In this document: in pieces, positions 1 to 64,000 of the stretch
Numbering within the stretch: position 1 is the first letter of the stretch
How the letters are laid out: the number at the start of each line of letters is the position of its first letter
Source of the DNA: Rhodothermales bacterium
GTDB taxonomy: Bacteria > Bacteroidota > Rhodothermia > Rhodothermales > VXPQ01
Direction: 5' to 3'
DNA length: 64,000 nt
Assembly: GCA_951812335.1 (NCBI GenBank)
Contig: OX638293.1
Location: 514,501 to 578,500 of the forward strand
Translations under genes and position numbers: made by a program
The notes under the pieces: generated by a model
The model's input: only the letters and a program-made list of their open reading frames with translations
Told to the model about the DNA's origin: nothing
The model's database searches: none

Positions 1-341
1 AGCAATGCATGCGACGGATCGCCGTACCAGGCAGCGGCAAGCGCAGCCAGTGCGGATCGGGAATCACGGACGCGTGCGAAAGCGGTGCCGGGATACCGAT
101 GTGCCCGGTTCGCCGGCGCCGCCTCGCACACGATCGCGATGGCTCCGTTTTTAACAGCCTTGTCAATGAACAGGTGGCCGTCGACCTCAACCCCTCGAAT
201 GGCTACAAAAAGACCGTTCGGCCCGACCTTGCGGCTGTCTCCGGCCACATGGTCGATATCGATATTGTCAATGCTTTCCCATGTCTCCATGAGCAGGCCC
301 GCGGCCTGCAATGTTTTTATTACGTCTCCGAGCGTTTTCAT
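1..341 (-). CDS. murE: UDP-MurNAc-tripeptide synthetase MurE, N-terminal part (runs off the left edge)
   Basis: Reading leftward from an ATG at 341 gives about 113 residues that match the N-terminal domain of MurE. Visible blocks are VAGDSRKVGPNGLFVAIRG near residue 33 and VRDSRSALAALAAAWYGDPS near residue 95, the usual MurE start. In the family, MurE adds the third amino acid, normally meso-diaminopimelate, to UDP-MurNAc-L-Ala-D-Glu in the cytoplasm. The ATP-binding and ligase domains lie outside the window, so substrate choice cannot be judged. The start codon overlaps the ftsI stop (ATGA, 338-341), which points to translational coupling and fits the dcw order ftsI-murE. Confidence 0.93.
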   Translation of the reverse strand, partial: MKTLGDVIKTLQAAGLLMETWESIDNIDIDHVAGDSRKVGPNGLFVAIRGVEVDGHLFIDKAVKNGAIAIVCEAAPANRAHRYPGTAFARVRDSRSALAALAAAWYGDPSHAL

Positions 342-2305
342 CGGGATCGCAGTACTACCGTTCGTCCAGGAGGGCTACCCGCTTCGGGATATTGGGCCCC
401 TACGATCCCCCTGCCTTCGACGCGGACCCGGATATTCCGGCGCGATAACCAGTATGTGGCCTCGCGCATGGTCCATCCCCGGAAATCGGGGACGGCGTCG
501 CCGGACACCACCGGTTCGTTCGGTTTGTCGGATTCACGCAAAAGCACGGGACGCATTCTCCCCGGCGTACCGGTCGACACCGCATGTGGAAGTTCTTCCG
601 CAGGAAAAGCCTGCCGGGCCAGCTCGGGAAACGTCGTAAGCCACCGCGCGGCGGTACGCTGGAAAATCGGCGCAGCAACCAACCCCCCGTACCGGAACGT
701 TTTCGGCTCGTCCACCACAACCGCAAGCACGACCTGTGGATCGTCGGCGGGAAAAAATCCTGCAAAGGAAGCACGATACGCTCCCTCGCGATACCCCCCG
801 GCATCCGCTTTCCGCGCCGTGCCCGTTTTTCCCGCAACCTTCAGACCCTCTATTTGCGCCCGAGTCGCCGTGCCCTCTTCCACGGCGTCCAGGAAAGCGG
901 GCAGAATGGCTCTCGCAGTCGAGGACATAAACGCCCGGCGCACGGAATCCTGGCGGGCTATCCATGTGGTCCTTCCGGTCACATCCCGGCGCTCGGCCAC
1001 AATGTTCGGTTGCACGAGCAGCCCGCCGTTCGCAAGCGCCGCATAGGCCACGGCAAGTTGCAGAGGGGTCACATCCACTTCGTACCCGATGCCCATGGCC
1101 GTCAGCGTCGTGCCGCTCCATTGATCGGGACGCTTCAGCAATCCCTGCACCTCCCCGGGAAGATCGATCCATGTAGGTTGCCCGAAACCGAGACTGCGAG
1201 CATGCCGGTAGAACGTACCCCGATCTGCGCGGGACACCACTTTGGCAGTCCCCACATTGCTCGAAAGCGAGATCACTTCCCGAAAGGAGATCGTACCGTG
1301 GGCATGCGTGTCGGTGAGCGTACGTCCGTGCACCACGGCCCATCCGTCCCCCGTCTCGACGGAATCTTGCATACCAATGAGGTTCTGCTCAATGGCGGAG
1401 ACGGCGGACACGAGCTTGAACGTGGAGCCCGGTTCCAGCCGGTCCGTTATGGCGCGGTTACGGCGCGTTTCCGCCGAATACGCCCCGGCCCGATTGGGAT
1501 CGAACGTAGGCACATTGGCCATGGCGAGCACTGCGCCAGTGCGTGGATCGAGCGCCACCGCCGTTCCGGAAGCCGCCTGCATTTCGGCAACGCCCCGGGC
1601 CAGTTCTTCCTCCAGGATGGTCTGCCTAAGCAGATCTATCGTCAGGATGAGCGACTCCCCGTGAACAGGTTCGACCACTTGACCGGAAACGAACGCTCTG
1701 ATCCGGCCCAGCCGGTTGCGCTGTACGGCGCGCCGGCCGTCCACCCCTCTCAAATACTCGTCGTATTGCAATTCCAAACCGCCCAGCCCGGTCCCCTCGG
1801 GACTCACATACCCCAACACATGCGAGGCGGTTTGTCCGTGATTGTAACGGCGGGCGAAGGCGGGATCGAGAATCACCCCGGGCACATCCCAGCGCTCGAC
1901 CTCTTCCTTTTGCCGCCCAGGCATACCACGAACGAGCTGTACGTACTGCGGGCTGGTTCGTTCGCGCAGGCGCTGCCGGTAGTACGCCGACGACGTACCG
2001 GTTAGCTTTGACAATCTTTCAAAGAACGTATGCTGTTGCTCCTCGAAGCCGGAAACCGTCGGATCGAGCGCCAGATCGTACCGTGCCGTGTTCACCGCCA
2101 GCGTCCTGCCCGCACGATCGTAGATGGCGCCCCGCATCGCCGGGATACTGACGAAAGAGTTCGTCTGTCGCCGTCCCTGATCCCGCAGATCGCGACCCTC
2201 CGTAAGGTGGATGCGAAATACCTGACCGAGGATAAGAAGCGGCAGCAGGCTCAGTGCCGTCAGCACCACGTACATCCGGACCAGTATCGAATCCTTCGTT
2301 TCCAC
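338..2305 (-). CDS. ftsI: Division-specific transpeptidase FtsI/PBP3 with a C-terminal PASTA domain
   Basis: Class B penicillin-binding protein that cross-links septal peptidoglycan. A single membrane anchor (YVVLTALSLLPLLILGQVF) is followed by a PBP dimerisation domain and a transpeptidase domain. Counted from a TTG at 2323, the catalytic motifs are STFK (300-303), SSN (354-356) and KTG (499-501). The last 55 residues (VPDFRGWTMREATYWL...) look like one PASTA repeat, seen in spore-type and Bacteroidota FtsI. I prefer the GTG at 2305 as start because AGAGG sits 8 bases upstream; the longer TTG start at 2323 lacks this. It lies 48 bases downstream of the ftsL-like gene and overlaps murE by 4 bases. 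Confidence 0.95.
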   Translation of the reverse strand: METKDSILVRMYVVLTALSLLPLLILGQVFRIHLTEGRDLRDQGRRQTNSFVSIPAMRGAIYDRAGRTLAVNTARYDLALDPTVSGFEEQQHTFFERLSKLTGTSSAYYRQRLRERTSPQYVQLVRGMPGRQKEEVERWDVPGVILDPAFARRYNHGQTASHVLGYVSPEGTGLGGLELQYDEYLRGVDGRRAVQRNRLGRIRAFVSGQVVEPVHGESLILTIDLLRQTILEEELARGVAEMQAASGTAVALDPRTGAVLAMANVPTFDPNRAGAYSAETRRNRAITDRLEPGSTFKLVSAVSAIEQNLIGMQDSVETGDGWAVVHGRTLTDTHAHGTISFREVISLSSNVGTAKVVSRADRGTFYRHARSLGFGQPTWIDLPGEVQGLLKRPDQWSGTTLTAMGIGYEVDVTPLQLAVAYAALANGGLLVQPNIVAERRDVTGRTTWIARQDSVRRAFMSSTARAILPAFLDAVEEGTATRAQIEGLKVAGKTGTARKADAGGYREGAYRASFAGFFPADDPQVVLAVVVDEPKTFRYGGLVAAPIFQRTAARWLTTFPELARQAFPAEELPHAVSTGTPGRMRPVLLRESDKPNEPVVSGDAVPDFRGWTMREATYWLSRRNIRVRVEGRGIVGAQYPEAGSPPGRTVVLRSR

Positions 2306-2353
2306 GTGAGATACCTCTCGCAAGCGTCTTGTGCCATGTTGGTGTGCTTCCCG

Positions 2354-2806
2354 TCATTCCCCCACCCCGACCGGCGGACCGGGCGCCGGATCCGTAACGA
2401 GCCCCAGTTCATGGGCACGCTGGTAGATGACGGAAGGGCCGACCATTTGATCGAAATCCCCTTTCAGGCGATTGTGCTGCAGGTGAAGTCGAAGATTTTC
2501 CCGGCGCTCCTCTTCGAGTTCGGCCAAAATATTTTGCGTGGCATGGACATGCCCGACATACAGCGTGAAAAGAACGCCAAGCCCCAGAACGATCAGGACA
2601 AACCGCGCCGTAGAAATGCGTCCCAAAAATGTGGCTTCTTCCCGGGGAGCAGCCGATTTGCGCTGATTCAGGCCCTGGATATCCGACCAGCCGGGCAACG
2701 CATGCCCTTGCCGGTACGCCGGGACAGGTTCCTCAATACGAACCGTCTCCGAAGCCGGACTTGCTTCTCCGAACTTGTTTCGGATATGTGTTTGCGACTT
2801 GTACAT
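2354..2806 (-). CDS. FtsL-like bitopic division protein
   Basis: About 150 residues with a basic, proline-containing cytoplasmic N-terminus, one hydrophobic segment (FVLIVLGLGVLFTLYVGHV, roughly residues 70-90) and a charged Leu/Glu-rich periplasmic helix (NILAELEEERRENLRLHLQHNRLKGDF) that looks coiled-coil. This architecture and the position between rsmH and ftsI are typical of FtsL, which forms a complex with FtsB/FtsQ and recruits FtsI. Sequence identity in FtsL is low, so the call rests on context and topology. Start taken at the ATG at 2806; a GTG at 2815 is also possible. The gap to the rsmH stop is short, so the genes are probably co-transcribed. Confidence 0.75.
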   Translation of the reverse strand: MYKSQTHIRNKFGEASPASETVRIEEPVPAYRQGHALPGWSDIQGLNQRKSAAPREEATFLGRISTARFVLIVLGLGVLFTLYVGHVHATQNILAELEEERRENLRLHLQHNRLKGDFDQMVGPSVIYQRAHELGLVTDPAPGPPVGVGE

Positions 2807-2821
2807 GACGCGCACGCTCGT

Positions 2822-3808
2822 TCATCGCCTTATCGTCTGCGCATTCTCCTCCGGGGGCCACGCCAACTCCGTGCGCTCCGCGATGCGGAGGCGCGCACTG
2901 CGTGCTCGCGGATTGGCTTCCACCTCCTCAGCGTCCGGCTGTATCGGCTTCCGCATGCGTTCCTTCCACGGGATCAGTGGGTTGCCGTACATATCGCGCA
3001 GCGGCTCCCTCTCGAAATTCCCGTATCTGAAAAACCGTTTGACCCTTCTGTCCTCAAGCGAGTGATAACTTATCACAGCCATCCGTCCGCCTGGTCGGAC
3101 CACACGGACCGACGCTTCGAGCAACCGCTCAAGCACTTCCAGCTCACGATTCACCACGATGCGCAACGCCTGAAACACGCGCGAGAGGGTCCGAACCGCC
3201 TCGCGCCCCGGCACTACGCCACGGACGACCTCGGCCAGTTGTGTCGTGCTCTCGAGCGGTCGGGCCTCCACAAGCGCACGAGCGATCCGGCCCGACCGCG
3301 GCTCTTCGCCAAACGTCGAGAACACATCCTTCAGCATCCCCCGATCCCACGAGTTCACTACCCTGTGGGCGGGGCGCCCCCCGCGTATATCCATGCGCAT
3401 GTCGAGCGCCCCTTCGGCGAGATAACTGAATCCGCGCGAGGCGGTGTCGATCTGGTGAGAGGAAACTCCGAGGTCCACCACCAGACCGTCCACCTGCGCC
3501 TCTCCGGCTTCTTCGAGCAATCGTTCGATATGCTCAAAATTGCCTCGGAGAGGCGTAAACCGCCCGCGCTCCATATCGGCGGCGAGTCTGCTACAAGATG
3601 CATCGAGCGCTTCGACATCGTGATCGATGCCGAACACCCTGCCTCTCGGTGATAACAACTCGAGCAACGCAGCACTGTGTCCACCCCCACCCAAGGTAGT
3701 ATCCACGTACACGCCGCCGGTTTTCGTAATCAGTCCTTCTGTTACAGCCTTGCAAAGAACAGGAATGTGGAAAGAGGTTGCGAAAGCGCATGCCTCTGTG
3801 TTCCCCAT
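2822..3808 (-). CDS. rsmH: 16S rRNA (cytosine-1402-N4)-methyltransferase RsmH (MraW)
   Basis: SAM-dependent methyltransferase that modifies C1402 in the ribosomal P site. The start of the domain (FHIPVLCKAVTEGL), the SAM loop DTTLGGGGHSAALLE, FGIDHDVEAL, and the late motifs DLGVSSHQID and ISYHSLEDRRVKRFFR are all characteristic. The length of about 328 residues fits the family. I chose the ATG at 3808 because the family begins shortly before the HIPVL block; an in-frame ATG at 3835 would add nine residues and has GGAGG directly against it. Second gene of the mraZ-led cluster. Confidence 0.95.
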   Translation of the reverse strand: MGNTEACAFATSFHIPVLCKAVTEGLITKTGGVYVDTTLGGGGHSAALLELLSPRGRVFGIDHDVEALDASCSRLAADMERGRFTPLRGNFEHIERLLEEAGEAQVDGLVVDLGVSSHQIDTASRGFSYLAEGALDMRMDIRGGRPAHRVVNSWDRGMLKDVFSTFGEEPRSGRIARALVEARPLESTTQLAEVVRGVVPGREAVRTLSRVFQALRIVVNRELEVLERLLEASVRVVRPGGRMAVISYHSLEDRRVKRFFRYGNFEREPLRDMYGNPLIPWKERMRKPIQPDAEEVEANPRARSARLRIAERTELAWPPEENAQTIRR

Positions 3809-3870
3809 TCGTTTATTTCCGTCTCCCCCTGTCATCCTCCGTGACGGAAAAATTTCCGCCTGTCATAGCG

Positions 3871-4323
3871 CTACATATCCCTGCCCATTTCGAATATCCT
3901 TTCCGCAACATCCGAATAATCGGCTTCCTGCTCGGCCTGAGCGGCAAACACACCCGGATCCCAGATTTCGATACGATCCAGTACGCCGATGATCAGCACG
4001 GCGTCTTCAAGGCCGGCGAAGGCGATAAGGCTCTTGGGAACCACAATCCGCCCCTGCCCATCCAGCGTAACTTCATCCGCCCAACGCATGATCGTGCGCA
4101 CGAAACCGCGCGCTTCGGATCGATACGTGTTCAGTCGGGCAATCTCCGCCTCGCGCTTTGCCCATTCGTCAAGCGGAAACAAAAGAATGCATTGCTCGAA
4201 GCCGCGCGTGATCGTAAAGCTGTTATTCGCTTCCGGGTTCAGAGCATTCCGCATCCTGGCCGGGATCGCTACGCGACCCTTGCTGTCTACAGAGTATTCT
4301 GCCTGTCCCTTGAAGCTTGCCAT
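3871..4323 (-). CDS. mraZ: Transcriptional regulator MraZ
   Basis: 150-residue protein with two SpoVT/AbrB-like repeats: YSVDSKGRVAIPARMRNAL at the N-terminus and VTLDGQGRIVVPKSLIAFAGL in the second half. The paired DxKGR and DxQGR signatures define MraZ. The family binds tandem TGGGN boxes upstream of its own gene and represses the dcw operon. Two such boxes lie about 90 bases upstream (4413-4427). First gene of the leftward division cluster. Confidence 0.96.
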   Translation of the reverse strand: MASFKGQAEYSVDSKGRVAIPARMRNALNPEANNSFTITRGFEQCILLFPLDEWAKREAEIARLNTYRSEARGFVRTIMRWADEVTLDGQGRIVVPKSLIAFAGLEDAVLIIGVLDRIEIWDPGVFAAQAEQEADYSDVAERIFEMGRDM

Positions 4324-4410
4324 GACGCCAAAGAATCAGCGGTTGAAACCATGAACCGGTGAAACACATCCGGTGCACTATATCGGTTCATCGTTCAATT
4401 TATGGGAATG

Positions 4411-4466
4411 TTCCCCACTTTTCCCCACTTGGCTGATCAAATTACGGCGCAAATTTGTAATGTCAA
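4411..4466 (-). promoter_or_regulatory. mraZ promoter with two MraZ-type TGGGG boxes
   Basis: On the minus strand a TTGACA (4461-4466) is separated by 16 bases from TAATTT (4439-4444), a good sigma70-like promoter. Immediately downstream lie two direct TGGGG boxes (4423-4427 and 4413-4417) spaced exactly 10 bases apart. This is the spacing known for MraZ operators, although many operators have three boxes. Autoregulation is inferred from family knowledge. Confidence 0.65.
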
Positions 4467-4751
4467 GTCTTTTATGGGTAAAAAGTCGATATAGAACAGG
4501 TATTTTTTGCACAAAATATGTGCGATATATGTAAATGAAGAGCATATCCTCCTTTTTCAACACGGTAAAGACGGATGTGCGGACGAGTTTGAAGTCGAAC
4601 AGACGAAAATCCGCCGACTCATTATGGAGAAATACGAACGATCTGCTGCCTGCAGAAGCAGACGACAAGGCGGCAAGCACAGTGGAAAAAAGGGAAGTAC
4701 CCGGAAAGGTGGGCGGCGCCCTGTCCATTGCAGGCCCCCAGCGTTTTGTAT

Positions 4752-4898
4752 GGAAGCAGTTTCCCTGCCATTGCCGAGGCAGGCAGAGGCCATATAGAGT
4801 GGATGATCGTGGAGATGGACGACTGCGAGACCGACATGTTCGAGGCCGCTGCGCAAAGTTTTGCGTATCTCACGGAAAACGGGCTGGCGCGAGTTTGA
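4752..4898 (+). pseudogene. C-terminal remnant of a sugar phosphate isomerase/epimerase (xylose-isomerase-like TIM barrel)
   Basis: One plus-strand frame reads GSSFPAIAEAGRGHIEW, then MIVEMDDCETDMFEAAAQSFAYLTENGL and a TGA at 4896. The block EW-x-IVE-x-D-x-C-x-TD-x-FE...SF-x-YL is the usual end of TIM-barrel sugar phosphate isomerases. No start or upstream barrel strands are visible in any frame, so only about 45 codons survive. The rest of 4324-5062 holds the mraZ promoter and otherwise nothing I recognise. The call rests on motif recall and is tentative. Confidence 0.35.
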
Positions 4899-5062
4899 AC
4901 CGGCGGCTTTCCGGCAAGACGAACCGATTTCCGATCGGTCCCGGGCCAGGCCCGGTAGCGGCAAGTCGGGCGCGATGCCTCCCTGCCACCCGCACGCCAA
5001 GGAACTTATGCGGCGCATCTCGACGTTCGAAAGCGTCCCGATCCATCCTGTAGCCCCATCCC

Positions 5063-7648
5063 ATGCCCCGCTGGGTCATTCTCAAATTCGGCGGCACGAG
5101 CGTTTCGAGTCGTGCCCGCTGGGATATCATTGAGCGCATCGTCCGGGCGCGTATCGACGACGGCTTCGTTCCCGTCGTGGTCTGCTCCGCCCTGAGCGAG
5201 ATTTCCAACCTGCTCGAACGCCTGCTGGAGGATGCAGTCGGGGAAAAGTACGAACACACTCTTGAAACGATTGGGGATCGCCATCTCGGCATCGCCGCCG
5301 ATCTCGACATAGACGGGGCGGCCCTGCTGAAAGAGGACCTTGTCGAACTGAAGCGCCTTGCCCTGGGCGCCTCGCTCACTCGCGAAGCCGGGCCGCGGCT
5401 CCATGCCCGGGTAATGGCGCTCGGCGAACTCATGTCCACGAAACTGGGCGCCGCCTTCCTCGCGTCCCGGGGTCTGAATCCCGTCTGGCGGGACGCCCGC
5501 GAAATGCTGCGCGCGGACGAGCAGCGCCTGCTTCCGGAACGGCGGCAATACCTGTCGGCCACATGCCTTTTCGATCCGGATACCGCGCTCCGGGAAGAGC
5601 TGGCCCGCACCGCCGGCGATCTTGTCATTACGCAGGGTTTCATCGTTTCGAACAAGGCCGGAGAGACGGTCCTGCTCGGGCGCGGCGGTTCCGACACCTC
5701 CGCTTCCTGCCTCGGCGCCGTCCTCGGCGCCGAACGCATCGAAATCTGGACCGACGTGCCAGGTATGTTCACCGCGAACCCGCATGACATTCCCTCGGCC
5801 CGCCTGCTCCGCCAACTGGACTACGCCGAGGCGCAGGAACTGGCTACGATGGGCGCCAAGGTCCTGCATCCGCGCTCCATCGAACCGGCGCAGCGGCAAC
5901 GCATTCCGCTCCATATCAAATGTACGAGCGCTCCCGACCTGCCGGGAACCGTCATCTCCGACGACACTTCCGACTTCGGGGCGCAAATCAAGGCGATCGC
6001 CACAAAGACCGGCGTCATGCTGATCTCCATGGAATCGGCGGGCATGTGGCAAGAGGTCGGCTTTCTCGCCGATGTGTTCGCCACATTCAAGGAACACGGT
6101 CTTTCGATCGACCTGGTAGCCACCTCCGAAACGAATGTCACCGTCTCGCTGGATCGCAATGCAAACGCCCTCGAACCGGCGCGCCTCGACGCGCTGCTCG
6201 ACGCGTTGAATGGGTATTGCCGCGCCCGGCAGATCGGTCCCTGCGCCATCGTGAGCCTGATCGGACGAAACATCCGGTCGATACTCCACGAGATGGGGGC
6301 CGCTTTCGAAGTGTTTCACGAACAACAGGTGCATCAGGTCTCCCAGGCGGCCGGCGATCTGAACTTCAGCTTCGTGGTGGACGAAGATCAGGCCCGTCGC
6401 CTGACCCGCAAACTGCATGCGCAGTTCTTCGGAAAGCGGGAGCCGGACGCCCTGATCGGACCCGACTGGCGGGAATTGATGGAAGCATCGGGCAAAGAGG
6501 CCCCAAGCCGGACCGCCTGGTGGCAGGGCCGCCGCGAGGAGCTGCTGGCCATCGCCGCCGAAACCAGCCCGGTCTACGTATACGACGAGGACACGCTGCG
6601 GGAATCGTTGCAGCGGGTGTTGTCGATCGGCGCCCTGGATCGCGTATTCTATTCCGTAAAGGCAAACGGGCATCCCGACATCCTTCGTCTTTTCCACGAA
6701 GGAGGGATCGGGTTCGAGTGCGTGTCGCCGCGCGAAATCCGGTTTTTGATCGATCTCTTCCCGGACATCGATCGGAAGCGCATCCTGTTCACTCCCAATT
6801 TCGCCCCGAAGGAGGAATACGCCGAGGGGTACGAACTGGGCGCGTACGTTACGCTGGACAATATCTATCCGCTGGAAGCATGGCCCGATGTGTTCCGCGG
6901 AAGGGACCTCCTCGTGCGCATGGACCCGGGGCGAGGCCACGGGCATCACAAGTACGTGCAGACGGCCGGATCGCAGAGCAAATTCGGCGTGGCCCCGGAA
7001 GAGATGGAGCGCCTTGCGCAGCTTGCGGATGCAGCGAATGTGCGCATCGTCGGATTTCATGCCCATGTAGGCAGCGGCATCGTCGCGCCGGATACCTGGG
7101 CCGAAACGGCCATGTTTCTTGCTTCGCTGAGAGAACGCTTCCCGGATGCCCGCATCCTCGATGTGGGAGGGGGGCTTCCCGTTTCGGAACGGCGGAATGC
7201 GCCGGAACCGGACATGATCGACATCGCGGAAACGCTCGACGCCTTCAAGAAAGAGCACCCCGACCTGGAACTCTGGATGGAGCCGGGGCGCTTCCTTGTG
7301 GCCCGCGCCGGCGTGCTGCTGGCCCGCGTGACGCAAACCAAGTGGAAAGGATCAACGGGCTACGTGGGCATCGAAACCGGCATGAACTCGCTCATCCGGC
7401 CGGCCCTTTACGGAGCCTGGCACGAAATCGTCAACCTGTCCCGGCTGGACGAGCCGCTGGAAATCACCGCCGACGTGGTAGGACCGATCTGCGAAACGGG
7501 AGACGTGTTGGGCTACGGGCGGCGCCTTCCGAGCACCGGGGAAGGGGACGTCATGCTGATCGCTACCGCAGGCGCCTACGGGCGCGTGATGAGCAACGAA
7601 TACAACATGCGCGCTCCGGCGGAGGAGGTGGTGTTAGGGGGGAGGTGA
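5063..7648 (+). CDS. lysAC: Bifunctional aspartate kinase / diaminopimelate decarboxylase (LysAC-type fusion)
   Basis: 861 residues joining the first and last enzymes of lysine synthesis. Residues 1-460 are an aspartokinase: KFGGTSV at 8-14, GRGGSDTSA at 207-215, and ACT-type regulatory segments around 315-440. Residues 495-861 are a fold-III PLP decarboxylase: the PLP lysine K533 in SVKAN, GFHAHVGSG (664-672), DVGGGLP (700-706), EPGR (740-743) and the CETGD motif (810-814). The kinase makes aspartyl phosphate for the Asp-family amino acids; the decarboxylase converts meso-DAP to lysine and CO2. Both sets of key residues are present, so both halves are probably active. The fusion allows lysine feedback on entry and exit of the pathway in one chain. 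Start is the ATG directly before PRWVILKFGG; no strong SD is seen. Confidence 0.95.
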   Translation: MPRWVILKFGGTSVSSRARWDIIERIVRARIDDGFVPVVVCSALSEISNLLERLLEDAVGEKYEHTLETIGDRHLGIAADLDIDGAALLKEDLVELKRLALGASLTREAGPRLHARVMALGELMSTKLGAAFLASRGLNPVWRDAREMLRADEQRLLPERRQYLSATCLFDPDTALREELARTAGDLVITQGFIVSNKAGETVLLGRGGSDTSASCLGAVLGAERIEIWTDVPGMFTANPHDIPSARLLRQLDYAEAQELATMGAKVLHPRSIEPAQRQRIPLHIKCTSAPDLPGTVISDDTSDFGAQIKAIATKTGVMLISMESAGMWQEVGFLADVFATFKEHGLSIDLVATSETNVTVSLDRNANALEPARLDALLDALNGYCRARQIGPCAIVSLIGRNIRSILHEMGAAFEVFHEQQVHQVSQAAGDLNFSFVVDEDQARRLTRKLHAQFFGKREPDALIGPDWRELMEASGKEAPSRTAWWQGRREELLAIAAETSPVYVYDEDTLRESLQRVLSIGALDRVFYSVKANGHPDILRLFHEGGIGFECVSPREIRFLIDLFPDIDRKRILFTPNFAPKEEYAEGYELGAYVTLDNIYPLEAWPDVFRGRDLLVRMDPGRGHGHHKYVQTAGSQSKFGVAPEEMERLAQLADAANVRIVGFHAHVGSGIVAPDTWAETAMFLASLRERFPDARILDVGGGLPVSERRNAPEPDMIDIAETLDAFKKEHPDLELWMEPGRFLVARAGVLLARVTQTKWKGSTGYVGIETGMNSLIRPALYGAWHEIVNLSRLDEPLEITADVVGPICETGDVLGYGRRLPSTGEGDVMLIATAGAYGRVMSNEYNMRAPAEEVVLGGR

Positions 7649-7751
7649 GGGGGGAGATTTGTCCCATCATCCCGGACCGCCTCTGGTATCCATTAACCGG
7701 GCGTCTACGCCGTGCAGCTCCCGGCAAACATCGTAGTCTCCCGGTTCCCGG

Positions 7752-8213
7752 CTACCCGGCGAGAACGACGGCGAACAGAGCAAGCGTAATCGCCATGTTT
7801 ACGCCCACCATCCATTTCAGGGTATCGATCCCTGCCTTGTTCGCATCGATCCCCGCCTTGTTCGCAACGATCCCCGCCTTGTTCGCAACGATCGCCGCCT
7901 TGTTCGCGGCGATGCCTGCTTTCAGATCGGCAAGGTCTGAATGCATGACGCCATCCTTGCGCTGCTCGCTTACGGCGTTCGCAATCGCCTGGGCGTGCGC
8001 TTTGGCCTGTTTCTGTTCGACGCCTGCGTCGGTAAGGCTTTCAACGATGGAAAGGGTATCGATCACGGCTTTCGCGGATGATTTGTAAAGAATAGTATAT
8101 GGGTTTCGGCGTTTTGTTTCCTTGCCCGTAGCATCGAGCGACGATCCTGCGCCCTTCGGCTTCGTTGTGCGTGGACGGGCGCCGGCGCAATGACGGGGAT
8201 TCCCTTCGTTCAT
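7752..8213 (-). CDS. Small coiled-coil membrane protein, DUF1640/CCDC90-like
   Basis: The C-terminal hundred residues are distinctive. VIDTLSIVESLTDAGVEQKQAKAHAQAIANAVSE resembles the start of DUF1640 coiled-coil proteins. It is followed by five near-perfect heptads of the type ANKAGIV and a C-terminal hydrophobic anchor (MVGVNMAITLALFAVVLAG). Function is unknown. The N-terminus is uncertain: the ATG at 8213 gives an arginine-rich stretch that does not look native, and a GTG at 8066 would start exactly at the family homology. It sits at the left edge of the accessory island. Confidence 0.6.
   Translation of the reverse strand: MNEGNPRHCAGARPRTTKPKGAGSSLDATGKETKRRNPYTILYKSSAKAVIDTLSIVESLTDAGVEQKQAKAHAQAIANAVSEQRKDGVMHSDLADLKAGIAANKAAIVANKAGIVANKAGIDANKAGIDTLKWMVGVNMAITLALFAVVLAG
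7831..7916. repeat. In-frame 21-bp tandem repeats encoding heptads
   Basis: About four copies of a 21-base unit (core GTTCGCAACGATCCCCGCC) run through the gene above. Each encodes one seven-residue step of the coiled coil, so unit gain or loss keeps the frame and only changes stalk length. Confidence 0.8.
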
Positions 8214-8393
8214 GAAATATCCACGCCTCTGCGAGCTGCTTCGGTCTCGAATAAGCCAGCCGTGTGCACATTCGGCCGTCAGCCCCGTTAGACACATCCG
8301 GGAGGGAGATTTGAATCTTCCGAGCGCCCTATTCGGAAAACATTCACAAAGGCAGGCGCCTGCATTACTCTGGTCGTCCGCCTGCGTAAGTAG

Positions 8394-8519
8394 TCAAGCA
8401 GCCACTTCCCGCATCCACCCTTTCCGGGATAGCGTATCCGCCGCGATTCCAATCTGACGGGGAATGAACTGTTGTTTCGCGTCTTCAGTGAGAATATTTC
8501 CCGTCTTGAACTGGATCAT
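8394..8519 (-). pseudogene. 5' remnant of a macro-domain gene (DarG/ADP-ribose-hydrolase-like)
   Basis: An ATG at 8519 opens a 41-codon frame beginning MIQFKTGNILTEDA, which matches the first strand and helix of macro-domain proteins such as the DarG antitoxin. The expected continuation (VNTVNCVGVMGRGIA) is missing; the frame runs into 27 residues I cannot assign and stops at 8394. I read it as an internally deleted relic. The gap 8214-8393 holds nothing I recognise. Confidence 0.45.
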
Positions 8520-8566
8520 TACAGCCGCCCCTTCCGCAAAACAATGACCCAAATCTGCTCCTCCTT

Positions 8567-8872
8567 TCACGCAGGCTCGTACCGCCGAACGCGGATCTCG
8601 CCTGCCCGGGCCCGCATCTGCGCCGCATCGTACCAGGCCTGCATCCGCAGCATAAGGTCCATGGGCGTGCCAAAAGCCTTTTCGATGCGTAGCGCCATCT
8701 CCGGCGATAGCGCGGCGTGGCCGTTTACCAGATCCGAAAGCGTTGCCCGGCGAACCCCGAGAATCTCTGCCGCCTTTGTCACGCTCAAGCCCAATTCCTC
8801 AAGGATTTCCGTGCGGATGAAGTCGCCGGGATGCGAGGGGGTCATGTTCACTTTAACGCCATTGGTAGCCAT
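8567..8872 (-). CDS. higA: HigA-family XRE antitoxin
   Basis: 101 residues with the HigA addiction-module layout: SHPGDFIRTEILEELGLSVTKAAEILGVRRATLSDLVNGHAALSPEMALRIEKAFG is the helix-turn-helix with the conserved HPG-x-F/I-x-E-L start, followed by MDLMLRMQAWYDAAQ. HigA binds HigB and its own promoter. The toxin gene expected just upstream survives only as a 76-base scar, so this antitoxin is orphaned. It starts one base after the stop of that remnant. It could still regulate its promoter or neutralise other HigB toxins. Confidence 0.92.
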   Translation of the reverse strand: MATNGVKVNMTPSHPGDFIRTEILEELGLSVTKAAEILGVRRATLSDLVNGHAALSPEMALRIEKAFGTPMDLMLRMQAWYDAAQMRARAGEIRVRRYEPA

Positions 8873-8873
8873 T

Positions 8874-8949
8874 TTAGTGGTAATCCTCCAGGTTCAAGCA
8901 GTTAATGTCCCCGGTGCAAGCCCCGGTGACGGATGGAGCAAATGACCAT
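8874..8949 (-). pseudogene. higB: higB toxin gene with an internal deletion
   Basis: The two ends of a HigB/RelE-type toxin gene are present but the middle is gone. From an ATG at 8949 the frame reads MVICSIRHRGLHRG and stops almost at once; HigB proteins commonly begin MI-x-S-x-RHRGL. In another frame the last codons read INCLNLEDYH, the usual HigB ending, and stop at 8874 directly before higA. About 70 central residues with the RNase core have been lost. Confidence 0.65.
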
Positions 8950-8958
8950 AATATTGAA

Positions 8959-8977
8959 TGTACGGTATCACAGTACA
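8959..8977. promoter_or_regulatory. Imperfect palindrome upstream of the higBA remnant
   Basis: TGTACGGTATCACAGTACA is a 19-base inverted repeat (TGTAC...GTACA) ten bases from the higB start remnant, the expected place for a HigA operator. A 13-base piece recurs with one mismatch at 13794-13806. Confidence 0.5.
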
Positions 8978-9117
8978 TCATGCAACTCTCCGTTGCACCA
9001 CTCCCCACCTTTGCCCGAGAATTGCCTTTAGCTCTAATGCTATGATTACCCGCCAAGGCAGGCCCTTTCAGCGAACCGCCAAGCCATACTCCGTTTCCAA
9101 GTAACCTATCTTGCCGA

Positions 9118-12100
9118 TCACCGCTCGAATTGCTCAAACTCGCTCTCAGCAGCATGAACCTCTTCCAGGCAGAGACGATCAATCATATCCAGCGAACGTG
9201 AAGCCCATGTATCGTCGTTCTGGTGCTGTTGGTACGTCCGGAAAATGAGCTTGGGGATAGTGTATGCATCTGCACTGCGCCCTGTCTGGATATCCTTTGC
9301 CTCGTCAGAAAAACGATCAAAGAATTTTTCGCAGATCATGCACGTCACACCCGGCAGCGGTTTCAGTGAGTCTTCAAGCATGCTAAGAATTGAATGTGAA
9401 TCCTCTTGATATGTCTTGCTGTCAGAGAAAGCCACAATCAAGTTTTCGTACCTGTCGAGGGCCTTGCCCCTCAAAGATCGGAAGCTGGATGCCGCTTCAC
9501 GTCGCACTTCTTCATCCTCATCGTTGAACAGGACGACAAGCCTTGCTTCGCACCAATCTCGATATTCGGGTGTGGCAATGTTAGCCGAGGCAATCTGGGC
9601 AACACCAAGGCGATGCCGGGCATTGCCTTGCATGGCCTTATCCGCGAGATCAACAGCAACTTCCCCGTGGACCACAGCAGCAATGCATGCCAGTCTTGCG
9701 CCAACCTCACAAACTTCCAGGGCGGAAGACTGGAGCATACGCTCAATGATCGGTCGCAAGTCAGCGAAGCAGTCGTACAGATTGTCACGAATAAAATCGT
9801 AAACATGGTACGTTACGAACAGACGATCCTCGGACAGTTCAGAAGCCATGCTCAAGAAAAGCGACATGCCGAGCAAAGAATCTCTGGAGGCTACAGCTCG
9901 GAGCGCTCCGACGACACATGATAACACGGACACGCTTGGATCCTTCACCATGAGTCCCAAAGTCAGACGGAAGCGGTCGATATAGTTGCTGTTGGTAACG
10001 ATGAGATCCCGGATGGCGTCTGCCGCCCTTCCTCGTGTGGTGTTGATGCCGTTGGTAAGGATATCGCCATTCCAGTACGGCCGACCGCCACCAGCATCTT
10101 CTTGCCATCCTTCTGTGGCGGGATCTTCGTGTTCCGTTGCCAGCCAATGAAGCATGTCAATAGCATCATCCGGAAGAGGATCCTTAATTGCTCCGAGGAC
10201 ATCAGTAATCCACTTGCCACACTCCTGAGGCAAGTCTGTAAAAGCCTTGTGACAAACCTGGAGCTTGAGGTCTACTGAAACTGTAGCATCCTTCAAACCG
10301 GCAAGCGTACGCTCCAGATAGAAAGGATTCGCGTCCACGGGAAACTTGAAGCTGAGTAGACCGAATCTTTTCGGCTCTTCCTTCACTCGCTGCTCAAGAA
10401 CTCGCGCCAACTGCAATGCGCCGCCCTTGAACCCATCCCCTAAATTGATCCAATCCATTCGATTATCCGAACGGTATTTCGCGATTGCGCGAAGCCACTG
10501 TTCGTCTGTCATTTTGTCGGTGGCCTCCTTTTCGATTGGCGGTCCAACAAAACCCCCTGTGACCCCGACAGGCTCGCCTTCTGGCTCGCCAAACCTCCGC
10601 TCCATTTCGCGGAAACGAGCTTTGGCATGGGCACTGTGTAACTCCGCCGGAATCGCCGAGAGCAAAGCAAATCGATCCCATTCGGTTTGTTGGTATCCGC
10701 CTTCGGTGCTTGCATGAGGAGAAGCATAATCCAGAATCGCATTCTCAAGCTTCCCGCGATACTCAGCCGTGCAATGGGGAACCACCGCTTGAATCATTTC
10801 TCGCGCACACCAATATGGGCTATCCAGGAATCCACAACGGAATCGCCATGGCTCATCGCACAATAATGAGATCGCCTCGTCAGCGTAATGTGCGGCTCCA
10901 CCGGTATATAGAGCCAGTAGCAAATGATTCGCTACATGCGTGTCGCGTTGGCGTAAATCAGCGATCACTTCGCGCAGACCCGTACTGTCCTCTCGTGCGA
11001 GTGCGGCGAGCGCTCCAGACAAGCTCGACAGGCACACATCCTTAACGCTTGGATGCGGAGTCTTCATGATATACGTCCAAACCGCATCCAACTTCGGAGG
11101 TTTAGCATTATCGTTGATCAGGGTGGAGTCCGAGATTTCGAGGACCACGGGCAGCACACACTCTACGAACACAGCGGGAACGGATTCCGCAGATTTACCA
11201 AACATCTCTGCCACCGAGAAGTCATTACCAAAGATTTCTGTTCGCCCCAAGTCCTCGCCGTTAGCGCGGATAATCGCAAGACGCCGTCGTAACCAGTGGG
11301 CCAGAACCTCCGTGACCCATTCGGGGCAATGCTCAATCAAATCGCGGGGCATGCTCCAGAATACGGTGCCCCTTGCGGTCGGCTCATGAAGCTGATCAAG
11401 GGTCCCATTGTCCAGGAGTTCCAGGAAAAAATCAAAGGAGCGACGGCTCTCGTGGTGACGGGACCGTGCCATGATGGATTGAAGTCGTGGCACCCACTCT
11501 CCGCCGCTGTCGGCGTACGGTTTGAGCAGATCAACCACGCGATCCGGTGAATGGCGTTGATGGTTTATCAGGTAGTTCACTGCCTCATTGACGAGGCGGT
11601 CGTTGCCTGAAGCAAGCCAGTCCCTGATCTCGCCGCGCTCATCGGCGAACGTAAACCACGATGATGAACCACGAAACCGCCGCCATGCGATTGCTGACAA
11701 CTTGTCTGAGTTCGGCGTTCCTTGCTTGGCGGCATTGAGCGCTGGTGCCGTCCACTCTTCCCAAATGGCCCATTCTTCCTCGGTCGGATGCGTGACTTCG
11801 GCAAGGAGTGAAAACGCGACATCCTTGATATGCGGTCGGATATTCTCGTCTGAGAGCAGATTGCGTAGTTCTCGCACATACCTGTTCAAATCAGCATCGC
11901 GAAGGTAAGTCAGCAACTGCCGGACTTGAGCACGGCGGAACAGGTGCTGCTCCGATGCTTTCAGAAAAGACACCACTGATTGCGGCCGATTGCAGAATAT
12001 TCGTGCAAAACAATAGTCGAAGAAACTCTCGTGACCGAATCCATAGCGTCGCCCGTCGAAGATCAACACACCCTCCGACGTCAACGAGTCCAAATAATCA

Positions 12101-13665
12101 AGAGAAAAGGAATCCAGCTTTTCCTTGGTCACGGAGAGTTGCTGAGTAGAGGTCATTTCATCACAGAGTATCTCCATTACACCCATCCACAGGTCATGCG
12201 AATGCCCGACTCGATCTGCTACCGACTTTCGTTTCTTTTTCCAGTACCCATCAAAGATTTCCTTCGCTGTCCCGAAATCGGGTGTGCTCAATACGTCAAA
12301 GCCGGATTCAAGGAATAGAGACAGATTCTGCGGAAGTCGCAGGAGTTCCAATTGACGCTGCCGAAACAACTCTGGATCGAAACCCGCCTCAACCAGAATC
12401 TTCTTTACCTCGGCAACCTCGAACTCGGGGACATCAACCTGCGCCTGCGCATCGGGGGACATGAGTTGTCGCAAACTCGAATCGTTTTCCCAATCAAAGG
12501 CCCGACAGACGACAATTGTGTGAATCGTGGCCCGCGTTCGCATTCCACGGGCCTCAGAAAGCAGCCGCTCGACCAGATCGAACGCACCGGAAGTTCTGCC
12601 AGACATTGTGCTCACTGCATCTAACTGATCGATGATCAGAACGCCCGGACGGCCAGCGGATTCCGCTGCCGCCGCGAGCACCAGAACCGGCGATTCTTCG
12701 AGACCAAGACGTTCTCCGAGTTTCGTGGTGGTCAATGTCGTAAGGAAACGATCAAGCCGAAATGCCAAGACAGGTATGTCTCGCTGGCGTAGGGAGTTTA
12801 CCGCCTCAATGACGCAAGCCGTTTTCCCGGAGCCAGCTCGCCCCGTGATCACACTCTCTGTGGGTGTATCCTGCAATCGGGCAAGTAGCTTCTCTGTCGC
12901 CAGTCTCGGGACGAGAGTTCGCTGAATAAGTTTGCTCCGTACACCGTCCAAATACCATTCATCCGTCGCAGTGCGCACGGCAATACTTGCCTGCTCAGGG
13001 TTTGGGATGGGTCGCATTTTGTAACCGCGGCCCGCCAGATTTTCAATGAGGGATTGGCGAGTAATCGTGCAATGCACGGAGTCTTCAGCAATTCCTCGCA
13101 GCGCATCCATAACTGCGTTTGGATCCGCGAGAAAGAGTGCCTTTACGCCCCATAGAACCTTCTCCTTAAGCTCATCTTCGCCAATCGTTCGGACATTAAT
13201 CCGCTGCAGGCACTCGAAAGCGGTTGAGACATCGCATTCCCAAAGGCCAAGCAATTTCTTGAAATTCGTCTTGCGGTTCTCGGCTTTAAGAAAAACATGC
13301 TCGAACTCTTTCAATGACTCCGCATCACCTGCAGCCTCACACAATTCCGCGAGCTCACGGGCATCGCTCCCCGATGCAAAGACAAACCGATTGTCATTGT
13401 CTACCAATTGCTTACCAATGGCTTGGAGGAGCCCTTCTTGGCTAATCGCGGCAAAGCTCCATTTGCCGTTCGGGTGACTACGTTTCGCCTGATGATACTC
13501 CTGTCGTGAACCGATTGTCACGAAAAACTCGATCTTGTCGACACCAGGCTCCTCAATGCGAATGGAATCGGCTTTGAGGTGAAGCATGCGAACAAATTCC
13601 GATAGCGTCCACCATTTCTCATAGCGGTTACCAAGTTTCTCCGCGGGTCCTCCTGGAAGAGTCAT
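9118..13665 (-). CDS. Large predicted anti-phage effector: Cap4/DUF4297-like nuclease, STAND-type NTPase and helical repeats
   Basis: About 1,515 residues. The start at ATG 13665 gives MTLPGGPAEKLGNRYEKWWTL, a typical opening for nuclease-STAND proteins; a GTG at 13710 would add 15 residues. Positions below count from the GTG. Residues 28-120 resemble a Cap4/DUF4297-like PD-(D/E)XK nuclease: IEFFVTIGS followed by the QxK motif in YHQAKRSH (73-76). Walker A is GRAGSGKT (290-297) and Walker B is VLIIDQLDAVS (357-367). A winged-helix-like segment ends with YGFGHESFFDYCFARIF. Roughly 900 residues follow that look like HEAT/ARM repeats (for example FNDEDEEVRREAASSFRSLRG). STAND proteins of this design sense a phage product through the repeats and oligomerise to activate the nuclease. 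The trigger here is unknown. The gene lies in an island with AbiE, a broken Abi_C gene and TA relics, which supports a defence role. Confidence 0.75.
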   Translation of the reverse strand: MTLPGGPAEKLGNRYEKWWTLSEFVRMLHLKADSIRIEEPGVDKIEFFVTIGSRQEYHQAKRSHPNGKWSFAAISQEGLLQAIGKQLVDNDNRFVFASGSDARELAELCEAAGDAESLKEFEHVFLKAENRKTNFKKLLGLWECDVSTAFECLQRINVRTIGEDELKEKVLWGVKALFLADPNAVMDALRGIAEDSVHCTITRQSLIENLAGRGYKMRPIPNPEQASIAVRTATDEWYLDGVRSKLIQRTLVPRLATEKLLARLQDTPTESVITGRAGSGKTACVIEAVNSLRQRDIPVLAFRLDRFLTTLTTTKLGERLGLEESPVLVLAAAAESAGRPGVLIIDQLDAVSTMSGRTSGAFDLVERLLSEARGMRTRATIHTIVVCRAFDWENDSSLRQLMSPDAQAQVDVPEFEVAEVKKILVEAGFDPELFRQRQLELLRLPQNLSLFLESGFDVLSTPDFGTAKEIFDGYWKKKRKSVADRVGHSHDLWMGVMEILCDEMTSTQQLSVTKEKLDSFSLDYLDSLTSEGVLIFDGRRYGFGHESFFDYCFARIFCNRPQSVVSFLKASEQHLFRRAQVRQLLTYLRDADLNRYVRELRNLLSDENIRPHIKDVAFSLLAEVTHPTEEEWAIWEEWTAPALNAAKQGTPNSDKLSAIAWRRFRGSSSWFTFADERGEIRDWLASGNDRLVNEAVNYLINHQRHSPDRVVDLLKPYADSGGEWVPRLQSIMARSRHHESRRSFDFFLELLDNGTLDQLHEPTARGTVFWSMPRDLIEHCPEWVTEVLAHWLRRRLAIIRANGEDLGRTEIFGNDFSVAEMFGKSAESVPAVFVECVLPVVLEISDSTLINDNAKPPKLDAVWTYIMKTPHPSVKDVCLSSLSGALAALAREDSTGLREVIADLRQRDTHVANHLLLALYTGGAAHYADEAISLLCDEPWRFRCGFLDSPYWCAREMIQAVVPHCTAEYRGKLENAILDYASPHASTEGGYQQTEWDRFALLSAIPAELHSAHAKARFREMERRFGEPEGEPVGVTGGFVGPPIEKEATDKMTDEQWLRAIAKYRSDNRMDWINLGDGFKGGALQLARVLEQRVKEEPKRFGLLSFKFPVDANPFYLERTLAGLKDATVSVDLKLQVCHKAFTDLPQECGKWITDVLGAIKDPLPDDAIDMLHWLATEHEDPATEGWQEDAGGGRPYWNGDILTNGINTTRGRAADAIRDLIVTNSNYIDRFRLTLGLMVKDPSVSVLSCVVGALRAVASRDSLLGMSLFLSMASELSEDRLFVTYHVYDFIRDNLYDCFADLRPIIERMLQSSALEVCEVGARLACIAAVVHGEVAVDLADKAMQGNARHRLGVAQIASANIATPEYRDWCEARLVVLFNDEDEEVRREAASSFRSLRGKALDRYENLIVAFSDSKTYQEDSHSILSMLEDSLKPLPGVTCMICEKFFDRFSDEAKDIQTGRSADAYTIPKLIFRTYQQHQNDDTWASRSLDMIDRLCLEEVHAAESEFEQFER

Positions 13666-13993
13666 GACTGTGGCATCTAAGGAAAGAAGTGCCCGGATTG
13701 AGCGGGACACTCGGAATTACATGTTGAAATCTATAACATGATGGTGAAAATCTCCGAAATACGCGGGTCACAGGTGGTCAAATATCTGATCGTGTATCAC
13801 TGTACAGGGTGTGCCCACTTAACCGTGTAAGCGGGTTTCAGGTTTCCATAGGTACCCTATCGCTATAGAGTATGGCGAACTGATTGAACATGGCATTCTA
13901 GCCTCGCAGAGAGGTAACCATCGCCTTACGTTCCGTTCTAGGGCACGTACCGAAAATGTTGAGCTACGAGGCGGTCCTCTCCAGAAGGACGAT
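13666..13993. other. Gap between the STAND gene and the broken abi gene, with an unassigned open stretch
   Basis: Contains the presumed promoter region of the STAND gene, including TGTACAGTGATAC (minus strand, 13794-13806). On the plus strand one frame stays open from 13823 past 14000 (RVSGFHRYPIAIEYGELIEHGILASQRGN then RLTFRSRARTENVELRGG). The composition looks protein-like, but there is no start and no family I recognise, and its end overlaps the abi fragment on the other strand. It may be a relic. Confidence 0.3.
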
Positions 13994-14323
13994 CTACAGG
14001 TGTTTATCTTGGTAAGTCTGCACAAGAAACATAGTCATAGTACCTGCCAAATTTGCAGCGAGGGCAGCATGTCTTGCCGTAGGTTTTCGTGCAGAAGGTC
14101 TTTGCCCATGTGCATCCCCCAATTTGTTCCGGATGTTGGACAAGGAATCCACAATATTAGCACAACTGCCAAGAATTCCTTTGAAGATTTGTTCTTGATG
14201 TTGATCAGGAGATAGGTTCAAGCTGGAAGCTGTTTTACGATAAAGTTTGGGGAATTTAATATTTTCCTCATATTCTATATCTTTTATACTGAGGATACTT
14301 TTACACACTGACTCAATCAATGT
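13994..14323 (-). pseudogene. Abortive infection family (Abi_C) gene, 3' half, cut off by an IS1595 element
   Basis: Encodes TLIESVCKSIL, then LSPDQHQEQIFKGILGSCANIVDSLSNIRNKLGDAHGQRPSARKP and RHAALAANLAGTMTMFLVQTYQDKHL, the Abi_C domain. The N-terminal half lies on the far side of the element (15559-16013). Removing the IS and one copy of the 8-bp duplication restores an uninterrupted frame ...AARTLIESVC... of about 258 residues. The gene is clearly AT-richer than its surroundings, which suggests acquisition from elsewhere. Confidence 0.9.
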
Positions 14324-14346
14324 GGAACTTATCAAGAATGCTTGAC
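14324..14346 (+). repeat. Left terminal inverted repeat of the IS1595 element
   Basis: Begins GGAACTTATCAAGAATGC; pairs with 15536-15558 with one mismatch at the third base. Confidence 0.95.
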
Positions 14347-14412
14347 AGAATTGGTTTAAGTTCTTATTTTATTGGTATTTAGATAAAAGATCATCGAACA
14401 GGCTACGAGACT

Positions 14413-15351
14413 ATGTACAAGGCCCCGGGGAGATCGCAAAGAACGGGTATTACGCTGTTTCAGCTGTTGGGGATGTTCCCCGATGAGGAAGCGGCGGAGC
14501 GCTGGTTCGAAGCCCAGCGTTGGCCCACGGGCGAACGCGCTTGTCCGAAGTGCGGATGCATGAGAACCTCTCGTGTCGAGAGCCGCAAGCCGATGCCCTT
14601 CTGGTGCAGGGATTGCCGCTCGTACTTCTCTTTGAAAACTGGCACCGTCATGGCGGATTCGAACCTGTCGTTGCGTACCTGGGCGCTCGGTATATACCTT
14701 ATGGCAACGAACTTGAAGGGCGTATCGAGTATGAAGCTGCATCGGGATTTGGGCGTGTCGCAACCGACCGCATGGTTCATGGCGCAACGCCTGCGCGAAG
14801 GCTTGCCGTTCGCAACCGAGAAGATGGAAGGGATCGTCGAAGTAGACGAGACCTACGTAGGTGGCAAGGAATCGAACAAACATTTCCGCAAGAAACTCCA
14901 TGTCGTGGGCGGAACCCAGGGCAAGGCAACGGTTATGGGGGCGAAAGAGCGCGGCGGCAAGGTCTTTGCTCGTCCTTTAGGCTGGGAGCCGGGCGAAACG
15001 CTTGCCGGATTCGTCCACGAGACCGTGGAGGCAGGCGAAACGGTCTACACGGACGATCATGGGGCCTACCGTAGCTTGAAAAACACGTACCGTCACGCAA
15101 GCGTGAAGCACTCCGTATCGGAGTACGTGAACGGACAGGCTCACACGAATGGTATCGAATCCTTTTGGGCGCTCCTGAAACGCGGCTACCACGGCACGTT
15201 CCACAAGATGAGCCGCAAACATCTGCATCGCTACGTTACCGAGTTTGCCGCGCGCCACAACTTGCGTAGCCTCGACACGCTGGAACAGATGCAGGTCATG
15301 GCCCGGAGTATGGAAGGGCGTCGTATCAAGTACCGCGAGTTGATTGTATGA
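14413..15351 (+). CDS. IS1595-family DDE transposase
   Basis: 312 residues. An N-terminal zinc ribbon (CPKCGCM at about residue 46 and CRDCRSYFS at about 65) precedes a DDE core of the ISXO2 type: VEVDETYVGGKE (first Asp), TVYTDDHGAYRSL (second Asp) and HTNGIESFWALLKRGYHGTFHKMS (Asn/Glu region, with the GxxH-x-S ending of this family). It runs from shortly inside the left repeat to near the passenger ORF and shows no frameshift, so the element may still be active. Confidence 0.95.
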   Translation: MYKAPGRSQRTGITLFQLLGMFPDEEAAERWFEAQRWPTGERACPKCGCMRTSRVESRKPMPFWCRDCRSYFSLKTGTVMADSNLSLRTWALGIYLMATNLKGVSSMKLHRDLGVSQPTAWFMAQRLREGLPFATEKMEGIVEVDETYVGGKESNKHFRKKLHVVGGTQGKATVMGAKERGGKVFARPLGWEPGETLAGFVHETVEAGETVYTDDHGAYRSLKNTYRHASVKHSVSEYVNGQAHTNGIESFWALLKRGYHGTFHKMSRKHLHRYVTEFAARHNLRSLDTLEQMQVMARSMEGRRIKYRELIV

Positions 15352-15379
15352 CAGCAAGGGACAAAGGCTTGCAAGCCCC

Positions 15380-15550
15380 ATGATTTTCAAGCGCAGCAAC
15401 CGTAAACCTCGAGAGGATCGCCCGAAGGACGGCGAGGCCGTCGTAACGATGGCCGATATGGAAAACATTGCCCGTTCAATCTTCGATCAGGCCGATCGCA
15501 AGGCGCGCGTCAAGACCGACCGATCCAGGGCGGCTGTCAAGCATTCTTGA
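15380..15550 (+). CDS. Small passenger ORF of the IS1595 element
   Basis: 56 codons from ATG 15380 (MIFKRSNRKPREDRPKDGEAVVTMADMENIARSIF...). Highly charged, no domain I recognise. The stop codon lies inside the right terminal repeat, so the ORF is part of the element. The ATG at 15344, overlapping the transposase stop, is an alternative start. Confidence 0.55.
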   Translation: MIFKRSNRKPREDRPKDGEAVVTMADMENIARSIFDQADRKARVKTDRSRAAVKHS

Positions 15551-15558
15551 TAAGTCCC
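15536..15558 (-). repeat. Right terminal inverted repeat of the IS1595 element
   Basis: Ends AAGTCCC at 15558, followed at once by the ATCAATGT target duplication (15559-15566). Confidence 0.95.
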
Positions 15559-16013
15559 ATCAATGTTCTAGCCGCCGTGATTGCTCCACCAGGATCTCTA
15601 TCTCTCCTATCAAGTATTTTTTGCCATTCTTCACTTATTTGATTTAAGTCAAGTGTATTTAGAGTTTTTTCCGTTTCTGAATCTACCGGTGAATTCATAT
15701 TATGACACGGAAAGCAGATATCCTGTTCAAGATGCGCCAAAATTTGTTGAAAACAATCATATATGTATTCTTTGCGTTCATGATAGGTTGAAAATTCATG
15801 TTTAATAAATGTCCAAAATTGTTGAAGATCAAAATTTCTCTTCACAAAATCAGGCATTAATTTCCATAATGATATGTCCTCTTTAAAATAATTTCTTAAT
15901 TCTTGATATTCTTGTTCGTATTCATATCCTCCTGTAGCTCGCGATAACATGATATTTTGAAGCTTCATGGCACGTTCAAAATCATCCATATGTGGTTCAA
16001 TAAGGGGATCCAT
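15559..16013 (-). pseudogene. Abortive infection family (Abi_C) gene, 5' half, cut off by an IS1595 element
   Basis: From ATG 16013 about 151 native residues are encoded, ending EEWQKILDRRDRDPGGAITAARTL. The phrase DPGGAITAARTL-(IESVC) is the hallmark entry into the Abi_C domain. After that the frame runs seven residues into the IS and stops at 15537. The truncated product lacks the Abi_C core. AT-rich compared with neighbours. 16014-16170 is a non-coding leader with nothing else recognised. Confidence 0.9.
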
Positions 16014-16170
16014 TGGTTATGGGTTTTAAATTTTCAGACTATGCAGGTTCAACGAATGAGAACATTTACTTGATGCTATGGGTTACCAAAGAGTTTTATC
16101 GAATTGCAGAAAGTCATATGCGGAAAATGATTATCGATTTGCGAGCATGATATCATCAGGGATTATACAA

Positions 16171-17217
16171 TCAACAAGTCATTCTCGACATACTATCATT
16201 CACCCTTGCTTCAATACCGGCGCACTGCTCCATAAGCTGATCGAACGATTCCGCGTCGTCAAGCAATATCCCGCCCTCCACCATCCTGGCGTAATCGTCG
16301 GCGAGAGTCTCGCGGGCTTCGCCGGACGGAATCAGGCACAACCCACCCGATAGTGCAGCATGATAATCGATCCGTTTTCCGTCGGAGCCATTCTCCGGAA
16401 AAAACATCGCCTTATGGCGTGCAACTGCACATGCAAGTTGACGACTCGCCAGCGCCTTGTCTGCATAACCGGCATTGTCGAGACGAACCAGATCGTGCCA
16501 GTGCCGCGAAAGGCGTTCGCCCCGACGGCGCTCCTGAAGACAGAAAACGTGTATGGCTGTGGCTTTTTCCAGAAAAGTACGCTCGGCCAGCAGCACGGAA
16601 GCGTGGGCTGATGGAAATTTCACGTCGCCAGATAAAAATTTCGCTGCGTCACATGTAATAATCCGTTCCTCGCGTGGCTCGCCAGTGGCGCGAGCATCGA
16701 ATTCGATCATAACCTCCGACTTGACGAAACCGTAATCATCGAACAAGGGCGAATAATCGATTCGAAGAGTAGGGGAGAGATTTTCTTTGTCAACATAGAC
16801 ACGTGCGGGCAAGTCGGATCGGAACAATCCCTCTTCGATGTTCGGCAAAATCCGTTCGCTCACTTGCTCATTAAGTTGGCGCCGTATCTTTTTCCGCCAT
16901 TTATCGCTCTGACTCCGTGTAAGCGATGAATGCTTATCCATTTCAGATGCCAGATCCGGTGCAATAACGCGAATGTCATAGGTAATATCGACATCTTCCG
17001 AAAACCGACGAATCGCTTTATACGCCTTGGACAGGGACGTACCACCTTTGAATGCAAGGTGTTCGCCAAAAGGGGCATTGAAGAGCAGATGCAAGGCGTG
17101 GACGACCCAGATATCTTTTTCCAGAAGATAGGCGGGCCACCCGCTTTGACTGGCCGCAACTTCCAATGCATCGCGGCGATCACCGACAGGAAGACTATGA
17201 AAAAGTACTTCAGGCAT
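16171..17217 (-). CDS. abiEii: AbiEii-family nucleotidyltransferase toxin
   Basis: 348 residues with the DUF1814/AbiEii signature: FKGGTSLSKAYKAIRRFSEDVDITYD gives GGTS at 58-61 and the acidic pair D75-x-D77 of the GSx10DxD nucleotidyltransferase motif. In the type IV AbiE system the enzyme transfers nucleotides to RNA targets and stops growth of infected cells. Its start overlaps the AbiEi stop by 8 bases, the usual coupled arrangement. No disabling mutation is visible, unlike other defence genes nearby. Confidence 0.92.
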   Translation of the reverse strand: MPEVLFHSLPVGDRRDALEVAASQSGWPAYLLEKDIWVVHALHLLFNAPFGEHLAFKGGTSLSKAYKAIRRFSEDVDITYDIRVIAPDLASEMDKHSSLTRSQSDKWRKKIRRQLNEQVSERILPNIEEGLFRSDLPARVYVDKENLSPTLRIDYSPLFDDYGFVKSEVMIEFDARATGEPREERIITCDAAKFLSGDVKFPSAHASVLLAERTFLEKATAIHVFCLQERRRGERLSRHWHDLVRLDNAGYADKALASRQLACAVARHKAMFFPENGSDGKRIDYHAALSGGLCLIPSGEARETLADDYARMVEGGILLDDAESFDQLMEQCAGIEARVNDSMSRMTC

Positions 17218-17806
17218 GAACCATCAGCGCACTCACCGACTCGGCCATCCATCCGGGCATGACGGGGCGGGCCCTAGTCAGTTTATCGAACTCTTCACAG
17301 GAAAGTTTTGGGACAATGCATCTGAGCCCATCCGCGGCTTCTTCCGGTCCCAGCCAGGCTAAAGCACGAATAACAACCCCGGCCGCACTGTGCGGGGCGA
17401 CCAACTGCCAACGCGGAGCATGACGGAGTTGGACCGTGTGCGCACGCAGTTGCAAACGTCGGCTCGGCCCGGATGTCAGATAAACCGATTGAACGGGTAC
17501 CTGAGTCGTCAACCCAAGGGTATTCGCTGCGGATGCACCGCCGGGGACGATCGGTTCGGCCCATAGCTCTGTAAGTTCGGCGATAACCTTGTCCAGGCTC
17601 GGCGCCCGCAAACCGAAAGATGTCTCGACCGGACGCATGTATACGCCCTGGCAAATGCGCATAAGTTGTCCCCCGCGGGCCAACCGCGACAACGCCTGAT
17701 CCACGGCGGCCCGACTTCCCCAATGAAGAAGCCCCGCAGGGCAGATCGGCGTTGCCTCAGCCGATGCCCCAGCGTATTCCAGAATGCGATGTGGCAGACT
17801 GCGCAT
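17210..17806 (-). CDS. abiEi: AbiEi-type antitoxin (DUF6088 family)
   Basis: About 198 residues from ATG 17806 (MRSLPHRILEYAGA). An N-terminal winged helix (RAAVDQALSRLARGGQLMRICQGVYMRP) is the AbiEi DNA-binding domain with the typical G-x-Y; the middle (SLDKVIAELTELWAEPIVPGGASAANTLGLTTQVP) matches DUF6088. The family represses its own promoter and counteracts AbiEii. An inverted repeat (17829-17852) just upstream is a plausible operator. An ATG 54 bases further upstream would start inside that operator, so I prefer 17806. Confidence 0.88.
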   Translation of the reverse strand: MRSLPHRILEYAGASAEATPICPAGLLHWGSRAAVDQALSRLARGGQLMRICQGVYMRPVETSFGLRAPSLDKVIAELTELWAEPIVPGGASAANTLGLTTQVPVQSVYLTSGPSRRLQLRAHTVQLRHAPRWQLVAPHSAAGVVIRALAWLGPEEAADGLRCIVPKLSCEEFDKLTRARPVMPGWMAESVSALMVHA

Positions 17807-17828
17807 GATGGCTTTTTGTTTTATTATA

Positions 17829-17852
17829 TCAGAAAAATAGATGTGTTTCTGA
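17829..17852. promoter_or_regulatory. Inverted repeat upstream of abiEi, likely operator
   Basis: TCAGAAA (17829-17835) and TTTCTGA (17846-17852) are perfect inverted arms with a 10-base spacer in an AT-rich segment 23 bases before the abiEi start. AbiEi proteins bind such repeats. Confidence 0.5.
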
Positions 17853-18005
17853 CAAATCACAATATTCTACACCAAACAGACAGTGATGTTGCGGGATTTT
17901 TCGTGGGAAAACAGCGGAAACACAATTACCGCCATCCATTCAGGGCGATCTCTCTGCGTAGAAGAACTTCCCCGGACAACCGCAGCGCCTCAATGAATGG
18001 GCATG

Positions 18006-19238
18006 TCAAGACTCGGCATCCCAACGAACACCCGTCGAAAAAATCCTCTCGCAAACCTCCACGCTCCCCACATTCGCCAGCACCGCCAATAACTCCCGGC
18101 AATCCCTATCCTTCAGCGCCTCCCCGAGCGTTTCCGCATCCAGCGGTTCCCGGCCCGCAATAAGCGGAGCTGCATAGGCCAGCCCCGGCTCCAATGGATA
18201 GGCTTCGCCATGCACAAACAGGATAGCGCATCCGTTGTGGCGTTCGACGAAGGCGAAGCGATTCGGCCCCACCCGGACCAGTTCGGCCCCGCCCCGAAGC
18301 GCCTCGGCCAGTTCTTCCCCTGTCCATTCCCGTTCCGGCGTCGGCAACTCCTCGCCCCGCCGCGACTCTGTAACGAGCGCGCCGAAGGCTTCCGCAAGAA
18401 CGGGGACGGTCAAGGTGTCCCATACCAAATTGTACACCTGGTCCAGCACATCCTCCCCGATCCGCCCCGGGTGTTCGGGCGGAGCCGATTCCGTTTCGGA
18501 AAAGCTCCCCAGCGGATCGGCGTCCGCGATCGCCCGGCGCAGCACGGCGTCAAGGTATTCCGCATGACCCGGCGCGCGAAACCCGACCGAAAACGTCATG
18601 CAGGGGCCGAGCGCAACACCATGATGCGCCACGCGAGGAGGTAAATAAAGAATATCGCCCTCTTCGAGCACCAGCACCTCGTCCGGCTCGAAATCCGCCA
18701 GCATATCCACATCGAGGTCCGGCACGGACACTTCCTCTTCGGCAGGCAGCGGCTTCGCGCCGATCCGCCACTCCCGCCGCCCGAGCGCCTGGATCAGAAA
18801 CACGTCGTACCGGTCCACATGCGCGCCCACGTTCCCGCCCTCCGGGGCGTAACTTACCATGATGTCGTCGAAGCGCCACGACGGCACGAACAGAAACCGT
18901 TCGAACAGGCCCGCCACTTCGGGAACCCAGCGATCCACCTCCTGCACAAGCAGGGTCCAGTGGGACGCGGGAAGGTCCGCGAAATCTTCTTCCCGGAACG
19001 GTCCGTGGCGGAGTTGCCAGGGATACTCCCCGCCGCGCTCCAGAATAAGGCGCGAGACCGCCTCTTCCTCGAGCGCCAGGCCCGCCAGTTCCTCCGGCGT
19101 GATCGGGGACTCGAAATCCGGGAACGCGTTCCGGATAAGGAGAGGTTTCTTCCGCCACCAGTCGCGGAGAAAGGTATGGACAGACATGCCTCCCGGCAGG
19201 AGATCGGGCAGGTCGGGCGAATCGGCGGACGGCGGCAT
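18006..19238 (-). CDS. JmjC/cupin ribosomal oxygenase, RoxA/YcfD family
   Basis: About 410 residues. The Fe(II)/2-oxoglutarate oxygenase core shows the HxD pair in GAHVDRYDVF and the distal histidine in PPRVAHHGVAL; the region before it (KKPLLIRNAFPDFESPITPEELAGLA) is the usual RoxA opening. The family hydroxylates an arginine of ribosomal protein uL16. The C-terminal half has the winged-helix/dimerisation layout of bacterial members. Start taken at ATG 19238; a GTG 33 bases upstream lies in a TATAAT-like box and is less likely. Confidence 0.88.
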   Translation of the reverse strand: MPPSADSPDLPDLLPGGMSVHTFLRDWWRKKPLLIRNAFPDFESPITPEELAGLALEEEAVSRLILERGGEYPWQLRHGPFREEDFADLPASHWTLLVQEVDRWVPEVAGLFERFLFVPSWRFDDIMVSYAPEGGNVGAHVDRYDVFLIQALGRREWRIGAKPLPAEEEVSVPDLDVDMLADFEPDEVLVLEEGDILYLPPRVAHHGVALGPCMTFSVGFRAPGHAEYLDAVLRRAIADADPLGSFSETESAPPEHPGRIGEDVLDQVYNLVWDTLTVPVLAEAFGALVTESRRGEELPTPEREWTGEELAEALRGGAELVRVGPNRFAFVERHNGCAILFVHGEAYPLEPGLAYAAPLIAGREPLDAETLGEALKDRDCRELLAVLANVGSVEVCERIFSTGVRWDAES

Positions 19239-19340
19239 GTGGCTTGTGTGATTTTTCAGGGGATTATACACGAAAGTCGCCAGGTTGAATCATTGTCCGC
19301 ATGAACGAGGCAAAGGCGGACATGTCATGTCTATAAGGAT

Positions 19341-19529
19341 TCAGCGCAGCAGATACCGCACCAGTTCGAAGAGCGGCCAGAGCATCAGCACCGCGAACAC
19401 AATAGCCGCCACCTTGATCGAAGAGGCGGTCCGGGGCAGGTCGTACCCGCAGTACGGACACATGTCCGCATGCGCATCGATGGGCAGCGCACAAGACGGG
19501 CATTCCCTGTTCGAAGAACGTTCAAACAT
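19341..19529 (-). CDS. Small zinc-ribbon membrane protein
   Basis: 62 residues: two CxxC knuckles (CPSCALPIDAHADMCPYCGYDLP) form a zinc ribbon, followed by a C-terminal hydrophobic anchor (VAAIVFAVLMLWPLFELVRYLL). Function unknown. Divergent from the DUF4159 gene, with 63 bases between starts. Confidence 0.75.
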   Translation of the reverse strand: MFERSSNRECPSCALPIDAHADMCPYCGYDLPRTASSIKVAAIVFAVLMLWPLFELVRYLLR

Positions 19530-19592
19530 GAAACCGCATCGCTGTTTTTTTCTTTAAAGGATACCCTGCGAACACACCGTAAACGCGACCCC

Positions 19593-20354
19593 ATGCGGAC
19601 GCATATCTCTCGAACAGGCGCCTTGTTGCACACCGCTGCGCTATGCATTCTGGCGCATTTTGCCACGGAGCAAGTTGCGAACGGGCAGACCGTGAATATA
19701 CAAGCCCGGGAAAATGCGAGCATACAAGCCGTGCAGGAACAGGCCACGACATCCAACGCCGGTCTCCTGCGAATCGCCGCCGTGAAATACGCCGGGGGCG
19801 GAGACTGGTACCAGGCCAGCACACCGCTTCCCAATTTCCTGCGGTATGTCCGCAATAACACGCTCCTGCAGGTCGATACCCGTCCCGATGTGATCGAACT
19901 CTCCAGCGACAAGGTGTTCGGTTTTCCGTTCCTTTTTCTGTCCGGCCACGGCAACATCGTGCTCTCGGACGAAGAAGCACAACGACTCCGGCGTTATTTG
20001 CAAAACGGGGGATTTCTGTACGTGGACGACGACTACGGCCTCGACGAATACATCCGCCGGGAGATGAAAAAGGTCTTTCCCGAAAAATCCTTCGTGGAAT
20101 TGCCGTTCGACCATGAAATTTACCATACCCATTACCCGTTTCCGAACGGGCTTCCGAAGATTCACGAACATGACGACGCCCCGCCCCGGGGGTACGGACT
20201 TTTCCACGAAGGGCGCCTCATCGTGTTCTACACCTACGAAACGAACATCAGCGACGGGTGGGAATCGCCGGAAGTGCATAACGACTCCCCGGAAACGCGC
20301 GAGACCGCGTTTCGTATGGGTACAAATATTCTCATCTATGCCATGATGCACTAA
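19593..20354 (+). CDS. DUF4159 domain secreted protein
   Basis: About 253 residues from ATG 19593. A signal peptide ([22 protein letters not shown]) is followed by the DUF4159 domain: [15 protein letters not shown], then [38 protein letters not shown], a class-I-amidotransferase-like fold seen in Bacteroidota proteins. Molecular function is not established. It is followed after 10 bases by glyA in the same direction. Confidence 0.85.
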
Positions 20355-20364
20355 CCGCACCTCC

Positions 20365-21672
20365 ATGAACGATCTTCAGAAAAACGACCCCCGAATGTAC
20401 GAAGCCATCCAGCAGGAGGTCGACCGTCAGAACGAAGGACTTGAACTGATTGCGTCGGAAAACTTCGTCAGCCGGGCCGTTCTGCAGGCCCTGGGAAGCC
20501 CGCTGACCAACAAATACGCGGAAGGCCTCCCCGGCAAACGGTATTACGGCGGATGCCAGCATGTGGACACGGCGGAGGATCTGGCGCGAGAGCGGGCGAA
20601 GGAATTGTTCGGCTGCGAGTGGGTCAACGTGCAACCGCATTCCGGCGCCAGTGCGAACGCCGCCGTGTTTCTGACGCTCATGAAACCCGGAGACACCTTT
20701 CTCGGGCTGGACCTTTCGCACGGTGGGCATCTCACCCACGGAAGCCCCGTCAATTTTTCGGGGATTCTGTACGAATCCGCCCATTACGGCGTCGAAAGGG
20801 ACGGCCCGCTGGCCGGGCGCATCGACATGAACAAGGTGCGCGATCTGGCCCGGAAACAGAAACCCCGGATGATTTCCATTGGCGCAAGCGCCTATTCCCG
20901 CGACTTCGACTACGCCGCCTTCCGCGACATCGCCGACGAAGTGGGGGCTTTCCTCTGGATGGACATGGCGCACACGGCAGGGCTGATCGCAGCGGGCCTG
21001 CTGAACGATCCGATGCCGCATTGCCACATCGTTTCCACCACCACGCACAAGACGCTGCGCGGGCCCCGGGGAGGCATGCTTCTTATCGGCAAGGATTACG
21101 AGAATCCCTTCGGAAAAAAGGCGCCTGCCTCGGGACGCGTGAAGCGCATGAGCGAATTGTTCGATTCGGCGGTGTTTCCGGGTACGCAGGGCGGGCCGCT
21201 CATGCACGTGATTGCGGCCAAGGGCGTTTCCTTCCGAGAAGCCTTGCAGCCGGATTTCGTCGAATACGGCAAACAGATCATTGCAAACGCCAAAGCCATG
21301 GCGAAGGCGTTCCTGGATCGGGGATACGATCTGGTTTCAGGCGGCACGGACAATCACCTTGTGCTGATCGACCTGCGCAGCAAGGGGCTCACCGGCAATG
21401 AGGCCGAAGCGGCCCTGCAAACGGCGGACATCACGGTAAACAAGAACATGGTGCCGTTCGACGAAACGAGCCCGTTCGTGACGAGCGGCATGCGGATCGG
21501 AACGCCCGCCATGACGACGCGCGGCTTTGGAGAAGCAGAGTTCGAGTGGGTGGTCGAGTTGATGGACCGCATCCTCTCCGACATGGGCAACGGAGACGTG
21601 CGTCGCCACGTAAAAGAAGAAGTGCGCGCGTTGTGCAGCCGTTTCCCGCTGTACGATTTCGCCGTCGCATAA
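20365..21672 (+). CDS. glyA: Serine hydroxymethyltransferase
   Basis: 435 residues. PLP enzyme that interconverts serine and glycine and charges tetrahydrofolate with a one-carbon unit. Clear motifs: [51 protein letters not shown] and the PLP-lysine block [14 protein letters not shown]. Full family length. gcvP elsewhere in the window is a functional partner in glycine metabolism. Confidence 0.98.
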
Positions 21673-21721
21673 ACTCCGTATCCTTGCCCTGCCTGCACGG
21701 GCCAAACCCACGTGCGTACAC

Positions 21722-22321
21722 ATGTCGAATGGCGCGCCATCCCCATCCACCCATACGGATCTGGCCGATCTGGGTCGCCGCCTGTACGAGCGGGCGCTTG
21801 TCCGGCGCGGGGAAGAGCACCTTACCGACCCCCGGGGACGGCCTATCGGGTGGCTGTTGGACATACGCATTCCCATGCTCGACGCCGCCATGTTCCGCGA
21901 AGTCGGACAGGTACTGGCCGACCGCCTCCGCAGCAAGGGAGTTCACCAGGTTGCAGGACACGGCTTCGGGGCGTACGCCATGGTATGCTCGGTGCTCGCT
22001 GCGGAAGGATCCCCTCCGTTTTCGGCAGGTTTCGTACGGGAGAATCGCAAACCGCACGGACGCCGCCGGCTCATTGAAGGACCGCTCGACCGGCGGGAAC
22101 CTGTCGTACTTCTTGACGACATTCTCAACAGCGGGCGGAGCGCCCTGCGCGCGATTTCGCAACTCCGGAAGGACGGGTTCGAGGTGGCCGGCGTTATGAC
22201 CCTCTTCAACTTTGCATGGAGCGGCGGCAAGGCGCAGGTGGAAAAGGACGGGATCTGGGTGGATTCACTGCTCGAACTGAATCTGCGCGAAGATAAACAG
22301 GATAAATCCGATCCGGCGTAA
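21722..22321 (+). CDS. Phosphoribosyltransferase, orotate PRTase-like
   Basis: 199 residues with a type I PRTase fold. The PRPP-binding loop is VVLLDDILNSGRSALRAI, and GHGFGAYAM gives the PPi-loop region. The layout (LYERALVRRGEEHLTDPRGRPIGWLLDIR) is that of PyrE-like proteins. Orotate conversion to OMP is possible, but the divergent substrate hood means another base could be used. Four bases separate it from tatC. Confidence 0.75.
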   Translation: MSNGAPSPSTHTDLADLGRRLYERALVRRGEEHLTDPRGRPIGWLLDIRIPMLDAAMFREVGQVLADRLRSKGVHQVAGHGFGAYAMVCSVLAAEGSPPFSAGFVRENRKPHGRRRLIEGPLDRREPVVLLDDILNSGRSALRAISQLRKDGFEVAGVMTLFNFAWSGGKAQVEKDGIWVDSLLELNLREDKQDKSDPA

Positions 22322-22324
22322 CCG

Positions 22325-23200
22325 ATGAAACTGTTCGGGTCTCGCAATATATCCGCTGCCGCCCGGAAGACGATCCAGGCGATCGAAGGGGACAGTACGT
22401 CGAACGGATTCGATCTGGCCGATGCGCTGGAGGAAATGTCCTTCCTCGATCACCTCGAGGAACTCCGATGGCGCATTCTTAAGGGGATCGGCGCCGTTAT
22501 CCTTGGGGCCATCTTTTGCGGTATCTATGACGAGTTCGTGATCGACCAGATTCTTCTCGGTCCCACGAAGCAGGACTTCTTCATGTACCAGCTCTTCGGC
22601 TTCGAGGCCAAAGAACTGATTTTGCAAAACCGCACCGTGACCGGCCAGTTTTTTGCCTATTGGGGATCGGTGTTCGTGGTCGGCGTCATTATCGGTGCGC
22701 CCATCGCCATCTACCAGTTCTGGAAATTCATTGAGCCAGGGTTGTACCCTGAAGAGAAAAAGGGCATGCGCTTCGCGTCCTTCTTCGCCACCGGGTTCTT
22801 CGTGCTGGGCGTCGGATTCGGCTACTGCGTCATCACCCCGATGGCCCTGCAGTTCTTCGCAAATTTTGTCATTTCCGAACAGATCGTTAACGAATTCGAC
22901 ATCACGAAGTATTTCAGTCTGGTAACCATGTGGGTATTCGGGGTGGGCCTGGTCTTCGAACTGCCCGTGGTCATGTTTTTTCTGGCGAAAATAGGCATCG
23001 TCGATTCGACGATCTTGCGCAAGGGGCGCAAGTATGCGCTTATTGCTATTCTGATCCTTGGCGCAATTCTCACGCCCCCGGATCCTGTTTCGCAGTTGCT
23101 GGTGGCCTTACCTATGGTGGGACTTTACGAACTCTCCATATGGATTTCGAAACACGTGGAGCGGCGCGAGAAACGACGATTGCATAAACCCCTCGAATAA
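22325..23200 (+). CDS. tatC: Twin-arginine translocase subunit TatC
   Basis: 291 residues with six predicted membrane spans. Motifs are MSFLDHLEELRWRI at the first cytoplasmic face and P-x-x-IYQFWKFIEPGLYPEEKKGM at the loop typical of TatC. An N-terminal extension of about 35 residues precedes the domain. TatC recognises twin-arginine signal peptides and forms the receptor complex with TatA/B; no tatA lies next to it here. A dispersed-repeat end begins two bases after the stop. Confidence 0.95.
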   Translation: MKLFGSRNISAAARKTIQAIEGDSTSNGFDLADALEEMSFLDHLEELRWRILKGIGAVILGAIFCGIYDEFVIDQILLGPTKQDFFMYQLFGFEAKELILQNRTVTGQFFAYWGSVFVVGVIIGAPIAIYQFWKFIEPGLYPEEKKGMRFASFFATGFFVLGVGFGYCVITPMALQFFANFVISEQIVNEFDITKYFSLVTMWVFGVGLVFELPVVMFFLAKIGIVDSTILRKGRKYALIAILILGAILTPPDPVSQLLVALPMVGLYELSIWISKHVERREKRRLHKPLE

Positions 23201-23201
23201 A

Positions 23202-23220
23202 GGATGCTCTGATTAAGTCC
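23202..23220. repeat. Solo end of the dispersed repeat family
   Basis: GGATGCTCTGATTAAGTCC, the left-end signature of the repeat blocks near ruvB, sits alone in the 29-base gap between tatC and the S41 protease gene. Confidence 0.7.
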
Positions 23221-23229
23221 CCCGATCCG

Positions 23230-24888
23230 ATGCGCATACCTCCTGCGATGAAAAAACGCCCGACGCTCATAGTCCTTGCGCTTGGCGTACTGGCGACCGG
23301 TTTTTTTGCTGTGGACGATGACGATTTCTTCGCGCTGCGAAAGAATTTTCGGATTTTCGGCTCGATCTACGAAGAATTGGTCACCGGCTATGTGGACCGC
23401 CCCGACCCCGAACGACTCATGCGGCTCGGCATCCATGCCATGCTGGAAGACCTGGACCCGTACACCACATTCATCGACGAGGCCGACAATACGCAGATCC
23501 ATATCATCACGCGGGGCAGCTACGGGGGTGTCGGCCTGAGCGTCGATGTGCGCAACGAAAAAATCATCGTCGTTGCGCCGATCGAGGGAACGAGCGGGTA
23601 CAAACAGGGCGTGCGTACCGGGGACGTCATTGTCGAAATCGAAGGACAATCGACCGACGGCATGACGCTCAGCGACCTTCGGAACCTGATGCGGGGCGAA
23701 CCCGGAACCGCCGTCGAACTGACCGTCGAACGCGAAGGAACGCCCGAACCCATCCGTTTTCTGCTGTCCCGGCAGCAGGTCACCCTGAAAAATGTATCGT
23801 TCACAGGGTTCGCAGATTCCTCGGCAGGCATCGGGTATATCAAGTTCGACCGGTTTGCCCGCGGGGCAGGCTCGGAACTCCGCGAGGCGGTGGAAACCCT
23901 GCAAAAAACGGACCGCTTGCAGGGGCTCGTCATTGATCTGCGGGACAACCCCGGCGGCCTCCTTGACGAAGCGGTAGAGGTCACGCAACTGTTTGTCCCG
24001 CAAGGCTCCGTAATCGTATCCACACGCGGACGAACCCTCCGGAACGAGCGGGTCTATCGCAGCACAAGCCCTCCGATCGCTCCGGAGCTCCCGCTGGTCG
24101 TGCTGGTCGGTAACATCACAGCCTCCGCCGCAGAAATCGTGTCGGGCGCCCTGCAGGACCTCGACCGGGCCGTCGTGATCGGCACGCCCACCTTCGGCAA
24201 GGGGCTGGTGCAGGTCGTCAAGCCGCTGCCCTACAATACGTCCCTGAAGATGACCACCTCGAAGTATTACACGCCCAGCGGACGGAGCATTCAGGCGATC
24301 GACTACAACGGGAAGCAAGGCGCCGGGATAGCGAGCCCCGATTCGTTGCGGCAGCAGTTCACAACTCGCAACGGCCGACCGGTCCACAACGGCCGCGGCG
24401 TCGAGCCGGACCGCCGGGCGACGCCGGAAACCGAGAGCGAACTAGAGAAGGCGCTCGTACGCCGAGCTGCCTTTTTCTTTTATGCGAACCAGTTCGCCGC
24501 CCGCAACGACTCGATCCCGCCCGACTTTACCGTATCCGACGACATCCTGACGGACTTTGCGGCATGGCTGGAGGAGGAACAGTTCACCTACCGAACCGAC
24601 GCTGAACATGCGCTCGAAACGCTGGATGCCCAACTGGTTCAAAACGGCTACGAATCGACGCAGGACGAAATGGAGGCGCTGCGAGAAGCAATGCTGTCCG
24701 AAAAACGCACCGCTCTCGAACGACAAAACGACAACCTGAAGAAACAACTTCGCGAAGAAATCCTGGCTCGGTATTTCGGGCAATCGGCGCAGATTGCCGC
24801 CTCATTCGACCACGACGCGCAAATTCTGGACGCCGTACATCTGCTCGAAGACCTTCCCGCATACCGCCAGATACTGGCGCCCCGTTAA
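23230..24888 (+). CDS. S41 family C-terminal processing protease (CtpA/Tsp-like)
   Basis: 552 residues. An N-terminal signal/anchor (PTLIVLALGVLATGFFAV) is followed by a PDZ domain around 95-180 (GGVGLSVDVRNEKIIVVAPIEGTSGYKQGVRTGDVIVEIEG) and an S41 catalytic domain with Ser299 in NITASAAEIV and Lys324 in TPTFGKGLVQ, exactly 25 residues apart as in E. coli Tsp. It acts on envelope proteins with hydrophobic C-termini. A C-terminal extension after about residue 400 is helical and charged. An ATG at 23248 is an alternative start. Confidence 0.93.
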   Translation: MRIPPAMKKRPTLIVLALGVLATGFFAVDDDDFFALRKNFRIFGSIYEELVTGYVDRPDPERLMRLGIHAMLEDLDPYTTFIDEADNTQIHIITRGSYGGVGLSVDVRNEKIIVVAPIEGTSGYKQGVRTGDVIVEIEGQSTDGMTLSDLRNLMRGEPGTAVELTVEREGTPEPIRFLLSRQQVTLKNVSFTGFADSSAGIGYIKFDRFARGAGSELREAVETLQKTDRLQGLVIDLRDNPGGLLDEAVEVTQLFVPQGSVIVSTRGRTLRNERVYRSTSPPIAPELPLVVLVGNITASAAEIVSGALQDLDRAVVIGTPTFGKGLVQVVKPLPYNTSLKMTTSKYYTPSGRSIQAIDYNGKQGAGIASPDSLRQQFTTRNGRPVHNGRGVEPDRRATPETESELEKALVRRAAFFFYANQFAARNDSIPPDFTVSDDILTDFAAWLEEEQFTYRTDAEHALETLDAQLVQNGYESTQDEMEALREAMLSEKRTALERQNDNLKKQLREEILARYFGQSAQIAASFDHDAQILDAVHLLEDLPAYRQILAPR

Positions 24889-24931
24889 ACAAGGCGGCGC
24901 CCACCCAACCCGCTCAACCGGTTTAGCCGTC

Positions 24932-25762
24932 ATGGATATCGTCCACTTGGTGATTCTGGTAGCTGCCGGCCTCAGTGGGGGATTCGTGGCGGGGCTTTTC
25001 GGGGTCGGCGGGGGCATCGTCTTTGCCCCGGTGCTTTTCTTCTATTACCAGGAGATAGGCGTTTCCCCGGAGGCGCTTGCGCCGCTTACGATCGGATCAA
25101 GCCTGTTCTGCACGATGATTTCCGCCGCCGCCAGCGCCTGGGTGCAGTATGGAAAAAAGGCGGTCGTGAACAGAGTGGCCGTGATCGTCGGTCTTTTCAG
25201 CGCCGCCATCGTTCTGGTCATGACCCGCTGGGTCACCACGCAGCCCTGGTACGACGGCGAAGCGTTCCAGATCGTTTTCAGCATCGTACTACTTGCGCTG
25301 GTGGTGCGCATGCTGGTGCGTTTCGAATCCGAGCCGGAAAAAGATGTGTTCGATCCGCAGCGGCTCGGGGGCGGCATGCTTGCAGGGACGGGGACGGCTG
25401 CAGGCGCCATCGCTTCGGCTGCCGGCGTAGGAGGAGGGGTCGTGCTCGTACCGGCGTACAACCACTTCCTGCGCCTGCCGATGCATATGGCCACCGGCAC
25501 TTCCAGCGCCACCATCGTATTCATTTCACTGGCCGGCATTCTGGCATACGGCTGGTTGGGACAGGAAGCGAACACGCCGGAACTCACGCTCGGGTATGTG
25601 GACGCCATACGAGGCCTTTTCCTGGCCGGACCTGCTACGCTTACCGCCAGGCTGGGCGTACGCACGGCGCACCGCCTCAACCAGCGCATGCTGCAACTGC
25701 TGTTTGCCGCACTGGCCGGTATTGTTGCGTTACGGCTGCTTTGGGATGTGGCCGCAGGGTGA
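24932..25762 (+). CDS. TauE/SafE-type membrane transporter
   Basis: About 276 residues, nearly all in hydrophobic segments, with the family's two repeated halves: LSGGFVAGLFGVGGGIVFAPVLFFY at the N-terminus and GAIASAAGVGGGVVLVPAYNHFLRLPMHMATGTS in the second half. Members export or import sulfite, sulfoacetate or related anions; the substrate here is not known. Start at ATG 24932 right before the first span. Confidence 0.88.
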   Translation: MDIVHLVILVAAGLSGGFVAGLFGVGGGIVFAPVLFFYYQEIGVSPEALAPLTIGSSLFCTMISAAASAWVQYGKKAVVNRVAVIVGLFSAAIVLVMTRWVTTQPWYDGEAFQIVFSIVLLALVVRMLVRFESEPEKDVFDPQRLGGGMLAGTGTAAGAIASAAGVGGGVVLVPAYNHFLRLPMHMATGTSSATIVFISLAGILAYGWLGQEANTPELTLGYVDAIRGLFLAGPATLTARLGVRTAHRLNQRMLQLLFAALAGIVALRLLWDVAAG

Positions 25763-25872
25763 TTCTTCCGAAACCACCCCCCGGCGATCTCGTAACAGGC
25801 AATTCAGCGAACGATTCGCTTTCCCCGTTGCATTTTTTCGCACCTTGCGCCGTTACGGCGTCGGAAGAACAC

Positions 25873-27063
25873 TTGAAAAAGGCCTCCCTCTCCATACCGC
25901 GCCTTCTCGGCTGCATCCTGTTGCTCTTGAGTACATTCGGGTGCAGGTACAATGCATCATCTCAGGCGATCCCGGGAAACGACGCTGCTGCGGAGAAAAC
26001 CATTGGCGAAGATTCGGAGATCGTACTGCACGCCGGGGCTGTACAGGCCGACATCGAGGCATCGCGCCGAACAGCCATCACCCGCGCCGTTGAGACCGCC
26101 TCCCCGGCCGTAGTGAGTATCAACGTCATAGAACAGGTCCGGTATCAGGATCCTTTCTTCTCCGATCCCTGGTTCGAATACTTCTTCGGAAGGCAGCAGC
26201 TCGAACAGGAGGTGGAAAATCTCGGTTCGGGCTTTGTGATCTCGTCCGACGGCTACATCGTCACCAATGATCATGTCGCGGGCAACGCCACAAGAATCAC
26301 GGTCGCTTTTCCGGACGGCAAAGCGCTGGAAGGCGCCCTTATCGGATCCGACCCGGTTTCCGATATCGCCCTGATCAAGGTGGAGCCGGAGGACCCATTG
26401 CCCTACCTTGCTTTCGAATTTGAGGAAGACGCCTTCGCGGGAGAATGGGTCGTCGCGCTGGGTAATCCTTTCGGTCTTTTCGAAGCAGCTCAGCCCACGG
26501 TCACCGTTGGCGTTGTCAGCGCCGTGGAGCGCAACCTCGAATCGGTAAGGGACGGGCGTGTGTACCGCGACATGATCCAGACGGATGCCGCCATCAACCG
26601 AGGCAACTCCGGGGGGCCCCTCGTCAATGCCGTCGGGAAGGTCATCGGGGTGAACACGGCGATCTACAGCCGATCCGGAGGCTCCATAGGTATTGGTTTC
26701 GCCGTGCCGGCCTACAAGGTGCAGCGCATTGTCGACGAACTTCGCGAGCACGGTCGCGTCGACCGGGCTTTCTACACCGGGCTGTACGTCTCCGAAGTCA
26801 GTCGCGACATTTCCCAGGCGCTGGGCATGACATCCGAACAGGGAGTCCTCGTGCGTGACGTAGATCGGGATTCTCCGGCGGACAAAGCCGGCTTCGAACC
26901 CTACGATGTGATTGTGTCCATGGAAGGAGAATCCATCCAGGGGCATGAAGATCTGAGTGGCAAGATGCAAGACTACCGGCCTGGAGACCAGGTGCGCTTC
27001 GGCGTCTTTCGTAACGGATCGGTCCATCAAGTGACGATGCGTATTGGCCGGCGGTCCGAATGA
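25873..27063 (+). CDS. DegP/HtrA-type periplasmic serine protease, predicted lipoprotein
   Basis: About 396 residues from a TTG at 25873 (GGAAG eight bases upstream). No in-frame ATG gives a signal sequence. The N-terminus is a lipobox, LLLLSTFGC (Cys24). The trypsin-like triad is complete: H134 in IVTNDHVAG, D164 in VSDIALIKV, S246 in NRGNSGGPLV. One PDZ domain follows (ALGMTSEQGVLVRDVDRDSPADKAGFEPYDVIVSMEG). HtrA proteases degrade or refold damaged envelope proteins. The stop overlaps the next lipoprotein gene by 4 bases. Confidence 0.93.
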   Translation: MKKASLSIPRLLGCILLLLSTFGCRYNASSQAIPGNDAAAEKTIGEDSEIVLHAGAVQADIEASRRTAITRAVETASPAVVSINVIEQVRYQDPFFSDPWFEYFFGRQQLEQEVENLGSGFVISSDGYIVTNDHVAGNATRITVAFPDGKALEGALIGSDPVSDIALIKVEPEDPLPYLAFEFEEDAFAGEWVVALGNPFGLFEAAQPTVTVGVVSAVERNLESVRDGRVYRDMIQTDAAINRGNSGGPLVNAVGKVIGVNTAIYSRSGGSIGIGFAVPAYKVQRIVDELREHGRVDRAFYTGLYVSEVSRDISQALGMTSEQGVLVRDVDRDSPADKAGFEPYDVIVSMEGESIQGHEDLSGKMQDYRPGDQVRFGVFRNGSVHQVTMRIGRRSE

Positions 27064-28106
27064 ACGGACATCGTTTTCGTACCGTCGCGGTCGTCGCGCT
27101 CCTCCTTCTGTCCGGCTGCCTTCCCTATTCCTGCCGGCGCCAGGAATCTACGGCGCTGACGCCCGCCGATTCCCTCTCCCGCGTGCTGGCCTCGTCGATC
27201 CCTGTGGACACGCTTGCGCGGGCATGGACGCGCCCCATCGGCGACGATCGCGGAGGCGCATATCCCCGGACCGTACGGTTTGGTCCCACCCAAACCGGCC
27301 TCATTTATCTGGGCGATGCGGAACAGGCGCTCGTGTTCGTCTTCGATCCGGCCGGGGCGCCAATCGACACCTTCGGCACGGCGGATATTCCCTACCTTGC
27401 CGGCGTACATGACGATACGGTGGCTGTTTTCGAACCGAAGGCGCCGGCCATGCACTTTTTCGCCCGCGGCGTGCCGATAGAAACCGTCCCGATACAGGAT
27501 GCGGAACGTTCGGAAACCGCGCTGGTGTACGGCGCCTTCGGGGGCCATCCCGGAAACCGCGCCATCTACTACAAGCGCGTCGACCCGGAGGCCGGGGGGT
27601 TCGTCGCCAAAATCGACCCATCCGGCCACACAACAACCCGCCAGCCTCTGCCTGGGCCACACTGGCGGCATGCAGGCATGCTCCGGTTTTGGGGCGATTC
27701 ACTCCTGAGCCTGTCCGGGTTTCGCCCTGTCGTGGACGTGATTGCGCAAGACGGGGTGCTCGACACGCTCGCGCTGCATGGTTTCGATTCACCGATGCTG
27801 GCTCGCAGCCGCTCCTGGATGCAGGGAGAAATCCACCAGGCGCCGCTGTTGACCCCTTCGGCGGCGGCGGAAAACGATCTGCTTTTCGTACTGAACCTGC
27901 GGGCCGGCTGGTTGCGCATCGACGCCTTCGACCGGACCGGGCGGCTCGTACACCGCCTGACGGAACCTGATCATGCCTGGGACGCCTCGTTCTTTCCACA
28001 AGACCTGGATGTCCGAAGTCGCGCGGACGGAAGCTATGTCATTGCTGTCGCAGTATCGAGCCCCGATCCGGAGCTTCGTCTGTACATTTGGCGGCCTTCT
28101 GGATGA
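27060..28106 (+). CDS. Predicted lipoprotein of unknown function, beta-propeller-like
   Basis: 348 residues. The N-terminus FRTVAVVALLLLSGCLP ends in a lipobox cysteine at about residue 20. The rest is a run of short beta-rich segments with VF-x-FD-x-x-G-x-x-ID-x-FGT and IDAFDRTGRLVHRL patterns that resemble NHL/6-bladed propeller proteins of Bacteroidota. I recognise no specific family. The ATGA overlap with the HtrA gene suggests coupled expression and possibly a shared envelope task. Confidence 0.7.
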   Translation: MNGHRFRTVAVVALLLLSGCLPYSCRRQESTALTPADSLSRVLASSIPVDTLARAWTRPIGDDRGGAYPRTVRFGPTQTGLIYLGDAEQALVFVFDPAGAPIDTFGTADIPYLAGVHDDTVAVFEPKAPAMHFFARGVPIETVPIQDAERSETALVYGAFGGHPGNRAIYYKRVDPEAGGFVAKIDPSGHTTTRQPLPGPHWRHAGMLRFWGDSLLSLSGFRPVVDVIAQDGVLDTLALHGFDSPMLARSRSWMQGEIHQAPLLTPSAAAENDLLFVLNLRAGWLRIDAFDRTGRLVHRLTEPDHAWDASFFPQDLDVRSRADGSYVIAVAVSSPDPELRLYIWRPSG

Positions 28107-28238
28107 CGCAATCCCGGTAAAGCCGGCGAATAAACCGGTTCTGAAGACGCTGCATCAACCACACACCGCTCGGCAGGAACTCCCGCGGACACACGACCGA
28201 CGGCGGGAGCCCTAACGGACCCCAACAGAACAAGAACG

Positions 28239-28982
28239 ATGACCAGGGACGCTACGATCGGAACGAAGGACCCGCGTGTACTTGTCATCATTCCGGCCTT
28301 CAATGAAGCTCGCGCCATCGGCCGCGTCATAAGGGACATTCCCGCCGGCCAGGTCGAAGAGATCATTGTCGTGAACAATGCGTCCACGGACGAAACGGAA
28401 CGCCATGCGCGGGCGGCGGGCGCCACCGTCCTGCGCGAGGATCGCAAGGGATATGGCTGGGCCTGTCTCCGGGGAATCGAATATGCCCGCAGCCGGCAAT
28501 CGGACATTATCGTATTTCTGGATGGAGACCACAGCGACTATCCCGGGGAAATGCCGCACCTGCTGGCGCCGATCCTGCGCGGCGAGGCCGATTTCGTGAT
28601 CGGCTCCCGCATGACGGGCGATCGGGAACCGGGGGCCATGCTGCCCCAGGCACTGATCGGCAATTATGTGGCCTGCTCCCTGATAAGGTGGATATGGGGC
28701 GTCCGGTTCACCGATCTCGGGCCGTTCCGCGCCATCCGGTTCGAGGCGCTGGAGAAACTCGCCATGCGGGACAAGACGTTCGGGTGGACCGTCGAAATGC
28801 AGATCAAGGCCGTGCGGGCCGGACTGCGCTGCCGGGAAACGCCCGTATCGTACCGGCGCCGGGTCGGCGTATCCAAGGTAACCGGTTCCGTCTCGGGAAC
28901 GATCAAAGCGTCAGTGAAAATACTCTGGACTATCGGGAAATTCGCTTTGAAAAGGGGCGGTAGACCCAAAAAGAACCTTTGA
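28239..28982 (+). CDS. Family 2 glycosyltransferase, polyprenyl-phosphate-hexose synthase type
   Basis: 247 residues, one GT-A domain: VLVIIPAFNEARAIGRVI, EEIIVVNNASTDET, the DxD-like FLDGDHSDYP, and ADFVIGSRMTGDREPGAM then FTDLGPFRAIR. This pattern is found in dolichol/undecaprenyl-phosphate glucose or mannose synthases and in carotenoid- or lipid-linked GT2 enzymes. No membrane domain is attached. The acceptor cannot be inferred from sequence. Confidence 0.85.
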   Translation: MTRDATIGTKDPRVLVIIPAFNEARAIGRVIRDIPAGQVEEIIVVNNASTDETERHARAAGATVLREDRKGYGWACLRGIEYARSRQSDIIVFLDGDHSDYPGEMPHLLAPILRGEADFVIGSRMTGDREPGAMLPQALIGNYVACSLIRWIWGVRFTDLGPFRAIRFEALEKLAMRDKTFGWTVEMQIKAVRAGLRCRETPVSYRRRVGVSKVTGSVSGTIKASVKILWTIGKFALKRGGRPKKNL

Positions 28983-29082
28983 GCAATCCCCTCGTTGCAC
29001 GGTACCTTGCCGGTTTGCATTTTTCGCACCGTTTCAAAATCTTGCCGGAGGATTCATTCCTCTCATCCGCCATACGTATCCC

Positions 29083-30024
29083 ATGACCTTGCACCCTATC
29101 TGGTTCAACGGCAAGCTGGTGCCGCACGAGGACGCCAAAGTGCATGTGCTGACTCATGCGCTGCACTACGGATCCTCCGTGTTCGAAGGCATTCGCTGCT
29201 ACGACACGGACGCCGGTCCGGGCGTTTTCCGGCTGCGGGAGCATATGCGGCGGATGGTCGAATCCGCACGGATTCACCGGATGGATATCCCGTACTCCAT
29301 CGACGAGTTGGTGGAAGCGGCGCTTGAGACGGTGCGCGAAAGCGGCATGCGGGAATGTTACATTCGCCCGCTGTCCTTCCGTGGAGAAGGGCCTATGGGC
29401 GTCAATCCGATGAACAACCCGGTCGAAACGATTATCGCCGTGTGGGAATGGGGTAAATACCTCGGTCCCGAGGCGCTCATCGAAGGAGTGGACGTCCATG
29501 TGTCTTCCTGGAACCGCATGGCGCCGAACACCTTTCCGGCACTTGCAAAAGCCGGGGGCAATTACCTGAACGCCTCGCTCGCAAAAATGGATGCGGTGCT
29601 GAACGGGTACGTAGAAGGCATCATGCTTTCATACGACGGGCACGTGGGAGAGGGCAGCGGCGAGAACCTGTTCCTTGTTCGCGACGGAAAAATCCTTACG
29701 ACACCCATGGCGCTGTCCATTCTTCCGGGCATTACGCGCGACACGGTCATAACACTGGCCAAAGAGCGCGGGTACGAGATCGTGGAAACGCGCATCCCCC
29801 GGGAGGCGCTCTACATCGCCGACGAGCTTTTCTTTACAGGTACGGCAGCCGAGGTAACGCCGATACGCACGGTCGATAAGCACCGGATCGGAAGCGGACG
29901 GCGGGGACCTGTCACCGAAGAACTGCAGGAAGCGTTCTTCGACGTCGTTAAAAAGGGGAACGACCCGCACGGGTGGCTCTCGTTCGTGAACCGCACGTTC
30001 AACGAAGTGGCGGAAATCAACTGA
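29083..30024 (+). CDS. ilvE: Branched-chain amino acid aminotransferase
   Basis: 313 residues, fold-type IV PLP enzyme. HALHYGSSVFEGIRCYDTDAGPGVFRLREHM is the family opening, KAGGNYLNASLAKM contains the region of the PLP lysine motif, and ELFFTGTAAEVTPIRTVD is the phosphate-binding loop. It catalyses the last step of Leu/Ile/Val synthesis and the first step of their breakdown. Confidence 0.96.
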   Translation: MTLHPIWFNGKLVPHEDAKVHVLTHALHYGSSVFEGIRCYDTDAGPGVFRLREHMRRMVESARIHRMDIPYSIDELVEAALETVRESGMRECYIRPLSFRGEGPMGVNPMNNPVETIIAVWEWGKYLGPEALIEGVDVHVSSWNRMAPNTFPALAKAGGNYLNASLAKMDAVLNGYVEGIMLSYDGHVGEGSGENLFLVRDGKILTTPMALSILPGITRDTVITLAKERGYEIVETRIPREALYIADELFFTGTAAEVTPIRTVDKHRIGSGRRGPVTEELQEAFFDVVKKGNDPHGWLSFVNRTFNEVAEIN

Positions 30025-30029
30025 AACCG

Positions 30030-30806
30030 TCACTCTGCGATCCGGCCCGGATCGCCCCCTTCAGGCTGCCCGGCTATCTCGGCAGCGGCGTCCCCCGAAG
30101 ACTGGTCTTCGCCGCCATGGGCCAGATACCGGTCCATGCCCCAGTGCGCCAGATAAATGATCGGCGTAATCACGACGGCGATGATAAACTTGTAGGCGTA
30201 ATTGAACAGCGTAATCGCCAGAATGTCCTGAAACCTGAGCTGTCCCCAGAAGGCGACGCCCAGCACTACAAAGGTGTCGATGAACTGGGAGCCGAACGTG
30301 GAGCCGGTGGCGCGCAGCCACAACATGCGCCCGGCGGTAAGTTTGCGCAGCCTATGGAAGAGATGGATATCTACGAGCTGTCCAATCAGATAGGCGGTCA
30401 TGCTGCCGAAAATAATCCGTCCCGTGGTGCCGAAAACGGTCGTGAACGCCTCGTCGGAGATAGGCGAAGAAGGAGCTGTCGGCACGGCCATAGCCACCTG
30501 CAACAACGCAAACTCGAACCCGATCATGACCATGCCCACGAACGTCACGAAGCGAATACCCTTCTTGCCGTAGTACTCGTTGATCAGGTCCGTCACGATA
30601 AACGTGACGGGAAAGGCGATCACCCCGGCGGTCATAATCACTTCATTGAACGTGACCCCGAAAAGGACAATGCCCCGGGGGAGTTCGAATGCCGTGAAGA
30701 ATTTGCCCGCTGTCGCTTCGGCCACCACCAGGGCCGTGAGGAACACAGCGGCGCAAAAGACGAACAGCTTTTGCGGACGGGTAAGTTCGTAGGCCTTGCG
30801 CAGCAT
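30030..30806 (-). CDS. Queuosine precursor transporter (YhhQ/VUT family)
   Basis: 258 residues with six or seven hydrophobic spans. The signature FPVTFIVTDLINEYYGKKGIRFVTFVG and the later WLRATGSTFGSQFIDTFVVLG are typical of YhhQ. The family imports queuosine precursors (preQ0/preQ1 or queuine) for tRNA modification. It converges with ilvE, with five bases between the stops. Confidence 0.92.
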   Translation of the reverse strand: MLRKAYELTRPQKLFVFCAAVFLTALVVAEATAGKFFTAFELPRGIVLFGVTFNEVIMTAGVIAFPVTFIVTDLINEYYGKKGIRFVTFVGMVMIGFEFALLQVAMAVPTAPSSPISDEAFTTVFGTTGRIIFGSMTAYLIGQLVDIHLFHRLRKLTAGRMLWLRATGSTFGSQFIDTFVVLGVAFWGQLRFQDILAITLFNYAYKFIIAVVITPIIYLAHWGMDRYLAHGGEDQSSGDAAAEIAGQPEGGDPGRIAE

Positions 30807-30833
30807 GCTATGTCTCTGTTCGGCAACCGGGAA

Positions 30834-30879
30834 CGCGTAAAAGTAACGTGCTGAGCGAAGTGGTTTCGATCAGGGTATT
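30834..30879. repeat. Solo end of the dispersed repeat family
   Basis: CGTGCTGAGCGAAGTGGTTT followed by CGATCAGGGTATTC resembles the right end of the repeat blocks near ruvB. It lies between the transporter start and the stop codon of the histidine kinase, which it abuts. Confidence 0.55.
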
Positions 30880-31917
30880 CTAAACGGCTTCGGCGGAAAC
30901 CGGCCGCTCCACCGCAGGCAGCAAAAACGAAAACGTCGTGCCGGAACCGGGCGTACTCTGTATGTCGAGCGTGGCCCCGTGCGCCCCGAGAATATGCTTG
31001 ACAATGGACAAGCCCAGGCCGGTCCCTCCCTGCGCGCGCGACCGGCTCTTGTCCACCCGGAAGAAACGCTCCGTCACCCGGGGGACATCTTCCTCAAGCA
31101 TGCCGATGCCGTTGTCTTCCACGGATACGCGCACAAACTCCTCCGATCGGCGGGCAGCAATCTCTACATAGCCGCCGTTATTGTTGTACTTGATGGCATT
31201 ATCGACCAGATTCACGAGCACCTGCCGGAGTTGATCGCGATCCGCGTCCACCCACTCCGCTCCGGGACCGATCTGGCTGCGCAAGCGAATGTTCTTTTTC
31301 CGGGCCGCGTGTTCGAGCGATTCCTTGACCTCGTCGAAAATCTGTCCGGCGAAAAACGGCTCGCGGTCCAGTTGGAACGCCCCGGTTTCAAGGCGCGAGA
31401 TTTCCCCAAGGTCTTTTGCGAGCGTATTCAACCGGAACGCATGATGCAGAATTTTCTGCACGAATCCGTGATTGACCTCCGGGTCGTGCAGGGCGCCGTT
31501 CAGCAGCGTTTCGGCAAACCCCTGGATAGCGAACACCGGGGTTTTTATTTCGTGGGAAACATCGCCTACATATTCCCGCCGGTAACTGTCCGCCCTGCTC
31601 AGATCGGCGATGTGACTTCTGACGGCGTGCCGGGTCTGATCCCCCCGGCGGATAAGCTGATCTATTTCGTCCCCGCTATTGTCGATCGGCGCTTCCGCGT
31701 AGCCTTGTTCTCGGCGGATCGCGCTCAACGCATCGTACACACTCTGCAGTCGTTGCGTAATCAGGCGATGCATGACGAAGTACATTGCAAGGCCGACCGC
31801 GACAGCAACGCATACGGGCCACACATACGATATGCGCGTAATCAGCGCAACCAGCAGGCAAGCTCCTCCCGCCAGAAGCGCTGCGGTCAACGCCGTCTTC
31901 GTCGCGATACGATGCAT
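30880..31917 (-). CDS. Membrane sensor histidine kinase, PhoR-like
   Basis: 345 residues. Two N-terminal spans within residues 8-50, a linker, then HisKA with H122 in YVGDVSHEIKTPVFAIQGF, and an HATPase domain with DNAIKYNNNGG (N box), VEDNGIGM (G1), FRVDKSRSRAQGGTGLGLSIV (F/G2). No PAS domain or large sensor loop, so the signal is probably read at or in the membrane. It lies downstream of its regulator, separated by a 61-base gap that holds a dispersed-repeat end. Confidence 0.94.
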   Translation of the reverse strand: MHRIATKTALTAALLAGGACLLVALITRISYVWPVCVAVAVGLAMYFVMHRLITQRLQSVYDALSAIRREQGYAEAPIDNSGDEIDQLIRRGDQTRHAVRSHIADLSRADSYRREYVGDVSHEIKTPVFAIQGFAETLLNGALHDPEVNHGFVQKILHHAFRLNTLAKDLGEISRLETGAFQLDREPFFAGQIFDEVKESLEHAARKKNIRLRSQIGPGAEWVDADRDQLRQVLVNLVDNAIKYNNNGGYVEIAARRSEEFVRVSVEDNGIGMLEEDVPRVTERFFRVDKSRSRAQGGTGLGLSIVKHILGAHGATLDIQSTPGSGTTFSFLLPAVERPVSAEAV

Positions 31918-31935
31918 CAGTACGCTTTCATGTCG

Positions 31936-31989
31936 TTCTTTGCGCGTGAAAGTGAAGCGCTGATCAAAGTGAAGTTAATCAGAGCATCC
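31936..31989. repeat. Repeat-family end overlapping the 3' end of the phoB-like gene
   Basis: The stretch GCGCGTGAAAGTGAAGCGCT to CAGAGCATCC closely matches the end at 49492-49545. Its last bases (minus strand AGG ATG CTC TGA) encode the final Arg-Met-Leu and stop of the response regulator. Confidence 0.75.
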
Positions 31990-32674
31990 TTAATTTGTAC
32001 CCCACGCCGGTTACGGTTTCAATGAGTCCGTTGCCGAGCTTTTCACGAATCTTGCGTACATGTACGTCTACCGTGCGATCGATCACATACACATCGTGCC
32101 CCCAGACAGCATCGAGTAAATCCTGCCGGCGAAACACTTTGCCGGGATTTGAAGCCAGAAAATAAAGGAGCTCGAATTCTTTCCTCGGCATCCGTATTTC
32201 CTCGTCCTTATGCACCACGAGATAGCGGTCGCGGTTGACCTCGAGCGCGCCCAGATGCAAAATGTCCGGGGGATTCTGCGTACGTCCCGTACTCCGGAGT
32301 AGCGCATTGACCTGACTGATGAGCACCGGTACCGAAACGGGCTTGCCTATGTATACATCCGCCCCCACATCCAGCCCCTCGATGTAATCCTGATCTTCGG
32401 TGCGGGCCGTCAGCATGATGACTGGTTTCCCGCGCAGGTTCGCATCCTGGCGAATTCCTTGACACACCTCGATGCCGTCCATCTCCGGCATCATGATATC
32501 GAGCACGATGAGGTCCGGGTCGCTTTGCTGCGCACGTCGCAGCCCCTCGGCTCCATCAAGCGCCGTCATGGTTCGAAAACCTTCCTTCTCGAAATTGTAC
32601 TTCAGAAGATCCAGCAGATCCTGTTCGTCGTCCACGATCAGGATCGTCCGGCCTTTCGCCAAATTGCCGGTCAT
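31979..32674 (-). CDS. OmpR/PhoB-family response regulator
   Basis: 231 residues from ATG 32674. Receiver domain with phospho-acceptor D59 in LIVLDIMMPEMDG and Lys in VIMLTAR...IGKP; C-terminal winged helix with MPRKEFELLYFLASNPGKVFRRQDLLDAVWG then VDVHVRKIREKLG and TVTGVGYKL. It pairs with the kinase downstream. The last three residues and the stop derive from a dispersed-repeat end, so the C-terminus differs from the usual GVGYRF/Y-x ending. The start overlaps the stop of a 44-codon ORF (ATGA). Confidence 0.95.
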   Translation of the reverse strand: MTGNLAKGRTILIVDDEQDLLDLLKYNFEKEGFRTMTALDGAEGLRRAQQSDPDLIVLDIMMPEMDGIEVCQGIRQDANLRGKPVIMLTARTEDQDYIEGLDVGADVYIGKPVSVPVLISQVNALLRSTGRTQNPPDILHLGALEVNRDRYLVVHKDEEIRMPRKEFELLYFLASNPGKVFRRQDLLDAVWGHDVYVIDRTVDVHVRKIREKLGNGLIETVTGVGYKLRML

Positions 32675-32805
32675 AGGTTTTCGCCGCCCCGAACGGCTTT
32701 CATGCACTGGCGAATGAGCTGCGGGCTGCCGGCAGAGATTTGCGCGGCGACCGCCAAATGAAGATACTTCGTGCACAGGCTATCGACAAGATATCGGGAA
32801 AGCAT
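32671..32805 (-). CDS. Small 44-residue ORF between gcvP and the response regulator
   Basis: MLSRYLVDSLCTKYLHLAVA then AQISAGSPQLIRQCMKAVRGGENL. The ATG is one base after the gcvP stop (TGATATG) and the TGA overlaps the regulator ATG (ATGA), so the ORF exactly fills the gap and would couple translation of both genes. No family recognised; two cysteines and an amphipathic helix are visible. It could be a real small protein or a coupling ORF. Confidence 0.5.
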   Translation of the reverse strand: MLSRYLVDSLCTKYLHLAVAAQISAGSPQLIRQCMKAVRGGENL

Positions 32806-32806
32806 A

Positions 32807-35692
<2,886 letters not shown>

Positions 35693-35749
35693 GGTTGATT
35701 GAAACAGGTATACGGGGCGTGTATGTGTTGCCGCTGTACAGGGCAAGCG

Positions 35750-36562
35750 CTACTCGTTCGGCGATTCGCGATGCAATCGGTCGAGCGCTTGGGCGGCGGC
35801 TTTCTGTTCGGCCTTTTTCTTGCTTTGCGCCTGGCCGCGGCCATACGCTTCGTCGCGCAGGATAACGTCGATCGTAAATACCCTTGCGTGCGGCGGGCCC
35901 TCTTCGCGCACAACACGGTAATGAAGCTGGGGCCATCCGAGCGCCTGCACATATTCCAGGAGCAGGCTTTTGTAATTGTCCCGAACATGCGCAAGATCGT
36001 TCAGATCGAGTCGAGCAAGCATCCTGGTCCGGACGAACATACGGGCCGCTTCTTCTCCCATATCGAGGTACAGAGCTCCGATGACGGCTTCAAGAGCGTC
36101 GGCCAGAATAGCCGCGCTGTCACGGCCCCCGTCCCGGCACATGGCGTCACTCATCAGAATCATTTCCCCGAGCCCCAGTTCGGAGGCAAACTTCGCCAGG
36201 GACTGGCCGTTGACGATCTGCGCCCGCAAGCGCGTCAGGAAACCCTCGTCGCCGTCCGGAAAATGACGATAAAGATGTTCCGCCGTAACGAAATCAAGCA
36301 CGGCATCCCCCAGAAATTCGAGCCGCTCGTTGGAAGCCGTATGCCCCTCTTCGGCTGTGTCGGAAAGCGAGGAGCGGTGTCGAAGCGCTTGCTCGTAGAT
36401 TTCGATCCTGCGGACGGGCATCCCGACCAGTTTCTCTATTTCATGGCGCAACGCGCGTGGTCTTGCCGCAGCCTGTTTTTCAGCCGCTTTCCTGGCGTGC
36501 GCACCAGATGCACCCCGGAAGCGCCGGAAAAAAGCAAAAAGACCTTTGGGAGAGGAGGTCAA
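35750..36562 (-). CDS. rnc: Ribonuclease III
   Basis: About 270 residues. The signature NERLEFLGDAVLDFVTAEHL and the second acidic cluster DALEAVIGALYLDMG give the four metal-binding acidic residues; a dsRNA-binding domain follows (NYKSLLLEYVQALGWPQLHYRVV to SKKKAEQKAAAQALDRL). An N-terminal basic extension of about 45 residues (FAFFRRFRGASGAHARKAAEK) resembles that of Bacteroidota enzymes. The only start in range is a TTG at 36562, so the true N-terminus is uncertain. RNase III processes rRNA precursors and structured mRNAs. Confidence 0.95.
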   Translation of the reverse strand: MTSSPKGLFAFFRRFRGASGAHARKAAEKQAAARPRALRHEIEKLVGMPVRRIEIYEQALRHRSSLSDTAEEGHTASNERLEFLGDAVLDFVTAEHLYRHFPDGDEGFLTRLRAQIVNGQSLAKFASELGLGEMILMSDAMCRDGGRDSAAILADALEAVIGALYLDMGEEAARMFVRTRMLARLDLNDLAHVRDNYKSLLLEYVQALGWPQLHYRVVREEGPPHARVFTIDVILRDEAYGRGQAQSKKKAEQKAAAQALDRLHRESPNE

Positions 36563-36924
36563 GACGCAAAAGATGCTAAAGGGTCCTTGTTACCCGGTCT
36601 ATACGTACCGTGTCAGTTGGCCAAGCACCTCGATAATCGGTTGTGCAAACCTCATGCTACGTCGCACAGCGCTTCGAAAAAAGATTCCCTTATGGAGAAT
36701 GGGTGTATTTGTTGCCTGCGGACCGCCGGGCCGGGCTGGTTTACCCTGTCGAAACATCCTGAAAAATCCCATCCAGCTGCTCGCAAAATACGCCAGAAAA
36801 AAGACATACCGAATTCTTGTACTTTCGTACGATCAGGGGATGTTTGGTTCCTCTCGTTGCTTCTTCGCGGATTCTTCGTTTGCGATGGTATACGCCGCCT
36901 TGCTATGCTGTGCACGTTCTTTGG
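36563..36924. other. Intergenic region between rnc and the riboswitch
   Basis: About 360 bases with no ORF, RNA or repeat I recognise. It should hold the rnc promoter on one side and the promoter of the riboswitch transcript on the other. Confidence 0.5.
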
Positions 36925-37150
36925 TATACGCTTGTCAGGTTCCATGCCCCCGATTCGTCGGGTAAGGATTGGATAACAGGGAATCCGGTGCGCGCCGCAG
37001 GCGCTACTCCGGAGCTGTACCCGCAACTGTAAGCTGCGCAGATATACCGGTCATGACGCACCGCGCCACTGTTCCTGGAATGGGAAGGCAAGGTGTCGAA
37101 CCGGGAGTCGTAGTGCGCGGCAAGCCAGGAGACCTGCCTGCAAGCTATCT
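36925..37150 (+). promoter_or_regulatory. Cobalamin (B12) riboswitch
   Basis: The aptamer core is clear: GGGAATCCGGTG (36980-36991), CGGAGCTGTACCCGCAACTG (from 37010), GGGAAGGC (37082-37089) and the B12 box GCCAGGAGACCTGCC (37124-37138), in the canonical order and spacing. It precedes a TonB receptor gene, the most common target, and would lower receptor synthesis when adenosylcobalamin or a relative is abundant. Confidence 0.93.
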
Positions 37151-37245
37151 GCCGCAAACCTTCGGGAATCAGAGGTTCGTGTGGTGGTCTTTTTGCCCGT
37201 CTGCCCGGTCTCTGCCGAGCGATCGTTGCCTTCTCGGGTCGAGCT

Positions 37246-37281
37246 CATCCCGATCCTCATAAAACTTCGGGATGTTTTATG
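37246..37281 (+). promoter_or_regulatory. Two mutually exclusive hairpins over the receptor start, likely expression platform
   Basis: CATCCCGA (37246-37253) pairs perfectly with TCGGGATG (37267-37274), which covers the only SD-like GGGA. CATAAAAC (37258-37265) pairs perfectly with GTTTTATG (37274-37281), which contains the start codon. Each stem uses the other's loop. This suggests translational control coupled to the B12 aptamer. Confidence 0.6.
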
Positions 37282-39192
37282 ATAGCTCGCCTTCGCGCCC
37301 TTCGTTGCGCACTCCTTCTTCTATTCGTTTTCTCCGGATACCCGACCGCATCGTTCGGCCAGATCCCGGATTCCGTGTTCGCCCTGAAAGAAATCACGGT
37401 TTCCGCCTTGCGGATGGGGGCGCCTGCCTCGCGGGCCCCGCAGCGCATCACGGTGCTTGGACAAGCGGATATCGTTGCCACGGGCTCCCGCACAGTTGCT
37501 GACGTGTTGTCTGCCCGCTCCGGATTCTTCATCCGGCAATACGGACAGGGCTTGGCCACCGTCTCCCACCGGGGCGGAGCGGCGGGGCACACGCAGGTAT
37601 TGATCGACGGCATGCGTCTGTCCGATGCGCAAGCGGGCCAGTTCGATCTGAGCCTGCTTCCGCTCCATCTGTTCGATTCCATGGAGGTGCTGCACGGCCC
37701 CTCGTCCTCTCTCTATGGCGCGGACGGGATGTCCGGCGCCGTGTACCTGCGAGGCGCGCGGGGCGGAGGCGGGCGAGCAAGCGTCGCCACGGAAGTCGGG
37801 GCCTGGGGCGAGTTGCTGACGTCGGCGGGCTGGGCCTTCGGCAAAGGCAGCGTATCCGGCCTCGTTTCCGGGGAATACCGTCGCAGCAAGGGAAATTTTC
37901 CGTACGAAACGGAGACCGTAGAAGAAATGCGGCTCGAAAACGCGGATCGGGAAGGCTGGTCCGTCATGGGTGCGCTGCAAGGCCGCACAGGCCGGCATAC
38001 GCTTCGCGGCGCATTCTTCCACATAGACTGGCAACGACATCTTCCGGGCTCGTCCCTGTTCGGATCCCAGGGAGAACAACAATGGGATACGCACTCGCGC
38101 CTGTGGCTGGAAGATGCGGTGTCGCTGGGCGCCGGGGCCCTTGTCTTGCGCGGATTTCTGCATCGCGGGAAACTCCGGTACCTGAACCCCCACCCTGTAT
38201 GGGGACAGGACAATACCGGGCGCACGACGACGAGCGGGCTGGAAGCCACCTATCGGCTGCCTGCAGGAACCCGTCTGGATGTATCTGCCGGAGCGACCGC
38301 CGGATACGGCGCCGCCGATAACCCTTCTTTGGTATCGTCGGTCTCCGAATTCAGATCGGGCGCGTTCGTTTCGGCGGCGGGTGCATACGGACGCTGGCGG
38401 ATCTACCCGGCAGTTCGGCTCGATACCTATCGCGAGAGCGACCGCACCCTGTCGGCGCTCAGCCCGCGTCTCGGAGCGAACGTACAGCCGTTCGACCGAT
38501 TCCCGCTTTTCGTAAAAGCGAATGTCGGCGGGGGTTTCCGGGTACCTACCTTCAACGACCGGTTCTGGGCGGGCTCCGGCAATCCCGATCTGAAGCCCGA
38601 ACGGTTGTATTCGGCGGACGGGGGTCTACAGATTGACGGGCGGGCGGTGCAATTCGAGGTGTCCGCATACGCCGCGCGGTATTCGAACCGAATCATATGG
38701 ACCCCCGACGACGAGACCGGCTTCGTATGGTCGCCCAAAAACCTGGCGAAGACCCGGTCGCTGGGCATCGAAACGTCGATCTCCGCGCGCGTGAACGAAG
38801 AACTGACCGTGGGGGCGCTGCATACCTGGATGCACGCCGTCGACCGCTCGGATGCGTCTTCTCCCGACTATAACAAGCCGATCCCCTTTTTGCCGGCGCA
38901 CCTCGTGAAGCCCTACGTGTCGGCGAGGTTCGGACGGGTCAGCGTAGACCTGCACGGCCGGTTCATGGATCGCCGCTTCACGACGCCGGCGGCGGACAAG
39001 GAGGATAGCCTCGACCCGGCGTTCGTTGCCGGCGCACAGGTCGGCTGCTTCTGGAATACAGGACCGTTCGGCTGGCGGCTTTCGACGATTGTCGAAAACG
39101 CTTTCGACAAGCAGTACACCATTGTCGAAGGACACCCCATGCCGCCGCGTCACGCACGCCTTCGCCTCGTGCTGCAAACCCGAACCCGCTGA
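37279..39192 (+). CDS. TonB-dependent outer-membrane receptor, BtuB-like
   Basis: 637 residues. Signal peptide (LRALRCALLLLFVFSGYPTASFG), then a plug domain with ITVLGQADIVATGSRTVADVLSARSGFFIRQYGQGLATVSHRGGAAGHTQVLIDGMRLSDAQ and MEVLHGPSSSLYGADGMSGAVYL, followed by a beta-barrel ending in ...RLRLVLQTRTR. The B12 riboswitch upstream makes uptake of cobalamin or a corrinoid the best prediction. No other transport genes for B12 lie next to it. Confidence 0.92.
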   Translation: MIARLRALRCALLLLFVFSGYPTASFGQIPDSVFALKEITVSALRMGAPASRAPQRITVLGQADIVATGSRTVADVLSARSGFFIRQYGQGLATVSHRGGAAGHTQVLIDGMRLSDAQAGQFDLSLLPLHLFDSMEVLHGPSSSLYGADGMSGAVYLRGARGGGGRASVATEVGAWGELLTSAGWAFGKGSVSGLVSGEYRRSKGNFPYETETVEEMRLENADREGWSVMGALQGRTGRHTLRGAFFHIDWQRHLPGSSLFGSQGEQQWDTHSRLWLEDAVSLGAGALVLRGFLHRGKLRYLNPHPVWGQDNTGRTTTSGLEATYRLPAGTRLDVSAGATAGYGAADNPSLVSSVSEFRSGAFVSAAGAYGRWRIYPAVRLDTYRESDRTLSALSPRLGANVQPFDRFPLFVKANVGGGFRVPTFNDRFWAGSGNPDLKPERLYSADGGLQIDGRAVQFEVSAYAARYSNRIIWTPDDETGFVWSPKNLAKTRSLGIETSISARVNEELTVGALHTWMHAVDRSDASSPDYNKPIPFLPAHLVKPYVSARFGRVSVDLHGRFMDRRFTTPAADKEDSLDPAFVAGAQVGCFWNTGPFGWRLSTIVENAFDKQYTIVEGHPMPPRHARLRLVLQTRTR

Positions 39193-39411
39193 GGCGCCGC
39201 CTCCACCCCCACGCACTATGCACGGCCGGAGCCCTCTGCCCTTTCGTCAGGGTAGGGCCCCGGTCGGTCCCGAAATGCCGTATTCCTCCAGGCCGGAGTG
39301 TGTCAGTACGGCAGAGTATGGAATTGGCACGCCGTTTGATAGGACCGGGGCATTCCCTTTTTTGTAACCAACCATCGTCCGGTTTCTGCCGGAAGGAGGA
39401 AAAAAGAAACC

Positions 39412-41443
<2,032 letters not shown>

Positions 41444-41477
41444 GCCGGACGCTTCCCTTACACGGGATAAAACAAGG

Positions 41478-41517
41478 AAAAAGGCGGACCCTGCTGCATG
41501 CGGGATCCGCCTTTTTT
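41478..41517 (+). terminator. Rho-independent terminator after groEL
   Basis: AAAAAGGCGGA...CCC pairs with GGGATCCGCCTTTTTT with one bulged base, a GC-rich stem ending in a T run; the A-rich left arm could make it bidirectional. Confidence 0.85.
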
Positions 41518-41820
41518 GTGCTTTTTCTACTGCTTTTCCACACTTTTTTTACTCCTTTTCGCACTTTTATGGTGCAACGCGCCGCAGACGCATCCCCGTA
41601 TTGACGATCTGCGAGCGTCCGTAAAAACTCACACGCCACCCGGGAACCGATCCCGAGCGGCGTGAAGTTCTGACCGCCCTGCCGTTTGGGCCGTGCAGGG
41701 AGCGCCGTAGCGGGGTCGCCTCGTCCGAACCGGCATTTCCTGACGACAGCCTATGGACTGCAATATACGCCACAACAAAAACCGGGCTCAATGCCCGTAA
41801 CGATTGCGGGCCCTGAAAAA
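41518..41820. other. Intergenic region downstream of groEL and glgA, possible gene relic
   Basis: No gene. On the minus strand the stretch GWRVSFYGRSQIVNTGMRLRRVAP (around 41567-41640) faintly resembles the C-terminus of formylglycine-generating-enzyme-like (SUMF1) domains, but no upstream part of such a gene is seen. Treat as a weak hint only. Confidence 0.25.
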
Positions 41821-43035
41821 TTACAGCAACTCCTCGTAGAACCGCACGGTCCGTTCCGCCACGGCCCGCCAACTGTACCGCTCCACCACGCGGCGGCGGC
41901 CCGCAGCGCCCATCCGGCGGCGCAGTTCCTCGTCGTCCATCAGCCGGTTGACGGCCTCGGCAAGGTCTCTGGAAAACCGGTCTGCGTCCTTCGGTTCGAA
42001 ATCGGTGGCGCCCCGCGCTTCGAGCGGCACGAGGACCCCCGTTTCTCCATCCACCACAATGCCCGGAATTCCCCCTACGGCGGAAGCGACCACGGCCGTT
42101 TCGCACGCCATCGCTTCGAGATTGATGATCCCGAACGGCTCGTACACCGAGGGGCACACGAACACGGAGGCCCCTGCGTACAGGGCGATGGTTTCTTCGC
42201 GCGGAAGCATATCGGCAATCCAGATGATATCGTGCCGCCCCGCGGACCGGGCTGCGGCAACCGCCGCCGCCATTTCCCGGGCAATATTCTCTGTATCCGG
42301 CGCCCCGGCGCACAGCACGACCTGCGCACCTTCGCGCAGATGCTCGATGGCGCTCACCAGGTGAACGATCCCTTTCTGCCGGGTAATGCGGCCCACGAAC
42401 AGCACGAACGGCTTCGAAGGATCGACACCGTGTTTTTGCAGGATTTCGGGCCGTTCCACGGGCCGGTATTCGTCCGGGTCGATGCCGTTCGGAATCACGC
42501 GCACCTTGTTTTCCGGCACGTCGTAGAGCGTCATCACGTCCTGGCGCATGGCGTCGGATACGGCCACGACGCCGTCGGCATTCCGGTACGCCGTTTTCTC
42601 GACCCAGGAACTGGCGTGGTAGGCGCTGCCCAGTTGCTCCACTTTCCAGGGCCGGTGCGGCTCCAGCGAATGGGTGCTCAGCACCAGGCGGGCGTCGTCC
42701 AGTTGGCGAAGCAGGCATCCCGCAAAGTGCGCATACCACGTGTGGCAGTGTACGATGTCGGCGCCGGAGACCAGCCCGGCCATGCGCACGTTGCGCAGCA
42801 TCGTTTCGAGAAACCGGGTATGGCGGGGGTCCGTCGCCGGCAGGTCCGCGCCCGGTTCGACGCCATGCACACGCAGCCTGTCCCGCTCTTCGCGCTGGTC
42901 TCCGAAGCAGCACACGTGCACCTCGTGCGCCCCCCCGTCCACCGCAAGGAGTTCTTTTACGAGATACTCGACATGAACGCCCGCGCCCCCGTAAATGTGC
43001 GGGGGGTACTCGTTGGTGAGGATGGCAATGCGCAT
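41821..43035 (-). CDS. glgA: GT4-family glycogen synthase / alpha-glucan glucosyltransferase (actinobacterial GlgA/GlgM type)
   Basis: 404 residues with two Rossmann halves. MRIAILTNEYPPHIYGGAGVHVEYLVKEL is the typical GT4 glycogen-synthase opening, followed by VHCHTWYAHFAG, VIPNGID, FVGRITRQKGI and the retaining motif VCPSVYEPFGIINLEAMACETAVVAS. It would elongate alpha-1,4-glucan from (A/U)DP-glucose, or form maltose-1-phosphate if GlgM-like. Shorter than the GT5 GlgA of E. coli. No other glycogen genes lie next to it. Confidence 0.87.
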   Translation of the reverse strand: MRIAILTNEYPPHIYGGAGVHVEYLVKELLAVDGGAHEVHVCCFGDQREERDRLRVHGVEPGADLPATDPRHTRFLETMLRNVRMAGLVSGADIVHCHTWYAHFAGCLLRQLDDARLVLSTHSLEPHRPWKVEQLGSAYHASSWVEKTAYRNADGVVAVSDAMRQDVMTLYDVPENKVRVIPNGIDPDEYRPVERPEILQKHGVDPSKPFVLFVGRITRQKGIVHLVSAIEHLREGAQVVLCAGAPDTENIAREMAAAVAAARSAGRHDIIWIADMLPREETIALYAGASVFVCPSVYEPFGIINLEAMACETAVVASAVGGIPGIVVDGETGVLVPLEARGATDFEPKDADRFSRDLAEAVNRLMDDEELRRRMGAAGRRRVVERYSWRAVAERTVRFYEELL

Positions 43036-43075
43036 GGGGTGGTGGGGTTGGGGTAGCTATGCAGGTGATAGGGGA

Positions 43076-44446
43076 TCAGGTGTTTTCGCTGTCTTCGAGT
43101 TCTCGAAGATTCTCCTCCATCATAGAAACGGTTTCTTCATCTCCGGCCTTCTTCGCAATAGCCAGTGCTTTCTCGAAGTCGGCACGGGCTTCGGCTATGC
43201 GGCCTAGTTCGAATTTGGCAGCGCCACGGTTTTTGTAGGCTCCTGTCTCGTCTGGGTTCAGTTGGATCACTGTCGTGAAATCAACAACAGCATCTCGGTT
43301 CTGGACTAACTTACGGTTCAAAAGACCACGATTGTAGTGAGCTTGGGCAAGGTCTGGACTCAGGCTGATCGCTTCATTGAAGTCGTCAAAAGCATCTTTA
43401 TATTGACGTGTTTTTACATTCGCAAGACCACGATTGTAGTATGCTTGGGCATAGTTCTTTTTCAGACGAATCGCTTCATTGAAATCAGCAATGGCATCTT
43501 GATCTTGACCTGTTTTTGCATTTGCAATACCACGATTGTAGTAGGCTTCAGCATAGTTCTTTTTCAGACGAATCGCTTCATTGAAATCAGCAATGGCATC
43601 TTGATAGCGGCCCAAAATAGCCTTGGCAATGCCACGATTAGTGTACGCTCCAACATGGTCAGGGTTGAGGCGGAGCGCCTCGTCATAGGCCGAAAGCACT
43701 TCTTCAAGATTTATTTCATCTCCCGCCACGCTTTCTTCTTGAGACAAGAGATAACCAACTGAAACCCAGGCGTCAGCGGCAAGATTGTTATCGATTCCTT
43801 CAGTAGCATGGGCAATACCCCTCCATATAGTGATAGCATCTTCTGTCTTTCCTTCTTTCTGGAGAGAAATGGCACGGGCAACCGCCCTATCCAACAGCGA
43901 TGCATCGGGATCATTGCTAATGGCCTCGGCCTGTTCTTGGGTAGCGGGATTGCTGGCAGCCTTTTCCGCCGTCATATTCTGAAGAAGTTCGTGGGATTTA
44001 TCTCGATTTTGCTTGATCTCTTCGACAAAACGCTTCGCTTCTTGGGCACTTCCCCGTGCTTCGTTTTCGATTTCCTTAAACCTCCTGTAGCCCAGAAATC
44101 CAAGGATGGGAACAGCGATAGCAAAGAATGTCAGAACAACACCAATGACAGCCAACCACCATTCAATAGTGCTCGCCCGGTCGTCCAAGAGTTTGCTTCG
44201 GAGTTCATTGAATCGGCGATCGATTTCTGTATCGGCGGAAGGATCAGGATTCTGCTGGTCGGCACGGTTTGCCAGTTGTAAGGCGGCTGTCGTATCGGCT
44301 TGCGGAGTTTCGTTCAGTATCTCGGTTGTTTGGGGGATGGGAGCTGGCACCGACTGCGCAAGCGAAACCGTCGGGATCGAGACGCTCACGATTCCATAAG
44401 CCATTACAGCCCCGACGATAAGGGGCCATATCTTCAAAGAGCGCAT
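43076..44446 (-). CDS. Membrane-anchored TPR-repeat protein
   Basis: 456 residues. N-terminal signal/anchor (IWPLIVGAVMAYGIVSVSIPTVSLA), a second membrane span at about 95-120 (WWLAVIGVVLTFFAIAVPILGFLGY), a charged coiled-coil linker and six or more TPR units, two nearly identical (DAIADFNEAIRLKKNYAEAY and DAIADFNEAIRLKKNYAQAY). TPR domains bind partner proteins; nothing indicates the partner. Divergent from the restriction-modification genes. Confidence 0.85.
   Translation of the reverse strand: MRSLKIWPLIVGAVMAYGIVSVSIPTVSLAQSVPAPIPQTTEILNETPQADTTAALQLANRADQQNPDPSADTEIDRRFNELRSKLLDDRASTIEWWLAVIGVVLTFFAIAVPILGFLGYRRFKEIENEARGSAQEAKRFVEEIKQNRDKSHELLQNMTAEKAASNPATQEQAEAISNDPDASLLDRAVARAISLQKEGKTEDAITIWRGIAHATEGIDNNLAADAWVSVGYLLSQEESVAGDEINLEEVLSAYDEALRLNPDHVGAYTNRGIAKAILGRYQDAIADFNEAIRLKKNYAEAYYNRGIANAKTGQDQDAIADFNEAIRLKKNYAQAYYNRGLANVKTRQYKDAFDDFNEAISLSPDLAQAHYNRGLLNRKLVQNRDAVVDFTTVIQLNPDETGAYKNRGAAKFELGRIAEARADFEKALAIAKKAGDEETVSMMEENLRELEDSENT
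43449..43605. repeat. Near-identical TPR-coding duplication, 102-bp period
   Basis: A 55-base stretch at 43449-43503 recurs without change at 43551-43605, exactly 34 codons apart. It indicates a recent in-frame duplication of one TPR unit. Confidence 0.8.
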
Positions 44447-44753
44447 CGCTTAATTCATTTTCGTGTTATGTGGTACCATGTCTATCCACGCACAACGCGA
44501 GGAAATCAGGGTTGGCAAGAGCGCGTCTCTGACCAGATGATGATGGCACGGAACCCGTCCATAACATCGCTGTTCCGCGATGAGTCAACGAATTGGTCTT
44601 GCCTCTAAGCAAGTCGCCGTTAGACCACACACCCATACCTCGCTGAACGCGGAAAAAATGTAATGCCGTCCGCCATTCTCTCAGGAACGCCAACCCATTG
44701 ACGCGGTTGATTATTTTCTAACAGGAAGAATCGACCCGGTAGCGTGCGAACGG
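44447..44753. other. Divergent intergenic region between the TPR gene and the methyltransferase
   Basis: About 300 bases with the two promoters expected. No ORF, operator or repeat that I recognise. Confidence 0.5.
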
Positions 44754-46412
44754 ATGAGGACGACGGCTCAAAAAGAAAAACCAAAGCGGCGCATTGCCAG
44801 TGCGCCCCGGTCCACACGCCCCGCAATACCGACTCCCCGGCAAGGAGAACGACCCACTGTCTATGCCGACCGCGTCGGTGCCTGGTACGTCGAAAGCAAG
44901 TCCGACGAGCACCGCAAGGCGCATGGCCTTTATCTCACACCGGTCCCTGTGGCTGATTTTATGGCGGCGAGAATCACAGCCGGCGGATCGAGGCTTCGTA
45001 TCCTCGATCCCGCCGCCGGCGCCGGCATTCTCTGCTGTGCAGCTCTGGAGGTGCTTGCCTCCCGCGATCCAAAACCGGATACCGTACAACTGGTCGCTCA
45101 TGAAGTCGATCAGAGTCTGATTGCGCCATTGCGGGCCGTCCTCGACTATCTTGCGGACTGGTGCCATAATTATGGGGTGACGGTTGCTATTCGGATCGAG
45201 GCAACCGATTTCGTCATGGCGCACGCCGAGGTGTTGCGTACGCTCGGCCAACTCTTTCCCTCTCGGTCGGAGGTCGAAAACTTCGACATCGTTATCTCGA
45301 ATCCTCCTTATTTCAAGATCAGCAAAGCCGATCCGCGCGCAATGGCCGCTTCCACGGTGGTACACGGCCAGCCGAACATCTACGCTCTCTTCATGGCGGT
45401 CGGCAGCGTACTGCTGCGGGAGCATGGCGATTTCATCTTCATTACGCCCCGAAGCTTTGCGTCCGGCCCGTACTTCCGGCGGTTCCGGCAGGTATTCTTC
45501 GACATGATCCGGTTGACAAAAGTCCATGTGTTCGGATCGCGACGAGACGCCTTCAGCCGGGATGAGGTATTGCAGGAAAACGTTATTGTCTCCGGCATCC
45601 GTCAGGACCGCTGGCATCGGAGCGGATGTAATGCGCCGCTTATTGTTTCATCGAGTCGCGGGGTTCGCGACATCGGCGAGTCCAGCAGCCGCGAGGTCGC
45701 GATGAACACAATACTTGATCTGACTTCCGCAGACAAGATTCTGCGTCTGCCGGTCCGGGACACGGACGAGGAAGTGCTGGCCCTGGTGGATTCCTGGCCG
45801 AGCACTCTCCGAAGCCTCGGCCTGAACATCTCCACAGGACCCGTGGTGCCGTTTCGGGCAACGGAACGCATCGGCAAGGAAGGCCATGTGCCGGAGAGTC
45901 ACGTGCCTCTGCTATGGATGAACCATGTACGGGCTATGCAGACCTCATGGCCCCTGGATCGACACAAGCCGGAGTATATTCTGCGCGCCGGCGCCAGAAC
46001 GCTTCTTGTACCGAACAAAAACTACGTGCTCCTGCGCCGCTTCAGCGCGAAAGAGGAACCGCGTCGGTTGACCGCAGCTCCCTACATTGCAGAGAAGTTC
46101 GCAATCCCCGAGGTCGGGTTCGAGAATCATCTCAACTACGTTCACCGCCCCGGCGGTTCGCTCTCCGAGGATGAAGCCTGGGGCCTGGCGGCGCTCTACA
46201 ACAGCCGACTGCTCGACACCTGGTTTCGCACAATCAACGGCAATACCCAGGTGAGCGCCACCGAACTGCGCGCCATGCCGCTACCCGCACACCGGACGAT
46301 CATCGCCCTTGGCCAGTGTGTGAAGCATCTCGCCGATCCCATGAAGGATCTGGACAGTCTTGTTATGAAACTGGTTACCCAACCGGACTTGAAGGAGGCT
46401 GTCGTTGCCTGA
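44754..46412 (+). CDS. Type II N6-adenine DNA methyltransferase, PstI/BsuBI-type partner
   Basis: 552 residues. SAM motif I is LDPAAGAGILCCAALEVL (84-101) and the catalytic motif IV is NPPY (183-186), followed by FITPRSFASGPYFRRFRQVFF, the order of gamma-class N6-adenine methyltransferases of the Eco57I/PaeR7I group. The C-terminal part (GNTQVSATELRAMPLP) is the target-recognition end of this group. Its stop overlaps the start of a BsuBI/PstI-type endonuclease, so CTGCAG methylation is the likely activity. Confidence 0.93.
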   Translation: MRTTAQKEKPKRRIASAPRSTRPAIPTPRQGERPTVYADRVGAWYVESKSDEHRKAHGLYLTPVPVADFMAARITAGGSRLRILDPAAGAGILCCAALEVLASRDPKPDTVQLVAHEVDQSLIAPLRAVLDYLADWCHNYGVTVAIRIEATDFVMAHAEVLRTLGQLFPSRSEVENFDIVISNPPYFKISKADPRAMAASTVVHGQPNIYALFMAVGSVLLREHGDFIFITPRSFASGPYFRRFRQVFFDMIRLTKVHVFGSRRDAFSRDEVLQENVIVSGIRQDRWHRSGCNAPLIVSSSRGVRDIGESSSREVAMNTILDLTSADKILRLPVRDTDEEVLALVDSWPSTLRSLGLNISTGPVVPFRATERIGKEGHVPESHVPLLWMNHVRAMQTSWPLDRHKPEYILRAGARTLLVPNKNYVLLRRFSAKEEPRRLTAAPYIAEKFAIPEVGFENHLNYVHRPGGSLSEDEAWGLAALYNSRLLDTWFRTINGNTQVSATELRAMPLPAHRTIIALGQCVKHLADPMKDLDSLVMKLVTQPDLKEAVVA

Positions 46413-47352
46413 GATCGAAGAAGCACAGGAAATACTTGAGACTCTCGGCATGCCGAAGGCCCAGCACAACCCGATGTCCGGCATGACGCTCATCGCTCTG
46501 TGCAGGCTGGCGCCTGACGCTTCCTGGTCGGAGGCTAAACGGGAACCGTGTACTGTCACCAAGGGCATCATGGATTATCTCAGGGAGCACTACGGCACCG
46601 ACTACGCACCGAACACGAGAGAGACCTTCCGACGACAGGTTCTTCATCAGTTCGTTCAGGGAGGAATTGCCGACTATAACGCCTTCGAGCCCGATCTTCC
46701 GACAAACAGTCCTCGCGCCCACTACGCCATTACGGAAGCCGCGCTGGCGACTATCCGGCGATATGGGACAGAGTGTTGGGATACGGCCGTGAAGACGTTT
46801 CTCCGGGAACAGGGCGCTCTTGTCGAACGCTATCGGCGCGAAAGGGATCGAAATATGGTGCCCATCACGATCCCCGATGGACAGGAACTACTCTTCTCGC
46901 CCGGCAAGCATAATGAAGTGCAGAAGGCCATCGTGGAAGAGTTTGCACCCCGCTTTGCTCCAGGCGCGCACCTGCTTTATCTCGGAGATACGGCCAGAAA
47001 GGACCTTTTGGTGGACAGACATGGTCTCGCCGAACTCGGCATTCCGATCACCGATCACGACAAACTGCCGGATGTCGTGCTTTACGATGCGGGGCGAAAT
47101 TGGCTATTCCTCATTGAGGCGGTGACATCGCACGGTCCTATGTCGTCCAAGCGGATCGTCGGGTTGGAGGACATGCTTTCCGAATGTACTGCAGGGCTCG
47201 TTTACGTCAGCGCCTTTCCGGATTTCGGGGAATTCCGCAAGCACATGAAAACCATCGCTTGGGAGACGGAAGTATGGCTCTGCGATACTCCCGACCACAT
47301 GATCCACTACAACGGCGACCGTTTCCTCGGCCCTCGAACAAAAGTTGATTGA
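46405..47352 (+). CDS. BsuBI/PstI-family restriction endonuclease
   Basis: 315 residues from a TTG at 46405, which has a strong SD (GGAGG seven bases upstream) and overlaps the methyltransferase stop by 8 bases. The C-terminal catalytic domain is very like BsuBI/PstI: HNEVQKAIVEEFAPRFAPGA, LYLGDTARKDLLVD, ITDHDKLPDVVLYD and WLFLIEAVTSHGPMSSKR. Known members cut CTGCAG. The rare start may keep nuclease output below methylase output. No frame damage is visible. Confidence 0.94.
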   Translation: MPEIEEAQEILETLGMPKAQHNPMSGMTLIALCRLAPDASWSEAKREPCTVTKGIMDYLREHYGTDYAPNTRETFRRQVLHQFVQGGIADYNAFEPDLPTNSPRAHYAITEAALATIRRYGTECWDTAVKTFLREQGALVERYRRERDRNMVPITIPDGQELLFSPGKHNEVQKAIVEEFAPRFAPGAHLLYLGDTARKDLLVDRHGLAELGIPITDHDKLPDVVLYDAGRNWLFLIEAVTSHGPMSSKRIVGLEDMLSECTAGLVYVSAFPDFGEFRKHMKTIAWETEVWLCDTPDHMIHYNGDRFLGPRTKVD

Positions 47353-47416
47353 TCCGGTCCAAGGTCTCGGCGGTGGAACCAGGAAACGTCAGCAAACCCA
47401 ACGAGCCTTCAGAACC

Positions 47417-47629
47417 ATGCCCCTGACACGAGACGTCAAGGAAACGATCCGGGCGCGCATTAAACGCGATCCGGAATTCGGCGAGGAATTGCTCAAGGAG
47501 GGAATCGAGTGCTTTCTTGCGGGGGAAGTGGATACCGGCAAGATTCTGCTCCGCGACCACATCACCCCACCACAATCTCCTTCCTCAGGCGCGCTGCGGG
47601 TATGCCTAATTGCTCGCGGTATTTCGTGA
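47417..47629 (+). pseudogene. Truncated XRE-type addiction-module regulator
   Basis: From ATG 47417 the product MPLTRDVKETIRARIKRDPEFGEELLKEG...EVDTGKILLRDHI matches the N-terminal half of small XRE antitoxin-like regulators. After RDHI the family sequence (NATVGFEELA...) is lost and the frame runs into the antisense of the rpoN 3' end, where it stops. The helix-turn-helix is missing, so it is probably non-functional. Lies just behind the restriction endonuclease. Confidence 0.65.
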
Positions 47630-49028
47630 CGGTCCGCCTTGCGATTCGGAAACCCCGTTCCTCGAGAGACCCCACCAGGCGCTGATCGGACAAGGGTTTC
47701 GCCTTGTCCTCTCCGTCGACGATCCCTTCGAGGATCGCCTTGATTTCCTTGTTGGACACATCCTCGCCGTCGGCGCTCCGGATCCCCTCGGAAAAGAAAT
47801 ACTTCAGTTCGTACACCCCGAACCGGGTCTGCACGTATTTGCCGTTGACCACCCGGCTGACGGTCGAGATATCCATCTCGATGATCTCCGACACATCGTT
47901 CAGAATCATGGGCTTCAGATGCCCTTCCCCGTACCGGAAGAAATCCTCTTGCAAGCGAACGATGGCGTGCATCACCCGAGTCATTGTATGACGGCGCTGG
48001 TGGATGGACTGGATAAACCAGCGCGCCGACTCGAACTTGTTCTTGAGAAACTTGCGCGTGGCGGCGTCCACGGAAGACGAGCCGGGCTCCTTCTTTCGGG
48101 CCACCATATTCTGGAGCATCTGCCGGTACTGCCGCGAGATATGCAGCGGCGGCGCATTGCGCCCGTTGAGGGTGACAATGAACTCGTCGTCGACGGATTC
48201 CACCGTAAAATCCGGGGTGATGTAATTCTGCCGAGCGGAGAACTGGCCCTCGCCGGGTTTCGGATCGAGCCGGTGACGGATCAGGTCGAACGCTTCCCGA
48301 AGCTCTTCGCCGGTAACACGCAGCTTCTTCCGGATCGCATCGAAATGCTTCATGGTGAACGCCTTGTACGTTTCCGCAAGCATGCGGATGGCTACGTCGC
48401 GGCCTTCTACGGTGGGAGGCATGGCGCGGAGCTGCACCAGCAGGCATTCCTGCAGATCGCGGGCGGCAATTCCGATCGGATCCAGGCGCTGGACGCGCTC
48501 CAGCATCGCCTCGATGTCCGAAAGTTCGGGCGTGAACCCGGCATTGAAGGAAAGATCGTCCACGATGGATTCGAGGGGGCGGCGCAGGTAACCGTCCTCG
48601 TCGATCGAACCGATAACCTGCTCGGCAATGATTTCCTCCTCTTCCGTGAGCTCCTGCAGCGCCAACTGGTCCCGAAGATGCTCGATCAGCGTCCCGGTGG
48701 CCGGAATGGGCAGTTCCCGATCCTCTTCCCGGCTGTAATCGACGCGCGCCTTGTAGCCGTACATATCCTCGGTATTGTCGAGCAGTTCGGCCCAGTCGTA
48801 CTCCTCGTCGGGGTCCCGCTCGCTTTCCGCCTCGACAGACTCCTCCGCCATATCTTCCGGGACATCGGCGGTCTCGGTCGCGGCGTCTTCCAGCAAGGGA
48901 TTCTCTTCCAGTTCCGCCTCGATGCGCTGTTCGAGCGCAAGCGTAGGCAACTGCAGCAACTGGATATACTGTATCTGCTGAGGAGACAGCTTTTGCTGGA
49001 GCCGTTGTGTTTGCTGGAGATTCAGCAT
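47562..49028 (-). CDS. rpoN: RNA polymerase sigma-54 factor RpoN
   Basis: 488 residues. Region I is glutamine-rich (LNLQQTQRLQQKLSPQQIQYIQLLQLPTLALEQRIEAELEENPLLED), region II acidic, and the C-terminus carries the RpoN box ARRTVTKYREQLGIPAARLRKE (canonical ARRTVAKYRE with one change). Sigma-54 promoters need an AAA+ activator; none is adjacent. A dispersed-repeat block begins two bases upstream of the start codon and must contain or displace the promoter. Confidence 0.96.
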   Translation of the reverse strand: MLNLQQTQRLQQKLSPQQIQYIQLLQLPTLALEQRIEAELEENPLLEDAATETADVPEDMAEESVEAESERDPDEEYDWAELLDNTEDMYGYKARVDYSREEDRELPIPATGTLIEHLRDQLALQELTEEEEIIAEQVIGSIDEDGYLRRPLESIVDDLSFNAGFTPELSDIEAMLERVQRLDPIGIAARDLQECLLVQLRAMPPTVEGRDVAIRMLAETYKAFTMKHFDAIRKKLRVTGEELREAFDLIRHRLDPKPGEGQFSARQNYITPDFTVESVDDEFIVTLNGRNAPPLHISRQYRQMLQNMVARKKEPGSSSVDAATRKFLKNKFESARWFIQSIHQRRHTMTRVMHAIVRLQEDFFRYGEGHLKPMILNDVSEIIEMDISTVSRVVNGKYVQTRFGVYELKYFFSEGIRSADGEDVSNKEIKAILEGIVDGEDKAKPLSDQRLVGSLEERGFRIARRTVTKYREQLGIPAARLRKEIVVG

Positions 49029-49029
49029 A

Positions 49030-49545
49030 GGATGCTCTGATTAAATCCGCAAAGATTCAGAGGCTGAAAGGGGCGTGCTGGCAAGGAATGACGAAGCAAT
49101 GTGGTAGGCCCCACATAATGAGGAATGACACAGCCAGCGCGGCTCTGTCTGCCTCCCGAAGGGCGCTTCACGGCCGAGACGACCCGAATCCGCCGTGTTT
49201 TTCGCTGATTTCGACGATGCAAGCATACCATTATGGATACTCTGATTAAGTCCGCAAAGCTCAGAGGCTTGCGAGGGGCGGGCTGGCAAGGAGTGACGAA
49301 GCAGTGTGGCAGGCCCCACACAATGAGGAATGACGCGGCCAGCGTGCTTCTCGCAGCCTCCCGGAGGGCGCGTCACGTCTGCGATGCCCCGAATTCGCAG
49401 TGCTTCCTCTGATTCCGACGGTGGAATCATGACAACCTGTACTTGCGAACGTGACGCGCTGAGCGAAGCGGTTTTGGTCAGAGTATCCATAGTCTTTACG
49501 CGTGAAAGTGAAGCGCTGAGCAAAGTGGTTTTGATCAGAGCATCC
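49030..49545. repeat. Composite dispersed repeat, left arm flanking ruvB
   Basis: Starts GGATGCTCTGATTAAATCC and ends TTGATCAGAGCATCC, with an internal joint ATGGATACTCTGATTAAGTCC near 49233 and another end at 49474-49488. Its part 49212-49501 is the exact reverse complement of 50982-51271 by eye. The short ORFs inside it have no protein-like features. 49546-49859 is the ruvB leader with nothing else recognised. Confidence 0.9.
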
Positions 49546-49859
49546 CATAATCGGGCGTACTGCCAAAAAGGCGCTTCAAACGTGTTTTCCGGGAGGGGAC
49601 ATCACCACCTCGATGAGCTCCCTCAAGCCTGTAAGTACTCTATGATATGTTTTACAGCAAATATTGTGCCCAATTTGCAACTCACCCCTCCTGACACCAG
49701 CCGGAATGGCTCTGGGGGCGGGCCCGTTTCCACCGGTGTCTTCCAGAGAAAGGAACCCGTTTTACGACCCGCGGCCCGTAATTTTCCATGCGCCGGGCAT
49801 CTCGGAATCTTATCTTGATCGGTAAGACTCGCACTATATATCTCATCGCAGGAATGCGC

Positions 49860-50891
49860 ATGAACAACCCCGAACATCCCGAGAACCTGTCGCCGCATTC
49901 CCGGCATTCCGAAGAAGATCTCGAAAAAGTGCTGCGCCCGCACACACTCGACGAGTTCATCGGGCAGGAAAAAATCAAGGATAATCTGCGGATCTTCATG
50001 ACGGCGGCGAAGCGGCGAGGCGAAACGCTGGACCATGTGTTGCTTTCCGGGCCGCCCGGATTGGGCAAAACGACGCTTGCGTACATCATCGCGGAGGAAA
50101 TGGCCACCGGCATCCGCACGACAAGCGGGCCGGTCCTGGAAAAACCGGCGAACATCGCTGGCATCCTGACCAATCTGGAAGAGGGCGATATCCTCTTCGT
50201 CGACGAAATTCACCGGCTCAGCCCTGTCGTGGAGGAATATCTCTATTCCGCCATGGAAGATTACCGGATCGATATCGTGATCGATTCGGGGCCCAGCGCC
50301 CGGAGCGTCAAACTTGCGCTTCCCCCGTTCACGCTGATTGGCGCGACGACCCGGAAAGGACTTCTCACCGCGCCCCTGCGGGCGCGATTCGGGATCGATT
50401 TCCGGTACGATTACTACACGGCGGCGCTCCTCCGGCGGATCGTCGCTCGCTCGGCGTATATCCTCGACATAGAGATTACGGACGATGGGGCCCTCGAAAT
50501 CGCCCGCCGGAGCCGCGGCACGCCGCGCATCGCCAACCGGCTGCTGCGCCGGACAAGGGATTTCGCCGAGGTGGAAGGCGATGGAAGCATCGACCGCAAG
50601 GCAGCGGACCGCTCCCTGAACGCCCTCGATGTCGACGAACACGGTCTGGACGACATGGATACCCGCATCCTCGTGACGCTCATCGAAAAATTCGGGGGCG
50701 GCCCCACGGGACTGAACAATCTTTCCGTTTCCGTAGGAGAAGACGCGGGCACTATCGAGGAAGTCTACGAGCCGTACCTTATTCAGGAAGCCTTTCTGGA
50801 AAGAACGCCCCGGGGGCGCATCGCCACGGAGCGGGCATACAAACACTTGGGTATGAAACCGCCCGGGTCGGCGCAATCCCTGTTCAAATAA
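49860..50891 (+). CDS. ruvB: Holliday junction branch-migration ATPase RuvB
   Basis: About 343 residues. [23 protein letters not shown], Walker [19 protein letters not shown], Walker [23 protein letters not shown], sensor motif [19 protein letters not shown] and the C-terminal winged helix with [16 protein letters not shown] are diagnostic. RuvB drives branch migration with RuvA. I prefer the ATG at 49860, seven bases after CAGGA. The gene stands alone between two inverted repeat blocks. Confidence 0.97.
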
Positions 50892-50937
50892 GCGAATTAC
50901 AGGGGTGCGCTTGTCCGGACAACCCGGTATGCCTTAA

Positions 50938-51452
50938 GGATACTCTGATCAAGCCCACTTCGATCGGCGCTCCGCGTTCGTGCGTAAAGACTATGGATAC
51001 TCTGACCAAAACCGCTTCGCTCAGCGCGTCACGTTCGCAAGTACAGGTTGTCATGATTCCACCGTCGGAATCAGAGGAAGCACTGCGAATTCGGGGCATC
51101 GCAGACGTGACGCGCCCTCCGGGAGGCTGCGAGAAGCACGCTGGCCGCGTCATTCCTCATTGTGTGGGGCCTGCCACACTGCTTCGTCACTCCTTGCCAG
51201 CCCGCCCCTCGCAAGCCTCTGAGCTTTGCGGACTTAATCAGAGTATCCATAATGGTATGCTTGCATCGTCGGAATCAGCGGGAAACACTGCGGATTCGTA
51301 GCGTCGCGGGCGTGAAGCGCCCTTCGGGATGCAGAGAGGGGCACGCTGGCCGCGTCATTCCTCATTATTTGGGGCCTGCCACATTGCTTCGTCATTTCTT
51401 CCCAGGGCACCTCTTTCAGCCTCTGAACTTTGCGGACTTGATCAGAGTATCC
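50938..51452. repeat. Composite dispersed repeat, right arm flanking ruvB
   Basis: Inverted copy of the block at 49030-49545. Identical over 290 bases (50982-51271), more diverged (roughly 80% by eye) in the outer subunit. Begins GGATACTCTGATCAAG and ends TTGATCAGAGTATCC. It ends about 70 bases before the ferredoxin start. Confidence 0.9.
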
Positions 51453-51524
51453 TTATCTTCGTACCTGTTCGTACAGGGGTCTCCTGTATTCCCTCTTTTC
51501 TGGCACATTTATTATCGTCTCGAT

Positions 51525-51872
51525 ATGCCGTACGTCGTTGCAGAACCGTGCATCAATTGCAGATATACCGATTGCGTGGAGGTATGCCCTGTCGATTGCT
51601 TTTATCAGGGGCCGAATTTTCTGGTTATTCACCCGGAAGAATGCATAGACTGCAATGCGTGCGTACCGGTTTGTCCGACCGAAGCGATCTATGCAGACGA
51701 TGAGTTGCCCAAGGAATGGGCCCATTACCTGGAATGGAACGAGCACCTTGCCAATCAGTGGCGCGATCTCGGATACAATATCACCGAGAAAATCGATGAG
51801 CTCCCGGATGCGGAGGCATGGGAGAGCAAGGAAAAATCAGAGGAAGATATTCTCACCTGGGATGCCGACTAA
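51525..51872 (+). CDS. 7Fe ferredoxin, FdxA-type
   Basis: 115 residues from ATG 51525. [57 protein letters not shown] binds a 3Fe-4S and a 4Fe-4S cluster in the FdxA pattern (the first motif C-x2-C-x4-C-x3-CP). The C-terminal acidic tail is usual for this group. Electron carrier; partner not identifiable. The repeat block upstream leaves a short native leader. Confidence 0.94.
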
Positions 51873-51933
51873 GCCCGGCGGCGCCCTCCTCCGAAACACT
51901 TCCCCATTTGCCTGACCCGGCTTCGCGGTCCCG

Positions 51934-53211
51934 TCACGTTCCGGCTGAGTAATCCGTGGCGTATACCGTCTGTTCGTCGGTGAGGCTGTCTATCGAAATG
52001 CCCATCGTCTCCAGTTTGACGGAGGCAATTTCCTGATCGAGCGCTTCGGGCAGGTCGATCACCGTGTTTTCGAGCCGCTCTCCCCTCTTGTGTGCCTGCA
52101 CAAGTTTGAGATGTGCGTTAAACTGATTCGCGAAGCTCATGTCCATCACTTCGGAGGGGTGTCCCTCCGCAGCGGCCAGATTGACGAGCCGGCCATCCGC
52201 GAGCACATATATTGTCTTGCCGTTTTTTAGTAGATACTCGCGGTTGTCGGCGCGGACCTCGGAGGTTTCTTCGGATATTTCGGCCAGTTCCTCGAGGTTA
52301 AGTTCGACGTCGTAGTGCCCGGTGTTGCACACCACGGCGCCTTCCTTCATGGAGGCGAAGTGACGCCCGCGAATCACGTCCTTCATGCCCGTCGCGGTCA
52401 CGAACACATCGCCGACGGCGGCCGCTTCGTCCATCGTCATCACCCGACAGCCCTCCAGCGTGGCCTTGAGGGCAACGGTAGGCCGGACTTCCGTGACGAT
52501 CACATTGGCCCCCAGTCCCTTCGCCCGCATCGCCACACCGCGGCCACAGTGTCCGTACCCGGCCACGACGAAATTCTTGCCGGCAATGAGAATGGATGAA
52601 GCGCGCAGAATCCCGTCCAGCGTACTTTGCCCGGTGCCGTACACATTATCGAAATCCCACTTGGTTTCCGCGTCGTTAACGGCATATACAGGGTACAGCA
52701 ATTTGCCGTCGGCGGCCATTGCGCGCAGGCGGTGCACCCCCGTGGTCGTCTCCTCGCTGCCCCCGACGATATGATCGGCCAGTTCCGGAAAGACATTATG
52801 CACACGAAAGATCAGATCGGCGCCGTCGTCGAGCGTAAGATGGGGCGGGGTATCCAGCGTTCGGTCGATGCTCCAGTAGAAATCCTCCACACTCTGCCCA
52901 TGCCATGCGTAGATCTGTATGCCAGCCTGCGCCAGGGCGGCGGCCACTTCGTCGTTGGTGCTGAGCGGATTGCACCCCGACCACGCCACATCCGCACCGC
53001 ACGCGGCGAACGTCTCGACCAGCACGGCGGTCTCTTTGGTGACATGGAGACAGCCGGTAATCCGGTACCCCTTGAACGGTTTGCTTTGGGCGTAGTGCTC
53101 GCGCAGGCGCATCAGCACCGGCATCCGGCTCTCCGCCCATGCAATGTCCCGGCGTCCGCTGTCGGCCAGATCCAGATCGCGCACCTTGTAGGCGCCTTGC
53201 TTGTAATCCAT
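51934..53211 (-). CDS. ahcY: Adenosylhomocysteinase
   Basis: About 425 residues from ATG 53211 (MDYKQGAYKVRDLDLADSGR). Hydrolyses S-adenosylhomocysteine to homocysteine and adenosine. Motifs: GCLHVTKETAVLVET, the catalytic region NDAETKWDFDNVYGTGQST, the NAD Rossmann loop VVAGYGHCGRGVAMRAKGLGA and CNTGHYDVELN. The C-terminus lacks the canonical long form ending, so it resembles the shorter archaeal/thermophilic type. With metK nearby it closes the methyl cycle. Confidence 0.96.
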   Translation of the reverse strand: MDYKQGAYKVRDLDLADSGRRDIAWAESRMPVLMRLREHYAQSKPFKGYRITGCLHVTKETAVLVETFAACGADVAWSGCNPLSTNDEVAAALAQAGIQIYAWHGQSVEDFYWSIDRTLDTPPHLTLDDGADLIFRVHNVFPELADHIVGGSEETTTGVHRLRAMAADGKLLYPVYAVNDAETKWDFDNVYGTGQSTLDGILRASSILIAGKNFVVAGYGHCGRGVAMRAKGLGANVIVTEVRPTVALKATLEGCRVMTMDEAAAVGDVFVTATGMKDVIRGRHFASMKEGAVVCNTGHYDVELNLEELAEISEETSEVRADNREYLLKNGKTIYVLADGRLVNLAAAEGHPSEVMDMSFANQFNAHLKLVQAHKRGERLENTVIDLPEALDQEIASVKLETMGISIDSLTDEQTVYATDYSAGT

Positions 53212-53305
53212 GTTTCGAGGGGTCAGATCAACAGTTAACGAATCCGGCAAGTACCCGCAATGTGCAGGGCTTGCTCCGCCTCCCCTGAAAATTCAATCGC
53301 GGGCG

Positions 53306-56300
53306 CTAACGGACAACAATCATGCGCTCGATCCGGATGCCGCGCGGCGTTTCGAGATGCAGGATATATACCCCGCTCGCCAGTTGCCCTGCATCGTAGT
53401 GCACCGTATACGTTCCCGGTTCCTGTTGCCCGTCACGAAGCACGGCCACGCGGCGCCCTGTGACATCGTACGCCGACAGGCGGACCGGTACCATCTCGTC
53501 CCCCGGAATGGTGTAGGAGATGTGTGTTATGTCCCGCACCGGATCCGGAAAATTCGCGTGCAGAGCCAGTTCGCGCTGGACTTCAACGGCATCGTCGGGA
53601 GAAAGAGAACGGTACGCGATATTCCCGATGCGCCAGACATTGTCGGGGCCGAACGATTCCGCATGGGCAAGATCTATACGAAGACGCACTGTTTTTCCCG
53701 CATACCGCGTCAGGTCGAAAGGCGCTTTCCCCGATCCGTCCGAATCGCCTCCGAATACCGATTCGCCTTTCATCGGATGATCGGCGGCGGGTGTATAGTC
53801 CCGATCATAGCCCCCCTCGGGCGCCAGTACATGCCAGACGACCCCGTCGTCCTCGGAGATTTTTACGTTGCCGCCGAAGTTTTCTCCCAGCGTATAGGTG
53901 TGCGCAAGTTCGAACGCGGTCGATTCGCTGTTTCCGGGAATCGTAACCGGTTCGAGCACAAGGCTCGAAACGGCTTCATAGGGAGCCTCCGCAGCAACAC
54001 CTCGGGCAAGCCACTCGCTGCCTGCGCGTCGCCATATCCCCACGGGAACGACGCTGGCAGGGGTGGCGGCAGCGTATTCTTCGGACCGAAAATCGATCGC
54101 AAACGGGGGGCCGTACACTGTTTCGTTCCCATCGAAATCCCGTACCCGGAGCGTATATGCAACCCGATCTCCGGGGAAAAACGGCCGCGAGGGAGCTACA
54201 TATCCCTCGTACACGCCCACATCCACCCCCGACATGGCCAACCGCACACTACCTGTCGCCGCGCCGCCTCGGCTCGTAATGTCGTAGCGGGAGATTACCG
54301 CTTCGACGCCCGTATTATCGTACACCCGGATCGACAAGGGCGCCAGCATATCCCTGCCGGCCACGCGCACGAGCCGGTCCGCGGGCAGCCCTTCCGCCCG
54401 AGGCGCATCGACATCCCGGGGCCTTGCTGTCACAAGCGCCACATTATCCAGATACCACCCGGCGAAATAGCGCGCTTCGCCGTCGTTGCCCTCGTCCGTT
54501 CCCGCCTCGAAGCGCACCCGTACGTCCCCGGAGATCGGCAATGCGACGATCTCGCGACGCCACCCGTAGCTGTATCCCCCGAAACCAGGTTGTCCAGCCA
54601 GCGGGTTACCGGTCCCGCCGCTAATTTTTCCGTTATACCCTCCTTCGGGCGCAAGCACTTCCCAGGATGCGCCCCCGTCTATCGATACCTTGACGTTGCC
54701 CCCGTCCCGGATATCCGCCTGCTCGTTGAACACCCCGGGCGAGACATTGCCGCCATGCTCGAAATCGTACCAGTGCCAGAATATCAGGTACGCCGAGTCG
54801 ATCGTTGCAAGGCTGACGGGGGGAAGATCAAGCGTTGCGCGCCCGGCCTCGACGGGATATGCACCGCCGGGCGCCGTCGCCCACGCATTTTCGCCGGAAA
54901 ACGCCACCCGCAGGCCGAATGCAGGCTGGCCGCGGTCCCATCCCTGCGCAGTTATCCCCGGATCGTCATGCTCGAAATCGTACGCATACAACTCGCCTTC
55001 CAGCACGAGCAACACGGAGAAAAACCCCTCCGCAGGGAGCCGGGCCTCGTTGCCCGCCATGGACACATCCCGGGCCACAATGCGGTATTCGACCACATCG
55101 CCCCCCAGAACCGGCGGCGTCGGTTCCGGGAAACGACCCGAATACCTCCCGTCCTGCTCCACTAATCCGAACGCGCCCTGTTCGCGCACGCCGCCGACGC
55201 CCCGGCGCACATATTCCACCCAGACGGAATCGACACCCAGATTGTCTTGTGCCTGCGCGTACAGCGTGACCGGCCAGGCAAAGATCGGGACACGCAGGGA
55301 CGCGTCATGTGTGATAGAGGGCGCTGTCGTGTCCTTCCCGACATCGAAAATGTACGCGGCGCGCGGCGCGAGTGCAGGGAGAACACGGCGTCGCCCCTGC
55401 GTATCGACTGCTTCGATATAGTATCGTATAGCGCCCGGCAGATCGGGCAAGGGAAAATTACCCGTGAAAAGAGTGGCGCTTCGGCGCGACAGGGGAAAAC
55501 GAAGAAAAGGAATTCCCGGTCCGGGCGAGTATCGCATAAGTACGCTGTCCACCGGAGCGGCGAGACCTCTTGCTTCGACGCGAACCTCGATTGTCCCGCC
55601 CGGATTTTCGGTCGCCCCCAAGGGCTCATGGGCAAGAATCGGCCCGTACGCTCCAGGATCAACATATCCGGCTTCGCCCAATTCCTGAACCAGTGCGCCG
55701 ATGTGGGCGCCGCCGTATATATCCTCGTCGGCCTGGATCAGGGCCTCGGCCGCATCGCGGAAACCGGACGCGGAGGCAAGATAGGCATGCGAGGCAAGGT
55801 GCAAGCGATCCAGAACGCCCCGCCCGACGTGCGAGTAGATGTCCATCATGGTCGTGGCCCAAAGAAGCCCCCACTGATAAATGTCGAGAAAAACCTGACA
55901 TCCCGACACTTCGTAAGTCATGTTGTCGTCGTAGTGCCCCGTATGATCCAGTGTCCGGCCGGACCAGCAGGAAACATTGCCGTCCCAATTGTACAGCCGT
56001 TTCCAGTCGTGTGGGGGAATCCGCGGATCTTCCTCGGACAAAAAGCGGGAATACGAAGCGGCCCAGTAGTCGGCCCAGCCCTCGTGCAACGCCGTTCCCT
56101 CGAATGGGCCCACCAGACCCGGCGCCGTGTAGTCGAGGAGTGCATGTGCATATTCATGCCACAGAACATCGGCGTCTTCGGCATCGTCTATACCGCCCGT
56201 GCCGAACTGAAGGGACCGACTTTCCGGAAGATAGACAGAATTATCGCCATCGAAACTTTGCGGGTTGACCCGCACCGGAAAATCGAGTAGCGTATAGCCG

Positions 56301-57589
56301 ACATTGAGCGACTGCGCGTAGCGGCGACTTTTGTCGATATGATAATAGGCGTTCACGGCCTCGAAACGGTCGTCCGAGCGCGTAAAATTAAAGGAGTCGG
56401 GGTTCGGCATTGCCGGTACGGTATGCGGATCCCCTTCAATGCGGACATACGGACCGTCCAGCCGGTGCAATCCGTCCGCTCCCTGCGTAATGTCGCGCAA
56501 GGTCACCTGTACAAGTTGCCCGATCAGCGCCGCCGTGTCCGCATCGTCGCCGTCCTGGTATTCCCCCCCGTACTCCACCCCGGCGGACGTGAGCGGATCG
56601 GGGTCGAAGACCAACCCGGCGCCGTCCACTGTCCGGATACTTTTCCCGGAAAGAGGTGTGGAAACAACGAACGGCGGAGGCGTCGCCTGCGCCTGCAACA
56701 CAGGCGATGTGACGAGTCCAATAGCGTGGGCGGAAGCGGTGCGGGCCGCCGCGTGGCCGGATTCGGGCGATACGGAAGACGCCTTGTGTGCATGCAGCGA
56801 CGTATTGAACATACGGCGAATTTCACCCGTCCTGGCGTCAACAAGTACGTCCCACGAAACGGGCAACCCGGCAGAGACAGCCGGGACTTTCCAGGCAAGT
56901 CTGGGAGGATCCGACGCATAGACAACCAGTTCCGGCCGGGAGACAACCAGTTCGGGATCGGCGGCCCTGCGCACGATGTCCTGCGCGGCGGTGCGCGAAA
57001 GAGCTGGTGCGGGATCGAATCCGCGCACCTGTTCAAGCTGGGGAATATACCCGCTAACGACCATGGTCGGCTGTCCGCGCCGGTCGAGACTCACCTTGAC
57101 GTCGGCCCGGTACGCCGGCACACCGGCAAGCGTCTGCCGGAAGAGGACATGGCGAGCGTAGCGCCCCTCCCGGACATGCTCGATCCGGAGATGCTCTCCG
57201 GCGGCGGTCATGCCGTACGCTTCACCGTGTTGTTCGAGATGCGCAAGGGCGGCCTGCGCCGTAGACAACCCGTCCGCCACACGATCCTCGATGCGGTACC
57301 GGGCGCGAAAGACACCCGTTTCCAAATCGATGCGACCCTCTGCGACCGGCCGCGTGCGCGGCGTCCACACCGTATCCTCGCTTGCAATCCGGTCACGCAC
57401 TTGCGGCCTAAGCTGAAGCAGGGCATGGTCGTATACGGGCCTGCGGCCTTCTTCCCCCGCCCGCCTTTCCTGCGACCGCCCCTCCTGCACTGCAAGGAAA
57501 CACAATGCAACAAGGCCAACAACTTTTAAGGATACTCCGATCAAAACCACTCCGCCCGGCACTTCGCTTTCGCAAGGATAGGACATCAT
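53306..57589 (-). CDS. Secreted M36-type (fungalysin-like) metalloprotease with T9SS sorting domain
   Basis: 1,427 residues. A signal sequence (KVVGLVALCFLAVQEGRSQ, about 22-40) precedes a propeptide-like region (LAGVPAYRADVKVSLDRRGQ, WDVLVDARTGEI) and a peptidase with HEYAH at 478-482 and the third ligand E503 in LHEGWADYW. Several beta-sandwich modules follow (two with GGNVKxSxDxGxxWxVLAPEGGY). The last 85 residues (HANFPDPVRDITHISYTIPGDE to GIRIERMIVVR) are a type A T9SS C-terminal sorting domain, which implies export through the type IX system and surface attachment or release. The start codon and first 20 codons come from a dispersed repeat; no other in-frame ATG precedes the signal sequence. 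Confidence 0.88.
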   Translation of the reverse strand: MMSYPCESEVPGGVVLIGVSLKVVGLVALCFLAVQEGRSQERRAGEEGRRPVYDHALLQLRPQVRDRIASEDTVWTPRTRPVAEGRIDLETGVFRARYRIEDRVADGLSTAQAALAHLEQHGEAYGMTAAGEHLRIEHVREGRYARHVLFRQTLAGVPAYRADVKVSLDRRGQPTMVVSGYIPQLEQVRGFDPAPALSRTAAQDIVRRAADPELVVSRPELVVYASDPPRLAWKVPAVSAGLPVSWDVLVDARTGEIRRMFNTSLHAHKASSVSPESGHAAARTASAHAIGLVTSPVLQAQATPPPFVVSTPLSGKSIRTVDGAGLVFDPDPLTSAGVEYGGEYQDGDDADTAALIGQLVQVTLRDITQGADGLHRLDGPYVRIEGDPHTVPAMPNPDSFNFTRSDDRFEAVNAYYHIDKSRRYAQSLNVGYTLLDFPVRVNPQSFDGDNSVYLPESRSLQFGTGGIDDAEDADVLWHEYAHALLDYTAPGLVGPFEGTALHEGWADYWAASYSRFLSEEDPRIPPHDWKRLYNWDGNVSCWSGRTLDHTGHYDDNMTYEVSGCQVFLDIYQWGLLWATTMMDIYSHVGRGVLDRLHLASHAYLASASGFRDAAEALIQADEDIYGGAHIGALVQELGEAGYVDPGAYGPILAHEPLGATENPGGTIEVRVEARGLAAPVDSVLMRYSPGPGIPFLRFPLSRRSATLFTGNFPLPDLPGAIRYYIEAVDTQGRRRVLPALAPRAAYIFDVGKDTTAPSITHDASLRVPIFAWPVTLYAQAQDNLGVDSVWVEYVRRGVGGVREQGAFGLVEQDGRYSGRFPEPTPPVLGGDVVEYRIVARDVSMAGNEARLPAEGFFSVLLVLEGELYAYDFEHDDPGITAQGWDRGQPAFGLRVAFSGENAWATAPGGAYPVEAGRATLDLPPVSLATIDSAYLIFWHWYDFEHGGNVSPGVFNEQADIRDGGNVKVSIDGGASWEVLAPEGGYNGKISGGTGNPLAGQPGFGGYSYGWRREIVALPISGDVRVRFEAGTDEGNDGEARYFAGWYLDNVALVTARPRDVDAPRAEGLPADRLVRVAGRDMLAPLSIRVYDNTGVEAVISRYDITSRGGAATGSVRLAMSGVDVGVYEGYVAPSRPFFPGDRVAYTLRVRDFDGNETVYGPPFAIDFRSEEYAAATPASVVPVGIWRRAGSEWLARGVAAEAPYEAVSSLVLEPVTIPGNSESTAFELAHTYTLGENFGGNVKISEDDGVVWHVLAPEGGYDRDYTPAADHPMKGESVFGGDSDGSGKAPFDLTRYAGKTVRLRIDLAHAESFGPDNVWRIGNIAYRSLSPDDAVEVQRELALHANFPDPVRDITHISYTIPGDEMVPVRLSAYDVTGRRVAVLRDGQQEPGTYTVHYDAGQLASGVYILHLETPRGIRIERMIVVR

Positions 57590-57861
57590 GATTCCATCGT
57601 CGGAATTAAGGATACTCCGATCAAAACCGCTTCGCTCAACGCTTCACGTTCGTGCGTAAAAGATATTATAATTGCATCGTTGAATTTAGCGGGAAATGCG
57701 CAGATTCGGGCAGTGAAGGCGTGAAGCGCCCTTCGGAAGGCTGCGAGAGGCACGCTGGCTGCGTCATTCCTCATTGTGTGGGGCCTGCCACACTGCTTCG
57801 TCATTACTTGCCGGCGCACCTCTCGCAGCCTCTGAGCTTTGAGGACGTAATCAGAGTATCC
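57530..57861. repeat. Dispersed repeat, third large copy
   Basis: Begins GGATACTCCGATCA and ends TAATCAGAGTATCC, with the same internal landmarks as the ruvB-flanking blocks (GTGTGGGGCCTGCCACACTG, GTCATTCCTCATTG). It lies between metK and the M36 gene and overlaps the first 60 bases of the latter. Confidence 0.88.
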
Positions 57862-57888
57862 CTTATGGAAAACGCTCGCGGAAACGGG

Positions 57889-59040
57889 CTACACGCCTAC
57901 GCCCGCGGCGTCTTTCAGCATATCCACGCAATCCGTTTCCTCCCACGCAAATCCGGAACGCCCAAAATGCCCGTACGCCGCCGTACGCCGGTATTGTGGC
58001 TTGCGCAAATCGAAACGTTCTATAATAGCTGCCGGTCGCAGGTCGAACGTCTCGAGCACGATCGCTTCCAGTTCCCGATCCGGCAGCGCGCTGCCCACGC
58101 CTTTCGTGTCGAGGGCAACGGAAACCGGTTCCTCGACGCCGATCGCATAGGATATTTGCACCTCTACCTCTTCGGCGAGATGGGCCTGCACAATATTTTT
58201 CGCTATATGCCGCGCCGCATAGGCGCCGGACCGGTCTACTTTGGAAGCATCCTTTCCGCTGAAGGCCCCGCCGCCGTGTGCGCCCTTTCCGCCATACGTA
58301 TCTACAATGATCTTGCGGCCCGTAAGCCCCGCATCGGCATGCGGGCCCCCGAGTACGAACCGTCCCGTAGGATTCACATGCAGAATGTACTCGTCGTCCA
58401 GCAGGTAGTCGTCGATCACCCTCGGCAGCAAATGGGTGCGAATATCGGCCTCGATGTCGGCTCGTTCGACCCCGGCGTCGTGCTGAGTCGACACGACCAC
58501 CGTGTGAATTCGCCTCGGCGTACGGCGATCGTCCTCGTACTCGATCGTAACCTGACTCTTGGCATCCGGGCGCAAATACGACATAATGTCTTCCTGCTTG
58601 CGAATGCTCCCCAGTTCGCGGACCAGTCCGTGTGCATACGTGATGGGAAGCGGCATAAGGCTCTCCGACTCACGGCAAGCATAACCGAACATGATGCCCT
58701 GATCCCCGGCGCCCCCCGTATCGACCCCCTGTCCGATATCTCCGCTCTGTTCGTGAATAGCCGTCAGGACGGCGCACGATTCCGCATCGAAACGCAACGC
58801 GGGATCCGTGTATCCGATTTGCCTGATCGTCTCACGCGCAATTTTCTCGACGTCCACGTAGGTTCGGGTCGTCATTTCTCCGGCCACGAGCACAAGTCCC
58901 GTCGTCACAAGAACTTCGACCGCTACGCGGCTGTACGGATCGTCCGTCAGCGCAGCATCCAGCACGGCGTCGGATATCTGGTCCGCCACTTTATCCGGAT
59001 GACCTTCGGATACGGATTCGGAAGTAAACAAGTAAGACAT
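57889..59040 (-). CDS. metK: S-adenosylmethionine synthetase
   Basis: 383 residues. [28 protein letters not shown] opens the enzyme, [12 protein letters not shown] is the ATP motif and [26 protein letters not shown] the P-loop-like catalytic segment. Makes SAM from methionine and ATP; works with ahcY in the methyl cycle. I see no SAM riboswitch upstream. Confidence 0.97.
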
Positions 59041-59325
59041 ATTAACAATGTGGTATGATCGAACCGGGGGCGCCCTGATGGCCGGAAAGGATTATTCCAA
59101 CGGGAAATACGCAAGATAGATTCGCCCCGAAGGCCCCTCAATACGATTTTACAAAGGCCGCATCGTAGATTCGGCGCAACACAACGTTGCTTATACAAGC
59201 ACCCTGCCGTAACTTCGGGCGTTCCTGAGAAAAAGGTTCTTACAAAACCGCCGCCGCTGGATCGACTTCCCGCTTTCCGGGAGGCGCCGCGGCCTGTACC
59301 ACCAATTTACCGGAGGCTTTGAATC

Positions 59326-59565
59326 ATGGCGAACCCGATCGCAGAGAAGGTCACATCCATTATCGTGGAGAAGTTGGGCGTTGAAGAGTCCGATGTCGTT
59401 TCCGACGCTTCGTTCACGAATGACCTTGGTGCGGACTCGCTTGACACGGTTGAGTTGATCATGGAGTTCGAGAAGGAATTCGATATCACCATTTCCGATG
59501 AGGAAGCAGAAACCATCGCAACGGTGGGCGATGCGGTGAGTTATCTCGAGGAAAAGGTTTCGTAA
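59326..59565 (+). CDS. acpP: Acyl carrier protein
   Basis: 79 residues, acidic. [19 protein letters not shown] carries the phosphopantetheine serine S38 (DSLD). A clear SD (CCGGAGGC) lies 10 bases upstream. Carries acyl chains in fatty acid synthesis. It precedes fabF by 24 bases, the usual pair. The 285-base gap upstream holds its promoter and nothing else recognised. Confidence 0.98.
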
Positions 59566-59589
59566 GGCCGCGCTACGCCTTCGTCCCTT

Positions 59590-60843
59590 ATGCCAAAAGA
59601 ACGCAGAGTTGTAATCACGGGGATGGGTGCCCTGACCCCGCTCGGAAACTCCGTAGACGCCTTCTGGGAGGCCATGATGCGGGGGGAAAGCGGGGCGGCC
59701 CCGATCACCCTGTTCGACACGGAATCTTTCCCAACGAAGTTCGCCTGCGAACTCAAGGGGTTTGACGCCAGGCGAGCTCTTGGATCGAAGGCAGTGAACC
59801 GGTTGGACAGGTTTGCCCAGTTTGCGCTGGTCGCGGCGGAGCAGGCCGTGCATGACGCAGGCCTGGACGATGACCTGCCCCGGGCCATGAAAGATCGGAT
59901 AGGCGTCGTCTTCGGAAGCGGCATCGGGGGGTTGCAGACGTTCCAGGAGCAAACGTCGATTCATCTCGACAAAGGACCGCGGCGCATCTCGCCGTTCTTC
60001 ATCCCGATGATGATCCCGGACATTGCGAGCGGGCACATTTCGATGAAGTACGGTTTCCGGGGACCTAATTACTGCATCGTTTCTGCGTGCGCAACAGGCA
60101 ACAACAACATCGGAGACGCCTATATGCTGATCCGGCAGGGGCAGGCCGACGCGATCCTTTCGGGGGGTTCGGAAGCCAGCGTTACGGAACTTGGCGTAGG
60201 TGGGTTCAATGCGCTACGCGCCCTCTCTACGCGAAACGACGACCCCGCCAGAGCCAGCCGCCCCTTTGACGCCGGCCGGGACGGATTCGTGCTCGGCGAA
60301 GGCGCGGGAGCGCTCGTCGTCGAAGAGCTGAACCATGCCCGGAAACGGGGCGCGAGAATTTACGCCGAAATCATTGGCGTAGGCATGTCCGCCGACGCGT
60401 ACCATATGACGGCCCCGGATCCCGAGGGAAGCGGCGCCGCGCTGGCCATGTACTCTCTCTTCCGGGATGCCGAGCTGGAAGGCGAAGAGGTGGATTACCT
60501 GAATATGCACGGCACGTCCACGCCTCTCGGCGACGTGGCGGAAACGAAAGCCGTCAAGCATGTGTTCGGCGACCACGCCTATGCCATGAGTCTGTCTTCC
60601 ACGAAGAGCATGACAGGTCACCTGCTGGGCGCTGCCGGCGCGGTCGAAGCCATCGCAGCCATCCTGGCGATTGTGCATGACCGCGTCCCGCCCACTATCA
60701 ATTTCGAGGAGGCCGACCCGGCGTGCGACCTCGATTACACCTTTAACGAACCGAAAGATCGTACGGTGCGGGTTGCTGTCAGCAACGCTTTCGGGTTCGG
60801 CGGCCACAACACGTCGGTGGCATTCAGGAAATTCGACGAATAG
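59590..60843 (+). CDS. fabF: Beta-ketoacyl-ACP synthase II
   Basis: 417 residues. Thiolase fold with the active-site C167 in [14 protein letters not shown], and the two histidines in [11 protein letters not shown] and [14 protein letters not shown]. Elongates acyl-ACP by condensation with malonyl-ACP. Directly follows acpP. It converges with the DUF721 gene, with 8 bases between stops. Confidence 0.97.
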
Positions 60844-60851
60844 CCGGCCCT

Positions 60852-61145
60852 TTACCGGAAAACGATCTCCTCGATGCGCACGGCTCCGAGCTGCTCGTTG
60901 AGGCGATCACGCCATCTCGACCGGTCAAGGTGCATTTCCTGACGACGGGCGGCGCTCGTGATCGTGACGAAGAGTTTTCGCCCCCGCACCCAGGCTCCGT
61001 CCATGACGGCGCACACTTCCGGTCCAACTAACTGCTGCCATGTGTCTATCACCTTCGCCTCTTCGAGTCGGGCCCGGATGTTCATCCGGTCAATAAGGAC
61101 TTCGAGGACATCGCCCAAGGGGCGAGATACTCCGGATCGGGGCAT
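60852..61145 (-). CDS. DUF721 (DciA-like) protein
   Basis: 97 residues from ATG 61145 (MPRSGVSRPLGDVLEVLIDRM). The pattern IDTWQQLVGPEVCAVMDGAWVRGRKLFVTITSAARRQEMHLDRSRWRDRLNEQLG is DUF721; the group includes DciA, a replicative-helicase loader, though short members are not all tested. A TTG at 61172 overlaps the MFS stop and is a possible earlier start. Confidence 0.85.
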   Translation of the reverse strand: MPRSGVSRPLGDVLEVLIDRMNIRARLEEAKVIDTWQQLVGPEVCAVMDGAWVRGRKLFVTITSAARRQEMHLDRSRWRDRLNEQLGAVRIEEIVFR

Positions 61146-61168
61146 AGCGCAACACCATTGTGCAGGAA

Positions 61169-62371
61169 TCAATGTGCAGGAGTTGTCTTCTGCGGCTCCG
61201 GTAAACCGCGCCAGACCATTAGCGCCATGAACAAAACCGCGGCGATGGCGAGCAAGGTATTACTCCAATAACCGTAGCGTGCGTAGGTCACACCGGCTAT
61301 CGCTCCGCTCAGACCAATCCCCACTTGCCCTGCAGCAATAGCGAAACTCATCAACATACCCCGGCTGTTCGCGGGAACGAGCGCGCTCAGCAACGACTGA
61401 AGAGGGCTGATGCGCAGGGCAAGCAACAACATGGCTATCGTGAAAAACACATAGGCGATCCACATGTCGCGCACCAGCCAGGTCATCAGCGGCATCACGA
61501 TCGCCAGGCCTATGCATGACCAGATCACGAGCGGCTTGCGTCCGACCCGATCGGATAGTTTCCCGGCGGCGGGTCCCGCTACCACATGGGCAAGACCGCC
61601 AAACAGAAAAAGCGCCGCGATCGCTTCCCCGCGCACATTCAGGCCACGCTCCAGCCAGGCAGGAAGATAAACAAGGTATAAGCCAACCCCGAGAAATGTC
61701 AGAAAGTAGACCACTGCGGCGTTGCGCGTCACAGGTTGGCGGCAGAGGCCGATATAATCCGAAACGGCCCGTCGCACGGAAAGACGACGCACATCGCGCT
61801 GCACATCCGGCTGCGGCACTGCTCTCCATATCAGCAAAAACGCACCCGTCATCGTGACCGCAAACATCAGAAACGGCCAGCGGTAATCGCCGAATTCCGC
61901 CAGGAGCGTCCCGAGCGGAATGCCTACCACCTGTCCGACCGCGATCCCGCTCATCACCCATCCGTTGGCCCATCCCCGCCGATCGTAAGGGAAATAATCC
62001 CCTACATAGGCCACAGCGGCTCCGCTCAGCGCGCCGCCTGCGGCGCCCGCCAGCGCTCGCATGGTAAGCAAGGAAGCATACGTATCGGCCAGACCGTGCA
62101 GATACAGGCACACCGCCATGAAACCGGTCCCTATCAGCAGAATCCGGCGACGCCCGATCTTGTCGGAGATCGGCCCGGTCACAAGCGCAAAAATGCCCAG
62201 CATTACGGCGTAGGACGTGACCAGCGTACCGAGCAGCGATTCCTGCACAACCAGCGCCTCCGCGATGCGAGGCAGAATGGGCGAAATGATAATCACCTGA
62301 CTGCTGGCGGAGAACACCATCAGCCACAGAGCGAACAGGACCAGGAAATCCCGGGAAGAACGGTCGGACAA
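61169..62371 (-). CDS. Major facilitator superfamily transporter
   Basis: 400 residues with 12 predicted spans. The A-motif-like loops GPISDKIGRRRILLIG (after TM2) and GKLSDRVGRKPLVIWS (after TM8) are present. It resembles drug/metabolite efflux carriers (AraJ/Bcr-like), but substrate cannot be assigned. Upstream of the DUF721 gene in the same direction. 62372-62560 is non-coding with no feature recognised. Confidence 0.9.
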   Translation of the reverse strand: MSDRSSRDFLVLFALWLMVFSASSQVIIISPILPRIAEALVVQESLLGTLVTSYAVMLGIFALVTGPISDKIGRRRILLIGTGFMAVCLYLHGLADTYASLLTMRALAGAAGGALSGAAVAYVGDYFPYDRRGWANGWVMSGIAVGQVVGIPLGTLLAEFGDYRWPFLMFAVTMTGAFLLIWRAVPQPDVQRDVRRLSVRRAVSDYIGLCRQPVTRNAAVVYFLTFLGVGLYLVYLPAWLERGLNVRGEAIAALFLFGGLAHVVAGPAAGKLSDRVGRKPLVIWSCIGLAIVMPLMTWLVRDMWIAYVFFTIAMLLLALRISPLQSLLSALVPANSRGMLMSFAIAAGQVGIGLSGAIAGVTYARYGYWSNTLLAIAAVLFMALMVWRGLPEPQKTTPAH

Positions 62372-62560
62372 TGTGCTTTTTGCGGGGATTCCTGAGCGAG
62401 TCGCGAATTTTCCGGCGCATAAACAAATGGCAAACCCGTCTTAACATTTCGATAATGCCAAGCGGGTATGTTAGCCGTGCAAGTAAGTGCGCCCTAATGC
62501 AAGATACGTCATGTCGCGCTTCACGCAAGAGCCACGTACCGATACATTCGCTTTAATTAC

Positions 62561-64000
62561 ATGATACGATTACATGGGCGGCGCAGGGGATTCCCCGCCG
62601 TTCTTACCGCTTGTCTCGGGTTCGCCTGCCTCGGAGTCTCGCTTATCGCATCAATGGCAGCCGCCCAGTCAGTATCCATCGCCGGTAACGTGGTTGACTC
62701 CGAAACCGGAGAAACCCTCATCGGGGTCAATATCCTGATCGAAGGTACGCTGATCGGCTCGACGACCGACCTCGACGGGGATTATACGATCAGCGACGTG
62801 GAGCCGGGGACGTACAATATCGTTTTCTCCTACATCGGTTACACGGGGATCACCGTTACGGATGTCATCGTCGCGGCGGGAGAGCCCACCACGGTCGATC
62901 TGGCGCTCGTGCCGGAATCGATCGGGCTGAACGAGATCGTGATTACGGCCCGCGCTCTTGAAAACACGGAGGCCTCCCTGCTGAAGCAGCGGCAAAAAGC
63001 CGCCGCCGTAAGCAACGCCATCAGCGCCGAGGCCATCGGGCGATCAGGCAGTTCCACCGCCGCAGACGCCATGGAGAAGGTAACGGGCGCGTCTGTCGTG
63101 GGCGGCAAGTATGTGTACGTGCGGGGCCTCGGCGACCGGTACATGAATACGCAGCTCAACGGCGCCACCCTGCCGAGTGCGGATCCGGACCGGAACTCCG
63201 TACCGCTGGACCTTTTCCCGGCGAACCTGCTCGACAACATCGTCACATCGAAAACTTTCACCCCGGACAAGCCGGGCAGTTTCTCGGGGGGCTCGGTGAA
63301 CATCGGGACGAAGGCGTTCCCGGACGACTTTACCGTTTCGTTCTCCTCCTCGATCAGTTATAAGGGAAATATCGGACCGGGCAGCGACTTCCTTTCCTAC
63401 GAAGGGGGTTCGGCCGGGTGGCTCGGAAACAACGGGGGGACACATACCTTACCGGAGGTTTTCAACAACCCGAATCTGCACATTCCAAACATCGGTAATG
63501 CGTTCACGGATGCGGCTGCTGCCCAGGAACTGGACCGGCTTTCCAAGGCGTTCAGCGGCGTCATGGCGCCCGCCCGCCTTTCCGCCCCGGTGAACCAGAG
63601 CTACAGTTTCTCGCTCGGAAACCAGTTGCCGGTTTTTGGCAGGCCACTCGGCATCATTGCCAGCATAAGTTACAGCCGGAACGTCCGGGAGTACGGGGAC
63701 GGCTCGGTCGGACGGTACACACTTACGAGCGCTTCCGCCCAGGAACTCAACAATGATTTTCTGTTTACGGACCAGCGCGGTACGGACGAGGTGCTGTGGG
63801 GATCGCTAATCAACGCCAGCTACAAGCCGCATCCGAAGCACGAACTGGGCTTCAACTACATGAACAACCGGAGCGGCGAATCGTCGGCGCGTTACCAGTT
63901 CGGGGTGTTCCCCCGAGACTTTGACGAAGAGTCCACCTACGAAACCCGCACCCTCCGGTACGTGTCGCGAGAGCTGGACAGTTATCAGGCCCGCGGCGAA
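62561..64000 (+). CDS. TonB-dependent receptor with carboxypeptidase-like regulatory domain (runs off the right edge)
   Basis: 480 codons from ATG 62561, open to the window end. Signal peptide (AVLTACLGFACLGVSLIASMAAAQ), a CarboxypepD_reg-like domain at about 38-120 (SIAGNVVDSETGETLIGVNILIEGT... YIGYTG), a plug domain (AIGRSGSSTAADAMEKVTGASVVGGKYVYVRGLGDRYMNTQLNGATLPSADPDRNSVPLDLFP) and the start of the barrel. This variant (YVYVRGLGDRY) belongs to receptors whose ligands are mostly unknown; SusC-type glycan uptake is not implied. Confidence 0.93.
   Translation, partial: MIRLHGRRRGFPAVLTACLGFACLGVSLIASMAAAQSVSIAGNVVDSETGETLIGVNILIEGTLIGSTTDLDGDYTISDVEPGTYNIVFSYIGYTGITVTDVIVAAGEPTTVDLALVPESIGLNEIVITARALENTEASLLKQRQKAAAVSNAISAEAIGRSGSSTAADAMEKVTGASVVGGKYVYVRGLGDRYMNTQLNGATLPSADPDRNSVPLDLFPANLLDNIVTSKTFTPDKPGSFSGGSVNIGTKAFPDDFTVSFSSSISYKGNIGPGSDFLSYEGGSAGWLGNNGGTHTLPEVFNNPNLHIPNIGNAFTDAAAAQELDRLSKAFSGVMAPARLSAPVNQSYSFSLGNQLPVFGRPLGIIASISYSRNVREYGDGSVGRYTLTSASAQELNNDFLFTDQRGTDEVLWGSLINASYKPHPKHELGFNYMNNRSGESSARYQFGVFPRDFDEESTYETRTLRYVSRELDSYQARGE

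Follow-up and report, generated by a model that had tools for sequence, protein, structure and literature searches.

A B12 off-switch of a known kind, with a genus-specific and unproven twist, predicted over the start of a BtuB-like receptor gene in Rhodothermales

In the metE corrinoid riboswitch of Priestia megaterium, the regulatory logic of the 3' strand of the P13 hairpin has been shown by mutation (Procknow et al., 2023, PMC10653944; accessible part of the text). The same part of that paper describes the E. coli btuB and env8HyCbl riboswitches, in which a kissing loop stabilises P13 and blocks downstream translation (PMC10653944). A further arrangement, dual attenuation of transcription and translation, is characterised by a terminator whose distance to the start codon is 10 nt or less (Barrick and Breaker, 2007, PMC2258182; accessible part).

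The locus considered here lies in the window, the whole 64,000-nucleotide stretch of DNA that was analysed, from a genome of 2.69 Mb, and is best read as a B12 off-switch of a familiar type to which one genus has added a twist of unproven value. So far as the accessible text on P. megaterium metE goes, its P13 3'-strand mechanism is the same as the pairing found across the order of the source organism (14 of 15 families); however, the window's own genus pairs only weakly at the P13 3' side, and metE uses a transcription terminator, whereas the terminal hairpin of the window lies next to the start codon, carries a short U-tract and is enclosed by an outer clasp. With E. coli btuB and env8HyCbl, as that text presents them, the locus shares P13 and, by prediction, the kissing loop and a block of translation, but their hairpin is one at the ribosome-binding site, whereas the present terminal hairpin stands about 84 nt downstream of the P13 loop (L13) in a window without Shine-Dalgarno signals. 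The dual platforms, in the portion of Barrick and Breaker (2007) available, have a terminator-like hairpin within 10 nt of the start, as do most of the 59 leaders compared below (the gap between hairpin and AUG is 4 nt in the window); unlike them, the window has a short U-tract and a 3' arm without GAGG, and its hairpin holds a complement of the U-tract and AUG.

The receptor gene is flanked by a divergent RNase III gene on one side and a GroES gene on the other, and plug and barrel domains were both detected in its product. In E. coli, the product of btuB is an outer-membrane B12 receptor. The first-pass annotation had placed a cobalamin aptamer upstream of the hairpins at the start codon, and this was confirmed by the sole RF00174 match found in the genome, which is complete over the model (1-189 of 189).

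Positions 36920 to 37155, forward strand: cobalamin riboswitch aptamer (RF00174; cmscan, 90.2 bits), with an L5 loop containing CCCG (UGUACCCGCAAC)
Positions 37279 to 39192, forward strand: gene for a BtuB-like TonB-dependent outer-membrane receptor of 637 aa (PF00593, 7.7e-30, forming a barrel and plug pair with PF07715, 2.1e-20)

The gathering threshold is 31.5 bits. By covariance-model score and L5-L13 complementarity the leader is classed as an RF00174 cobalamin riboswitch, with corrinoid binding and an effect on expression being predicted. A contig scan for relatives returned six loci, two of them close at 94% and 90% identity; the closest named relative found, L060, is from a metagenome-assembled member of the Rhodothermales, and its 94% identity extends over the receptor.

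The comparative analysis drew on a search of 60 genomes, the source genome included, of which 55 carry a cobalamin aptamer. From 71 RF00174 matches, 59 leaders in these 55 genomes were kept, representing 15 families (f1 to f15) of the same order, and the 12 weakest and shortest (24-40 bits) were left out. The window's family, f1, comprises six genomes of one genus, five with an aptamer. Pairings were assessed by a swap test, in which the pairing energy within each genome was compared with that of partners exchanged between families, the value being the fraction of swaps at least as good. MAFFT alignments were left out of the counts because they set the 5' arms of the terminal hairpin out of register and misaligned L055; covariation was counted in a fixed register in 37 of the 59 leaders, the 22 with a different or bulged lower stem being dropped. 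In the literature searched, which included accessible text of PMC10653944, PMC2258182, PMC6847099, PMC12751083 and PMC13273304 and few subscription papers, these leaders are not described.

Several observations were made in assembling this set. The 12 matches left out are low-scoring, 118-156 nt long and found in genomes G007, G018, G021, G028, G031, G037, G040, G046, G052 and G057; all of them are additional matches within families f3 and f14, and they perhaps represent another cobalamin riboswitch subclass. Genome G002, of the same genus as the window, has no RF00174 match, and its RNase III-GroES interval (L070, 665-2588; genes recognised by eye from open reading frames) keeps only a stretch resembling the receptor C terminus (41 residues at 61%), so that riboswitch and receptor gene appear to have been lost jointly. 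Leaders L018, L031 and L045 are similar cobalamin leaders, with L5 GCCCGC and the hairpin CCCGAACCC..; in L018 and L045 the gene that follows seems to be another one, at a greater distance, whose start reads MQT.YTLG by eye.

Two hairpins overlap at the start of the receptor gene. Stem 1 joins CATCCCGA (37246-37253) to TCGGGATG (37267-37274) across a 13-nt loop, and stem 2 joins CATAAAAC (37258-37265) to GTTTTATG (37274-37281) across an 8-nt loop. Both are perfect and lie where the first-pass annotation had put them; the pair U37257-A37282 lengthens stem 2 to 9 Watson-Crick pairs, one more than had been claimed. An outer helix, the clasp, was absent from that account.

Positions 37240 to 37245, forward strand: 5' side of the outer clasp helix, CGAGCU, pairing with 37284-37289 in the minimum-energy fold
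Positions 37246 to 37253, forward strand: 5' arm of stem 1, the terminal hairpin, CAUCCCGA (8 pairs; homologous hairpin across the order)
Positions 37257 to 37265, forward strand: 5' arm of stem 2, UCAUAAAAC (9 Watson-Crick pairs with 37274-37282; seen in the window's genus only)
Positions 37267 to 37274, forward strand: 3' arm of stem 1, UCGGGAUG, containing GGGA (from sequence, fold and genus comparison)
Positions 37274 to 37282, forward strand: 3' arm of stem 2, GUUUUAUGA, containing the start codon and sharing G37274 with stem 1 (from sequence, shuffles and genus comparison)
Positions 37284 to 37289, forward strand: 3' side of the outer clasp helix, AGCUCG, in codons 2-4 (from the minimum-energy fold and genus comparison)

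The arm positions bear out that stem 1 hides GGGA (37269-37272) and stem 2 hides AUG (37279-37281), each within its 3' arm, and that each hairpin uses the loop of the other: the loop of stem 1 holds the 5' arm of stem 2, and that of stem 2 holds the 3' arm of stem 1 except for G37274, the shared base through which the two are mutually exclusive. Hairpin energies are -12.1 kcal/mol for stem 1, -18.9 for stem 1 with the outer helix (CGAGCU/AGCUCG) and -7.5 for stem 2. The minimum-energy fold of the 51-nt element 37240-37290 consists of stem 1 and the outer helix, with AUG in a 9-nt bulge, and none of 200 shuffles folded as well (z = -4.8); the stability of the 155-nt stretch is ordinary against shuffles (z = -0.78; 48/200 as good).

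The arms follow one another in the order S1, S2, S1', S2', which is that of an H-type pseudoknot, and it had been suggested that the two stems might form together in this way. Crossing a stem of 7-8 bp needs several nucleotides. Since the stems share one base, G37274, and the third loop offers 0 nt for crossing stem 1, the two full stems cannot be combined in a pseudoknot; the argument is a geometric one only, the folding program having no pseudoknot model, and the chance that such a structure forms is taken to be very slight.

The reading of GGGA as a Shine-Dalgarno site is likewise doubtful. Upstream of 44 window ORFs, GGAGG and AGGAG were each found 0 times and GAGG twice, against 4, 2 and 5 in control stretches (starts approximate, window only); GGGA was found three times, the receptor gene included, against once in the controls. 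Bacteroidetes are described as lacking Shine-Dalgarno sites, with initiation in Flavobacterium johnsoniae tuned by structure near the start (PMC6847099, accessible part). As the window ORFs show no Shine-Dalgarno signal, GGGA makes better sense as the terminal hairpin's 3' arm than as a site for the ribosome.

In the comparison, stem 1 corresponds to the off hairpin usual in this bacterial order. A terminal hairpin, by eye CCCGRACCUC...GAGGUUCGGG, stands at the gene start across the order and is followed 0-12 nt on by a long in-frame start in 57 of the 59 leaders (the exceptions are L005 and L031); stem 1, whose 5' side carries CCCGAUCCUC, is its local form, and because the genus has no GAGG in the 3' arm, CCUC stays single-stranded within the loop of stem 1. 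Among the five genus members all 40 cells of stem 1 are standard pairs, with one one-sided change, a limited support since five sequences cannot show more. At pair 3, the 37 leaders that share a motif register have C-G 27 times (10 families), U-A 9 times (5 families) and U-G once. The share of standard pairs in this set is 80.8%, whereas 1000 shuffles averaged 75.9% and reached 79.7% at most; pairs 5 and 6 are standard in only 25/37 and 19/37.

Directly 3' of the aptamer sits P13, which the first-pass annotation had overlooked. The strands through which it could act on the terminal hairpin are as follows.

Positions 37157 to 37177, forward strand: P13 hairpin, AACCU/AGGUU, whose loop L13 contains UCGGGA, complementary to L5 CCCG (motif in 59/59 leaders)
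Positions 37162 to 37167, forward strand: L13 UCGGGA, able to pair with L5 or with UCCCGA (37248-37253) of the stem 1 5' arm (6 Watson-Crick pairs)
Positions 37172 to 37179, forward strand: P13 3' strand, GAGGUUCG, the anti-sequester strand in other families (pairs with 37251-37258, one U-U mismatch)
Positions 37251 to 37258, forward strand: CGAUCCUC, possible target of the P13 3' strand (59-leader comparison, swap test)

The motif CCU(U/C)CGGG after the aptamer, together with CCCGCAAC within it, occurs in every one of the 59 leaders, and L5 CCCG faces L13 CGGG in the window and in all of them. A CCU followed by (A/G)GG able to close the P13 stem was likewise found by motif in 59/59; as both strands were found in this way, pairing of the stem in all leaders holds by construction, and L5 and L13, both invariant, give no covariation test. 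The loop of stem 2 was considered as a second L13, its CGGG also matching L5, and was rejected, the P13 next to the aptamer being the one present in 59/59 leaders. A choice between stem 1 and stem 2 as the entire switch was rejected in turn, given that P13 lies between aptamer and platform in all 59.

For the P13 3' strand and the terminal hairpin's 5' arm, own partners pair better than those swapped between families (family mean below 0.5) in 14 of the 15 families (mean 0.17, Wilcoxon p = 6e-5), and it is this strand, rather than stem 2, that competes with stem 1 across the order; the earlier view that the two start-codon hairpins make up the whole decision does not survive the comparison. 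The lone exception among the 15 families is the window's own, f1, in which the pairing is present, with its one U-U mismatch, and is no better than when swapped (0.55). Each of the five genus leaders was folded with three enforced states in which stem 1 is open, kissing loop and ligand being outside the calculation. In the window, their ensemble energies are -45.2 kcal/mol for the P13 3' strand, -45.1 for an upstream hairpin, UCGGG/CCCGA (37234-37238/37249-37253), which opens stem 1 at equal cost, and -46.3 for L13 paired with the arm. L13 pairing is better than P13 3'-strand pairing by 0.9-2.3 kcal/mol in 5/5 genus members and better than the upstream hairpin in 4/5 (not L017). When swapped, the pairing of L13 with the arm gives no order-wide signal (7/15 families, p = 0.41), and the f1 value of 0.06, the strongest of the 15, is about what chance would give for the best of 15. 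What recommends the pairing is that L13 itself would select directly between L5 and the L5 look-alike in stem 1. On these folding calculations, L13 itself or the upstream hairpin may open stem 1 in the window's genus instead of the P13 3' strand. With P13 held, the window leader folds at -45.1 with stem 1 at 0.99, as against -45.2 and stem 1 at 0 in the P13 3'-strand state; with nothing enforced, the 155-nt leader gives stem 1 at 0.99 and P13 at 0.02.

The aptamer, the complementarities and the P13 and terminal hairpins found across the order are observed features of these leaders, and the element probably serves as the expression platform by which a cobalamin riboswitch of known design represses the BtuB-like receptor gene that follows. 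From them we infer a response to ligand, its direction and a translational mode of action. When B12 is bound, L5 of the aptamer would kiss L13 and hold P13 (37157-37177), upon which stem 1 and the outer clasp would close over the start region and the gene would be off. Repression would occur mainly by a block of translation, with weak termination or pausing at UUUU possible. In the absence of B12, the freed P13 sequence would open stem 1: in other families its 3' strand would do so by base-pairing with the terminal hairpin's 5' arm, and in the window's genus it is probably L13 (37162-37167) that would pair with 37248-37253, the same loop that L5 would otherwise hold. Stem 2 would form only after stem 1 has opened. 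All three opened states of the window hide AUG in stem 2 (0.69-1.0), which makes a poor fit with an on state.

The clasp varies in strength between families. Among the five genus members, five of its six pairs are invariant and the sixth is paired in the window only. Against shuffled flanks its mean z is -0.97 over 15 families (Wilcoxon p = 6e-4), the strongest being f14, f15, f13 and f1, with a median p below 0.05 in only f14 and f15 (0.10 in f1, 0.14 in the window itself), and against cross-family swaps 9/15 families fall below 0.5 (p = 0.04). In f15, 54 of 63 clasp cells (85.7%) are paired compared with 17.5-54.0% when the helix is slid, with one-sided changes only. One clasp position of f14 reads U-A in L058 and A-U in L055 by eye, a change kept out of the counts because the aligner misplaced L055. 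Conservation of the clasp may be a coding constraint on codons 2-4. Across families a shorter U-tract goes with a stronger clasp (Spearman 0.52, p = 0.047, n = 15), a correlation that is perhaps driven by f15 alone. In the seven leaders of that family (L020, L032, L033, L034, L037, L044 and L050), the hairpin is almost without a U-tract (1-2 U of 8), and a strong clasp joins the leader to codons 2-3 and to the G of AUG.

These features bear on whether stem 1 and the U-tract form a terminator that cuts transcription short at the start codon once B12 has bound, weakened in the window's genus but working. At least 5 U follow the terminal hairpin within 8 nt in 51 of the 59 leaders, and the layout is near the dual class, as the accessible part of Barrick and Breaker (2007, PMC2258182) defines it. 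The window's own U-tract, however, is only UUUUAUGA (4 U, then A; 5 U in 8), which is a poor terminator, and its hairpin is unlisted by a terminator scan whose loop range of 3-8 excludes a 13-nt loop. Moreover, the platform can probably work without termination, since the seven f15 leaders keep hairpin and clasp with so few U. A working terminator in the window is thus possible, if somewhat unlikely, and repression chiefly at translation is the reading retained.

Stem 2 is real as sequence, has been seen in one genus, and its function is unproven. The complementary run is 9 long in four genus leaders, 7 in the fifth, L028, and no longer than 6 in any of the 54 leaders from other families; the exact pattern, which comprises stem 1 too, was found in 5 of 114 genomes of the order, all of the window's genus. 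A run of 9 arose in 138 of 20000 shuffles of the 20 nt made up of the stem 1 5' arm and most of the loop, a result that is suggestive but weak given that 15 families were examined; with the 492 of 20000 for the run of 7 in L028, it is indecisive for one family of 15. A weaker stem-2-like case is seen in L047 (family f11), where GCAUC, the loop of the terminal hairpin, complements GAUGC at the start codon.

Could the element be a true double switch, in which stem 1 (over GGGA) and stem 2 (over AUG) were both selected as alternative locks on the start site? The complementarity is exact and falls on the start codon, the run is the longest of its kind among the 59 leaders (the next family reaches 6), and CAUAAAA is kept in 5/5 genus members. 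However, seven of the nine pairs of stem 2 are invariant in the genus, and of the others one is wobbled and one broken, both in L028, the sole diverged relative; the four close members, being nearly identical here, amount to about one observation, and the pattern counted in a single genus requires stem 1 as well. Covariation among related leaders had been named as a check; stem 2 shows none among five genus members and has the broken pair. Nor does pairing of the hairpin interior with the sequence after the hairpin give an order-wide signal when own and swapped partners are compared (8/15 families below 0.5, p = 0.45). In the enforced states of the window, stem 2 is predicted whenever stem 1 is opened (0.69-1.0), and in the three other close members it reaches 0.47-1.0, but in L028 the values are 0.0, 0.02 and 0.59, so that it is absent in two of three states, and AUG is free at 0.97 in the P13 3'-strand state. 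A double switch is considered unlikely. In RNA ending 6 nt into the coding sequence, stem 2 stands at 0.98 in L001, 0.37 in L014, 0.96 in L015, 0.08 in L017 and 0.69 in L028; in these models it may form only briefly, until codons 3-4 have been synthesised, though inconsistently across members. At most, stem 2 is a mild damper or a folding intermediate, possible only once stem 1 is open.

A more far-reaching and speculative scenario, to which we give little credence, is that in a lineage without Shine-Dalgarno sites an ancestral B12 terminator at the start codon became a start-codon lock, with a clasp on codons 2-4 and a shrunken U-tract, and that in one genus L13 came to choose between L5 and its look-alike in stem 1, the freed hairpin loop becoming a complement of the U-tract and AUG, with stem 2 as a second gate that damps leak. 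The off-switch of known design remains the preferred reading, and it carries a warning that an eye-catching second hairpin can be a peculiarity of one genus. The locus offers a testable case of riboswitch repression where Shine-Dalgarno sites appear to be missing. More broadly, one B12 switch platform appears to persist throughout a bacterial order, its output end shifting between a terminator-like form with a long U-tract and a start-codon clasp with a short U-tract or none.
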